This document shows positions 1 to 64,000 of a stretch of 64,000 nt of DNA, one piece after another (positions within the stretch are counted from its first letter, which is position 1; every line of letters starts with the position of its first letter). The position numbers were made by a program, and so were the translations under genes. The DNA comes from Henckelia pumila (taxonomy: Eukaryota > Streptophyta > Magnoliopsida > Lamiales > Gesneriaceae), in NCBI RefSeq assembly GCF_033568475.1, contig NC_133122.1, positions 151,852,861 to 151,916,860 on the forward strand. Reading direction: 5' to 3'. The notes under the pieces are model-generated. The model saw nothing but the letters and a program-made list of their open reading frames with translations, was not told where the DNA came from and searched no databases.

Positions 1-1937
1 CTGAAGTGCCCTGCAGCTGATCAAACAAGTCATCAATACGAGGCAACGGATACTTGTTCTTCACAGTGACTCGATTCAGCTGTCGATAGTCAATTCACAA
101 CCGCATCGACACATCCTTCTTCTTTACAAAAAGAACAGGAGCTCCCCAAGGAGATACACTAGGACAAATGTACCCCTTGTCCAAAAGATCCTGTAGCTGA
201 TTCTTCAATTCACGCATCTCTGATGGAGCCAGACGATACGGTGCTCGAGAAATAGGTGAAGTACCCGGCATCAACTCTATGCCAAACTCGACTTCCCTAG
301 CAGGAGGAAAATCCGGAATCTCATCAGGAAAAACATCTGGGAATTCATCTACAACAGGAATACTCTCTATCCCAATGCTCTCAGCGGAAAAATCGACTGC
401 ATAGATAAGGTAGCCTTCCCCGCCAGACTCTAGAGCTCGACAGGCTCTCAAATCTGATACCAAAGGCATCGGGGGTCGCGCTCCCTCACCATAGAAAAAC
501 CAGCTCTCACTCCCCTCCGATAAAAGCGTACTAATCTTTGATAGCAGTCCACTGAAGCTCGATAGGTAGTCAACATATGTATTCCCAGAATGCAATCAAA
601 GTCGTCCATCGCCATGACCATGAGATTCGCTAACAGAATGTTCCCTTCGAACTCTAAAGGGCAACCCATCACTAGACGCTTAGCCAAAGCAGATTGGCCC
701 GTCGGAGTAGAAACAGACATCACTACGTTTAGTGCAATGCATGGTAACTTATGCCTCTTAACAAAACGTGCAGAAATGAAGGAATGAGATGCACCAGTGT
801 CAATAAGTACAAGAGAAGGTATACCATAAAGCAGAAATGTACCTGCGATGACTTTCTCATTCTCCTCCACTGTCTGATCATGTCTCAGGGCAAACACCTG
901 GCCAGAAGCTTGTGGCCTCAAATGAGAACTCCCAGCAGGTTGTCCCTGCGTCCTCTGCTGAACGGTAGCCTGAGAACCAGATCCTGAACCAGAACCAGAA
1001 CCTCCTCCCCCAGATAGTGGACAATCCCTCCGGATATGACCAGTATCTCCACAACAAAAACAAGCTCCAGAAGCTCTACGGCAACGGTCGGTCGGATGGT
1101 TCTTCCCACATTGATCACACTTGTCCTTCTTACCGAAACGGACAACACCTCCAGAACCAGAGGAAGAAGTAGATCCAGACTTCTTGAAAGATTGGGCACG
1201 GGGACCCAAAGAACTAGCAGGCCTCGACTGAGGGAAATACATGTTCCGTCGAATGCTATCCTCCGCCTGGTGACAACGGCTCACCAAACCCTCGTAGGAC
1301 ATGTCGTCGCCAACCGCCACACGGTCATGGATCTCAGGGTTAAGGCCCTGAAGGAACAGATTATACTTCATCCCAGAGCTGTCAGCAATCTCGGGGCAAT
1401 AGGATAGGAGATCAAAGAACTTCTGCTGATACTCATCAATAGACATGGCTCCCTGTCGCAGACTCAGTAGCTCACCTGCCTTCGACTGACGGAGTGCAGG
1501 AGGAAAATACAGCTTCTGAAAAGCTGTGCGGAACTCGGCCCAGGTGGCCACTCCTCTCGCCGCAATAAAGGGTGCAGAAGTAAACCTCCACCACCTACGG
1601 GCTCGCCCATCCAGAAGATAGCCAAGGGTCTCCATCTTCTGCTCCTCGGTGCAGTGGTAAGTCTGAAAGGTCGTCTCCATACGATCTAACCAGTTCTCCG
1701 CATCCTCCGGAGACTCACCTCCAACAAGGGGCTTAGGACCCATCTGCAGAAATCGCCGTTCAGTGAAACGATCCTCATCACGACGACGATGATGACGGTC
1801 CCGATGATTCTCACGATCGTTATCTCCCCAGCGTTCACCTCCACTACCATGGCTACTCTGGTCATCGTAGTTCGCCATCTACAAAAGCACCTCACGGTTA
1901 CCTTATGCAGAGTCTAAATCCCAAGAATACTATGCAT
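1..1937 (-). mobile_element. Ty3/gypsy retrotransposon, 5' internal part (fossil), runs off the left edge
   Basis: Read on the minus strand, this holds the untranslated leader, Gag (448-1878, with a CCHC zinc knuckle of the form CFCCGDTGHIRRDC near residue 275), an aspartic protease motif (LIDTGASHSFIS) and the beginning of reverse transcriptase (95-595, with the typical motif VFPDEIPDFPP). The order Gag-protease-RT, the RT type and the LTR next to it place it in the plant Ty3/gypsy group, probably the chromovirus side. The rest of Pol and the other LTR lie left of the window. The visible coding part is only lightly degraded, with about one or two breaks, so the copy looks fairly young. Its LTR at 1954-3282 is the 5' one. 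Confidence 0.93.
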
Positions 1938-1949
1938 GCTCTGATACCA
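1938..1949 (-). other. Primer-binding site of the gypsy element
   Basis: On the minus strand it reads TGGTATCAGAGC, the usual plant initiator-methionine tRNA primer-binding site, 4 bases after the LTR end. It fixes the orientation and the 5' LTR boundary. Confidence 0.9.
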
Positions 1950-1953
1950 TAAA

Positions 1954-3282
1954 TGTAGTGACCCTTACCTGGATCACCTACTAAACAGAACTTAGGCATG
2001 CAAATAACTTAATAAACAGATATCAGAATAAACTGCGGAAACATTACTAAAATTACAATCCCAAGGCAAGGAATCTGTAAATATCTAAAATAGATTATAC
2101 AACCAAATCGAAAGTTGTATCAACCCAAAACAACAGAAATAAACCTAGACGAAGCTCCAGCTGGCCAACCACTGCATAGCCCCTCTTGGATCCACCCGCC
2201 TCGTCCAATCGCAAACCTATCCCATGGAATAGGGTGTCCAGAAACACAGAGTACGAGACGTGAGCATAAAACACTCAGTACGAGAGTATGAGTATACATG
2301 CATGCAAAGTGAACTCCCTATAAACTCGAGGTCAAGGATCAGATAACAGAGACAGACCGGGCCCTGGTATGTAGCACGCTGTGCCGTCGCTTCAGGAGGT
2401 GGCTCCCATACCATAATACCAGTGGATATGCCGGACCCAAATCGATGGAAGTCCAACCACTAACATGATAGGAAAAAACCCTACTAACAGACATCTCGAA
2501 GGAGATAGCTCAGTATGCAAATGAATGCAGCATAAATCAATGACATATAAACCATGCAGTCACATAATACATGCATACTCAGTCAGGATATCTCGAACAG
2601 TACTTTCGTACCTCAAATCAGTACAAGCTCTACCAACTCTAGGTCCACGCCTATAGTATGCTCTACACTGCCAAATGATACTACTATCATTAAAGTGCTC
2701 TAAAAGCCTTAACTAAGCTATTGCATACTCCTAAATATTTATAGGAAGCAAAAGCTATACCTTCGTCCGTCGTTAGCCCTTTGATGTCGATGCCTCCAGA
2801 ACTTGGGCACAACTCTGCTATGACTTCCGAACGCCTCGACGACTCCCGGGTCAAGCCTAGGAAGGCTAGAACAACTCGAATACGACTAGAGTAGAGAGAA
2901 AATCCGGAATTGGAAATTGAAAATGAATTCTCGGCCTTCTATTTATAGACAACGATCGGAGCCTCCGATCCTCGATCGGAACGTCCGAACCTCGATCGGA
3001 ACGTCCGATCCTGCCATCGGAGTTTCCGAAGATCCTGATCTGCCACGTGTCAAAATATCACTTGTTGACTTCGGATAGGGGTGATCGGAGCTTCCGATCC
3101 TGATCGGAGCTTCCGATCTTGCCACACGTCATGCCTGACGTAATACCATCGGAGCTTCCGATCCTGCATCGGAGCTTCCGATCCTGTTCGGAGCTTTCGA
3201 ACTCACCTTCAAAGCTTTCGAACTCTTCCCAAGCAATTATGATTAATTCCTTAATTACTGATTTTGGTTACGGGCTACTACA
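1954..3282 (-). repeat. 5' LTR of the gypsy element (LTR 'L1')
   Basis: About 1.33 kb with TG...CA ends (TGTAGTAGCCC... on the minus strand), immediately upstream of the primer-binding site. Its U3 part (about 2950-3200) holds a cluster of short palindromic units such as ATCGGAGCTTCCGATC, followed in the element's direction by a TATA-like TATAAATAG near 2941-2950. The 5 bases next to it (3283-3287, AACAT) should be its target duplication, and they lie inside an older LTR of a related subfamily. Confidence 0.88.
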
Positions 3283-4197
3283 AACATGATGACTGGTAAA
3301 GGATCATCTGAAAAGTCATGCTCAGTACCGGCACCACATGAGTGCTGGCACCGCACAGATCAACCTCTGGGTGCCACCATACTCATGTAGTACACCATAG
3401 TAGTCAGACATACATGTCCCTGCCGTCGCGGTACTCTCAATGACAGACTATCGAGTATAGAGCTGAGCGGCTCTATAATAAGGTATATCAAGGTATAGGC
3501 TCAACGTGTATGTACACATGATATATGAATATAGAAAACGGTAAAACATACATCATGCCACATAATAATGCCAAATAAATGCAACATATAAACATGTATA
3601 CTCGATGGAAATCTCAGTCAATGTGTACGTACCTATAGGCTAGTTCGAGTCTAATAGGATTCTAGGTTCCAAGCCTATATTCAAAAGTTCACCGTATCAC
3701 TACACAAGTTCTATAAGTCTTAACTAAGCTAATAAGTACTCCCAAAACTTAAATAGATTCCCGAATCATAACTTCTTCCGTAGTAAGCCATTTGGAGTCG
3801 TTAGTCCTGGATGACTATAACCATGCCTTGGTTATTCCAGAACCTCTATTATAACCAATAGGGCACTCAAGTGTATGTCTCAAACTATATAACTGAAGAA
3901 AGAAACTCGGGAATTCGTATCAAATTATGACTCTGAAGAGAACTATTTATAGCCAAAAATCCGTCGGAGTTCGGAGCCTCCGAACCTGCATGTACGACAA
4001 TTGTCAAAAATCGCGGATTAGTCATATAGCATTGCTGTCTGAGGGAGTTCGGAGCCTCCTAAGAGCTTGGTTCGGATGGTCCGAACTTGGTATCTGAGTT
4101 CGGATGCTCCAAACTCCTTTCGGTGCCTCCGAACTGTCTGAGACCCCCGGGACCCTTCCTACCATTTTCGGACATTCCGTAGCTGATTTTCCACTTA
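3283..4197 (-). repeat. Partial gypsy LTR 'L2', interrupted by the element at 1-3282
   Basis: This is closely similar (by eye more than 90 percent) to 4396-4637 plus 8972-9667, so it is a second LTR copy of one subfamily. It starts in mid-LTR because the L1 element is inserted there, and it stops before its natural end where L3 begins. It has the same U3 palindromic units, here in the form TTCGGAGCCTCCGAAC. At 3512-3535 it preserves the uninterrupted form of the site into which the CACTA element inserted in L3. Confidence 0.8.
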
Positions 4198-4637
4198 ACA
4201 TTATACAGCTATATCGAATCCTGCTGTATAAAATATCCTCTGTAGGCTCCTGCTCCCTAGTCCTGCCTCGAACTACCAGCTCCGTCCATCCTGCGACCTG
4301 CCCCGTGGAATGGGGTGTTCAAGATAATAACTAGGACGTGAGCGCTAACGCCCAGTACATAAACATGAGTAAATATATGTATATAATGCATGCAACATGA
4401 TGACTGGTAAATGGTCATCTGAAAATTCATACTCAGTACCGGCGCCACATGAGTGCTGCCACCACATGGATCAACCTCTGGGTGCCACCACACTCGTCTA
4501 GTACACCAGAGTAGTCAGACATACATGTCCACGTCGTCGTGGTACTCTCAGTGACAGACTATCGAGTATAGAGCTGAGCGGCTCAATAATCAGGTATATC
4601 AAGGTATAGGCTCAACGTGTATGTGCACATGATATAT

Positions 4638-7600
4638 CACTACAAGAAAAATAGCAAACGACAACGCTTTTTCCGTGTTGTTATTGTCACAAAAAAGCGT
4701 TGTCGTAGCCAGTGTTGTGAAAGACCGCGGTCAAAGAAAACGCAGAAAAAGCATTGTCGTTTTGAGCAAAGACAACGCATAAAAAGCGTTGTGATTATTG
4801 AAAAAGACAACGCTTTTTCCGCGTTGTCTTTTTTAGCAACGACAACGCTTTTTATGCGTTGTCTTTGAGCGGACTTTTTACAACACGACCATTTACAACG
4901 CTTTTTCACAACGTTTTTAAAAGCGTTGTGTTTTACAAAGACAACACTTAAACCACCTACGACAACGTTTAAAAAGCGTTGTCTTTTCACAAATAAATAA
5001 CAAAAAAAATTAATTCACAAATTTTCAATATTATAAATCACTCAATATTCAAAATTTTTGAAAATTAAATCTAGTATACAATATTTCAATATTATAAATC
5101 ATTCAAATATAATAAAAATCATTCAAATATAACAAATAATCGAATCTTCATGTTCATCTCGGCCATGTGCGCTATGCTTTCTGCCTCAAACCGAAGTCGA
5201 CGATTAGACCAACTCTCAGAATGCTAAATCCATTTGGAGGACTGGGAATGTGCTGAACAATAGCAGCAAACAAGAATAAAATTTCAAATCTATTTTTCTT
5301 TAATTTGTATCTCCATACTGTAAATCATTAAAAGTAAGGACAAACAAACATAAAACAAATATTAATTGATAAAAATGAAAAATAAACCTAAATATTAAAA
5401 CTTCATTGCAATTTACAGAGAATAGAGAATGAGACTTGGCGAGATTTACCCCAAGGTTGACCATAAGCACGCTTATATATATATCGACTTTTGAGTACTC
5501 CACTCCATACCTTTCTCAAATCTCCCCATAAATCTAGATCGCAACAATAGATTTCAGTAAAATGTGGAACTTAAATCCATAACAGAGCAAGGAGGCACAA
5601 AGTCCATTCAAATACATAAATATAAAATTGTACACAGTAATCAAAGGAATTAAGGAAAGCATATTGAGTATGAAAAATTTATTTATACAACGCAACACAA
5701 GCATGCATTGGACTAAATTTTATATATTAGTCCTCATATTGAGTTCACTTGAAAAACTATGTTTAAGTATAGGGCAACTATGACCCCACAACAAACAAAA
5801 TAGTTAAGGAAGCCAAAAAAGATGATGGATTAGGTGTGAAACTATCTTCGTAAAGGTAAAGGTTTCAGCAAGCATATATCACCATACCCTTAGTCAAATA
5901 ACTTTAGATTATAGTTTCACCAGACATACCTTCATGTCCCAAGTTTCTCAACAGCCTGAACTAAGGCTTCCACTTCAAAAAAAATGAAAGGTCTGTGGAT
6001 ATGACACTGTGCAGAATCAGACCTCTTAAATTTCCTCAGAGGAATCTCTTTGTACAGAAGAATATGTACCTAACAAAAAACAATAAAAATAAGAAGAAGG
6101 TTTGTGCAGTAAACGTATAAGAATAATAGAATAATTATAGAATAATTATTCGAATAAAAAACAAAAATCTAAGTCTCGAGCCACTCAAGACTTATATCCA
6201 TAAGAATTAATTAAGTCATTCAAACACTTCGAGCCGTAAAAATTAGTTAAGCAAAACAAATAAGAAAAGAATCAAAATTTTAGAAACTGAAAAATTTAAG
6301 GGGCGGAGGCTGGCAAATTTTAGCTAGCATCCAATCATTGTTCATTAGTTGAGACAATTTCATCATATTTATTATCTTTAAGTCCATTTAACAAAATAAA
6401 GAGAAGATTTCAAACTCCAACATCAAGCTTGTTATAGGACAAAATTATCCCTATTAAATTAATATTAATCCTTACATTCATCCCATTATAGCATAACCGA
6501 GCTTCATTACTTGCACATTTTTCAAAACTATGAATCAAACTACCCCCCATTTCCAGTTCCTACTGATCAAGGAATGAACTTAACACTTGAATAGAAATAA
6601 GTAGCCATGCACGGTCAAGTACTACAAAGATTCAAAGAAAGCCCAGAAGCCCAAAACATAACAAATAATATTTCTACACAAAACTAGTGCTGAAGCACGT
6701 ATAAAAAAATTATCAAAGAATGGATTCAAAAATTCAATCATTAACCCTTTTTTAAAATCTTACATAGAGGTAAAGAATCTCTGCCTCGGCTCTACCGAAG
6801 TAGGAGATAAGTTTCACATATTGTTGGTTCAGTGGCAACTAACATCGCTCGCAACATCGGATCTCAAGAAAGAGAACAAAGATTTTTTCGGAAATTCAGC
6901 TTCAAGAGAAAATGAAAAAAAATTAGATTTTGAAGATTTTATGCCTAAAGTTTCACGCAAAATAAGAAGATTGTGCCTGTTTGAGTAGGGATCTGTGTGC
7001 AAGGATAATATGCCTCTTTCTTTTGTTAGAAGTGCCAGCTTCGGGACTAATTCATAGAATCGTGTCTGTCAATGGGGTTTTGAAAACTAATGATCCTTTG
7101 AGCAGTTCCATTATCTAACAAAACAAACACAAGATCATAGAACGATAAGATCGATGTCTTGACACCTGAGAGATAGTAAAATGCATTGTTACAATAAGCT
7201 CAATGTGATGCAGAAGCTTTTGTTGCACAGTTTTATAAGTTCTGTATTTTTTTTAGATTACACATGTACATTTAACGTGTAACTCAAGAAAATTTAAAGA
7301 TGGTTGGTCAATTTTTTACTCAATTATGATTATAACAGTGTCATATCTCTAAAGCAACTGAAGGCATCACATACACAACATAATTCCAACAATAACCAAA
7401 GTTACTTAAGCCACCTATACAGAACAACACACGATTAGTTTTTACATGAAAAACCATCAAGACTGGATATGTCGAGCATAGGAAAATTCTTACATTACTA
7501 CAGAATATTTTAGGGTACTAGCCAATATTACATTATGTTTGGTTCATTGGTAGCCTTCCATTCTCATGAAACAGTAACCTGAAAGTTTTTAGGCTTTCCG

Positions 7601-8968
7601 ATTTCAAGATTTAGTACGATACTATCCCCCATTATAGTGCCGTGTATTACTTATGAAGTTAAAACAAACTATCAAAATTTAATTGGAAATAAAAAAAAAT
7701 AAGTAATCTTTTGAATTTCACTCTATTGTGCTAAACAGAGAGGTCTAAAACATCAATCCTTGATTATTCTTTCAGACATATACTTCAAGATCTGCAGCTT
7801 GTTTCGGCAGTCAAAAATCCATTTCATGTTAAAAACCTTAGATTTCCACACACAAAACAACAATCCCACTGGTTTGTGCATGACATACAACAATCGATGA
7901 AAAAAGAAATAAAAAATCTCGCCTTCATTTGAAAAGATCACAACAGATAAATAGAACAAAAAATGAAAAACCCATAAATCTTCAAAGCACAAAAACTAAT
8001 AAATTCCATTTCAGTAAACACTCGAAACCTAGAAAACTTACCCTGTTTGAAAATAAGAAGTGATTAAACTTGTATCGATGTACAGGAAAAACCTAAGAAT
8101 TGCACTCCTCACGTAAAAATTGCTAATTATATATTCTGAAAATTCAAAATAAATTCCAAAAAAATAGGAAATTCGATGGATACCTCCAATCTTCTCAAAT
8201 ATATTACCTACAACCAACAAATAATTGCATATCAATCATAGAAATTCGAATGAACAAAAAATTCTCAAATTTGGAAACCTAGAATTCAAAATATACCTCT
8301 ACGCTTCAAAATAAAGCTCCTAACAACCTAAACAACTTTTGTCCTAGCCTAGGCGACGGTCGGCGAAGGCAAAGGGCGGGCGAAACGTCGACAATGTGAA
8401 AAAGGGTTCGACGGAGCGTGCTTAAAAATTAGGGAAATAGGTACTGAAAGAAGGCCCTTGACGAGAGGATTCTAAATCTATGCTCAAATCAGTTTTTCAA
8501 GCAACGAGGCGGCGTAGATCGGAGACTGAAATTTCGAAATGTTGAAGGAAGAAATAAAGAAGAAAGATCGGTCGAGAGAGAGAGAGAGAGAGAGAATGCG
8601 AGAAGAGATAAAAACTTATAAGCAATTATTTTATTTTGGGGCCAAGATTCTACAACGCTTTTCATCCAATAATCTTAAAATTTTTTAAAAAAACACGCTA
8701 ATCTACAACACTTTATAATAAGCGTTGTCGTAGAGTAGAAAATAGCGCTCATACACAACACTTTCTAATGAGCGTTGTCGTAGAGTCGAAAATAGCGCTC
8801 ATAGACAACGCTTTTAATAAAAGCATTGTTGTTGAGGCGAAAAAAGCGCTCAAAGACAACGCTTTTAATAAAAAACGTTGTCAAAGGTCCACAAACAACA
8901 TTTAACAACACTTTCACGATCGAAGCGTTGTTATATCTATGTTGTTGTTTCCATATTTTCTTGTAGTG
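4638..8968 (-). mobile_element. CACTA (En/Spm) DNA transposon, non-autonomous, 4.33 kb
   Basis: It starts with CACTACAAGAAAAATA and ends with the complement of CACTACAAGAAAATATGG, flanked by the 3-bp duplication TAT (4635-4637 and 8969-8971). The empty site survives in L2. Subterminal arrays of the unit GACAACGCTTTTT, in both orientations, fill about 4660-4990 and 8650-8945, as expected for transposase binding in CACTA elements. Between them I find no transposase ORF; the interior is AT-rich and has only short ORFs. A GA microsatellite lies at 8572-8595. A leader-like exon/intron module is near 8184-8600. Strand is given from that leader. It is best read as an internal-deletion derivative, with mobility depending on a relative. 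Confidence 0.92.
8184..8600 (-). other. Leader exon 1, 89-bp intron and 24-nt mini-exon inside the CACTA
   Basis: On the minus strand, a pyrimidine-rich start (CT repeat near 8580) is followed by an exon ending ...GAAGCGTAGAG at 8297, a GT...AG intron at 8208-8296, and a 24-nt exon at 8184-8207 followed by another GT donor. The same order, with clear base similarity, occurs at 48000-48396 in a second CACTA, and the end of it occurs at 36057-36418 in the MULE. The splice sites are inferred from consensus and from the matching positions in the three copies. Confidence 0.65.
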
Positions 8969-9689
8969 TATGAATATAGAAAACGGTAAAACATATATCA
9001 TGCCACATAATAATGCCAAATAAATGCAACATATAAACATGTATACTCGCTGACAATCTCAGTTAATTTGTACGTACCTCTAGGCTAGTTCGAGTCTAAT
9101 AGGATCCTAGGTTCCAAGCCTATATTCAAAAGTTCACCGTATCACTACACAAGTTCTATAAGCCTTAACTAAGCTAATAAGTACTCCCAAAACTTAAATA
9201 GATTCCCGGACCATGCCTTCTTCTGTAGTAAGCCCTTTGGAATCGCTAGTCCCGGATGACTATAACCACGCCTTGGTTATTCCAGAACCTCTATTATAAC
9301 CGATAGGTCCATCAAGTGTATGTCTCAAACTATATAACTGAAAAAAGCAACTCGGGAATTCGTATCAAATTATGACTCCGAAGAGCCCTATTTATAGCCA
9401 AAAATCCGTCGGAGTTCCTCCGAACCTGCATGTACGACACTTGTCAAAAATCGCGAATTAGTCATCTAGCAATGCTGTCTGAGGGAGTTCGGAGCCACCG
9501 ATCCTAACTAGGTTCGGAGCCTCCTAAGAGCTGGGTTCGGATGGTCTGAACTTGGTATCTGAGTTCGGATTCTCCGAACTCATTTCGGTGCCTCCGAACT
9601 GTCTGAGACCCCCGGGGACCCTTCCTACCATTTTCGGACATTTCGGAGCTGATTTTCCACTTATTTTCACCAAATAAGGACTCCTTAAT

Positions 9690-11781
9690 TGTAACGTCCC
9701 AACTTTTACATCGAAACGTTACTCAACATACATACTTAAAATTTAGGAAAAAATCAAAACTTTGCGGAAGCATCATCTTTTTTATTAAAAAAAATGCATA
9801 ATATAAGTGCACAAAAAAAAATAGCATTTAAAATCTTTTCCAAACATGGTCATCAACATAAAATTCAAAATTTGTTTGCCTCTCATCAAATAAAAATGTT
9901 TAAAACATCTTCCATTCTAAGGCATTCACACTCATGCATTGCCCGTCGGACCGACCCCTGCCTCTTCTTCATGTCCGCCCACATAATCATCAATAAAAGC
10001 ATCCACATCCTCGTTACCTGCACCATTCAAGTATAGTGAATCGAAAGACTCAGCAAGAAAATGCATAAAAAGAATATTTTTCTACTTTAAAGGAGAAAAC
10101 ATTATTTAAACATTCATGATATAAGAATAACTTTGATGTAGCAATAACATAAGAAATATTTGAGGTGATGAAGTATGAGTAGTGTGGCAACCGTCATAAT
10201 GAGTCATTCATAAATTTCTGTTGATCAACAAGCATATGTCATTACGCCCGTAACTTTCATTCTTTGGATAGCCGCTTCGGAGCTCATCCCAAAGTGCATA
10301 CCCCTTATAACCATCCCGTGAGCCATGTTTGGATAGCCGCTCCGGAGCTCATCCCGAAGTGCATACCCCATGTAATCACCACAAGACGCATAAATCATCA
10401 AAAAAATTTTCCATACGTCATAACATATCATGCTTCATACACATCATCGTCATTCTTGGATAATCATGAACTTTCATAAAACAATGTCGTTCATGCATAA
10501 ACCAATGTGAGAACCTTTCATGCATAAAATACTTCCTACATTTCATGATTTTCATGGAAAAATAGTTTTCATGAAGGTTGAAAACATAACATACATTACA
10601 AAGTATATTTGGTCCACGTGAGTCGTTCCGTCCGTCACGAACATTCAAAACTTTCAATGTTTGCATAAAATCTCATAAATATACTTAAGACATCTTAAAA
10701 TAACATGAACATGAGTTTAGGACCCTTAAAACAAAGGTTAAAAATTTTGGGACAGACGCATTCCGGACCCATGTCCGGATGGGGCACAGACCCCGTGCCA
10801 ACATCCGTGCACAACAAAATTTCGATTTTTTTGGGAAATAGGGCATCCGGACCCCATTCCAAGGTCTGGACACTTCGGAAAATTTTTCTGAATTTTACGA
10901 ATCTGCATCAAGCTTTCACCAAAAAATCCTATTTTTGAGTTCTAAAACCTATCAACCATCATAAACCTTGGAAAAACCATACCAAACTCAAATGAATCTT
11001 CTAATAACACTTCAAAACTCATTCATCAATACCTTAATTCAAAGATTTAAATAAAAAATCCACACCCAACACACTCAACCCAAAAGTTTGGATTTTGAAC
11101 ATCTAAGCCTTTAAATCTCATCAAACTTGTACCGAAAACATCAGGAACGCCTCACGTTTCACAATTAAACAACATACTCATGAATCATTAAGAAATATGC
11201 ATAGATCATCAATCTTCAACATAGGGTTTAAATATTTAAAATAGCTATATTCTTGAATGAGTTTCAAAACGATAAAAACTTGCCTGAATCGTCTGATTGG
11301 GATTAACTTGGACTGCGGAACGATCTAGCCTTGAGAAGTCGAAGAGCCCTAGCTTGGAGATCGCAGTGTTTGAGAGAGATTTTGAGAAAAGTGAGAGTTC
11401 AGAAAAAAATGAGAAGAGAAATCTGAACGTTTGATTTTTCTTTTCTTACATGTGACTAATGGGCTTCCCACACGGCCCATTAGTTATACTTAAAAAATAT
11501 TCTTTAAAATTTTTACTCTCTCAATAAAATACTCTGCATCTACTAACTTTATTTAAAATATTTTTCTTAACTCGTTTCAAGGCTAGGATCGTCCCTACGA
11601 CCCAAAATTAAATACCAACCTAAACATTTAAAAAAATCACATCACATCACATAAGGATTCTCAGGCATCAACATAATTCACATAATTTAAAAATAAAAAT
11701 TATATATTTAATATAACATGCAATAACTCATATAATTAATTATTTTATTATAATTAAGCTAGTGGATTTTTGGACCTTACA
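9690..11781 (-). repeat. Solo LTR of a second gypsy-like family, 2.09 kb
   Basis: It begins TGTAACGTCCC and ends ...GGACCTTACA, and is flanked by the perfect 5-bp duplication TTAAT (9685-9689 and 11782-11786). No internal region is present, so it is a solo LTR left by recombination. It has its own GC-rich units (CCGGACCC type, about 10760-10870) and a tandem duplication of about 65 bp near 10262-10370. The minus orientation is the more likely one, from a promoter-like stretch near 11380-11480. Confidence 0.85.
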
Positions 11782-11973
11782 TTAATCATGTTTTGCCACT
11801 TTTAAAATTATATGTCATATCATAGCATGTAAAGTGGAATTTGGATACTACCTTTATATGTAGTGATCCATCTGGTAATTCTGAAGTCCGATTAAGTCTT
11901 GGAATTGGTTAATTACTAACTCTTAATCATGTTTAACATATTATTATCTTAAAATGGGTTCTGGGTTACTACA

Positions 11974-13130
11974 GCTACCTCCGGCCCACCCAACCTATGT
12001 CCTGCCCGGTAGAATGGGGTGTCCAGAACCAAAACCTAGGACGTGAGCTAACAATTCTCAGTACAAAAGTATGAGTATATGCATTCTATGAATGCTAAAT
12101 GAAAATGAACGAGTACTAGAAACCTATCACAATAGAAACTCTTGCTCAACGAATGACGCCATGGTATGTAGCACACTGGACCGTCGTATCAGGAGGTACT
12201 CCCATACCATAAGAAATACGTGGAATATCTGGACCAAAATCCATGGAAACTATCAAAAAAACTTCGGGGCTGAGCAACCCTTCTACTGGTAATATCAATG
12301 TATAGGCTCAACGTGATAATGTATACTACATAATAGTCGTGACATAATAAATGCACATAAGTCATTCCTTATAAACCATGCAAACATAAAACATGCATAC
12401 TCAATCAAGGTATCTCAGATAGTACGTCCGTACCTCAAAATAATCAACCTAGCGATACTGGCTCTCTAGTCCAAGCCTATAAGCAGACCATCATCGTATC
12501 ACTAAACGTCTACTAAAAACTTTAACTAGACTAATAGCTACTCACTGAAGCTAATCAGAGTCTAGCGATATACCTGCGTCCGCAGTCAGCTATTTTATGA
12601 CGATTGCCCTAAACTCGAGGCACAACACTGCTATGATCCTGGCAGTGCTTTGTCATCACCTAGCCCTCGAATACGTCACTCGAAAACCCTCAAGACTAGT
12701 TATCAACGAGAGAGGAGTTTGAGAAATGAGTGATGAAAGTGAGGCTCTTGTCCCCTATATAGACATCGATCGGAACGTCTTATCCTTAGTTTGGAGTTTC
12801 CGAACGTACTTCAGAACTTTCGATCGTCCTTTCGAACTCCCTCTATCGAACGCGTGTCTCTGATTGAAAAATACACTGCTGCCGACACAGTTCGGATCTT
12901 CCAAACCCTTTCAAATCTAATCAAAAATCAAAACCCATATCATGTCTGACTGACACAAGATCGGAGCTTCCGATCTCCTGTTCGGTACTTTCGAACTGTC
13001 ACTTCCGATCGACAATACTGGCTTTCGAACTGTCCCAGCACTAGAAACCCTTGGAACCATTTTTGGTCGTCCTGAATCCGATTTCCAACATCCTTAAACC
13101 CAAATGAGAATTCGTTAATCATGTTTAAGG
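11974..13130 (-). repeat. Partial gypsy LTR 'L4'
   Basis: It resembles L1 in sequence and order: CCCGGTAGAATGGGGTGTCC near 12013, the GGTATGTAGCACAC block near 12163, then U3 with GATCGGAGCTTCCGATC units near 12960. The first part of the LTR is missing at the border with L3. The right boundary is uncertain by tens of bases. Confidence 0.7.
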
Positions 13131-14246
13131 GTTCATCCAAAAGGCCTCATACCAATGGAGATATATTTTCATATACATTAACATATGATATTTCTATTGA
13201 TATTTCAACGTAGGACTTTGATTGCATTCCAAACACATACATTATTATATAAAGTAGAATGGATTTCAAATTACACAATTTTTGGGTGGACTTGAAATTC
13301 ATCCTAATTAATATGAAATACTATATTAACATGAAATTTGCGGATTTGAAGTTTATGTTGTTTTTCATCTAAAAAATATATATACATATATATGTATCCT
13401 TCCATCCAGCACAATCTTATATTTTTGTTTTTGGACTTTACCAAAAAAAATCTTACCAATTATTAATATTTCTTTCCATCTTATTAACCCATGATATTTT
13501 CCATGTGTTTTTACTTTATAATTGAGTTCCAATGTTAAAATTTTTGTCATATATGATCACGGACAGAGTTAGACATATTTTTAAGAGTGCAAAAAAATAT
13601 TTTCAAAAAAATTTATCGTTAATGGCTAGGAAAAGTATTATTTTGAGCTTGTATTGAGCTTATTAAATCAATTAAATAAGTTAAATAGGGAATCTTATAC
13701 ATAATTGCATTCAATCATTTTAAAAATATAAACCATATATATTCCAGCGCTCTAGCTCCAAGAACCTGAGTTTTGGGCTTGAATGAGAGTTATCATAAAT
13801 CAAGTATCCCCATATTTGGAACTTATCAGGAATATTAAAACCTTACAATATTCGATCTTTGATACCGAGGTTCTTACTTTTCTAAGGAGCGGGTCAGGAT
13901 GCATGTAGATTGTAGATACCTTCGATTCTTGCTCCATTATATATAGGCAATTGGTCGAGGTTCGATTTCAGATACCAAAGTTCTCTTCACATTTGTTGCC
14001 GAAACATTTGAGAAAATTACACTCAAACAAATTCAAATACAACAACTCAGCTAGCAAATAATTGAATTAAGTAATAAATTGATAATAACATAGAATAACA
14101 GAAATTTGTTAAATAATTATCAATAATTTTTAGAAATCAAATAAAACTATAAAGTATCCAATATATTAAAAAAAATTATTACAAATCTATAAAACATGAT
14201 CATATGATTTGACTGTTTTAGTATATATATATATATATATATATAT
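13131..14246. other. AT-rich intergenic DNA, no gene seen
   Basis: There are no ORFs with recognisable motifs and no clear repeat ends. A TA microsatellite at 14222-14246 borders the first palindromic MITE. Confidence 0.6.
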
Positions 14247-14403
14247 AGTTTTACTATACTGTCCGTCAATCATGCCCACCAATTATATGTTACTATTTTA
14301 TTGGACCTACAATTTATCACATCTTTATCACATCCAATAGAATAATGTCACATCATTGGTGAGCATGGTGGTGGACATGATAGATGGGCAGCATAGTAAA
14401 ACT
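14247..14403. mobile_element. Palindromic MITE in a TA microsatellite (copy P1)
   Basis: A near-palindrome of about 157 bp with ends AGTTTTACTATACTGTCC and the complement of AGTTTTACTATGCTGCCC, flanked on both sides by TA repeats. Its core shares ATGCCCACCAATNATNTGT and TTATTGGACCTACAATTTAT with the copies at 47436-47934. Confidence 0.75.
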
Positions 14404-14419
14404 CTCTCTATATATATAA

Positions 14420-14584
14420 AGTTATGTTATGATGTCCACCTCACGTGTCCACCTCCATGCCCACCTATGAGGTGACAATCATCCAATGGATGAGATGAAT
14501 CATATACAAAGGGTTCATCCAATTGACGAGTGTCACCTCATAGGTGGGCACGGTGGTGGGCACGGAAAGTGGGCAGCATAACAA

Positions 14585-14588
<4 letters not shown>
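14420..14588. mobile_element. Palindromic MITE in a TA microsatellite (copy P2)
   Basis: About 169 bp, with ends AGTTATGTTATGATGTCC and the complement of AGTTTTGTTATGCTGCCC. It is followed by about 35 bp of TA repeat. The stem reads through the CACCTCATAGGTGGGCA region. Same family as P1 by its ends and its TA setting. Confidence 0.75.
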
Positions 14589-14624
<36 letters not shown>

Positions 14625-14626
<2 letters not shown>

Positions 14627-14766
14627 TTCTTTTATGGTGCCCAACACTATATGTCCACCTCATGCCCACCATGTACAATAGATGAGTTGACCGGTACAAT
14701 AGATGAGTTGACTTGTACATGGTGGGCATGAAGTGGGCATATAGTGTTGGACATCATAAAAAAAAA
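14625..14766. mobile_element. Palindromic MITE in a TA microsatellite (copy P3)
   Basis: The left arm TTTTATGGTGCCCAACACTA pairs with a right arm around 14740-14762. The centre carries the direct repeat GTACAATAGATGAGTTGAC. It is flanked by TA repeats and stands 36 bp from P2. Confidence 0.7.
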
Positions 14767-16018
14767 TATATATATATATATACATAAATTGACTTACAGA
14801 ATGGAAACAAAATACCTAATTAAAATTACCATGAAATTCAAAATAGACAAACAATAAAATATTTATAAAACCAAAATACCTAGAATTGTCGAAACTAAAA
14901 AAAAATACTTACAAATGCTACTAAAAGTTGGGATTTTTCAATTTTTATCTAGAATTTACTATTTGTAAACTTTTTATTCTAATTTAAGATTTGGGATTTT
15001 AGAATAATTAAAGAAGAAGAATGTTTAATTATTCTGTTTATTTTATATAAAAAATTTACAAATGTAACATTTTTTATAGAAAAATTGAGGGGCAGTTGTC
15101 TTCAACCTAAACCCCACCCCCAACTAATCGTACTCCAATTTTTCATAGTTTTAATTAATTTTCTATAAGAATGTTGATTTTATTTCAAGATGTATGATTA
15201 CTATATTAGTATTTTGAGGTAAAAAATAATAACTTAAATAACAATTTCATTTTTCTAAGAAAATAATCTATCATAATCATATCTAAAAAGTGTTAGATAT
15301 ATCTATACTTCTATATCATCATCATGTTATAAAGTTTGAGACATCGAGAATAACTAGCTTTCGTGTTAAAAATATCATTTTCTCAAATTACGTACAAATG
15401 TTCCGTTTGGACAAGTGTTTGTAAAACGTTTTTATAAAAAAATATTGTTTAATTTTTTTTTATAAAATATTTAAAAGTTGTTTTAAAAATAAATATGTGT
15501 TTGAGCAACTATTTTATAAAAAAACCTTTTAATATTTCAAAAGTAATGTGTTTATCTTTTTACCTTACATAGATTCATTCTAAAAATATTTAAATACATA
15601 TCTCAAGTGTTCTTTAAAAATTATATTTCGTTAACACTTTTTAAAAAATATTTTTCAAAAACATTTTACAAAAATCTTATGTAAACGCATACGTTAAGTT
15701 TTTTTTTCAATTTATAAAATACTAAAAACGTTTTTAAAATATGTCCAAATAGAAGCAAAATATTCTATTTTTGTTTCATGAAAAAAATGACATTAAACCT
15801 ATTTTTAGTAAATTTATGATCTTATATTTATCTATCATATCCTAACAAAATCTTTCTAATTTTGATCTATCTTTTGAAGTTAAAGAATAATATAATTACA
15901 TAAAAAATTAATATAAAAAATATTTTAAAAATTTTAATTTTTAACATAATCTCTAGAATCTAGAAAAAATTTATTTAACATAAAAAAATTATAATATGTG
16001 TACACGCACGCGTAGACA
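14767..16018. other. AT-rich intergenic DNA, no gene seen
   Basis: Very AT-rich with many short homopolymer runs. I find no coding motif, RNA gene or clear repeat terminus. Confidence 0.6.
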
Positions 16019-16380
16019 GTGAAGAGACATTATCAATTTATTGATTGTGTCGATGTTACCCCATTGCTCAATGGGATATTCAACGACCCAAATTTAATGC
16101 AAGCGAGATGTTCACATGAACATCTCACTTGCATAAAATGTGAACATCTCGCTTGCATAAAAAAACGAGTCGTTGGATCTGACATGTACTCACATACCAA
16201 CGGAAATGTCGATGCCACCCATGTGGATAGTACCCATGGGTGGCGTGTCATTTTTTGATTGGTCAAATTTGTGGGCCCCATATATGGGCCCCACATCAGT
16301 GGCCAATCAAAAGATGACACGCCACCCATGGGCATCGACATCTCCCATACGAACATCGACATTACCCAATTTAACATATA
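16019..16380. repeat. Compound foldback (several hairpins)
   Basis: Two strong hairpins lie side by side: about 16097-16160, built from GCAAGCGAGATGTTCACAT and its complement, and about 16228-16333, with arms ACCCATGGGTGGCGTGTCAT and a centre TGTGGGCCCCATATATGGGC. Outer copies of GTCGATG/CATCGAC surround them. It looks like a foldback MITE or a composite of two. No family or target duplication could be settled. Confidence 0.6.
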
Positions 16381-16396
16381 TGTTTGAAATTATTAA

Positions 16397-17270
16397 GGGG
16401 TGTATTGGTTGCAGAGATTTACTGACTTTTTTTAAATGACAGACTTTTGTGGAGTTGATAGATTTCTGCAGACTTTTATAGAATTTCACAGACTTTTAAT
16501 GACTTTCACAGAATCTTGCAGATTTGTTTTTCATGACTTTTATTGACATTTGTAAACTTTTTTCATGACTTTTATTAACATTTGTAAATTTTTTTGTAGA
16601 ACCATATGTGTTTTGTAATTCATGATTTTGATTTATTTATTGAAATTATTAATCGAGTATCAATAATTTATATTTATCTTTCTTTAAAATAATTCTATTT
16701 CTTTAAAATATTTTTATCTATCATATAAATAATTTTTACTTATCAATTTGGTTTACAAAAATCAATAAGTAGTATTAAACTTATTGCAATTAAAAAATTA
16801 ATATGAATCTATAAAATTTTAAAATATTTAGTTTTATATAGTATTCTTATTTATATAATATATATATACACACACACATTCATGTTAATAAATTTTTAAA
16901 ACACGTCAATATATCAAGTCAATATATATAAATCATATACATATACATATTATTATTTTTATTATTATATATGTATATACATATTTTCAAATTTTATAAA
17001 TTTTGAGTTATAATAAAAATTAAGCTACAAACTAAAAAAATATAAAAAATAATTAAAACATAAAATTTTATATAATTAATTATAAAAAATAATTGTTGTT
17101 ATTTTCAATTTATGATTAATAAAATATTATAAGTTTTTTGTCGTGTAGTATAATAAGTTTTTATTTAAAAATTTAATCAATATGATTTTAATTCTCGTGA
17201 GATTTTGGTAATTAAAATTCAAAAAATTATGAATGATAAAATTTTTATTTTATTTTATTTTATTTTATTT
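16397..17270. repeat. Left part of a Harbinger-like MITE and AT-rich DNA
   Basis: TTAAGGGGTGTATTGGTT at 16394-16411 matches the left end of the MITE at 17274, and the following 200 bp carry repeated AGACTTTTA/GACTTTTAT words typical of that family. No matching right end is seen before the sequence turns into unremarkable AT-rich DNA (about 16600-17270). Confidence 0.45.
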
Positions 17271-17273
17271 TAA

Positions 17274-18117
17274 AGGGGTGTATTGGTTCTTAGAAATAGA
17301 AAAAATATGTTAATATTTATGTGGCTAGTGTATAAACTATTTTAAAAGAAATGAAAAAAAGTGTGAAAATGTTCATCCAAATCTTTAGGTTCAACCAAAG
17401 ACAATTATGGACATTTTATTGTTGTACCTTTGGCTTTAATTATTGTACTTAATAGAATTCCATGGAGTTTTTAAAAGTTCATTGACATTTTGAATACCTC
17501 TAAACTTTTGTAGAATTTTTAAAAGTCAAGTTTGAATACCACATAACTTTTTAAAATTCTACAAATGTTCATCTTGAATACCACTAAACTTTTATAGAGT
17601 ATATAAAAGTCTAGATTGAATACCTCTAGACTTTTACAGTGTGTTTGGATGTCTAAAAAATGGAATTTGGAATTGGATTTGGATTTGGAATTGGATTTGG
17701 ATTTTAAAATCCATGGAATTGAAATTCCATTTTGTGTTTGGCAAAAAGTTAAAATATATTTTGGAATTTGATATTATAAATTTTGGATAAATGATATTTT
17801 ATAAAAAATTATAAAAAAAACTTAAAATATATAAGTAAAGTATATGAATTTATTATTAAAAATAATTTTATTGCTTTATAAACTCAAATCCCGTGAAATC
17901 CCGTGAAATCTGACCAATTTTGTCAAGATTTCACATAACTAATTGAAATCCCATCAAATCCCATCAAATACCAATCCCGTTTTGAAATCCCAAGTTGCCA
18001 AACAGTGATACGGTATTTCCAATTCTAAATCCCACCAAATCTCGTCCAATTCCCGTAATCAAAACAGAGTATTAAACTTCAGAAAAGTCATTAAAAATAT
18101 AGGACGAATACACGCCC
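17274..18117. mobile_element. PIF/Harbinger-type MITE with a second MITE nested in it
   Basis: The ends are AGGGGTGTATT and the complement of GGGCGTGTATT, flanked by TAA (17271-17273 and 18118-18120), the 3-bp duplication typical of Harbinger. Without the nested element it is about 406 bp. The word AGACTTTTA recurs near both ends. It lies just upstream of the PLAC8 gene and may contribute to its promoter region. Confidence 0.65.
17637..18071. mobile_element. Nested Tourist/Harbinger-like MITE, 435 bp
   Basis: The ends are CAGTGTGTTTGGAT and the complement of TACTCTGTTTTGATT, flanked by TTA (17634-17636 and 18072-18074). Short internal repeats of GGAATTGGATTT and AAATCCCATC sit near the two ends. 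It interrupts the MITE at 17274-18117 and is therefore younger. Confidence 0.6.
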
Positions 18118-18119
18118 TA

Positions 18120-19164
18120 AATAAAACGCTGCGATTTTGTTTTATAAATGAACACTTTTTGCTCTGCCTTAATGTAATTTACTCCCCAAATTGGAAAGCC
18201 TGCACTTGTTTATGCGGTTCTCTATCTCAGGTCGGTGCCCGTTCTCGATTCCATTGATTTTCTTTGATGATTGAAAAAAACTGGATTGAGATTCAATCCT
18301 CAATTGTTTCATGTAACATATTTTTCTACTTTTTTCTGAGTCATTTTAGGTCAAAGTTTGATATTTTGTTTTTTGGGTAATTAGGGAAACTATATCTGTT
18401 TCTTAAATCTTTAACTCCGACAATGTCGTTCCTTTATTTGTATTTGTTTGTCGTGAAGTAGTACTATGATTATAACCCGAAATTGACGCCGCTGTTTTAA
18501 ATGCTAAATATTGTGAGAAACATCGTATGGCAAGGTGAGCTTTTCCTGACAATGATCTGTCATGTGTTTTGAGAATCTGATGCAACACTCTTTCTGTAAG
18601 AATATGCACAGAAACACGGTGTGTATTTCTCAACATGCAATTGCGAATTACGGGCTTGGGCAGCATTTAAAAGCTTGTTAAAATTTAGACATGATTTGAA
18701 ACCATTCAAGAGTACTTGCAAGTGACTGATTCGTCCAAAACAATGTTTAGAGCTTACCGGTGAAGATTATCGTCGAATTCTCGCTCCTTTTTTGAGTTAT
18801 GTGCATGCATTATTTCATTGCTCTTTCGAACTCGCTCTGATTCGAACCTTGAATCATCCACAGTGCATTGTGATTTAACTGGATGATTGAGCCAGTCATT
18901 TTCTTTAATGCCTGCAATGTCTTAACTGTTTTATTTTATAGGGGATTTTTTGGTCCCATGCAAAGGACAACTCTATATATTGATGCACACATACACGTTC
19001 AATTTTTTTGCAATTCTGGCATGATGAATGGAGGTAGTTTGGATGGCATAGGAAGTCTCAGTTGTTCTATGTGGAAATTTTGGTGAGTTCTTGTTATGCT
19101 TGCTGCAGATTACAGTTTAAGCTGTTCAACCAACTAAAGCTGTGAAGTTTGCATCCGAGAATCA
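18120..19164 (+). promoter_or_regulatory. Upstream and 5' UTR region of the PLAC8 gene
   Basis: The DNA becomes less AT-rich after 18120, as expected for a transcribed leader. A possible first non-coding exon ends at CAG|GTCGGT near 18230, and a likely acceptor TTGCTGCAG at 19098-19106 opens a second leader exon that runs into the ATG at 19165. A leader intron is therefore inferred. No TATA box is convincing. Confidence 0.4.
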
Positions 19165-21769
19165 ATGGTGAGCCAAAACAATTATGTACCCCCACCTTAT
19201 ATTCCTCTGAGTCAGTCAGATGCAGAAGCAGAAGTAGAAGCAGAAGTAGAAACAGAAGTAGTAACCCATGTGAATGCAGCGCCTGCTCAACAGCACATAC
19301 ATAATGTGCCTGAAGTGTGGTCATCTGGAATCTGTGCTTGTTTTGATGATATGCAGAGCTGTACGCTACTTTCTGCCTTGTGATCTTGATTTATAAGAAG
19401 CAAAAAAAGGGAATGCAAGGTGCCTTGTTGAGTAGCACAAGAAATATGTGATGAGCATCCCTATTATTTTTTATTCTATCCTGCTAAAAGGCATGTCTCA
19501 TAAATTACATGTTAATGCATATCTGAGCAGTATTTTAATGCTGTTTGTTTTTACTTATCTCAAATAAAAATGTTGAATGCTGACCAATACGAGTGAGATT
19601 GGAATCACTTTTTTTGAATATAGTCTATTGTGGAAGTCCTTTTGGAGGTTATGATAATTGTTTAATTGTCCACTAAATGGTAAATAATTTCAATCAAACT
19701 TTTATTTATTTGTGCGACCTATTTTGTTTTCAAAAGTTGAGAGATCTGTTTCTAGAGAAAGTAAATTGAGCTACACGAATGTTTTCACACTTGAAAAATC
19801 CTTGTTTATTGTGACAGAGATTACTCAAGGTCAAACCTGACATCAATAAGAATTGCCTTTTAGTAAGACCGCAATACGTTTCACCATCAACAAAAGGGAA
19901 CTCATGAACTGAATTATAATTGGACTTGAATTGTGTTGGATCACGACAGGATTATCTTTCCAAAATAGTTTATGGTGTTCTGGTGTTTTCCTGGAGCTAA
20001 TATGACTCTGTATATCTCACCCTGATTTATATTATTTCCTAACTAACTCCAGCCTTTACTTCTCAGGTTGTGTTGGCTTATTTTGCCCCTGCTATCTTTT
20101 TGCCAAAAATGCTGAGTTTTTGGGGTCTGGAACTCTAATGGGATCTTGTGCAACTCATTTTATTTTGTGGTCTCTTGTTAATTCCTTTTGCTGTGTGTTG
20201 ACTGATGGCATTATATGGGGGTTACCTGGATGCTTTGTCGCATGCTATGCGTGTGGCTACCGAAGGGCATTAAGGTCAAAGTACAACTTGCAGGTATATG
20301 TTTGCATTCATGCTTTCATGTTGACATTTTCATCGTTCATGAAATCCAGAGAATGAAAACAAGAAAATTTACATTTTTACGACGTATGCATATCTCCTTT
20401 ATGAATTGTGGCCAACTTTTCTACCATGGATGTTCAAAGATGGTTGACTTGGTCTTGTGCTTTTGGTTGTTTAATGTGGTTCTGATAGTTGAAGGGTTGG
20501 CCATAGTGACTTTGACAATCCGTGTTCATAATTCAAAGAGTTGCACTAGTTCCAAGAAAGACTTGGCTACTGAACTCATATTCGGTTCAATGACTTTGAA
20601 TATGGTCAATGTGGTCTGGTCAGTGATCCATATGTGGTCTGGTCACTGATCCATCAATTGCCTTTGCTTTGGTGACTGAATAGTTAGAATTTTGTCTTTT
20701 GTAGACTGTGCACCTGCTGGATTTATGTGGGTGTTATGCAATGAATAGGGTTTGAACACTCCAAAAGGTTAATGCATTAGTTGGGATGTCATCCCCTGGG
20801 ACTCATTCAACTAGACTTGGCTATTGATGTCCTCGAAAGTAGATGCTTGTTTGAGTAGGAAATATCAGCATTGTCTACACCTGGGATTTTGAACGTTGAT
20901 CTCATAGTTTCTGTTTTGCTCTTATCTTTTCTAATAAAAGTGTCCATTCTCTCGTCCAACATGCAACATGCAACTAAAACTGTGTGGCATAGATCGCGGA
21001 AAGGAAATTTATCTGGTGATTTTATTCACTTCGCAACCAGTTTTTAGAGGGAAATGGTTTTGATTAATCAAATTTGATATCAGTAGGGAGTGCTTGTATT
21101 TTTCATGAGCAATGAGCATTTTTTTCTTAATACATGAACGGTGTCGGCATGCCTTCTTTATCCTCGTCTTTTTATACTGGATTGTGCTTTTGTTCTGATT
21201 GTGTCTTTCTTCCATTGTATCTGACATTATCTCATTCCTAGGCTTGGAAAATATGCTTGTCGATAAGCTTAAGATGTTCATTATTAACTTCTCATGTGTC
21301 CAAACTCCAGGAAGGAGATAATATACATTGATAAAGCATATTATATATATAGCTTTAGTTGCTAATGTATGAAATATTGTCTTTAGAATTCTTGCTTTCT
21401 AGAATTACTGTCCATTGACAATAATGAGCGGTCAAGTTGTCCAGCTAAATTAATGTGTTATTTAAGTGGAAGGGTTTGCTGATGGTTATTCTCAACATTG
21501 TGTTAATAACACTGCCAAAGTAGCTTATCATCTGGTGAAATTATGGTAATCTTTCAGTCTGCAGATCAACTCACCTTTCCCTTGATTTCTTGAATTCTTT
21601 GATATAGGAAGCGCCATGCGGAGATTTCTTCACTCATTTCTTCTGCCATTTATGTGCCACATGTCAAGAATATAGAGAAATTCTGGAAAGGTCTGCAGCA
21701 CCCCCGAGTCTGATGGTTGAAGTTACAGCACCTACCTTGCAGACAATGGAATCATTTCCATCGAAATAA
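19165..21769 (+). CDS. PLAC8 / PLANT CADMIUM RESISTANCE 10-like membrane protein, 3 exons
   Basis: Predicted exons are 19165-19360, 20067-20293 and 21608-21769, all with GT-AG introns, encoding 194 residues. Residues about 50-160 form a PLAC8 (Cys-rich) domain with WSSGICACFDDMQSCC, then GLFCPC, a hydrophobic segment at about 88-110, the motif GLPGCFVACYACGYR, and CHLCATCQEYRE encoded at the start of exon 3. The exon joints fall inside the domain and restore it exactly, which supports them. The family (PCR, cell number regulator, FW2.2-like) consists of small plasma-membrane proteins linked to metal efflux or organ size. This member resembles, from memory, the Arabidopsis At2g40935 type. A stretch rich in alternating Ala, Glu and Val (residues 20-34) before the domain looks like a codon-repeat expansion. 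The exact transport role cannot be read from sequence. Confidence 0.9.
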
Positions 21770-23222
21770 GCTCCCATTATTCGCCTAGTATTGCTTCTAT
21801 CCGACGAGGAGTTGTAGAATTAGTCAATTATATGCGTATATCATTACCTTTTTCCCCCTTGTCCCTTTTCTTTTTTTTCACTGCCATAAATCTGCAGCCT
21901 TTGTTCTTATATTTTCAGCGTGAAGGCATCTCATCACTTCCTTTTTCTTTTCTACCTCGAGTGGTTAGTTCGGCTAGTACCCGTAATCATCATATGATGT
22001 TGCTGACATGCATGACAGTCCTGTCCATGCTTACTCTGGAGTGTAAATATCAGTGGGTAAGAAATTTTTTCTCCTGGAGCAGAGCATAGATTCGCCCCAT
22101 GTTGACATAACATGTTTCGAAACATGATATTTAATTTGAACTATCATCAGTTAGGAAGGTTTGAGTTGCATTGGTATCATCGACTCTAACTTTAGGTACG
22201 TTGGGGTAGAATATTGGCTTTATGGCGGGTGTGTTTGGTTGGATGACATTCACAGCATCATGGACCCTGTTTTTTTATCTTTTACTTTGATTTAGAGTAT
22301 AAATTCTTTTATACCGATGTTGCTATCAATCTCGTATTAGGCCAACTTGAACGAGACACTTGATTTTCATGCTAGTAACAAAGAATGTGTTCGGAATAAA
22401 AGCAGATTCGTAAACAAGATGGAGATTTTTTTGGTTCTTAATAAACACCATGAAAAATTTGAGGGTACAAAGAAAATCTTATCTTGGTTTTATTTTCGAT
22501 TTTTTTTTTCCTGGGAAAGGGTTTCAAAAACCATGTACTGTCTGATTTTGGTAATTGAATGACACTTTTTTAACTGTATATGATATAAATGTGATATCAA
22601 AATCTGGTGGAGATGCTGGGTCTCCATCATGTAGGGGAAGACAAGAATGGTGAAAGAATCAGCACCAGTTCCAAATTTCTCGAAACGCAATATCAAAAGA
22701 AATAACAATCAGCTAAGCATCTATTACCACCATGACACAAGTTTGGTATACTCCGGACAGATCGAGAAAGATGTATGATTCTCGTCGGACCGGACGATTA
22801 CCAAAACAATTTGAACATAACTGGATTTTTGGTTTTGTTTATATTAATTAATCACTGGTGCATCTGTGATCATGTTAATAAAATGATATCAGATTTCAAA
22901 TTCAAACCTCTAATTTATAGACTTGAGAAAGGATTTGAGAACCCGTCTATATATTATTTTGTTATAGCTTAGCTTCATGCGGGGGTCGAGCAAATTAAAT
23001 GGATTTCAGGTAAAATTCCATCCGCTAATTTTAAGACAAACATGTTTAAAGAGAGAGTAGATAAAGATGGGAAAAAAAAATATATCAAGAGATGTATAAA
23101 TTCCATCAACTTGCAATAATATTCTCTCGATTTGTGGTATAGTACTTCTTGTTGATATCATGAACATGTTTATCAACTATATATTGCAACCTTAATTTAC
23201 GTACAAATTATAAACTGTGACA
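21770..23222. other. 3' UTR of the PLAC8 gene, then intergenic DNA and HIPP promoter
   Basis: The first few hundred bases are pyrimidine-rich and probably transcribed as 3' UTR, although no single poly(A) signal is decisive. From about 22100 the DNA is AT-rich with no coding motif. The last 100-200 bases should contain the promoter of the HIPP gene; no clear TATA box was chosen. Confidence 0.5.
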
Positions 23223-23515
23223 ATGTTCGGTGGTTGTTTCAAGCTGCAAGCTCCTATATCTAATGCTATTTCTGTAAGTGATCCCTGCTAACTTTGTTAT
23301 CACCAAACACCTACAGCCACACACACACACACGCACACACACTATATATGGATCTGATGGCCACGAGTATGACCTATGTTAGTACGTTGAGCTGGCGTCC
23401 ATCTACTGGATGTACGGTTTTCTCACGTTCAATAAGTGGATGTTAGCTCAACGATGCTCGTATAGATGTTACTGTGGGTGTCATATGATATATTTTTATA
23501 TTATATGTATCTATC

Positions 23516-23554
<39 letters not shown>

Positions 23555-24795
23555 TCAATTTTACTAATTATTGTATTCACTTAAAGAAAATTAGCTATAG
23601 AACTCAAAAAAATTAGAGAGCTGGAAAACTACAATAATATTTACATATATATATATATATTTATATTTATATTCAATTTTACTAATTATTGTATTCACTT
23701 AAAGAAAATTAGCTATAGAACTCAAAAAAATTAGAGAGCTGGAAAACTACAATAATATTTACATATATATATATATATATGAATAATTATTTGTAAGTAT
23801 AACTCTTTGAATGTATAGATTGTGGAGCTTTTGGTTCATATGGATTGCGAAGGTTGCGAGAAAAGGATACGAAGAGCTATCTCTAAATTGGATGGCAAGG
23901 GTTTTGCCTCTACATCACCGTTCGGGTTTAAACCCAATTTTTGTCAAAAATTATTTATTAATTCCTTCTCATTTAATATATATATATATTTATTTTTAAA
24001 TTTCCATGATTTCCTGTTAATTTTATATAAACAATAATATATATAATCATCTTCAGGTTCATGCTTACACGTATATATTAATCAATGTATACAAATATAT
24101 ATATAATTAAAATTTTTATAATTATAATATCATCGGAAGAACTCACATGGTAAAAAAAATCTCGAATATTCGAATTGCTTTCTTTCTTTTCTTTTTTTTT
24201 TTCGTCAGAATTTGTAAACCCTAATGATGCTTCGGCAAACTAACCGTAGAAATAGTAGCACATATCTCATTGAGACGGCGTATCATATATCTTATATGTG
24301 ACACATATAATCTCGGTTTCATACTTATAATAAAAAATAATATTTTTAACATAAAAAGTAATATTTTTCATGAGTCGTTTGGTAAAAAAAATTCGTTTCA
24401 CAAAATTGTTCCCTCGGACCGTCTTATGAAAATTTCTGTTAATCGTGAAAACAATATATATATTATATAATGCAGGTGTCGATAGCTTAGAGATAGACAT
24501 GGACATGCAAAAAGTAACAGTGACGGGATACGTTGACAAGAGAAGAGTCCTAAAACTTGTTAGAAGAACCGGAAGAAAGGCCGAGTTTTGGCCATTTCCT
24601 TATGATTCTGAGTATTATCCTTATGCTGCTCAATATCTTGATGAGTCCAATTTCGTCTCCTCTTACAATTACTACACCCATGGACACAACGAGAGTGTGC
24701 ACGGCTACTTCCCCGATCTCCCGTACCAAACGATCGATGACATGATCACGTATAGTTTCAATGAAGAAAATGTTCATGCATGCACGATCATGTAG
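23223..24795 (+). CDS. Heavy-metal-associated isoprenylated plant protein (HIPP), 3 exons
   Basis: Predicted exons are 23223-23273, 23819-23894 and 24476-24795, giving 148 residues. Exon 1 encodes a short start (MFGGCFKLQAPISNAIS). Exons 2 and 3 encode one HMA domain: IVELLVHMDCEGCEKRIRRA with the metal site M-x-C-x-x-C at residues 25-30, then DSLEIDMDMQKVTVTGYVD. A tyrosine-rich middle follows (WPFPYDSEYYPY), and the last four residues, CTIM, form a CaaX farnesylation box. This is the layout of HIPPs similar to Arabidopsis HIPP30 (recalled, not searched), which bind metal ions and attach to membranes through the lipid. Intron 2 appears to start with GC rather than GT (GATG|GCAAGG). A GT donor 7 bases later would add Lys-Gly and stay in frame. 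Intron 1 contains a 118-bp tandem duplication and TA repeats. Confidence 0.9.
23541..23776. repeat. 118-bp tandem duplication, two copies, in HIPP intron 1
   Basis: The segment beginning ATTTATATTTATATTCAATT at 23541 recurs at 23659 with essentially no differences, each copy ending in a TA microsatellite. The near identity suggests a recent event, probably through slippage or unequal exchange at the TA runs. A short CA microsatellite lies just outside it at about 23319-23341. Confidence 0.85.
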
Positions 24796-26954
24796 GGGAG
24801 ATTAATGTCCACATTAATTGCTTATGTAAGTTATGTTTTCTGCTTGTCTTCATCTAACTTGTCAAAGTTGAATCATAGTCTGATAACTTCCTTTTCGTTG
24901 GTTTTCAGTCCTATTACGCCAACTGCTGATGTTGCACCAAAAACTTGCTGACGTACGTGTTTAACACCACGCAAACACTTTGACGAAATAATAATAAAAA
25001 CCAACAAAAAACAAAGTTACATGACTAAAACTCAACTTTGGCAAATTAAAAGAATAAAACAGAAAACATGACAATTTACAAGACTAAAATTATTGTTCCC
25101 TAGGTTATCTGGTGTGTATGTGAGTTGTAGCATGACTTGAGATCCTCTCTTATAAATAAAAATCTACTTTAGGAATACATTTCGTTTAGAATGAAAGTTG
25201 TAAACAAGGACGACGACCAAGGTAATAGCTAGCTAGCTGGTTTCCTATCATGATATTGTGCATGCACAATCGTCTACAATACAACATTAATTTCAATATT
25301 GTACTCTATAGGTTGTATATATTTAGCTTAAGATATTTAAAGATAAGTAATAATGATATCATATATACCGTCAAAAAAACTAATGATATCATATATACCC
25401 CAAACTCAAAATATGGAGAATAAGAAAAACAAGGCCGTTCATCAGTATTATAATAATTATTATTATTTACATGATCATCATATTCAAAATGTTACATGCA
25501 TTTATTGATCTCCAGATTCTCATATATTAACATTATCATAATTACAAATAAAATACTATCTAAAAATCATTGCCACCAATGAAAACATCGATCATTGTCA
25601 CTGATTAGTATACGTCATAAACTTTGTATTCCAACTTCAAGTATATTATAGGGACTTGCATGCATGTATAGGTAAAAGATATATTCCATAATGAGCTCAT
25701 AGTTTTCGAATAATTAAAATTGCGCACGCAGTAGGGACCCATTAAACTATTTTCAAATTGTTATAATTAGCTAATTTATTCATGAATGTCTCGGATTCTG
25801 TATACAAAATCAATCATAATCATGTGAACCTGCCTTTGTTCTTGCAAACATGATTACAAGTTAGCAATAAATTTATGTTTATGACAATCTGAAGGGCAAA
25901 TCACCCCACGACAATAAATACATATATCAAATCTGCATAAATATATAATGACAGGAAAAGGATCCAAGAATCGCCACGCGCGTGCCTATGGCTCAGTGGT
26001 TATAATGTGGTATGTATCAAGTGTCCAAAAAGGGGTCCAAGAACCATAACAGAGAATTAAGTAAGGAAATAAGAGGGAGAAGAAAATTGTCAAAATGATC
26101 ATCTAAGTTGACCTATTTTGAATTTTAGTTTTATTTTTTAAAAAAAAAATTTTAATTTGTGCTTTGATCTATTAAGTAGTAAAAAATTTGGATGTTAGTT
26201 GGTTCTTTTTTTATTTTATTTATACTTTTGATCATATTAATTTTCGTAGAGTGTTGATCGAAGCGACTAATGGATTTGGTAAATTCTCTCCCACCTAGCC
26301 TCAGCTATAACATTATTGAAATGCATATATAACGTAAGAAATGAGTAGCATCAATCAATATCAATAATTGTGCACATATTAAAGTTTGGATTAAAATACT
26401 AATGAATGACCCCCATTGAGTTGGCAAAAGAAAAACCCATTTATTTTTCTTTTTTTCTAAAAAAAAAACTTGGGTTCTGCTGAAAAGCTTATGATCGAAT
26501 AAACTTCATGGTTTCTTCGGGGAAAATGGGTAGTTGTGGACGTGATCATAATTGAATCATGCATAAAAATTATTAAAATGCTTTGGTGAAATTATACTTT
26601 TGGGTTCCGTGTAATTCGTACTTTTTCTATTTTTATCACGTACTCGATCGGTCAAGTTACAATCTTAATCCACCAACTTGATTTTTTTTTCTTCTAATTT
26701 TAGTTTTTTTTTTTCTAAATTGAATGTTGATTTGATGCTGTGTCTAGAGCTAATTAACATTTTCCATTGTCATTTCATCATTTTTCGATGTTACGTTAGA
26801 ACAAAGTGAAAATGACTAAAAGTGAGAGCAGAAGTGAAAATTAGTGGATTAAAAATATGGATTCATTGACAACGTTTATATTATGAGATTATATTGATAA
26901 AAAATAGATAAATCAATATTAAATATGGAAAATAGGCAGAATATTTGGAATTAG

Positions 26955-26993
<39 letters not shown>

Positions 26994-27014
26994 GGACTGC
27001 ATATTAAGCTGAGC
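24796..27014. other. Intergenic DNA, no gene seen
   Basis: It contains the likely 3' UTR of the HIPP gene at its start, then AT-rich sequence. Near 25978 there is a tRNA A-box-like stretch (TGGCTCAGTGGTTA) without a B box. A TA microsatellite is at about 26959-26986. No ORF shows family motifs. Confidence 0.55.
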
Positions 27015-27027
27015 GCGTTATTGATGT

Positions 27028-27296
27028 TTTTTTTTTTTTTTTAAAGAAAAGAGTTGACCCCGAAGGGGACCCCATTCCACATGAGTCAGAGGCCCATTGA
27101 CTCATGCGGAGGATAAATTGAGGGATGTGCACGAGCGGCAGGAACCTGAAGGAGGGAGCACATGATCCAATCCCCAGAGCATACCCCCACAATATTTCAG
27201 CAGGAAATATGCTCCACACGAGGATCAAACCCGCAACGCTGGAGAATTTCTTCCCACGTCACCTCAGGCCTTACCAACTCGCCTATGCCCTTGTGG
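27028..27296 (-). mobile_element. tRNA-derived SINE, 269 bp
   Basis: Read on the minus strand it starts CCCACAAGGGCATAGGCGAG, with an A box (TAGGCGAGTTGG) and a B box (GGGTTTGATCC) at the usual spacing, and ends in a run of A (T-run at 27028-27042 on the plus strand). It is flanked by a perfect 13-bp duplication GCGTTATTGATGT at 27015-27027 and 27297-27309. The perfect duplication and full promoter suggest a young, whole insertion. It needs a LINE in trans for mobility. Confidence 0.92.
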
Positions 27297-27490
27297 GCGT
27301 TATTGATGTCTCTCATTGGTGTCGTGACGCATGCATTACCTAAGAATTAGTAGAATAGATAATTTCTAGCTTTGATGTACAGTAGTGCATCAATTTTTAA
27401 TAAAGTATTATTATTATTTCCTAAATATTGCAACATATTAAAGTAGTAAACGAGTAAAGGGATACATAAAATACAACACATGCAACTTCT

Positions 27491-27537
<47 letters not shown>

Positions 27538-27541
<4 letters not shown>

Positions 27542-27667
27542 TTGCTATGGTGAACAACCACCGTGAGCACTTCTGTGAACATCTACCCACGTGGCATTAA
27601 CCTATTGGATGCCACATCAGCGGTACTCACAGAAGTGCTCACGGTGGGTGCTCACCATAACAAAACT
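27538..27667. mobile_element. Palindromic MITE in a TA microsatellite (copy P4)
   Basis: A 130-bp near-palindrome with ends AGTTTTGCTATGGTGAAC and the complement of AGTTTTGTTATGGTGAGC. The stem includes CACCGTGAGCACTTCTGTGA. It is flanked by about 40 bp of TA on the left and about 20 bp on the right. It lies about 117 bp beyond the last WOX exon. Confidence 0.8.
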
Positions 27668-27783
27668 ATATATATATATATATATATAATGCATGGTAAC
27701 AACAAATTAAAAATTCTCTCCACCCTTATTTCCAAGAAAAAGAAAACTAGGAACCCCCAGAAGCAGGTTTCTTGCACTTGAGA

Positions 27784-29602
27784 TCAAGAATTTCTTGGAA
27801 CCTGAAAATAAATCGAAAGTTAATTAATCCAGATTATTAAAGTATTGTAGTACATGTGGTCACAGAGCTGCCAAGTATAAAATCCACCACATTCTTGGGG
27901 AGATTCTATATATGTTATTCTTATATTTGGTGATATTATATGTACACGAAAAATTACACGTTGAGTTATACGTTGCACTTGAAATTATATAATTATTCTT
28001 AATGTATTTTGAAAAGAGTTTTTTTTAAATTATAAAGTCAAGAGATAATTGTGTAATTTCATATTTAATGTGTAACCCAATGTATGTAACTCAATGTGTA
28101 TATGTACCATTTTCCTATAAGATTTCACCGATGTATATGCATGAGATTTTCAGATAATTATCTCATTTGAAAACAAAAAATATTTATGATCCTCATATAT
28201 ATATATATGTTTTTTGATTTTATTGAGTGAGATAATCACCCCTCAAAGTTCAATAAAAGCTAGCATGCAATTTGGAGATAGATTGATCATAGATACCATT
28301 TCCCATTTTATATATGTTTATGTTTGGTGCGTGTGAATATCACATGAATTAATACTAGCGAACACAATTTTCGAGGCAAAATTATTTTAATTTAAAAAAA
28401 AAATTAATAAATCATGAATATAATTCACCGAAAGAAAACATATTAAAAAAAAAAAAATTGCACGAATTGTGTATATTAATGAATGAATGGATATATTACC
28501 AGAAAATAGCTTTCACCATGCTGCAAGCTGTGCACCAGAAATCCATAGTCATTGACTTGCAATGGCATCCCTGACGAATGAAATAACACAAAATCTCCCC
28601 CAAACATCGCCTTAATGTCAAAAGCCCCCCTGCTCACATTTGTTGCCACCCCGTTTATAAATACCGTAATCACTCCTGAAATGTAATTAATTCGGAATAT
28701 ATTTAATTCAACAAAAAAAAAAACCCCGCCCCAAAAAAATCTAGAAAATCATATAAATGTATAATATATGTAAATTTATTGAACTAAAAAAAATACTCAA
28801 ACAAGTCATTTATATATATATTTCAAATTGCATTTGCAATTCCGGCGTGCATATAATTGAAAGAAAGCTAGCTAGGGTTTTCATGGGATGAAAAGTTTTG
28901 ATCTTCATCTTAATAATAATAATGACATGCATGAGATTTAATTTAATGTATAATTTGATCACAATTTCACTGCGAGCTAGATCGATGGTTGTGACAAGAA
29001 TTTTGAAAAAGAAACATATATTTAATTTATAGGGTTTGGGACATAATTAAGAAATATATAAATATAAATGTACCTGCAGAATAATATTGGTATTGCAGAT
29101 TTGAAGGATGGGAGGAGGTTTGGTCCAGTAGTGGTTGAAGTTGAAGGGCAGAAGAATAGGAGAAAAAATCATGAAAATTAATAATATTAGATGAGGAAGG
29201 GGCCTCGTCATGCACCAAGCTGCTGCAAGAGCTTGTCATATTGTCGACACAAAGATTAGAATTTGGTGCCACGGCGGCGGCTCTGTTGGGCTCTCCTTGG
29301 GCGAGGCTTGCCAGCTGGATTTGGCGGTGCCTACGGCGCAAGCGGGAGCGGCGATTCTGGAACCAGTAGAAGACATTGGCGTCGCCTACGGAGCCGAACT
29401 TCTCCAGCATCTTCCGGATCCTCACCGTCTCGTTCTTGGGTGGATTCACCATCCCGCTGTTGAATATGGATTCCAGGATCAAGATTTGTTCCGGCTTCGG
29501 CGTCCACCGCGACCGAACCGGCTCCTCATGTCTCTCATCCACGCCGACACTCGGAGGACGTGCGGCGGCAGTGCCTTGGGCTTGCGCTTGACTATAGTAC
29601 AT
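27784..29602 (-). CDS. WOX11/12-like: WUSCHEL-related homeobox transcription factor, WOX11/WOX12 type
   Basis: Predicted exons on the minus strand are 29602-29074, 28675-28500 and 27801-27784, giving 240 residues. The WUS-type homeodomain spans about residues 29-93, with [17 protein letters not shown] and [12 protein letters not shown]; the larger WOX loop is present and the recognition helix is intact. Exon 2 carries the C-terminal block [10 protein letters not shown]...LQHGESYFL, which is characteristic of the WOX8/9/11/12 clade; with EPVRSRW before the homeodomain, this points to WOX11/12. Exon 3 is only 18 nt and adds VPRNS and the stop; as I recall, related proteins end similarly. If intron 2 is retained, the protein ends VIYPFIH instead. 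In Arabidopsis and rice, WOX11/12 specify root founder cells in adventitious rooting. Bases 28676-29073 are intron 1. Confidence 0.9.
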
Positions 29603-29733
29603 GATGGCATATATATATATATATATATTTAGTTAAAAGTACTTAAGAGGGTGGAAATGCAAGAAAACGACGACTGCTTGGGATCGGAGTAATATTCCAT
29701 ATTCAAGGGTTTAATTCTTGGCTAGCTAGAGTA

Positions 29734-29742
29734 GTATTTAAA
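29734..29742 (-). promoter_or_regulatory. Possible TATA box of the WOX gene
   Basis: It reads TTTAAATAC on the minus strand, about 132 bases upstream of the ATG, in the less AT-rich stretch 29640-29760. A TA run at 29609-29630 between it and the ATG would be in the leader. This is a consensus match only. Confidence 0.35.
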
Positions 29743-29759
29743 GAGTAGATCGAGTAGGT

Positions 29760-30013
29760 GGGGCTATCAATATATTAATTCCTATACCATGTCGTATAAT
29801 ATTAATTGGAATAAATATTGGGACGACAAATATAAGAGTACTGGATGAATTAATATTCTATTTAATTTTATTTTATATATTTTTTAAACTTAGGGTCGCG
29901 TTTGTTATAATTTTGTCTTAAATTTGGGATTTTGCTATGTGTCGAATGGACTACAAAACATGAAACGTGAATTAATTAATCATTTTTTGAATAATGAGTT
30001 TAACATGCTGATC

Positions 30014-30075
<62 letters not shown>

Positions 30076-33000
30076 TTAAGTCTCATTTGTGTTGGCTACT
30101 TGGCTTGTGTCTAGTAAATCCAAAACACGTAAACATAATGGTATTACTTATTAGAGTACATAAGTACATAATAGGTCGATGTAGCGGAAATTATTTTTTG
30201 GGTTAGGTAAGTCTGCGATTTTGTAATTTTATTTTATTTTATTTTTTATGTTGTTAAATTTCAGTTTTAATCAACTTTTTTTTTTGCAATTTTATATTTT
30301 AAAAGTGACGTTGACGTGATATTGATGTGTGTAAAGTCATATCATCACAATATGACAAAATTAGAACACAAAAAAATATTGTTATCCCGAAAATGTATTA
30401 ATGGCTCGGATATTGTTTTCAACGCTTTAGCAACACAGCTAAAAGGAATATTGGCCTAAGTTGAAGAATTTAGAATTCAAGCCACGTGCAGAGATATAAG
30501 TTCCAAAGCTTAGAATGCTATCTTTAATTTAGTTTTTTCATAATTTTGATTGTTTTTTTTTGTATGACGTTCATGTTAATGTGTTTAATAACATATTAAT
30601 GCTCACTTTGAGACAACGACATGTTCTTTGCCAAACAGATTACTTATTTAACAAAAATTCAAGACTTCAATCCAATTTTGACGACTTGAGAGGATTTTTA
30701 TTGCGTCGTGTTCTTCTTATGCTGCCATTTTGGTAACCTCATGTGTTAGGAGCCGAAAACGTTGAACTCTGGTAATAATTTTCAAAAAATAAAAACAAAA
30801 AAGTGTTATTTGGTCATGTTAAAAATTATTTTGACATGCATAAATTCAACATAATCCACCCTTGAATTCTGGTCCTTGTTCGAGAAAATAAAAATATGAG
30901 TCGATATGGTATATTAAATCTGAAGGCCTCTTAATAATAATACTATTTATTCCCGTCAAAAAAAATAATAATACTATTTATAAAATTTTTTATTGGTAGG
31001 CCAACTTTACGAGCAAACTATAGCTTGAACTTCAGAAAAATGATTTCCACCAGATATCATAGTCAACCAACATTAATTAAATATTTATGAAAAAATACAA
31101 AAAATTTTGTGAGATTGTTTGGTTAATTTTATGAGATAGATGTCTTATTCAATTTGATTTATATATTACTTATATGGATCAAATTGATATGTCTAACGAA
31201 TAAATATCCATAATACGGTATCACGAAAGAATTACCTTGTAAAAATATGTTACATAATCCTATAATATTTAAAGATACATGTACTAATATAAATTATAAA
31301 TCATAATTATCAGTTAACACGTACTGAAGGATACATTATTCTACGTTCTGTAGCCATTATTATATGGTCCAACTTTTTTTTCCTGAGGGACATATATGGT
31401 CTAACTGAGTGACATGTTTTTTTTTTCTTGTAATATATAATGCAAAACTAGATTAATTAAAGTCATGCATAAAAAATAATTTTGAGTTCACCTTCCATGT
31501 AGAGGAAAAATAGCAAAATCAATTTCTGTAAATTAACTTTATTTGTTTTTAGTTATTTAAAATCTTTCCATCGGAATTCTGCTATGACACCAAATAGATG
31601 CAATAGCCAATATATATCCAACATACAACAGTATTGAAATTGAAAATAAATAAATAAATAAATAACTTTATTACACTAAAAATTGAAACATGACTGAATA
31701 TATTAAACTATTATCAAAATGTACAGTATAACAATTTTCTCATCCATTATCTTATACTAAATTAAATATTAAAGTTAAGTCTAATACAACGAATTTTAGA
31801 CTTTAGATTTCACAACTGAATTTTAACATTTATATTAAATTATCAGAAATAATTGCGGTAAAACACATCCAAACCATAATAGAGAATTTGTTTTACATGA
31901 AATCTTCCACAACCACTCCTTAATTCTTTACAGGATCTTTCGCACTTCTAATCCTCATATAAAATATTTTTAACTCTCTCTTAATCGAGAAGAAAGATAA
32001 CGATTCATCTTTATCTAATTTATAGATTCAGTTCGAAGACTATAACCTTCAACATGTCTCTTCAGCGTGGCCTTAATTTCAAAGCCTTCATTCCTTTAAT
32101 TAGAATCTCATCATTTTAATTAAGGGTTTTTACACGTTAAATTCTATACTTCATATAAATATCGAGTCGATTTTATAAATCATTTATTTGACTCAGTTAA
32201 ATTAGATATTATATAATACAATTGATGTTTAAATAAGTACGCCCATTTTAAAATCCCAAAAATATCCTTATTTATTTTTTGTTAGCACGAAAAAATTTAA
32301 ATACATGTAAAAAAAATTAATTACAAATAAAAATAAATTTGATTTTAAAATTTAATTTTTAATAAAAAAGAATTTATGAATAATCGACGGTACAATCACA
32401 TCGTGTCGAAGGACAATGATATATAATTATTATATATCAAAGATCGTCTTCCACCCACCTAGCTAATGTCAAAGAAAGGAGAAGTGGGCTACGTTTTCTG
32501 GGACGAAGTGCATGCAATTATTTGAGTGTGCATTTATTTCTTCTGACGTAACTTACGGTTTCACACTTCTGTATTTATTTTTATTTTTATATATTAAACG
32601 AACGGCCACCAAATTTTGATTAATTTATGCAACCATTAATTAACGTACAATAAATAAACCAGTCACAAGTAAATTTTCTGTTCGACGGTTTCTTAAATTT
32701 ATATATACGATTTAAAAAATTTATTTTTGGCATAAGGATAACTCTCCTATGAAATCATTTCACGGATATTTGTTTGTGAAATAAATTGACTCGATTCATA
32801 TATAAAATGGAAAGTATATTCATATATTTGACATAAAAGTATTACTTTTTTATTTGTCGTGTTGAATTAATAGGATATCGATAACAAAATTAACATGTGA
32901 GATAGTTTCACAATAGCTTTTGTGTTAGTGTAAAAAGTGATATTTTCATAATCGATTTAAATAAAATTAAAATATATATATCACAAAATTAATTCATATG

Positions 33001-34429
33001 ACCTTCTCATAAGTTTTTGTGAACCAATTATCGTGGCTTATATAAGAAACATGACATTAATTAATAGAATTGAATTTTATAGTTTTATATTGGCAAGTGG
33101 AACAATAATTCATGCTCAAATGGATTATTTTCTTAAATAAATATTTTTTATTAAATAATTATCCATCTTTTCAATGCCATTAATATTAGCATTAATGTTT
33201 TTTGTTGCTATTATTAATACAAAAATTTTAATTATTAATCTAAAATAATAATATTTTTCTTGTCAGAATTGTCTGTCCTTGTTTGCTTATGCTTCATTTA
33301 TAAGGCATATATAATTACAAACATTTACACATGCGTTTGCCCAAATAATAAATTAAATAATTAAACTTATGTGGACATATATGTTAATTACATCAACATG
33401 CATATTGTTGCCATTAATTAGTCGTTTTGTTTTCCTATCGAGAAATTATTGTAGCATGAGCATGAGTTGTTGGTTTGAAAAGTACCCACGAATTGTAGGA
33501 TATAGTTTAATTATTTATTATTTTGAAAATTTATAATTAGTTCGATTACCACATAATATTAAATTTATTTATCTTTTTACCAAAATGTGTTAGCTTGTAA
33601 GTCTAGGTCAAACTATAACCAAACTTCGTCTTTGGACACACGGGCAGAATATTTTGACGAAGGGATCGATATTTCATTTATGCTGTAAAAAGTTGCCTAC
33701 ATAAAGTTGTACAAGTTTGAAATGGCAAACCCAATAGTTCGTTTAAAAAAAATTATCTAGTTATGAAATTTGATATTTTAAGTTAGATATTATGATTTAT
33801 CAAATCTCATGATATATTGAATTTTATAATATAATAAAAAATTGAAAAATATAATTAATGTAAATATTGTTATACGATATATTGATCATATTTTTAACAT
33901 GATCTTTTATTATTTGTACTATACTATAGTATAATGTATTAGCAATGTTGAAAGTTTGATAAACCAACAATACACATCTTTTCAAATTACGAAAATATTT
34001 CATTTATTTAATAAAAAATGTCAGAAAACTTATTTCAGTAATTTGTATCTCATGTATAACTAACTTATCTTAACAAAGTATTTCTTCATAAATTTTTAAG
34101 CAATCATATTACTTATAACATAAAAAAATATTGTGAAACTAATTTTTAAATTTTAATTTTACTATAATCCCTAGATTTTCACACACATATATTATTTTGA
34201 TATTTCTGAACGCCTTATCTTGTTAGAATTAATCTCATGGTGGTCGACTGGTTGCAAGGGGTTTATGTGAACAATGTGAAAACATTTAACGCAGTACGTT
34301 TATCAAACACCCGAAAAATATGTGAAAAGACGTGAGCTACATGATTGATATGACATTCCCCAAGATATTCATGTGAACCTCCAACAGATGTCTAATTCAA
34401 CAAACGTCTATAATAATAATATATATATA
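29760..34429. other. Long AT-rich intergenic stretch, no gene seen
   Basis: The stretch was read in all frames. It has no ORF of note, no transposon end that could be paired and no RNA gene. A TA microsatellite of about 53 bp is at 30018-30071. The first kilobase is the distal promoter region of the WOX gene. Confidence 0.6.
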
Positions 34430-34560
34430 TATATAAGTTTATACAAATTATAGAAACTAGATGTCTTCTTACAAGCACACAAAATCGATTGAATATATAT
34501 AAATCGATTTTGCGTGCTTGTAAGAAGAAATCTAGTTTCTATGCTTTGTATAAACGTTTA
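34430..34560. mobile_element. Foldback MITE with AT-rich loop
   Basis: The left arm (about 34437-34490, containing CTTCTTACAAGCACACAAAA) pairs with the right arm (about 34501-34556) with few mismatches, around a short ATATATAT loop. TA repeats flank the left side only. The sequence is unrelated to the P1-P7 family. A stem of about 54 bp is longer and more regular than most plant microRNA precursors, so a foldback element is preferred. Confidence 0.65.
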
Positions 34561-35163
34561 GTTCTAACACGTGATGGAAAATGTTATATCTACAATGAGA
34601 AAAACATATTATATTACCTAATATTGTATTTGAAATTACATAAAATTATCCTTGTATTTTATTTGTAAAAACTTTTAAAAAATACATTTATAATAGTTTC
34701 TTAATTTTAAATATAACACGTAACCCAATATACAAACTCTTTGTATATATATAGCATAACCTCAACTGTCTTCTTCTTGAATCTTTGATCATCAAAGTGA
34801 TTTTAGCTTTTTGTCGCATGCGCCGATATCTTATATATTATATAGGAAACAAAAGTGAATATGTGCGTGCACAATACATACCCTCCAGGTCCCACGAGTT
34901 TAATATCCAGATGATAATGGATTTTAAATTATTTTTTTTATAAAATTAATAGCAAACAAAGAATATTTACGGAATTGAAGTAAAAATGACAAAATAAATA
35001 CAAGTTCAACTAAACAATGGAGTGAGATAGTGAATGGATAAGGGTTGACTTGACTGTAATTCGCATGCCTGATAAAAATAATATAAATTTTATATCATCT
35101 TCAATCAATTATACGTCTACAGACTGACATATTTGTTTGAGTTACCTATTTAACTTAATTTGA

Positions 35164-35299
35164 GAGAGTGATATTCCAAATGAGATAAGAGTTAGGTCGA
35201 TAAAATTAAATTATGAAATTATCTTTGCATCGAGAGTGATATTCCAAATGAGATAAGAGTTAGGTCGATAAAATTAAATTATGAAATTATCTTTGCATC
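35164..35299. repeat. Perfect 68-bp tandem duplication, two copies
   Basis: Copies at 35164-35231 and 35232-35299 appear identical and start GAGAGTGATATTCC. No function is seen. Identity implies a recent origin or an assembly duplication. Confidence 0.9.
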
Positions 35300-35705
35300 G
35301 ACATATATATCTATCAGCCCTATTGATGATTAATTACAAGGTATGAGGTGTTTTTTAATGGGTAGAATTGGTGGAGTAGGTTAGCTTTTGGATAATGATC
35401 TCAGACAAATTTGTCGCACATGATTTACTTAGTGAGTTTAGTTAGCTAATGTGGTTTACAAGTTACTACATTAGCCCGAAATCTTATCCAATATAATTGA
35501 AGAGCAGTGTTATCTTAAAAAAAAATACTTTAAGAGTGTCAAAATCGCTATTCGTCGTTGTTAAGATGCAGAGAACGATCGACGCATGATATTTAGATTA
35601 TTATTATATGATTAAAAAGATATTTTTGTAATATGCAAATGCGTCAACTATTTTTTAAAAAAAATTATGGAAGAGACCTTCGATCACCAATAGGGGTGGT
35701 TTGGT

Positions 35706-35808
35706 GGGGTTTTTTTATTTTTAGTGTAAATTAAATAATAAATTTCAAAAATAATGTAAAATTAAAAAAATTTTACAAATACCGTAAAACTCCAAATCTG
35801 ACAGCGGA
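35706..35808 (+). repeat. Left terminal inverted repeat of the MULE
   Basis: It begins GGGGTTTTTTTATTTTTAG and runs to CTGACAGCGGA. It matches the complement of 42637-42739 with a handful of differences. The promoter of the PMD gene is expected in or next to it. Confidence 0.92.
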
Positions 35809-35843
35809 TATTCAGTACACGTTGGCACCATCCGCCAACATTT

Positions 35844-35995
35844 GGAGCGGATGCTGCGTCGTGGCGTGGGGTTGTGCCACGCACGCAGCATCCGCTGCCA
35901 CTTGTAGCGGACGCTGCCACATTGGCAGCATCCGCTACAAGTGGCAGCGGATGCTGCGTGCGTGGCACAACCCCACGCCACGCAGCATCCGCTCC
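35844..35995. repeat. GC-rich perfect-stem palindrome inside the left MULE end
   Basis: Arms of about 73 bp that begin GGAGCGGATGCTGCGT and close around GCCACATTGGC, with a 2-base asymmetry. The unit GCAGCATCCGCT recurs several times. It stands out sharply from the surrounding AT-rich DNA. Confidence 0.9.
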
Positions 35996-36056
35996 ATTAT
36001 CATGCTCAATTATTCATTTGTTTCTGCAGAAATCATCGGCTTTTCTCTCCTTATTC

Positions 36057-36774
36057 TCTCCTTCAATTTTTTGTTTCTTTAACATTAGATTTCTCCAGAA
36101 TCGTTCCTCCAATTACAAATCCGAAAGTAGTTTCGGAATCCTTACAACGAGAGGTTTTTTTTTACACCAATTTTTTGAGTTTTTTTCGCCGTATTGAAAA
36201 CATCGTCCGACCACAGGCGGAGCATTTTCACATCTTTTATCACCGCCTATCGTTGTTCAAACTAGCAAGAAGATATTTTGGTTGGTTGGAGCTCTATTTC
36301 AAAATTAAGGTAAATTCGAGATTATGATTTTTTAATTTGGGTGTTTTGGTTTAATTGAGTTACTATAATTGAAATATGTTTAATTGTTGGTCGCAGGTAC
36401 TAAAAAAACCATTTGAAGGTATGAATTATTTTTCAGAATTTTTTTAAGCATTATTTTGATTTTTTGAGTTTATTTTAATAATCTGTTTTAGTATATATTT
36501 CAAATTTCTTATTTTTTTAATTAAATATATTATATTAATATAATAAAAATTAAATGTATTAATAATAAAAATAGTTATGTTACGTTAAGTGTTGTTATTA
36601 TTATTATTTTAATCTTATAATATATAAATATAGAATTATATATATATATATTAAAATACTAAAAATTATATATATAAACTTTATTATTGTGGTTGTTATT
36701 ATATTAGATATATATGCATGTGGTGATATTATTGTATTATTGATATACTATATAATATTACGTATGTATGTATG

Positions 36775-36807
<33 letters not shown>

Positions 36808-37069
36808 TATATAATATATGTACGTATATATGTATATAATATATGTACGTATATATATATATATATATATTATTTATATATATATATATATAATTTATTG
36901 TTATCGTTATTATATTAAAAATGTGCAATATATAGACATATATTGTTATATGCATATATTAAAATTTATTATATTTTATTTTATTTTATTTTTATGTTTT
37001 GTAAACCATGTAATTTTATAATATGTGTTTATTGGTTTGCATTATATAATTGTTAGTATATTTGTCAGG
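36057..37069 (+). promoter_or_regulatory. Non-coding leader of the PMD gene with two predicted introns
   Basis: Leader exon 1 ends at 36309 (AAG|GTAAAT), intron 1 spans 36310-36396 (87 bp), a 22-nt mini-exon spans 36397-36418, and intron 2 runs to the acceptor TTGTCAG at 37068, one base before the ATG. Intron 2 is full of TA and ATGT microsatellites (about 36610-36900). Exon 1 end, intron 1 and mini-exon match the leaders in both CACTA elements of this window in order, length and sequence, and TCTCCTTCAATTTTTTGTTT at 36057 matches 48031 as well. Splicing is predicted, not observed. Confidence 0.6.
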
Positions 37070-39187
37070 ATGACAACAAATCGAGGACCAATAGATTCCA
37101 GTGTGCTATATTTACAAGCCACACATATGTCGTCAGAAGTTTCCACAATAACAATTGATGACATAGTTCGAGTCAAACGATCCGATAATTTGATTTGGCA
37201 GTTATTTAATGAGCATGGTCTGCACAGTCGTGTGATTGCATATTTAAATAATATGGGGTTTTATGGTGTTTTGTTGTGTGGATCTCGGCAATATGATAAT
37301 CATTTAATTACTGCTTTGGTTGAACGATGGCGACGTGAAACACATACCTTTCATTTTAGATGTGGTGAAGCAACCATCACTTTACAGGATATTTCCATTA
37401 TTTGGGGTCTACCTATTGATGGTGAGCCTGTAATTGGTATAGATGTTTCACGCAAAGTTGAAGAGTGGCAGCATATATGTTTGGATTTATTGGGATTTAC
37501 GCCACTGACGTCGCATTTCAAAGGTGGTCACTTATCGATGACCGCTTTATATGAGCATTGCATGGCTGCACATATCGATGATAATAGTCCAGAAATAGAT
37601 GTCGTAAAATATACCCGTTGTGTAGCATTAATGATTATTGGAGGAATCATGGTTCCAGATTATCAAGGAGGATCTGTTAAATTGATTTTTTTGCAACTAC
37701 TTCGGGATATTGAACGCATCAGATCTTATAGTTGGGGAAGTGCAGTTCTAGCATTCCTATATCGTGAGTTATGCAATGCAACACGGATAAGAAAAGCTAT
37801 AATATCCGGGCCTCTATTTATCCTACAGGTATAAATTTTTAAGTGCATCTAATATCACATTATAATAATTTATAATTTAATTTATTACTGATGGCAGGTA
37901 TGGGCATGGAGCAGGATTACATTTGTTAATCCTGATATAAATGGATTATCTCTGACTGTGCCTCAAAATGAATTCGAGGAAGATATTCCATATGCTCCTT
38001 ATGGTGCACGGTAATATTTGAAAAATATTAGCTTTTTTATAAATTACAAATTCATTTTGTAATAATTTTAATAATCTTTTTTTATTGTAGGTGGTCAAAT
38101 GTGTTTAGTTACACTCATTCACCAACGCACGCTGTTAGAATTATAAGGGATTGCTTCGATCGTATGACTAATGCCGAGGTGTGTTATTGGATTATTGAAA
38201 TTTTTCAGCAATTATATTAATTTCTATTTATTAATTAAAAATGATTTTATTATTATTATTATGCAGTTTAATTGGATAGTTTACAACAAGAAAGATGTTG
38301 ATGTTAAAGCGATCATTAGTACATACGATAATAGAATCTGGAGATGTGTTTGTCCTCTGATTTGTTTTGATATTGTGGAGATGCATCGTCCTAATCGGGT
38401 CTTGAGGCAGTTCAAAATGCGACAATCTATTCCTAGGCCTGCACTTGACAACGATAACCTACACAATGTTAATAGAACAGGTCATCGCAACACTGATTGG
38501 AGAGAGTATCATAAAGATGCAATTATTCTTTGGAATGGAAAATTGAGTAATGTTGCCCGAGGAGAACGTTACAGAAGATCTAGCGAAGTCGATGATGATT
38601 ACTTTCCATGGTATGATCGCATTACTGTACGATTTATATCGCCTGCAGTAACTGGGCTTGGTTTTAGGCCATATCAACCGAATTTAGATATTGGCAGACA
38701 CAGTAATATTCCACAAAATTTTAGTGTGTCATCCTCTGATTCGCAGCAGTCATCATCAGGGTTTGTTCCTCCTCGTCCATCTGGTGAGTTCTACAACGCG
38801 GGTCCATCTGGTGGGTTCTACAACGCGGGTCCATCTGGTGGGTTCGACAACGCAGGGCCATCTAGTGGGTTGTACAATACCGGACCATTCGGTGGATTTT
38901 ACGGTGCAGGACCATCTGGTTCATATGTTGATGCCGGTTATCATACTCCATTTTGTGAAAATATCCAAAGTTTTACAGATCTGCTTAATACTGGTCAACG
39001 CAATATTCTGGCTCCTGAAAGAAACGTTCCATCACCTGTAATATTCCCTAGTTATTCAGATGAGCAACAAGAGAGGAGTGAAGAAATTGTTGATGCTCCT
39101 GTTGTGCGTAGAGGACAACGTAGACGTAGACCACCTGCTTGTGGTACCGGTGGTCATTTGTATAACTGCAATTGTCATGAACAATAA
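37070..39187 (+). CDS. Plant mobile domain (PMD, MAIN/MAIL-like) protein carried by the MULE
   Basis: Predicted exons are 37070-37828, 37898-38010, 38091-38178 and 38267-39187, encoding 626 residues with every joint in frame. Residues about 20-445 carry the PMD (PF10536, once called aminotransferase-like) with its best known segment ALVERWRRETHTFHFRCGEA...TLQDISIIWGLPIDG; exon 2 supplies WAWSRI and YAPYGAR. A low-complexity segment (about residues 488-550) contains eight or so repeats of the form PSGGFYNAG. The protein ends with an Arg-rich stretch (RRGQRRRRPP) and CGTGGHLYNCNCHEQ, a possible nuclear localisation and Cys/His tail. Host PMD proteins (MAIN, MAIL1) act in nuclear silencing and genome stability, and PMD genes are known inside plant transposons. 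I chose the ATG at 37070 because an upstream one at 37025 lies in the leader intron. A role in helping transposition or countering silencing is inference. Confidence 0.88.
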
Positions 39188-39478
39188 TAATATTTTTTTT
39201 GTGTTATAGTAATTGATAATTAGTTATGCATGTGATTTTTTTTCCTTTCCGTATGATTTTTTTTTATTACACCACAATTATTTTAAATACTTTATTAAGT
39301 TGATTAAAAAAAATATGAAGAAAAATGCTATTAGTGTAATAGATCAATGCATTTAACCAATATCAAATACATATCTTATTCAATGCATACATTATATGAC
39401 ACAATTATAAAAACGCATATGCTACCAACAAACATTTATTTGTTATACATTTTTCGTCAAGCAATCAATTGTCCACGT

Positions 39479-42161
39479 TCATCTGATACTCCTGAAAAAA
39501 AAACATATACAAATTAAAATATATTACAATACATATTTTTAGGAACAAATTAAATTTTCAAAGTTTATACCTGTTAGTTCTTCGTTGTTGTCTCTCTCTC
39601 GCTATCGGCATGTCCATCTCGTTTCTTAGTCGAGTCGTTGTATCCCTACCTGCTCTTCTTCTTTCACGTCTAACTGGGTTGTGTTGCAACTCAAAGGTAG
39701 GACGATCCCAATATCTTTCATCTGCAAGAGGTTCAAATCTTCCTTCATACGTTGCGAGGTACTCCGATATATTGTACCATGACTGCACAAGTGTCGTGGG
39801 ATCTAACGAGTGCCATTTAGCGGTGCAAATAGCATGAGAACACGGGATGCCGAAAATTGTCCATTTACCACATGAACAATCTGTTGTTGATATTCTCACC
39901 ACTTGCATGTGTTGGCCGCGACTTGGCCTTCCTCCGGTTGCAACCTGAGCAGTTTGTGATCGTACATCATATTTAACAACACGATGTTCACTAGATTTCT
40001 TTGCCCATTCCTCATACTTTCGCCGTGCATAATCCGACCACAATTGATTTTCTTGAACCATACGTTGACCTTTTGTCACACGTTCAATGAAGTATTGGAC
40101 ACATCTCAGAAGGGTCAAGTGTACTATTGCAGATATAGGCAGTCTACGAGCTCCCTTTAACACACTGTTTAAGCACTCGGACATGTTGGTCGTCATCACT
40201 CCACGACGCCAACCTCCGTCATGGGCCATACTCCATTTTTCCTTTGATATTCCATCCAAATATCTGTGTGCCAAAATATTTTTGTTCTTAATTGCCTCCA
40301 TTGTTGCATCAAATTTACAAATTTGATGTTGACTACCTGCTTCCCAGCACAAATCTTTCAAATGCACATCTTTGAACCTGGAATTAAAATTTGAGCACAC
40401 GTGCCGCAAACAAAAACGATGCACACCTTGTGGAGGTTTGAAATAGGGTAGATCTTCAACGGCTCGCACGATTCCCTTGTGCCTATCAGATATTAGACAC
40501 ACACCATTTTCGCCACATACAACATGTCGTCCAACATTTTCCAAAAACCACTTCCAGGAATCAGACGTTTCTTCATCGACAATTGCAAAAGCCAATGGTA
40601 GAACTTGATTGTTAGCATCGAGAGTGACAGCGATCAACATTTTGTGTTTGTACTTTGTGTACAAATGTGTACCATCGACACTAATGATTTTTCGACAGTG
40701 TTGAAATCCATTAGTACACGGCTTGAATGCCCAAAAACAATAGTTCAATGTTTTTATTTCTTCATTGTTTCTGAGATGCTTCCAGTCGACAATTGTTCCA
40801 ATATTGTATTTGCAAAGAGCACGCATATATTTTGGCAGTAATTGAACAGAGCTCTCCCAAGTTCCATAAACAATTTCCACTGCACGTTTCAGACTCCGCC
40901 ACGCCTTCGTATACGAGATTTGATATCCATATTTATCTTTCACACTCTCTATTATATATTTAATCTCGTACGAAGGATCACATCGTACAATTCCCAATAG
41001 TGTATGTGCAACCATATCACTATTCAAGTTGTGATGATCTATGCCGACGTTGGTTGATATACATGTATGAGGCCCACCATATCTGGTTATTTTCCAATAA
41101 CCTGTTTTCTCCTTGAAAGATGCGCGAAGACCCCAACGACATCTGACGGTGGAAGAATCATTTTTGCATTGAATTTTCCACAAAATGCGTGTGCTCTCAA
41201 CAACAAGATATTCACGCCTAGAAACTCTGACCGAATAATCCTTCACAGATGCAATCAGATCTTTTTTATCCTTGAAAACCATGTTTACACATAGTTCTCC
41301 TCTCTCCTCATTATAGTATCTTGTCCGCATGTCATGAGGTACGCCAATAGAATCAGGAATCTCTTCTCCAAAATATGTATTAAAAAAAGATGGCATATCA
41401 GAAGTGGTAGAAAAGAAAGGAACATCTTGCCTCTGTAATTTCTGACGAGGTGGTGGACGAGATGATGTTCCCTCATCAGTATTTGCATGGATATTCACAT
41501 GTACATCATCATTCACATCTTCAACATCGTCATCATCTTCTTCCTCAGACTCCCCGTATGACATCTCTGGCTCTGTATCGCTTATCTGGACATCTTCGTT
41601 TTCACTCCTAGGATCATCAACACGTGGCACAAAGTTTTGAATTTCTGAATTCCAATTTGCTTCACCATAATTTTGTTCCCAAATACGTGTACTTTCCGGC
41701 CAACTTGCAGGATCAGGTTCTGATGTGCCGGCGATATATTGATCCCACGATCCACTTTCAGGATAAAGATACATGTTGTCCATTCCTTCGGTGACGTGTA
41801 AAATATCCGATTCTTGGTCGACATGACCAACGTGATGGTCAATTTGGTTTGCTTCCACGTACAAATGCAATATACGTATATTGGGAGATTGCATCATAAA
41901 CTCTAAAGCGTTGTCATCGACAAGATTGACTTGAATTTCATGCCAAGATGAATTTTCCATAAAAGAATATTTCGTTGACAATTTGAGGGTAAAAGTAGTT
42001 GGATCAATCCTCAATATTTGATGCACAGCTTCAACCAACTCGGACAAAGTAATGGTACGTAGAACTCGCATCGGTCTAGTATAAGGAATACTATACACAA
42101 TCGATCCACTATCCACAATAATATGACCACCAAAATATAAAAATATATCAATGTTTTCCAT
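39479..42161 (-). CDS. MURA-type transposase of the MULE
   Basis: The main frame runs from the ATG at 42161 to a stop at 39558 (867 residues). A GT donor at 39570 and an AG acceptor at 39492 would instead remove the last few codons and end SIR at 39479, as small 3' introns do in MuDR; both endings are possible. Residues 1-105 form an N-terminal domain of the type often found before plant MURA proteins; 150-240 are acidic; about 275-370 are the MuDR DNA-binding domain with conserved Cys and His (GPHTC). The catalytic MULE domain follows, with D496 (SVDGTH), D559 (LISDRHKGI) and E662 (TTNMSECLNSVLK), and C584-x-x-H587. A SWIM zinc finger (C762, C764, C774, H776) comes next, and the C terminus is Arg-rich. 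All expected catalytic and zinc residues are present. It should bind the inverted repeats and cut the element out. Confidence 0.95.
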
Positions 42162-42440
42162 TCTCGATATATTTTTTTGAAATAAAAATGAAAAACGGAT
42201 AAAAGGAAAGAGAAAATTTTAAAGAGTTTAATATTTGTATGAGTGATATCCGAATAACATTTGTGAACATATATATAGTAATACAATTACGCGTAGAATT
42301 ATTCTTTACGCGTTAAATTAATTCTTTACGCGTTATAATTAATATTTAAAAATTTATTACGCGTTGAATACGCGTTATATAATATATTTAAAAATTTATT
42401 ACGCGTTAAATACGCGTTTTATTTAATTAACGGGCCAACT

Positions 42441-42620
42441 ACGCAGTAGCGTCTGAGTTGGCAGTAGCGTCCTCCGCCACGGGGCGCGGACGCTGCTGCC
42501 AACTAGGCAGCGTCCGCGCCCTGTGGCGGAGGACGCTGCCAACTAGGCAGCATCCTCTGCCACGAGGCGCGGACGCTGCCAAATAGGCAGCGTCCGCGCC
42601 CCGTGGCGGAGGACGATGCT
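42441..42620. repeat. GC-rich palindrome cluster inside the right MULE end
   Basis: Several overlapping inverted repeats built from GGCAGCGTCCGCGCC and GTGGCGGAGGACGCTGCC. It mirrors the GC-rich palindrome near the left end and shares the core GCAGC(G/A)TCCGC. Immediately left (42278-42435) are direct repeats of TTACGCGTT. Confidence 0.88.
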
Positions 42621-42636
42621 TACGTGGGAATGAAAG

Positions 42637-42739
42637 TCCGCTGTCAGATTTGGAGTTTTACAGTATTTGTAAATTTTTTTTAATTTTACATTATTTTTGA
42701 AATTTATTATTTAATTTACACTAAAAATAAAAAAAACCC
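42637..42739 (-). repeat. Right terminal inverted repeat of the MULE
   Basis: The complement begins GGGTTTTTTTTATTTTTAG and ends CTGACAGCGGA, matching 35706-35808. The MURA promoter is expected between here and 42161; 42162-42440 is AT-rich leader and promoter DNA. Confidence 0.92.
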
Positions 42740-42749
42740 GTGGTTTGGT

Positions 42750-43130
42750 ACGGTATACCGCGATATTCAATGAATACCGCGTACCGTATCGAAAATTGTG
42801 ATACTCGTACCGAAAATATCGGTATATCAAAAATCCATATCGATACCGTACCAAATTTCGATATACCGAAATTCTGTACGGTATCAGTATGATACCGTGT
42901 ATATTGATTTTTTTAAACTATTTTTTTTAAAAAAAAATATCGGTATACGCTGTATCATACCGATACCGTGTATACCGACTTTTTTTGGATATATCGAAAT
43001 ATCGAAAATTTGAAAATCCTATACTAATGCCAATACTTATACCGTACCAAAATTTTTGTTATACCAAAATTTTCGATATATACAATTTTTTTTTAATACT
43101 ATATAAACGATATGACGACATTTCGATATT
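42750..43130. repeat. Older repeat rich in GGTATACCG words, host of the MULE insertion
   Basis: Many short words such as GGTATACCG, ATACCGTACC and TTTCGATAT in both orientations. With 35688-35705 (CCAATAGGGGTGGTTTGGT) it forms the interrupted sequence ...GGTTTGGTACGGTATACCG. The type is common in plant genomes and may be hAT-related, but no right terminus or duplication was found. Confidence 0.5.
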
Positions 43131-44637
43131 TTTCCCATAATCACAGTACCAAGGCATCAGCTACAGCATCCACATGGTGTGTATAGCACACAAACCAAAA
43201 GGGTCCATCATCATCTATTGTGTGCGCTAAAGAGAGAACCAAAATGTCAGGTATGTCTCCCCGTTTTTCTAATTATTATTATTATTATTATTATTATTAT
43301 CTTAAAATAATTTTACTGTATAAAATACATTAATTAACCTCTTAAAATAATTAATTTGATCATTTTACAAAATATCTCTCCTTTCATATTCAATAAATTT
43401 ATTGTTCATCACTTTACACTTATTATAAGTTTATAACTATATATATATATATAACATATGTACGCATATAAATTTTCGCGTACGTAAATGACTAGTATAT
43501 TATTAAATTTGTGCACATCATAAAAATTAATTTTGGTATGTCAACATTGTATTGTATCGGTTCTACGATAAGTTAGATCCTATCTATACAGGCACTGCTT
43601 TGACATAGATCTAACGGTATACATTTACCAATAAATGTGGGGTTAATTATTTTTTAGTGGACTTCACATATATTAATAAATGAGATCACTTAGATCTATG
43701 AAGGGGCTGCTTATAAGACCTCTCCCATGAGAAGGGGGCCTTAAATTATTTTTTTCTTTAATTCTTATTTTTTATTTTTTTTGTTTCCCATTTAAAACTC
43801 TAGATGGACTTCTCGATGATTTTGTTGAAAATTTAAAATTATGATCAATTTTTCGTAATTCTGCTATTCCTCCTTTTTTTGGATAATTTTTTAAAAAAAA
43901 CCTTATTTCTTCTTGAAAGAGCTATAATTCTTCATTAAATGGCTCCAAGCAGATAATAGACTCTGTCGGATAATCTTAATGCGAAGTATAGAAATCGGAA
44001 AATTGTCTTAAAAAATGGACTTGGCGGTGTAGGATTTTCAAGTCTGCCTAAAACCTGTGATTCCTGGTGAATAGAAGCGCCTCTCTAATCAAGCTGATAT
44101 TTTTCCTCAAATATGCAAACATTTAGAACATAAATCAGGTATATTTCAGAGAATGTTTTGTGCTAATTAAAGACAACAATATAGAAGTCATTACAAAGCC
44201 AGTATCTCGTGCACTCACCGATTGTACCATTTTGGGAAATTTTTCGGGGACGTGGCACAAGATGCCATTATCGGCAACGGGCAGTACTGTATTATTCAAA
44301 ACTTCTTGCAATTGTGAGAAATAGTCCTCCTACACAAATTGATTAAGTTTGATAGACTAGGAGTTTCGATCGGTATAAGTTAGAGTGTATGTCCAAGCCG
44401 AAGTGGGTAGTTGCAAATTTTTTATAATCACCAAAATTTTCAAGTGAAAATCATTCTGGTAACAAATGAAGGGGAGACGTATAAAAGTATTACACTTTAA
44501 TCAAAATTCCATAAACAAATTGTTGTGTCAAGCTTTTTACATTTTCAATACTTTGCCGATTCTTGTGTTGGTATCTATTTGGTTCAAGTTCAACGGTGAT
44601 TACATGTTTATTTAATTATTTTCACGCATAAATTTTA
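43131..44637. other. Intergenic DNA with a possible MITE and a less AT-rich segment
   Basis: An ATT microsatellite is at about 43269-43300. At about 43560-43735, TATCTATACAGGCACTGC and AGATCTATGAAGGGGCTGC form an imperfect inverted arrangement of a kind seen in MITEs. About 43900-44330 has more balanced base composition and looks like decayed coding DNA, but I do not recognise it. No ORF of length or motif is present. Confidence 0.4.
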
Positions 44638-44937
44638 GGAAAATAAGTTTTTTGGTCCATTAACTTGTTCATGTTTTGGTTTTGGTCCATTAACTTTTCC
44701 GATGTGGGTTTTGAAACACTAAATTTGCATTTTCAGTGTTTTTTGGTCCAACTGCATACGTGTCAATTTCTGATTTGTTCAAAATGATGACGTGGACCAA
44801 TCAAAAGCTGACACGTATGCAGTTGGACAAAAAAAATACTGAAAATGCAAAGTTAGTGTACTAAACCCACATCAAAAAAGTTAATGGACCAAAACTCAAA
44901 AGGGTTAAAATTACTGGACTAAAAAACTTATTTTCCC
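44638..44937. mobile_element. MULE-type MITE, 300 bp
   Basis: The ends are GGAAAATAAGTTTTTTGGTC and the complement of GGGAAAATAAGTTTTTTAGT, with a long pairing of the two halves (words TGGTCCATTAACTT and GACACGTATGCAGTTGGAC recur inverted). It is flanked by the perfect 9-bp duplication TAAATTTTA at 44629-44637 and 44938-44946. A relative lies at 61265-61506. Confidence 0.88.
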
Positions 44938-45036
44938 TAAATTTTACTTTGCTAACTTGCATCACTGTCGAGTTGAGATAATTTGATTGTGTATGACTTG
45001 TTTACCCAAGCCAATCAACCAAAATTTTATCCGGTG

Positions 45037-45311
45037 TTCATTCACTCCCTCTCAACACTTAGTCGATCCTAACATTTAAATTATTTGGCTTTTGGAATTA
45101 ATATTCAACTTTCTAAAATCTTGTAATTGTTATATTGTCTATTGAACAAAATGGTAGCTAAATTGATTACGATAATTTTTCATTCACTCCCTCTCAACAC
45201 TTCTAACATTTAAATTATTTGGCTTTTGGAATTAATATTCAACTTTCTAAAATCTTGTAATTGTTATATTGTCTATTGAACAAAATGGTAGCTAAATTGA
45301 TTACGATAATT
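45037..45311. repeat. Tandem duplication of about 142 bp
   Basis: Both copies begin TTCATTCACTCCCTCTCAAC (45037 and 45179). They are the same apart from a short stretch (AGTCGATCC) missing from the second. No coding content. Confidence 0.88.
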
Positions 45312-46028
45312 TAGTTGACAATTTGCGTAATAAAAAGCGTGAGGAGTATGGAAATTTTGTTATTAAATTTTTTTTATATATATCATTTCTAATAATTTAA
45401 TAAATTTACGTAGCATGTTGATGTATTAAATAGATATCATATAGATGATACTCATGTTAATTTATAAATTATCTGCTCATATGTAATATTTTTTTATCTA
45501 ATAAAATTTTTTATGCAAAAACAGCGTTCACTAAAATTTAGCTTACAACTTTCTATTTTCTAGAAACGGTCATGTATCAATGTAACATCAAAGTTTGTTT
45601 ATAATTTTATCTTTCATAATATTTGTTTATAAAATTTTTCTGGTGTAAGTGTATTAATAATTTTTTGTACATCTCTCAATCTTTAATTTTTCGATTTTCT
45701 CCACTCTATCTCAAAGTTCGAAAGGCCAATGAAATCGTATTTAATATATAAATATAATATCTTAATAAAATAATATATATTTTATACAAAAATTATCAAA
45801 AACAATTTTTTTTTTAATATTTATACATGCATTGTGTGCCACGAAACGCCAGTATTATTAAAATTTCAAGTAATAATATATATCATATTTTAAATTATGT
45901 AAATTAATTTTCCAAGTGTGAGAACACTACGACAATGAACTTTTATTTTATTTTATTTATTTATTTTAGGGATGAAATATTATTATTTTTTTTAGAGTAG
46001 GATGAAATATTTATATGTGTCCACTAAT

Positions 46029-46879
46029 CAGGCCCGGACATGTGGTATGAATTTTGAAACAAGTGCTTCGGCCCCAAAATTTTGGGGCATCAAAATTTTA
46101 AAAAATTATTAGTATAGTATATAATTAATTCATGACTTTATCCCATGAATAATAATTAATGGACAATAGCCTATGATGAAGACTTGAATTCCCACTGTTC
46201 ATTTATGTTTTTATCTCTAGTAAACATTCAACAATAATCGATAATCAATCTGAAATATCTATCTAGTAAGTTCCCGCTAAAAACCAAATTCCCACTATTC
46301 TATGATAATCAAGCTCGCTATCACTTAATCTCTATTTAACGATTCGTTTCAGGATATTTTTCAACACTTGACTGCATAATTTTTGTGATCCATCGAAAGT
46401 TGTATTTATCGAAAGAGGAATTTTCAAGTTGAAGTTGTGTGAAACTCATTTCCGATATATTAATTATGTTATATGAAAGATAAATGACATGGCTATGCAT
46501 CAATCAAGAAAAAGAATGTTTGAGAACAATTATTATGCAAAATCAATCAATATTTTCGCTTTCAAAACTGAGAGACGATCAATAATATTCAAGTGAATAC
46601 GTATTGGTTCAAAACATGAATTTCACATTTTTTTTTTTTGGATGGTCTCGACTTTATTAGTATTTGTTTATACATATTTTTATCCAACTTTAATTTTATT
46701 TGTATAAGGCATGTTATTTATACTATCATATTTATCGATGAAAAAATATATGAGTATTAAGCTTTAAGGCCACCAATTTTTTTATGTTCGTCTCAGGCCT
46801 CAAAAAACTCAAGTAACTTTAAGGCCACCAATTTTTTTATGCTCGTCTCAGGCCTCAAAAAAACTCAAGTCCGACACTA
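46029..46879. mobile_element. hAT-like element remnant
   Basis: It starts CAGGCCCGGACATG and ends CTCAAGTCCGACACTA, an imperfect inverted pair. The flanks CCACTAAT and CCACTCAT fit an 8-bp duplication with one change. Near the right end a segment of about 55 bp beginning CTTTAAGGCCACCAATTTTT is duplicated in tandem (46764-46873). No transposase was found. Confidence 0.5.
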
Positions 46880-47435
46880 CCACTCATTTTGTCAGTTTAT
46901 TAGTTATTGCAGCTTTTTTTTTTATCTTTTATTTTATTTTTAGCATGCCACATTAATCGGTAGGGTTTTGCTATTAATAGGCATTTGTCAGTGTGTGTAC
47001 ACGAGCTGTGAGGTGGGATCTCCGGCAAAATTTGTACGCACCTAGAAAACTATTTATGGGCTTTTCTTATGTTATTACACGGGGAAGTTCTTTCTGTAAG
47101 ATATTTGTATGAATATCTGAACTCAAAATAAAATGGTATTGATAAAAGTCAAAAAATTTTGTATACAAGATGTTCATATTATAATGGAAGTTCTTTTGAT
47201 GTATTTATATAAGATGATTACATGAATATCTGAATTCAAAACAAATAAAAATATTGATAAAGCTCAAAATTTTTTTAATAGAATATTATATTTGCGTGAA
47301 CATCTTATGCAAAAATCAACAAACATTGCATCAAGAGTAGAACTCCCTGTGTATAGAAGGAGTCCTATTCTATAATTTATTTTTCTATATAAAATAATTC
47401 ATCACTTCAAGTTATATATATATATATATATATAG
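46880..47435. other. Intergenic DNA, no gene seen
   Basis: AT-rich. Two similar blocks around 47100-47180 and 47205-47300 (ATCTGAACTCAAAA / ATCTGAATTCAAAA) look like an old duplication. It ends with a TA microsatellite at 47414-47434. Confidence 0.45.
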
Positions 47436-47580
47436 AGTTTCTTTCATATGCCCACCTATCATGTCCACCAATGATGTGTCACTATTTTATTGAATGTGAT
47501 AAAGATGTGATAAATTGTAGGTTCAATAAAATAGTGCCACATCATTGGTGGGCATGGTAGGTGGACATGTGAAAGAAACT
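47436..47580. mobile_element. Palindromic MITE in a TA microsatellite (copy P5)
   Basis: A 145-bp near-palindrome from AGTTTCTTTCATATGCCCAC to its complement at the right end, flanked by TA repeats on both sides. Core words CCACCAATGATGTG and TAAATTGTAGGTTCAATAAA are shared with P1 and P6. Confidence 0.85.
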
Positions 47581-47701
47581 ATATATATATATATATATAT
47601 GAATATGCGACGGTTTTAATAAAACCGTCGCATTTTATGACGGTTTTTAGTAAAACCATCGCATTTTGCAACGGTTTTAAACAAAACCGTCGCACATATA
47701 G

Positions 47702-47791
47702 AGTTTCTTTTAAGTGTCCACCTACCATGCCCACCAATGATGAGGCACTATTTTATTGGACCTACAATTTATCACATCTTTATCACATCCA
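47702..47791. mobile_element. Half of a palindromic MITE (copy P6)
   Basis: It begins AGTTTCTTTTAAGTGTCCAC and continues through CCACCAATGATGAGGCAC to TTATCACATCCAAT, then stops at a short TA run. Only the left arm and centre of the P5/P7 type are present. Confidence 0.7.
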
Positions 47792-47803
47792 ATATATATA
47801 TAG

Positions 47804-47934
47804 AGTTTCTTTCAAGTGCCCACCTACCATGCCCACCAATAATTTGACACTATTCTATTGGATGTGAATAGAATAGTGCCACATCATTGATGGGCATAGT
47901 GGTGGGCATGGTAGGTGGGCACTTGAAAAAAACT
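47804..47934. mobile_element. Palindromic MITE (copy P7)
   Basis: A 131-bp near-palindrome from AGTTTCTTTCAAGTGCCCAC to its complement, starting 12 bp after P6 and flanked by TA runs. It belongs to the same group as P5 and P6. Confidence 0.85.
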
Positions 47935-47999
47935 CTATATATATATATGTATGTATATATATAATGATTTTCTCACTCCTCCCCACACTCTCTCTCGAC

Positions 48000-48396
48000 C
48001 GAGTCTTCTTCTTCCTTCTCTTTCTTTTCTTTCCTTCACCATTTTTGTTTCTTAAATTGGTTATAACTCCTCCATCGGTGGCTAGATTTTGAAAATAATC
48101 GTAGATTCGGAAAGCCCACGATGTAAGATTTCTTATGATACTTATTTTCCTAATTTTTGAGCACGTTCCGTTGAACCCTCTTTCCCCAACTGCTGTCGTT
48201 CGCTGCCCTTGCCGTGGCCGACCGCCGCCCAGAGTAGGAGGAAGGTGGTTTTGGTTGTTCAGAGTTTTATTTCGAAGCTTTGAGGTATAAAGTCAATACT
48301 AGGGTTTCGAAGTTGGGGATTTTGGCTCTTTTGAATTCCTGTAATTGAAATATGTTAAATTGTTGGTTGTAGGTACAATATTTGAACCGATTCAAG
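48000..48396 (+). other. Leader exon 1, 88-bp intron and 24-nt mini-exon inside the CACTA remnant
   Basis: A pyrimidine-rich start with CTCTCTCTCGACCGAGTC is followed by GAGCACGTTCCGTTGAACCC, an exon end GAAGCTTTGAG|GTATAA, and the acceptor TTGTTGGTTGTAG before GTACAATATTTGAACCG. The first CACTA has AAGCACGCTCCGTCGAACCC, GAAGCGTAGAG|GTATAT and TTGTTGGTTGTAG at the same places. It resembles a 5' untranslated region. Confidence 0.65.
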
Positions 48397-48878
48397 GTAT
48401 TGGTTATTTTTCAAAAATTATTTATGCATTAATTTAAAATTTCAAATTTATTAAATTTATGATTTTCGAACTTTTGGGTATATGTTTTCGAACTTTTGGG
48501 TATATGTTTGTGTATATGTATGTACACGGCATATGTGTGTATATGTACACGGCCTATGTGTTGAATATATATATATTTGAAAAATTTTATAATTTGCGAC
48601 AGTTTTCAAAAAACCGTCGCAAATTATAGATCCGGTTAAGTTCTAAAAAATGTGTAAGTTGTGCGGTTAACGTTAGTTCTGTCGCAATATGCGACGGTTT
48701 TTTTTAAAACTGTCACAATGTTGCGATGGTATTTTCGTCGAGAATATCGTTGCAGATTGCTACGGTTTTTAAAAACCGTTGCAAATGCATTCCGACAAAC
48801 CATTTTCAAATGCTTTTTAGAACCGTTACAAAAATTGATTTGCGACGATTTTTGCAACGTGTCCATTTTTTTGTAGTG

Positions 48879-49139
48879 TACTCAAGTATCCTTATTCCAA
48901 GTAACAACTTAATTATTAACCACATTGAAAAAAATGAAATAATACCATGCTAAATCAAGTGTTCTTTAGAACCAAAACTCAAGCTAAGCTGATATAAATG
49001 TGATTTCAAAATTCCATCAACTTGTAGTCATATAGCACCTTGAACCTCTATCTCTCTCTACAGCTGATTTACCACATTCAGATGATCCATATTTTTTTGG
49101 GTCTGGTGGGATTGTTGTCACTACTTTTTCGGGATGTCT
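48879..49139. other. Short intergenic stretch, nothing recognised
   Basis: No motif or repeat end was found between the CACTA end and the first recognisable gypsy sequence. The left limit of the gypsy fossil may lie here. Confidence 0.4.
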
Positions 49140-50877
49140 TTTGGATGTGTTATGCCAGTGATATAGCTGTTTTGGCAGATTTAGCCCAAAGAGTTAGCTA
49201 CATTACATTAATCTGAGGATTTCACAAGGTTTAGGATGAAACGATTTTGTTCATCTAGTAGCACAATTCAGAATTCAGCAAGAAATTATTATTATCCGTG
49301 ACAAGATAATCGGCATTATTGTTTTTAGCATTATCTCAAGTCATGAGATAAATGTCATTATTCGACTCAGAATATTAGTACTAGAGATTGTACTAATCGA
49401 ATTTTGAGTCAACAGAATAAGCATTGATATTTTCAAGATGAGAACCTGTAGAGTTCAGAAATCAAGAATTGTGGACAAACACGTTGTCACATTTGTTAGT
49501 GATATGACAGGGTATTAATCATTTTCGCTATTAGTAGTAGAATCTTTTTGATATACAAGGACTTGTGTACTTGGTTCTGGTGGTAAGGTATGAATCACAT
49601 TGTGTATCAGTATGTTTCATAGTATTTGGTGTGTCAACATATTAAGGCAGAACATCTACGACCTGGAGGACTGCTTTACAGTTTACCTATTCCTGAGTGG
49701 AAATGAGAGTTTATCACAATGGACTTTGTGAACCATTTGCCGGTATCCTCGAGGAATTGTGATGCTATCTGGGTTGTAGTGGATCGACTCACCAAGGTAA
49801 TACATTTTTTTCCATATAACCGAGATTTCACTTTTGATTGTAGTAATTGATTGCACATCCAGTAGATTGTGTATTTTCTTGGCATGTTAGTAAGTATTGT
49901 CAAAAATCGAGATCCTAGGTTTACTTCCAGATTCTGGGGAGTTTTCAGTGAGATAAGGGTACTACTCTTGGCTTGAGTACTGCTTATCATCCACAGACTG
50001 ATGGTCAGTCGGAGCGCACTATCCATACTCTTGAGGATATGCTGAGAGCTTGTTCTATGAATTTTGTTCCAACTTGGCAAGATCAGTTTCATTTGATTGA
50101 GTTCACGTACAACAACAGTTACCATCGCAATATTGGTATGGCTCCATTTGAGGGGTTGTACGGGCGACGATGTCGTACTCCACTATTCTGGGAAGAAGTG
50201 GGGGAGAGATAGGTAGAGGGACTAGATTTAGTCCAACAAGCTATTGATATTGTTGGACAAATAAAGAAACAGATTAAGACTGCACAAGATCGATAGGCTA
50301 GTTATGCTAATATTAAGTGAAGACCTTTGCAGTTCGAGGTAGGCGAGAAGATATTCTTGCGAGTTTCACCAACCCGCAGGATTCTGAGATTTGGTCTCAA
50401 GGGTAAATTATCTCCTAGGTTCATTGTACTATTCGAAATTTTTGGAAAGTGTAGGAGATTTGGCGTACGGACTGGCTTTACCATCATATTTGTCTAATTT
50501 CCATGATGTGTTCCATGTATCGCTGTTATGACGGTATGTGGCGGATGAGTCTCATATCTTGCAGCCGTCTGAGGTTCATTTGGATACATATCTGACATAT
50601 GTGGAGAGATCATTTCTATTCTGGATCAGAAGGTTAAGATGTTGCGCACCAAAGCTATTCTTCGTGTTCTAGTTCAGTGGCAGCGCCGAGACACTGAAGA
50701 AGTCACTTGGGAACTTGAGAGTCATATGCATGCAGACTACCCAGAGTTGTTTTGATTGTTTTGTATCTCAGTTGTATGTTGTAAAATATTCAATTTGAAT
50801 AAAGGATATTATTCAATATTTTGTTTTGCATACTTAAGATGTAATTTCGAGGACGAAATATTTTAAGTAGGGGAAAA
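49140..50877 (+). mobile_element. Ty3/gypsy fossil, 3' internal part (integrase and chromodomain end)
   Basis: Read on the plus strand, it has integrase zinc-finger and core motifs (AEHLRPGGLLYSLPIPEW near 49645; the STAYHPQTDGQSERTIHTLE segment near 49974) and, near 50650-50750, a chromodomain-like end (VLVQWQRRDTEEVTWELE). That places it among plant chromoviruses of the Tekay/Del kind. A polypurine tract (AGTAGGGGAAAA) stands just before the LTR. It is clearly broken, with many breaks, and its 5' half is absent, so it is an old copy. Confidence 0.88.
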
Positions 50878-52252
50878 TGTAGTAGCCCGGTCCTATTTTT
50901 ACAAGATTAATTGACTGAATATGATTAAGGAAGGGATTAAATTTGATTTAATTAAAGAAATTGGAAATTTTAACTCGAGTGAGATCGGACCGTCCAAACT
51001 CAGAACGGAGCATCCGAACCCATCACCAGTTGTCCAATGAGGTGTCAACTTTGGATCGACACGTGGAGACGATCGGAGCATCCGATCTGGGATGGGAGCG
51101 TCCGATGTGCTGGCGGGACAGATGTTCACAAGATCGTGACACGTGGCGAGACATGCAGATCAGAGCGTCCGATCTGATGTCTATGAATAGGGGCCGTGAG
51201 GAGCTCAGTTTGAAACATTCCAAACCTCTCCTCTCCCGTAATGGCTCTATTTTAAGGGTTTCAGGATCTTTTATAAAGAGTTGGAGTAGTTAGTAGTTTT
51301 TTTATAAATAACAGAGAGTTTCCATAGTAGTTGCCAATCAGCAAAGCTTAGGCAAGGTGTCTAGAGGTCGTAGCGAGGCTGTGCCCAAGCTCTGGGGCAT
51401 TCGACATCAGCGGGCTGACGACAGACAAAGATATAGCTCTAGCTCCTTATAGAAGATAGGGTGTATGCTATAGCTTAGTTAAGGCTTTTAGAGCATGTTA
51501 GTTGATGCATGGTTATTATGAATTGTAGTGCTGCATGGTAGGTTTGGAACCTAGATGGGTGCTTTTAGGAACTGCCTTAGTAAGGTACGTAAGTACTGAC
51601 TGAGATTGCCAGCGGGTTTTCATGCTTATGTGTTGCATATTATTTGACATGTCGCGTGTTACAGTTTTATGATATTATACTACATGTGCATCTCATATTG
51701 AGCTTGAATCTCCTTTGAGATAAGCCAGTGTTATTGGGTACTCATCCCATGTTAGGACGTTTCGACACTGAGAGTCATTATGACCGACGGGTCTGTCGAA
51801 CTCTAGTGATCTAGGGACATTTGGTCCATGTCCTGGTAGGAGTGAGTGGTTGGGTCCAGTGGCTTGAGTCCCAACGGCTACAGCTCATATCCTGGGCGCC
51901 ATTTTGAGTGGATTTTGATTCGTTTACCCATATATGATACCCGATCATTATATTACATGCATCATATACGTATGTTTTCCCGTACTAACATATTGAGCTT
52001 TAGTGCTCACGTCCACTTATTTTATGTTGTCTGGACACCCCATTCGACGGGGCAGTTGCATACATTTCTCCTAGAGATCTGGAGATTGGGTGGTGACCAA
52101 GACAGGATTGTAGGGCCAACCACTAGGATTTACCTTTCTGGTATTAAGCTATTTCTTTTTAATTTCCTCATTTAATCTGATCTATATTAATTATTTTTTA
52201 ATTGCATGCCTAAGTTTCTGATTAGTAGGTGATCACGGTACGGGTCACTACA
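50878..52252 (+). repeat. 3' LTR of the gypsy fossil
   Basis: About 1.375 kb from TGTAGTAGCCCGG to ...GGGTCACTACA. U3 carries units such as GATCGGAGCATCCGATC (50980-51180), and the later part has ATTCGACGGGGCAG, the counterpart of the CCCCGTGGAAT region in L3. It belongs to the same broad LTR family as L1-L4 but lies in the opposite orientation. Confidence 0.88.
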
Positions 52253-54407
52253 GGAATTGTTGGCTTATGCACTAAGAATCGATATACACAACTATTGTAT
52301 GCATAGCCAGTAAATATGCAGTCAACCGTTTTAGGCCTAATTTTTATTATTTTTGGCTTTGGTGCTTCTAATTTAGCCAAACACCCCCATACTTTAAGGT
52401 AACCCATTCCACATTTCATATGGAGTACCATCTTTTCCTTTGTGTGGTATCTTGTTTAGAATATGATTTGCAAAAAAGTATCGTTTCTCCCCACATATTT
52501 TGATATAAGCCAGAATTTAGTAACAAAGCGTACATCATTTCTTTTAAATTATGATTTTTGCGTTCAGCAACACCATTGGATTGAGGTGAGTATGGGGCTG
52601 TAGTTTGATGAATTATGCCAGACGTTGAACAAAATTCTTCAAATGGAGCAACATATTCTCCACATCGATCACTTCGAATCATCTTGATCTTTGAATTTTG
52701 TTGATTTTCAATCTCATTCTTATATTTCTTGAAAACTTCGATTGCTTCATCTTTGCTTTTCAATCAATATACATAACTGAATCTTGTGCAGTCATCAATG
52801 AATGTTATAAATTACTTGTTTCCTCCTCGAGTTTGCATATATTTTAAATTGCATACATCAGTGTGTATTAACTCAAGTGGTGTAGTACTTCTAGTCACGG
52901 AATGGAATGGTGCTTTAATCATTTTTGCTTCAACACAAATCTCACACTTATGTTGTGAATTTCTTTTAAATGCCGGTATTACATTTAAATTTGCAAGTAT
53001 TTTCAAGGTGTTGAAGTTAAAGTGTCCTAATCTTTCTTGCAAAATATTAGAACTTTCAATCAAGTAAGCAGAATTGATAACTTTATTCTTCGCATCTTGA
53101 CGGATAACATTCATTACATTTAATTTAAACAGACCACTGTCTTGGTATTTTTTTCCTACGAAGATGACATATTTTGTTAACACAAACTTGTCTGATTCAA
53201 AAACCATTTTAAATCGTGCCTTGCTCAGAAGAGAACCAAAAACTAAGTTCTGACGAATGTCTGCATATGCAGTACATTTTTTAGCGTTGTCCCTTTTCCT
53301 GAGGTCATTTTCAGCACCACATTCCCCACTCCAATGACTTTTGATGTAGCAAAGTTTCCCATAAACAATTTTCTATCACCAAAAATGGTGTAGGTGGAAA
53401 ATATATCTCTTGCTGCACAAATGTGGCTCGTAGAACCAGTATCGATCCACCATTCTCTTGGATCATCCACCAAGTTGGTCTAAAAAATAACAGTTCTTAG
53501 ATCAATATCTAAAGGTACATACCTCTCCTCTACAATATTTTCTTGCCTTGGTTTCTTATTTATGTTTTCTTTCTTGGGAAGATGACAATCTCTTGCCATA
53601 TCGTTCGGTTTGCCATAGTTGTAGTAATTACCTTGGAACTTCTTTGCTTTTCCCTTTTTCTTTCCATCATATCGGCGATTTCTTTTGTTATTGGATTCTG
53701 CCAGATTTGCTTTGGCTTCGGTTTCTATCACCTTTTTGTATGACTTGGCCTCGATGTTTCTGTTATCTTCCTCAATTTGGAGTCTTAGAATGAGGTCTTC
53801 AAGTTTCAACTCCTTGCGTTTGTGCTTGAGATATTTCTTGAAGTCCTTCCACTGCGGTGGCAACTTCTCAATGATTGATGCGACTTGGAATGGTTCATTT
53901 ACTTCCATCCCTTCGGCCAGTAAATCATGCAGAATGATCTGTATTTCCTGCACTTGACTCATTACTGTTTTGAGTCAACCATTTTGATTTCCAGAAACGT
54001 AACTTACCAACCAAAGACTTTTTGATGCCAACGTCTTCTATTTTGTATTTTTTTTCTAAGGAATCCCATAATTTCTTGTCTGTCCTGACAGAAAAATAGA
54101 CACTATAAAGTGTGTCATCAAAGCCATTCAAGATGTAGTTTTGACACAGGAAATCATTGTGGTTCCATGCATCAACCGCAGTCATTCTTTGGGTGTCAGA
54201 ATCGCCTTTAATGACGACGGGGGATCCTCCTTGAGAAATCTGGATAGACTCTCTGTAGTAAGATAGAAATACATCTTCTGTTGCCAACATTTGAAGTCGG
54301 CACAAGAAAACTTGGATGACTTTTCTCCATGAGCGGGGGTAGTAGCGAGCGGAGTGAATGAAATAGTAGACATGTTCAGAATCAGAAAACAGATTTCTTC
54401 TTGCGTT
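52253..54407 (-). mobile_element. Ty1/copia fossil, 5' internal part (Gag to integrase)
   Basis: On the minus strand it shows, in order, Gag of the UBN2 type (about 54374-53480, with a CCHC-like knuckle), protease (WWIDTGSTSHIC near 53450), the pre-integrase motif (HKCEICVEAK near 52945) and the integrase core ([16 protein letters not shown] near 52600). Reverse transcriptase and RNase H are missing: the element stops exactly where the gypsy LTR ends at 52252. It is broken, with several breaks. Confidence 0.88.
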
Positions 54408-55267
54408 TGTTAGACAAAGTATTCCGAATTCTGAACAAAAACAGCAACAATGATCAAGTTGAGGCAAGAGAATCTCTCTGTCCGCAAGACAAAATTGCCC
54501 GTTATTAGTGCTAAGCTTTGGCGGCAATCGTCTCTAAGGTACAACGAGTACGAACGAGATATATCAGCAAAAAAAATATCTCAAACTTCAGCGAACAAAA
54601 TATGGCAGAATATTTTAAGTGAGAAAACACAAGAAATCAGAAAATTCGATGCTTCAATCTGTAGACATGGGGATGTATTTATAGACAGCTGATAGTTGCG
54701 ACCAAGAGACACACCGCATCAAGTTGAGAAGATGTGACTCATCGAGACGAACAGACGCAACTCATTGGTCGACAGAGCAGTTGACATAAACCAGTCGAGA
54801 GGGCAGTCGACTTTCATCGGTCGAGATGAGTGGTCGGTCGATATGGGCAGTCGATCGAGTCCAATCGATCGAGGTGAAAGAGCAGTCGAGAAGCATACCC
54901 ATCGTTCGTGGAGATAAACTCAAACTAAATAGTCAAGAAGCACACACAGGTTGAGGTGGGCAGTCGAGATACAAAATTTAATAAATAATACTAAATATTA
55001 TTTTAATTAAATTTGTCCAAAAAGGATATACGGTCATAGGACCCCACCCCACCCCACCACGCCGAGTTAGGCGGGCGCGCGTGTGTATTTGTTCATCGGC
55101 TAATGTCTTGCCTCTTTACAAAACTTCTGGTGCCCTAAGGGCCAAATCCCATAATCTAAAGTTGGACTAGTTAAGGAAAACAACACATTGAAATTTTTCC
55201 AATGTGGGACAAACTCTTTTCCCATTTATTAATTATTTCTCATTTATGTCATTCACAATTTCCAACA
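54408..55267 (-). repeat. Probable 5' LTR of the copia fossil
   Basis: On the minus strand it begins TGTTGGAAATTGTGAATGAC, a common plant copia LTR start. The other boundary is taken at TGTTAGAC (54408) from the TG...CA rule, but no standard primer-binding site follows, so that end is uncertain. About ten copies of the word CAGTCGA/TCGACTG fill 54720-54970, probably the U3 enhancer region. Confidence 0.6.
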
Positions 55268-56187
55268 AAATAGTGAAAAGAATATTGAATTTTCCGGATA
55301 TCCAAATTATGGAACAGGTGATCGCTGGATTAAATAGCCAATGGTACTTATGAAATAGATTTTCCTTATCAATATTTTATCAAGTGAGTTTGTCGCATAT
55401 AGTTTGTTCAGTGCAATTTATCTGACTAAAAGTTTTTGCAAACTATCGTATGAGAACAAAATTTAATTACTTAGTACATATTGAAAATAGAGACGGCGGA
55501 TTCCATCGTCATTAGAAAAATTGAATTTCTTATATTTTGTTTCCAGTTTATTCCCTTCACCAAATTATGTTAAATATTGTTTCACAAATGGTAAATATGA
55601 TGCACTGGTTTCATTAAAATTATTTACAGATACATAGCTTTTCAGCTGGAATTGGTATTCCTTGTTTTTGTTATAGATTGTAATTTGAATATCATTCTAT
55701 TTTTATAAAATATAATTCACCTAAGAATTAAGTCAGAGTATTAGAAACTTCAATTAATTAAAAATTATATTTTAAAATATTAGATTAATCCTTGCATAAT
55801 TTACAAATTAAATATATACACTTTAGTTAAAGTAACATATTATTTATTTGAATGGTAAACTTAATTATGAATAACTTGATCAGCCTTTTGGATTTGAAAA
55901 TTTTAAAGTGTGATTTAATCTTTCAAACAAAATTATTCTATTAAATTGGAGAAAACCCAAACGTAATACAATTTTTCTATGTACTCTACTTGATAATTAC
56001 TCCAAATTAGTACAAATATGTATGTCAAAACATTATGTACAAAAAAACGTCATCAATTATAGTAAGAGATTCGAAATATTCTAATTATTTATTATCCAAA
56101 AATACTGTTCATAAAACAATCTACAAGCAAAAATAGTGGAATACATGGGAAAATTTGAAAAATGGTCTCTCTCTCTCTCTTTATATA

Positions 56188-56239
<52 letters not shown>

Positions 56240-56271
56240 TGACATTTAGTTAACAAATAACACAATGCAAC
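55268..56271. other. AT-rich intergenic DNA, no gene seen
   Basis: No coding motif was found. A CT run and a TA/AAT microsatellite occupy about 56167-56236, just before the hAT element. Confidence 0.55.
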
Positions 56272-56857
56272 CAGGGGCGGACCCAGAAAATTTTTTCAGG
56301 GGACGCAATTAAGAGCGGAGCCACGTGTTGCTCCATCGGGTGGTAGTTTAAGTGACCACTTTGTTTTCTCTATTTTTTATACATTAAATTTAGTTCATTT
56401 TGTCAATATATGTATTAACAATTTTTTAAATAAAAAGATACAAGCTAAACACATTAAAAAAATTGAGATATTAAAAAAATACAATTCAGGCAAAAATAAA
56501 AATATAAGTATGTTCAACGATGAAATTCATAAAAAAAAAAATCACCAATGCATAATTTGGGAAAAATCCCGGTTCAGTTCTAAATGTTTGAACACATTTC
56601 CGGTTCAGTCCTAAATGTTTGAACGTTACCGGTTTGGTCCCAAATGTTTTCCAAAAATGTCCGGTTCAGTCCTAAATGTTTTTATGTTTCCGGTTTGGTC
56701 CCAAGTGTTTTAAAAAGTTTACAGTTCAGTCCTAAATGTTTTACGTTCCAGTTTTCGTCCTAAATATTTTTCAAAATTTTTCAGTTTGGTCATTCCATCT
56801 ACAAACAAAGCGTGATAAAAAAACTTACAAAAAAAAAACAAGTTAAATAAAATAGAA

Positions 56858-56892
<35 letters not shown>

Positions 56893-58043
56893 TTTTTTTC
56901 AAATGAACATATAATATAAATTATGCAAAATAAAATTATAGAATAAAAAAATAATTGAACGGTGCAATCTTATAGTTAAAAACATTATCAATCACAAACA
57001 AATAAAAAAATATTTTAGAAAATAACTAGTATTACTTATTTCACAAAATATTTGAAATTTTCAATAAATTTTTCAAGAGAAGAATACTTATGGTTAACAA
57101 TTGAGAAAATATAATGAATTATTTGACCACTGTTAAATTAGTGATATGAAATTAAGTTTTATTTAATAGTAAATTTTTCTCAAATACTAATTATTTAAAT
57201 TATAAAAAGAGTTTTAAAAAGATATATATCTTTTTTCAACCTCCAATTTTTTTTTTAAATGTGCAAGTATCATGAATGAGAATATAACAAAATTAATAGA
57301 AATGTGAAATAACATAATTAAATTTTAATTCCTCAAGTTTCGTTTATTTTATTTAAGTTTTTATTTTGTAGCATCATGAATTTAATATTTTCATTTTGAA
57401 CATTGTGTAAAATTGATTTAAATTTGGATAAAAATTCTAATAAATTTGTGTTTTATTTACAACTTGTTTAATGTTAAATATATAATAAATAATATAAAAC
57501 TCAATCATAAATGATATAACACTACGCGGTGTTAGTTTTAACACACGAGTAGATGGAAGGATCAAACCGGGAAATTTTGAGAAATATTTGGCACAAAATC
57601 GGCAAAGTAAAAATATTTAGGACTGAACCGGGAACTTTTAGGAAACATTTAAGACCAAACCGGGAACGTATAAACATTTAGGACTAAACCAGAAACTTTT
57701 AGGAAATATTTAGGACTAAACCGGGAACGTCCAAACATTTAGGACTGAACCAAAAATGTGTCCAAACATTTAGGAGTGAACCGGGATTTTGCCCGCATAA
57801 TTTATATCATTAAATGACAAACAAAAAATTTAAAATAATGTCATCAATACGTAATAATTTATTATATTATTTGATAAGTTCCTAAATAATTTTATTTTTC
57901 AATATATAAAACAAATATAAATTAAAATTGATATGTATTATATTATATTTTATTAAATAAATAATACAATTATATAATAAAAAAAATTTATGAAAATTTA
58001 AGGAGGGTTGTGCCCCCCTGGACCCTATACGGGTCCGCCCGTG
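56272..58043. mobile_element. hAT element, non-autonomous, carrying a nested MULE
   Basis: The ends are CAGGGGCGGACCCAGAAAA and the complement of CACGGGCGGACCCGTATAG, flanked by the perfect 8-bp duplication AATGCAAC at 56264-56271 and 58044-58051. Without the nested element and its duplication it is about 527 bp, too small for a transposase. The left end carries GGGGACGCAATTAAGAGCGG and the right end a GGGGGGCACAACCC counterpart. Confidence 0.88.
56559..57794. mobile_element. Non-autonomous MULE with tandem-repeat arms, nested in the hAT
   Basis: The ends are GGGAAAAATCCCGGTTCAGT and the complement of GGGCAAAATCCCGGTTCACT, flanked by the perfect 9-bp duplication GCATAATTT at 56550-56558 and 57795-57803. 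Each arm (about 240 bp) is built from five to six tandem units containing CGGTTCAGTCCTAAATGTTT. The middle (about 56810-57530) is AT-rich with no ORF. Confidence 0.9.
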
Positions 58044-58051
58044 AATGCAAC

Positions 58052-59805
58052 CAACCTGCTGCATTAAACGTTTCTAGCAAATAGAGATAATTTTTCTCAA
58101 ATTATAAATATTATGGGATAAATTAAGTTATAAATTTAAATAACTCCAAATTAAAATAAGTGCACGTATCATATTACACAGTTTCACGATTTAATATCAT
58201 TGTGACAGGTCGACGCAGTCCATAATTAAAGTGAAAAGTAATACTTTTAACATAAATACAATCGAATAAAAGATATGTCTTACAAAACTCACAGTCAGTA
58301 CATCAACTTTAATCTACCTAGACACATGGAGATCTTTGATTGGTCAACACAACACATGAGGCCCTTTCCTATGATGGCAAGGCATGTGATTTTCTCCTGG
58401 AAGCAATGTAATATTTTTCTTATTTAATTACGAAATGTATAAAAATAATTAATTGTCAAAGATTTGTCGCCAACTTTACTTGCAAATCAATTTGAAGCTA
58501 TTTCATTTACAACTTGCACGCGTATTAAACAAATAATCTAAGGGAACTAACTACATTTTGATGAATTTAAATCCAATTCATATCTACTTACGAATATTAA
58601 ATTAATGTTATTTATATGCAGTACATAATTAGTTTGATTTTTTTGTTCTATAATAAAGAATAACATTATGCTGTTGTAAAATTTATATTTAATATATCTG
58701 GCGTTATATATATAATATAATAAATATTTCACTGTATTATACTAAAGAAAATGCATGTGTTAGACTTGTTTTATGGGATGAAATTCAGCTCAAGATGAAG
58801 AAAATAATAATTTCAGGGGAAAAAGAGGGGAAAACATACACTTATACTAGCTACGAATAAAATTATATACCCTCGAAATTTATCTAAAAAAAAATAACAA
58901 TTATTTAGAAAAATCACAGACAAGGAGTGGAATATTTTTAATTCGTTCAAAAAAATAAAGCATCAGTTCTCACGAGTAGGTATTTTAATGTTTGAAAATA
59001 TACTAGTTTTGGATTTCAATATAAATACACAACAATTAAATAATTATTTTTCGGAAATGATAAATTAAAATATATCAAACTTAACACTGCAAGACTTTCT
59101 ACAATCACGCATTAATTTGTGAAAATTATGTTCTACAGGGGAAGAGTACTATGAAAATTTTCATACCATTGGCAATTCTCTCACATCATAGTGTATCTAA
59201 AGTTGAACATTTATTCTCACATCAATGGTCCTAAATTGATCCTCATGTGTTGCGTCTGCTGACAAAATATGGACTCCATATGTATTGATAAATATACACC
59301 CCTTGGATGAAGACTCGTGACCATTGACGATAGATTCAGTCATCAGTGTGTAAAAAATAAATTATAAGGCCCAAATATCAGCAAGCATGAGCTTCATGAT
59401 ACAAAGTTTACGCAATTAGCCGAGCAAATTGAAGTAACACATCTTTAAATTCTTATAAGATGACCATTAAAATACTGCAACAATCACAAGTTCATGTTCT
59501 AGCCGCAATCGGTCGTGATAATATCTTTTTTTATTAGAACCACATTTCTTGAATGATATATTAAAAGTAAACAAGTACAACTTCTTGGTACACATTCTGA
59601 TCAGTCATTAATTTCTCATCTTCATTATTTTGCTGTGAAAAGTTTGTATTAATCCTCGAAGATTTAGATTTACAACAACTACGTATGCGTATAAATATTT
59701 ATATGGAAACCAAGAAATTTATCGAATGTGGTATATGATTTATAAAAACAAATAAGAAAGGCCAAGAAAGACCTTGATTTTGCGTGAAGACTATCCCGTC
59801 AACAA
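58052..59805. other. Intergenic DNA, no gene seen
   Basis: AT-rich sequence without coding motifs or paired repeat ends. The last part (about 59600-59805) should be the 3' UTR of the STIG1-like gene. Confidence 0.55.
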
Positions 59806-60279
59806 CTACGCGTAATCGCAGATTCCGAATATGCAGTATCCAGGAGTCATCTTGCATCTGTAATGGCAAAAACCGCAGTGTCTCTTATCAAACGCGAGAT
59901 TCACACATTCCCCTCTACAGCACTCGTCGGTAAAGTCGCATTTCTTCTTGCACGCTCCGCAGTTGTTTTTGTCATACCACAGATCAATGCACTTGTTATT
60001 GCAACAAGTGGTGTTCCTTCCATTTCCAGAAATGATATGATGACACTTCTCATGATCTTTCTTGCAGTGAACAGTGGCGGCCCTTGGATTAGGTAACCGG
60101 CCCTTGTGCTCGAGAAAACGGCTCATCTTGTCCGTGGAAACCGGTTCCCTTTCGAGGGAATTATCTAGTTTCGAGGGGTCATGATGTTGTGAAATGTTGG
60201 AGTTTCTTGTGGTGGTGAGAATTAGGGTCACAGCCATGGTTATGGCTGTGAAACTTAAGATTATTTTGATCACCTTCAT
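59806..60279 (-). CDS. Secreted STIG1-like (stigma-specific / GRI-type) cysteine-rich protein
   Basis: A single exon of 157 residues starting at the ATG 60279. The open frame extends six codons further upstream but only from a TTG, so the first ATG (MKVIKIILSF) is taken; it opens a hydrophobic signal peptide of about 23 residues. A variable middle (residues 25-90) precedes the STIG1 domain (about 91-157) with CCNNKCIDL, NNCGACKKKC, ECCRGECVNLA, HCGFCHYRC and the family ending YCIFGICDYA. Sixteen cysteines in the whole protein allow eight disulfides. Family members include tobacco and tomato STIG1, which affects pollen tubes and exudate, and Arabidopsis GRIM REAPER, which is cleaved to a peptide that signals cell death through a receptor kinase. 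Which role applies cannot be told. It stands alone between TE-rich stretches. Confidence 0.92.
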   Translation of the reverse strand: MKVIKIILSFTAITMAVTLILTTTRNSNISQHHDPSKLDNSLEREPVSTDKMSRFLEHKGRLPNPRAATVHCKKDHEKCHHIISGNGRNTTCCNNKCIDLWYDKNNCGACKKKCDFTDECCRGECVNLAFDKRHCGFCHYRCKMTPGYCIFGICDYA

Positions 60280-60390
60280 TGGTTTTTGAAGGTTCAAAAT
60301 AGGATTAATGGAGGTCTAATGGTGATTTTTGGGTTTGATTTGCATTGGGGAGAAAATGAAGAATTTGAGTAAAGAGTTAATGGGATGCAA

Positions 60391-60397
60391 TATTATA
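60391..60397 (-). promoter_or_regulatory. Possible TATA box of the STIG1-like gene
   Basis: It reads TATAATA on the minus strand, about 112 bases upstream of the ATG, with a pyrimidine-rich leader between. This is a consensus match only. Confidence 0.45.
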
Positions 60398-61264
60398 GTG
60401 TGAAGGGAAAATAGTTGACGCGGGAATTGTGGTATAGAAGCTAAAAAGGCTCTTCGGGGTTGCATTTAATAATTTGGTGCATGGAGTGTGTTCTAAGGAG
60501 ATTGAGTAAAAGCTAATGCATGTGTTGTTTTTAATCAAGTACTATATAGATATTTAATTACCACCAATTTTTATTTTGAAACTAATCATGTGAATATAAT
60601 GAAATGGTTTTTGCCCAAGGTTTGCCGCCCATTTCACATGCATCTAAGGTTCTATAAGTTTCGGAAGAGACCGATGGATTTAATTAGGTAGTGTTTGGAA
60701 GATCTTTTAAAAAACATTTGTCAGTTTTTTTTTTTTTACAAAATTTTAAAATTTTGTGAAAGAAAAGCTGAGAAATGATTTCTATAAGGTCTCTCAAATA
60801 CTACCTAAGTCTTAAATCTGACAGGCATTAAGATTTTAAGTTTGGGTTGAAGTCTCTAATTTCAAACTCAATTATAATCTACAAAACCTTTCCCAACGCA
60901 GAAAAGAAAAATCAAAATTTCCGAAAATCGTTAGAGACAGTTAAATAGTTACTTGACATATTTTTAGGGGCCTAATTACATAAACTCCTATTTATTATAC
61001 TATTGGAAATTTTGACAACATAATTCTAATCTAATGTTATATATCAAAGCCTACGTATTAATTCTTTCTCTAAATGCATGTCGGCTGAAAGAGAGTCTGC
61101 TTATTCTTCCTCTTCACTCAACATAAAGCATTTAATTATTAAAAAATTTATGATAAAATTTAGAAAGTTACGTTGTAAACAAAATTAATGGCAATCAAAA
61201 CACTACTTAAAAATTAGTAGGTTAGGAGGGAAGTTATCAAAAGTTGAGGGAAGTTTTTTTTTTT
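60398..61264. other. Upstream region of the STIG1-like gene and intergenic DNA
   Basis: No further gene is seen. Around 60690-60800 an imperfect inverted pair (TAGGTAGTGTTTGGAAGATC and ATTTCTATAAGGTCTCTCAAATAC...) might be a small old MITE. Confidence 0.4.
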
Positions 61265-61506
61265 GGATATATTTTTTTTGGTCCATTAACTTGTTTTGAT
61301 CCATTAACTTTTTCGATGTGGGTTTTAGTACGTTAACTTTTCATTTTCTATGATTTTTGGTCCAACTGCATACGTGTCATCTTCTGATTGGCTCACGTCA
61401 TAAATAACAAAAAATAAAAAGTTAGCGTATCAAAACCCACATCGAAAACGTTAATGAACCAAAACCAAAATATGGATAAGTTAATTGACCAAAAAAAGTA
61501 TATCCC
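61265..61506. mobile_element. MULE-type MITE, about 240 bp, relative of 44638-44937
   Basis: The ends GGATATATTTTTTTTGGTCC and the complement of GGGATATACTTTTTTTGGTC pair, and the inner words GGTCCATTAACTT and TCCAACTGCATACGTGTCAT are shared with the 300-bp copy. It is flanked by T runs, so the target duplication cannot be read. Confidence 0.75.
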
Positions 61507-61608
61507 ATTTTTTTTTTAAAAAAAGTTGAAAACTGCAATATTAATGTAATCTCTTTTATTATTATTTTTCATCCTAGGGTTAGTTTGGGAATATCACTGC
61601 ACTTGCTT

Positions 61609-61724
61609 TTTCTTTTCTTTTTTCTTTTTGAATCGAGGGAGAGGATTGTTATAATTGGGTCTCGAACTCGAGACCTTGTCTCACATTTGGAATATTGGTG
61701 TCAGATGAGCTACACGTCATCGAC
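61609..61724 (-). mobile_element. Short tRNA-derived SINE, about 116 bp
   Basis: On the minus strand it has an A-box-like TGTAGCTCATCTGA and a good B box (GAGTTCGAGACCC), and ends in an A-rich tail. The flanks ATCACTGCACTTGCTT (61593-61608) and ATCACTACACTTGCTT (61725-61740) form a 16-bp duplication with one change. The small size suggests a compact family or a shortened copy. Confidence 0.78.
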
Positions 61725-61740
61725 ATCACTACACTTGCTT

Positions 61741-62102
61741 GATGGGCAATTAATTTACAATGATATTAATTATTAACTGAAATTCCGACAAATAACATAC
61801 AACCGTCGAAAATTTATAAAATATGACATTAATATTTTATTTTGAAATCTATAATAATTTTTTTAACCAACAAATAATTATACCATGTTATTTGCCTACA
61901 CACATACAAATATGGGTATAGTACTATAGACACAATATACAGTATCATATATCGACATGATCTAACGATTCTACTGTACACATCACTGCGGGATCCATTA
62001 CAATTGCAAATATAAATATATTCATATATGGCTCGTGTGTCAACGAGAAAGCGCCTGAAAATAGTGTTTTCGAAATCGGACCAAATCGGACCGGTTAGTT
62101 CG
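61741..62102. other. Intergenic DNA, no gene seen
   Basis: AT-rich. The last five bases (62098-62102, GTTCG) should be one copy of the target duplication of the copia element that follows. Confidence 0.5.
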
Positions 62103-62895
62103 TGTTAGGAATCAATCCGGAATAGTTTTGATATTTGAAAATTACCAGACAAACAAGAACACAATCCCAAACGAACAGATAAAACCAACGCACATAAATT
62201 AAACTCAACACTAACGCGACAGCAAATAAACGACACACCTGTTTACGTGGTTCGACAAGGAAGTTTTACGTCCATGGGAGAGCAACACAACCACTTTATT
62301 AATCACCAACAGAACAAATCCAAGCTCAATAACCAGAGCTTATTACAGAGATAGACCAGAAAACTATTAATGCTAGATACAGACACGATTCAAGCTTTTG
62401 ATCCTTGAATCTTTCCGTCACAATATACGCTCAAGTTTTCTCCTCCGAAATCTCTCTCTTTTTCTCTCAATATATTTTGAAGAATTTGATTTTCTGTTAT
62501 TATTCGTTGCGGCCAGCTTCCATCTACTTATATAGAGAATTAAACCGACTTTCATCTTGGGCTTTAGGTCAACACTAACTTACGACCCAATTATAAAGTC
62601 AACATGGTCCAACCCGATAAGCCTTCATTCATCAGTCTGATATGCTTTCGTACTTCGATCTGCCTTCAAGCTTACAGCTTCTCGGACACTTCATCTGACT
62701 TCTAACCAAGTCCCAGTACTCGAGCAATCGATCTGCATGAACTCATCCGAAGACTCATCTGAGCATCACTTCGATCTGATCCCAGTATTCGATCTGGACA
62801 ATGAATTCATCTGATCACTGAACGCATCTGATCTGCACTATTTGGTATGATCTATTCTCTATTTCTATTCAATCTGATAGAATCATACTTCAACA
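62103..62895 (-). repeat. 3' LTR of a Ty1/copia element
   Basis: 793 bp; on the minus strand it runs from TGTTGAAGTATG to ...GATTGATTCCTAACA, preceded by a purine-rich tract (AAGGTGGAGA). It contains TACGTGGTTCGACAAGG, a word often seen in plant copia LTRs, and a TATA-like TATATAAGTAGATGG on the minus strand near 62530. Confidence 0.85.
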
Positions 62896-64000
62896 ATCTC
62901 CACCTTGATTCTTTCAGGTTGAATGCTGCTATCCTTCCTAGCTTTCTTGGCTAATTTCCAATCACCGCATTGACTAAGTCCAAACATTTCTTGAACTTAG
63001 CATACGACAATGACTTTATCATAACATCTGCAGGGTTTTCTTCTGATGCTATCTTCACGATGATTACATCTCCTTTTTCAATTATATCTCTGACAAAATG
63101 CATCTTCACATCTATGTGTTTCGATCGTTCATGATAGACTTGGTGTTTCGTCAAGTGTATTGCACTTTGATTGTCACAGTGTACGACAACTTGATCTTGT
63201 TTCACAACAAGCTCCGCTATCATCCCTTTTAACCAAAATCCTTTCTTCATGGCCTCAGTAACAGCTATGAATTCTGCCTCAGTGGTAGAAAGGGCAACCA
63301 CCGACTGTAAATTTGACTTCCAGGTGATCGTTGTGCCATAAAAAGTGAACACATAACCATTCAATGAATTTCTCGTGTCTAAGTTCCCAGCAAAATCTGA
63401 ATCCACATATCCAACTACCGGATCAATCCCATCTTGCTGTTTTTCAAACTTTAACCCCAACCCAATTGTGTTTATGAGATATCGGAGAATCCATTTCAGA
63501 GCTTCCCAATGATATGTACCCGGATTAGCCATAAATCTTGACACAACACTGATTGTTTATGTCAGATCAGGCCTACTACACACCATTCCATATATGAGAC
63601 TCCCCACTCCACTAGCATATGAAATACCAGCCATCTTCATCTTGTCTTTCTCACTTTCAGGTGACTGATTCGCAGATAGATTCAAATGCTGTCCCAGAGG
63701 GGTCAAGATAGATTTTGCTTGATTCATGTTATACCTTAGAACAACTTTATTCAAGTAATTCTTGTGATTTAGATGAATCTCCTACCTTTTCCTATTTCTC
63801 ACTATGTCCATGCCCAGTATTCTCTTCGCTTCTCCCAAATCTTTCATCTCAAACTCTGAGTTGAGCTGATGTTTCAAGGATGATATTTCTTTCCTACTTT
63901 TACTTTCAATGAATATATCATCAACGTAAATCAGTAGATACAAGATAACCTGCCCTTCATCCTTCTTCAGATAGACACATCTGTTATATTGGCTTCTCAC
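62896..64000 (-). mobile_element. Ty1/copia internal region, 3' part (RT and RNase H), fossil
   Basis: On the minus strand, the reverse transcriptase block with YVDDI (near 63925) comes first, followed by the region with the SRPDL-type motif (near 63560), and RNase H with YVDSDFAG, STTEAEF and HCDNQSAIHL (63420-63150). It runs off the right edge, so the rest of the element lies outside. It has a few breaks in the visible part. The LTR sequence differs from that of the copia at 52253-55267, so these are two families. Confidence 0.9.

Follow-up and report, generated by a model that had tools for sequence, protein, structure and literature searches.

Results

Structure of the element and its ends

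The window analysed in this study, a stretch of 64,000 nucleotides from Henckelia pumila, contains a Mutator-like element (MULE) of 7,034 bp between positions 35706 and 42739. Both ends are exact, as the first-pass annotation had placed them, and the 10-bp target site duplication (TSD) that it had described is indeed perfect (GTGGTTTGGT at 35696–35705, identical to 42740–42749), scoring 10.0 against 6.8 for the 99.9% quantile of 2,000 random position pairs. The terminal inverted repeats (TIRs; left, 35706–35814, plus strand; right, 42631–42739, minus strand) measure 109 nt and not the 103 bp claimed before, and pair without gaps at an identity of 104/109. Features of the MULE superfamily are present throughout: a transposase domain, TSDs in the range of 8-11 bp and TIRs common to dispersed copies. 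Identity as a Pack-MULE, which has host gene fragments in place of a transposase, was considered and rejected, as the transposase is open and full-length.

GC-rich arrays of the 8-mer GCRTCCKC, on either strand, occupy both subterminal regions. The left array (35847–35992, 6 sites) is palindromic (palindrome at 35855–35987); the right array (42467–42597) has 7 sites. All 13 sites of the element lie at most 450 bp from an end, and in eight copies of the subfamily 86 of 86 sites are confined to the ends, as are 10 of 11 in the diverged copy L029, the 8-mer having been picked after the arrays had been seen. The array is absent from the sister-type element L031 and its two 1.3-kb flanks, and in these two flanks we could make out no TIRs of the L031 type. 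The motif CATGCAGTTT (MORC1 promoter) has been linked to host function of plant mobile domain (PMD) proteins in Arabidopsis. This host-type DOWN motif does not occur in the window element, where a lone site with one mismatch lies at a splice acceptor of the PMD gene.

Two intact convergent genes

Within the element, two open genes face each other, as had been claimed, and neither coding sequence shows the damage whose absence had been noted. Their stop codons are separated by 370 bases (39188–39557), more than the roughly 290 first estimated. The transposase gene MURA is a single exon on the minus strand (39558–42161, stop included) that starts at 42161, ends with the stop codon at 39558–39560 and encodes 867 aa. 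Its product matches the MULE domain PF10551 (E 8.1e-18, 65.1 bits, Pfam cut-off 27.6) and the SWIM finger PF04434 (E 3.2e-06). The claim that all catalytic and zinc-binding residues are present holds for the candidates: D496, D559 and E662, which we take to be catalytic, and the SWIM residues C-x-C...C-x-H at 762–776, to which we presumptively assign zinc binding, are in place. A PDB search with the MURA sequence returned no related solved structure at E up to 1.

The second gene, on the plus strand, encodes an intact PMD protein of 626 aa in four coding exons with GT..AG introns. Exon 1 (37070–37828) was placed by PF10536 and by the three introns, which recur in eight further PMD genes that we spliced by hand; exons 2 (37898–38010) and 3 (38091–38178) follow from spliced comparison with these genes and with close copies; exon 4 (38267–39187, stop included) encodes a repetitive linker and an arginine-rich CGTGGH...CNC tail. 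GT..AG is found at the splice sites of the window gene in 12 of 13 close copies. PF10536 is matched over positions 1–346 of 347 (E 3.5e-81, 273.5 bits, cut-off 34.9), and no solved structure is related to this protein by sequence at E up to 1. The CGTxGH tail occurs in MULE-borne PMDs of both MURA types and is missing from four other spliced PMD genes (L030, L032, L041 and L035).

Co-occurrence of the two genes

A search of the same genome for further copies with both genes, which the first-pass annotation had proposed, found a PMD exon-1 match within 8 kb of 48 of the 52 closest scored MURA loci (96 of 152 exon-1 matches used), convergent in 48 of 48. The sister type represented by L031 and L039, with a MURA 58% identical, has the same convergent layout: among the 23 MURA loci of that search, 16 of the 20 of L031 type have a listed PMD, convergent in 16 of 16, and of the three odd loci, fetched as L036–L038, two (L036 and L038) yielded no PMD match. 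When both types are pooled, a PMD lies within 9 kb at 86 of 106 listed loci and within 8 kb at 85, and 20 loci are without a listed PMD within 9 kb; this count used 158 PMD and 106 MURA places, second pieces of split matches left out. Chance would place a PMD nearby in about 0.3% of cases (158 places in 885 Mb). By comparison, a PMD lies within 9 kb of 1 of the 150 best other MULE-domain matches, all of them more than 3 kb away from the 106 loci. All genome-search counts are lower bounds, the best candidates having been scored.

Copies and recent movement

The left TIR has at least 40 matches, namely all of the best 40 of 217 candidates, some being two ends of one copy. Twenty fetched regions correspond to 19 copies, since L018 and L025 mark opposite ends of a single interrupted copy, 15.9 kb long and with a perfect 9-bp duplication. 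Thirteen regions were checked gene by gene; the other seven had a partial PMD or none, or covered one end only. Both genes are open in five of 20 copies, the window's included, and at least one gene is broken in 9 of the 14 copies checked gene by gene. The family has moved recently, in line with the earlier suggestion that the element may be active: across 7 kb, copy L009 shows 6 substitutions, along with small indels, relative to the window copy, and TSDs of 9-11 bp flank 13 of 13 insertions tested. Twelve of these are perfect; the one at L015 has a mismatch, and its score of 5.7 falls above the 99% and below the 99.9% quantile of the random pairs.

Selection on the two genes

Between subfamilies, dN/dS (NG86, skipping any codon with a stop, of which L031 MURA has one) ranges from 0.17 to 0.30 for PMD and from 0.11 to 0.26 for MURA. 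The values are 0.21 (bootstrap 0.16–0.27) and 0.11 for the window against L040, 0.17 and 0.11 for the window against L029, whose PMD was entered with the 431 codons ahead of its first break, and 0.24 (0.17–0.33) and 0.26 for L031 against L039. The PMD gene is full-length and open in the diverged types L040 and L039. The dS of PMD and MURA agrees at the deepest measurable split (0.95 and 0.99 for window–L040, 0.97 and 0.94 for window–L029) and differs at shallow ones (0.28 and 0.16 for L029–L040, 0.17 and 0.26 for L031–L039). In the young family, changes in single copies are near neutral for PMD (1.03 at kappa 1), and shared changes are few (0.39, p = 0.058; at kappa 4, 0.52, p = 0.15). The expectation of purifying selection on the PMD gene was therefore borne out between subfamilies and not among recent copies.

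Discussion

A two-gene element with its own PMD

The PMD gene is a second gene of the element itself, for it accompanies MURA in the two diverged types examined and selection preserves its function. Because of its co-occurrence with MURA at 48 of 52 loci and the purifying selection between subfamilies, it belongs to the element, as the first-pass annotation had supposed, and is no passenger. We regard the locus as an autonomous-type two-gene Mutator-like DNA transposon whose selected PMD gene most likely acts on the element's expression state, a reading that we consider probable as a whole. Judging by its domains and by the duplications seen, MURA would bind the termini and transpose the element by cut and paste, with duplications of 9-11 bp as the result. 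The PMD protein would act in the nucleus, with a partner and a target DNA, and may counter silencing. How it would do so is a more tentative matter: it might imitate or compete with the host proteins MAIN and MAIL1, which belong to a family that acts in silencing (PMC5418596, PMC7156037), or work at the subterminal arrays, and so keep the element transcribed. A stricter version, in which it is a dedicated sequence-specific anti-silencing factor, derived from a host silencing-pathway protein and recognising the GC-rich subterminal arrays in parallel to VANC, and in which family-specific motifs evolve in step with the protein, strikes us as improbable.

The co-occurrence and the selection would suit any dedicated helper, and the PMD protein could instead assist MURA in transposition or integration as a counterpart of maize MURB, which is reported to be crucial for insertion (PMC9168764), with no part in anti-silencing. 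The arginine-rich Cys/His tail of MULE-borne PMDs and the subterminal arrays would also suit binding of DNA or element ends. However, the literature places host PMD proteins in silencing and gene expression, and several active MULEs are described with a transposase gene alone (PMC9168764). We consider such a helper role somewhat unlikely, and prefer an action on expression state.

The origin of the gene touches a separate question, the direction of its flow. Both genes of the element may have been inherited together from one capture. In the best PMD tree, rebuilt without the long-branched L033 and L034 and with the damaged L042 and broken L037 left out, MULE-borne PMDs do not form one clade, and stand-alone genes fall between the two MULE types with a support of 55–63%. 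Several captures or re-use by the host are possible, since the AU test rejects neither monophyly of MULE-borne PMDs (p 0.144) nor a single clade of stand-alone genes (p 0.194). One may think of L030, L032 and L041 as former MULE genes taken over by the host, with flow at least partly from element to host. Besides their place in the tree, their exon 1 is nearer to the element PMD (59–63% identity) than that of the L031-type MULE PMD is (54%). Against this stand the weak support for that placement, the unrejected MULE monophyly, the absence of the MULE C-terminal tail from all three genes, and the absence of MURA from 6.9-7.0 kb around L030 and L032 (L041 was covered over 2.4 kb), and we find such a takeover unlikely.

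That the family is an inactive relic, its open frames an accident of youth, would agree with the broken genes in 9 of 14 copies, which are known here as sequence. Five copies with both genes open, the near-identity of L009 and the perfect TSDs at 12 of 13 insertions make this quite unlikely. A chance passenger taken up in the manner of a Pack-MULE is scarcely credible and was discarded: host-sequence capture by MULEs is known and the PMD introns suggest uptake of a genomic gene and no cDNA, but the gene's convergent presence at 48 of the 52 closest MURA loci, its dN/dS of 0.17–0.30 between subfamilies and its full-length frames in L040 and L039 speak against it.

What the family adds

The pairing of a MULE with a PMD gene is already in print, and the element is not of a new kind. 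The question whether transposon-borne PMD genes counter host silencing was raised in 2017, when Ikeda et al. speculated that captured PMDs serve anti-silencing (PMC5418596); the idea also appears in PMC8616336, and our literature search found no test of it. Our data add evidence of selection and co-occurrence across dozens of related loci, a C-terminal tail that, among the PMDs examined, is confined to the MULE-borne ones, and subterminal motif arrays as candidate targets. An entry of "PMD present" in a table is thereby turned into evidence that selection retains the gene. The family lends itself to testing the idea: several near-identical copies keep both genes open and insertions are recent, sister copies with broken genes can serve as natural controls, and both a diverged sister type and candidate target motifs are available.

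Comparison with known systems

Maize MuDR has convergent gene order and long TIRs. Like the window element it consists of a transposase gene and a second gene, but that gene is mudrB, from whose product MURB the PMD is set apart by description only. To say that the PMD takes the mudrB position, as the first-pass annotation did, misleads as a claim of novelty. The layout of MURA with an antisense PMD is common, since the survey of Dupeyron et al. (2019; PMC6446971) lists "PMD in antisense for most of them" for its MUDR group. In that survey, the MUDR group (50) and the MUDRAVI2 group (49) have TIRs of 30-320 and 80-290 bp, TSDs of 9-10 and 9 bp, one or two ORFs, a SWIM finger in most and many members, and an antisense PMD in most and often, respectively. 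Compared by listed features alone, the window element matches MUDR group 50 in SWIM finger, TIR, TSD and antisense PMD, and nothing among these features sets it apart from the two groups.

The MULE-borne PMD-C genes of grasses and Amborella (PMC5418596) are likewise PMDs captured by MULEs, with a proposed anti-silencing role, but are described as fusions with the transposase, whereas the PMD of the window element is encoded apart from MURA, in a convergent gene that contains introns of its own. The VANDAL elements of Arabidopsis with VANC (PMC13317346) are MULEs with an extra gene that acts on their own silencing and with short noncoding motifs, and according to the survey half of the VANDAL group carry a PMD and/or DUF (PMC6446971). 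VANDALs are described as having no TIRs or short degenerate ones, in contrast to the 109 nt of the window element, and VANC is likened to the PMD by description only.

The host proteins MAIN, MAIL1 and MAIL2 carry the same PMD domain. As regards a possible place of the element PMD in the PMD-C (MAIN/MAIL) clade as against PMD-A or PMD-B, all three of its intron positions are common to the host-type gene L035, presumably MAIL2-like, and the domain is uninterrupted over its full length in the two L033 genes; the clades to which L033 and L035 are assigned are our assumption, and the trees are weak and built without PMD-A sequences. From L030, L032, L041 and L035, the element PMD differs in being borne by an element and in having a C-terminal tail.

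Results

A complete Mutator-like element (MULE) occupies positions 35706-42739 of the window, with 109-nt terminal inverted repeats at both ends (104/109 identical) and a perfect 10-bp target duplication, which scored 10.0 against 6.8 for the 99.9% point of 2,000 random position pairs. Its MURA transposase gene (42161-39558, minus strand, 867 aa) and its plant mobile domain (PMD) gene (37070-39187, plus strand, four coding exons, 626 aa) are open and convergent, with 370 bases between the stop codons; the Pfam matches are PMD (3.5e-81), MULE (8.1e-18) and SWIM (3.2e-06). The first-pass annotation had recognized this structure from the sequence, including the duplication and the tail-to-tail genes, but had given 103 bp for the inverted repeats and about 290 bases for the gap. 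The catalytic and zinc-binding residues that it had claimed for MURA find candidates in D496, D559 and E662 (catalytic) and in a SWIM pattern.

Comparison between genes lends support to the four-exon PMD model. Three introns at the same positions, all GT..AG and spliceable by hand, occur in L029 and L040 (subfamilies nearer the window type), L031 and L039 (a diverged sister type), three stand-alone PMD genes (L030, L032, L041) and the host-type PMD gene L035, and 12 of 13 close copies have GT..AG at all three sites, the exception (L020) being perhaps misaligned. An extra intron near the PMD C-terminus is found in L031, L039 and the stand-alone genes, and is absent from the window type. The very AT-rich stretch ahead of the PMD gene (36420-37069) contains a microsatellite and ends in CAG directly before the start (G, then ATG); with TAG at the equivalent position in L041, the 5' UTR may contain an intron.

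The subterminal arrays at 35847-35992 and 42467-42597, rich in GC and in part palindromic, carry the 8-mer GCRTCCKC, a motif picked after the arrays had been seen. Counting either strand, the element has 13 sites, none of them more than 450 bp from an end; sites lie near the ends in 86/86 cases over eight copies and in 10/11 in the diverged L029. Elsewhere in the 64-kb window there are 3 sites, and L031 and two flanks fetched have none. These arrays are candidate binding places for the transposase or the PMD protein. By eye, the right flank (42740-42960) holds many CGGTATACCG-like inverted repeats, which may belong to a second small transposon, either adjacent to the insertion or underlying it. 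Also by eye, a 201-aa frame with a WUSCHEL-type homeodomain (29027-29632) is possibly a host gene, and frames at 448-1878, 52812-54533 and 62951-63556 resemble retrotransposon gag and copia-type polyprotein pieces.

Further copies with the same inverted repeats, some with both genes open, are present in the 885-Mb source genome (G000). All 40 scored candidates of a left-repeat search (best 40 of 217) matched, some pairs being two ends of one copy. The 20 regions fetched represent 19 copies: 13 have full-length PMD sequence, four have it partially within the fetched region (L010, L011, L013, L027) and two have none: one (L021) is a deletion derivative of 2.7 kb, and in the other (L028) the match is limited to 308 bp of the left end. 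Target duplications flank 13/13 insertions tested, the window's included (9-11 bp, 12 perfect, each different). Between L009 and the window copy there are 6 substitutions plus small indels (99.63% identity over 7,046 columns). Both genes are open in five (window, L009, L014, L019, L022) of the 14 copies checked gene by gene, 13 fetched plus the window, and hence in 5/20 overall, the six remaining fetched copies having no complete PMD in the stretch fetched. L018 and L025 are ends of a single 15.9-kb copy (G000:C2:178166265-178182171) with a perfect 9-bp duplication, its MURA half being for the most part displaced or broken up by other DNA. On G000:C4, near 225.86-225.93 and 226.13-226.19 Mb, almost the same distance, about 261 kb, separates the members of paired PMD and inverted-repeat matches (e.g. 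L010, L011), reflecting either segmental duplication or an assembly duplicate.

Copies with these inverted repeats but no PMD gene had been named as what would speak against a two-gene system. In a MURA search made without regard to PMD, however, 48 of 52 scored loci (the best 52 of 1,554 candidates) have a PMD exon-1 match within 8 kb, convergent in 48/48. A more distant MURA type brings the total to 106 MURA loci, and for at least 86 of them a PMD is listed no more than 9 kb away; among the 150 best MULE-domain matches, taken as a control and none of them within 3 kb of the 106, there is 1 with a nearby PMD. At least 16 of 20 L031-type loci have a convergent PMD; the counts are lower bounds because the match lists are incomplete. 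Three odd loci among the L031-type matches have no listed PMD: L037 carries a damaged one, and the fetched sequence of L036 and L038 has no PMD match.

Between subfamilies both genes are constrained. NG86 dN/dS for PMD and MURA is 0.21 (bootstrap 0.16-0.27) and 0.11 for window-L040, 0.17 and 0.11 for window-L029, 0.30 and 0.20 for L029-L040, and 0.24 (0.17-0.33) and 0.26 for L031-L039; window type against L031 is saturated. In window-L040 the PMD domain (0.17) is more constrained than the part behind it (0.35). The expected PMD dN/dS below 1 thus holds between subfamilies (0.17-0.30) but not among recent copies, where single-copy changes come close to neutrality in PMD (kappa 1: 1.03; kappa 4: 1.38) and show weak constraint or neutrality in MURA (0.66, p = 0.019; 0.91, p = 0.33 at kappa 4). 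Shared changes in this young family lean towards constraint in MURA (0.28, p = 0.0024; 0.39, p = 0.018 at kappa 4); PMD shows the same tendency without reaching significance (0.39, p = 0.058; 0.52, p = 0.15 at kappa 4).

Discussion

The PMD gene is a maintained second gene of the element, as co-occurrence and selection between subfamilies indicate. Synonymous distances for PMD and MURA agree in the deep comparisons (window-L040 0.95 and 0.99; window-L029 0.97 and 0.94) and differ in the shallow ones (L029-L040 0.28 and 0.16; L031-L039 0.17 and 0.26). In both MULE types the PMD ends in CGTxGH behind a basic stretch, a tail absent from the PMDs of L030, L032, L041 and L035. A single ancient capture would fit this tail and the deep distances. 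In the PMD tree the MULE-borne PMDs do not form one clade, though a single clade is not rejected (AU p 0.215 and 0.144 in two trees); several captures, exchange, or host re-use of PMD are possible.

Two loci illustrate PMD genes of other settings. The stand-alone gene L030 (G000:C2:86417600-86424500) has four introns and shares 61% identity with the element's PMD across 248 aa of exon 1; by eye it adjoins a DnaJ-like frame, and the 6.9 kb fetched hold no MURA match. L033 (G000:C1:101378901-101386700) has two adjoining PMD genes with the whole domain open and no intron, unlike the element's PMD; presumably they resemble the PMD-B type.

MURA would cut and join the element. Host MAIN and MAIL1 are required, together with the phosphatase PP7L, both to silence transposons and to keep a set of genes expressed (PMC5418596, PMC7156037, PMC9899485). 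Because these relatives are needed for silencing, the element's PMD is most simply read, by analogy, as interfering with or borrowing the host pathway, so that the element would stay expressed. The main rival is that PMD helps directly in transposition. Our literature search of open-licence full texts found no selection test or in-element functional assay of MULE-borne PMD genes, and this well-preserved element is useful as a test system for them.

The first-pass interpretation is thus partly supported, as regards a maintained second gene, but the layout is not new: MURA with an antisense PMD is already known in kind from earlier reports of MULE-borne PMDs. Ikeda et al. 2017 (PMC5418596) describe PMD-C genes that MULEs of grasses and Amborella have captured and that are fused to the transposase, and offer anti-silencing use of a captured PMD as speculation. 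Dupeyron et al. 2019 (PMC6446971) record PMD among the additional motifs of several groups of plant MULEs: most members of the MUDR group have it in antisense, it is often antisense in MUDRAVI2, a group from Solanaceae likewise has it antisense, and PMD and/or DUF occurs in half of the VANDAL-group members.
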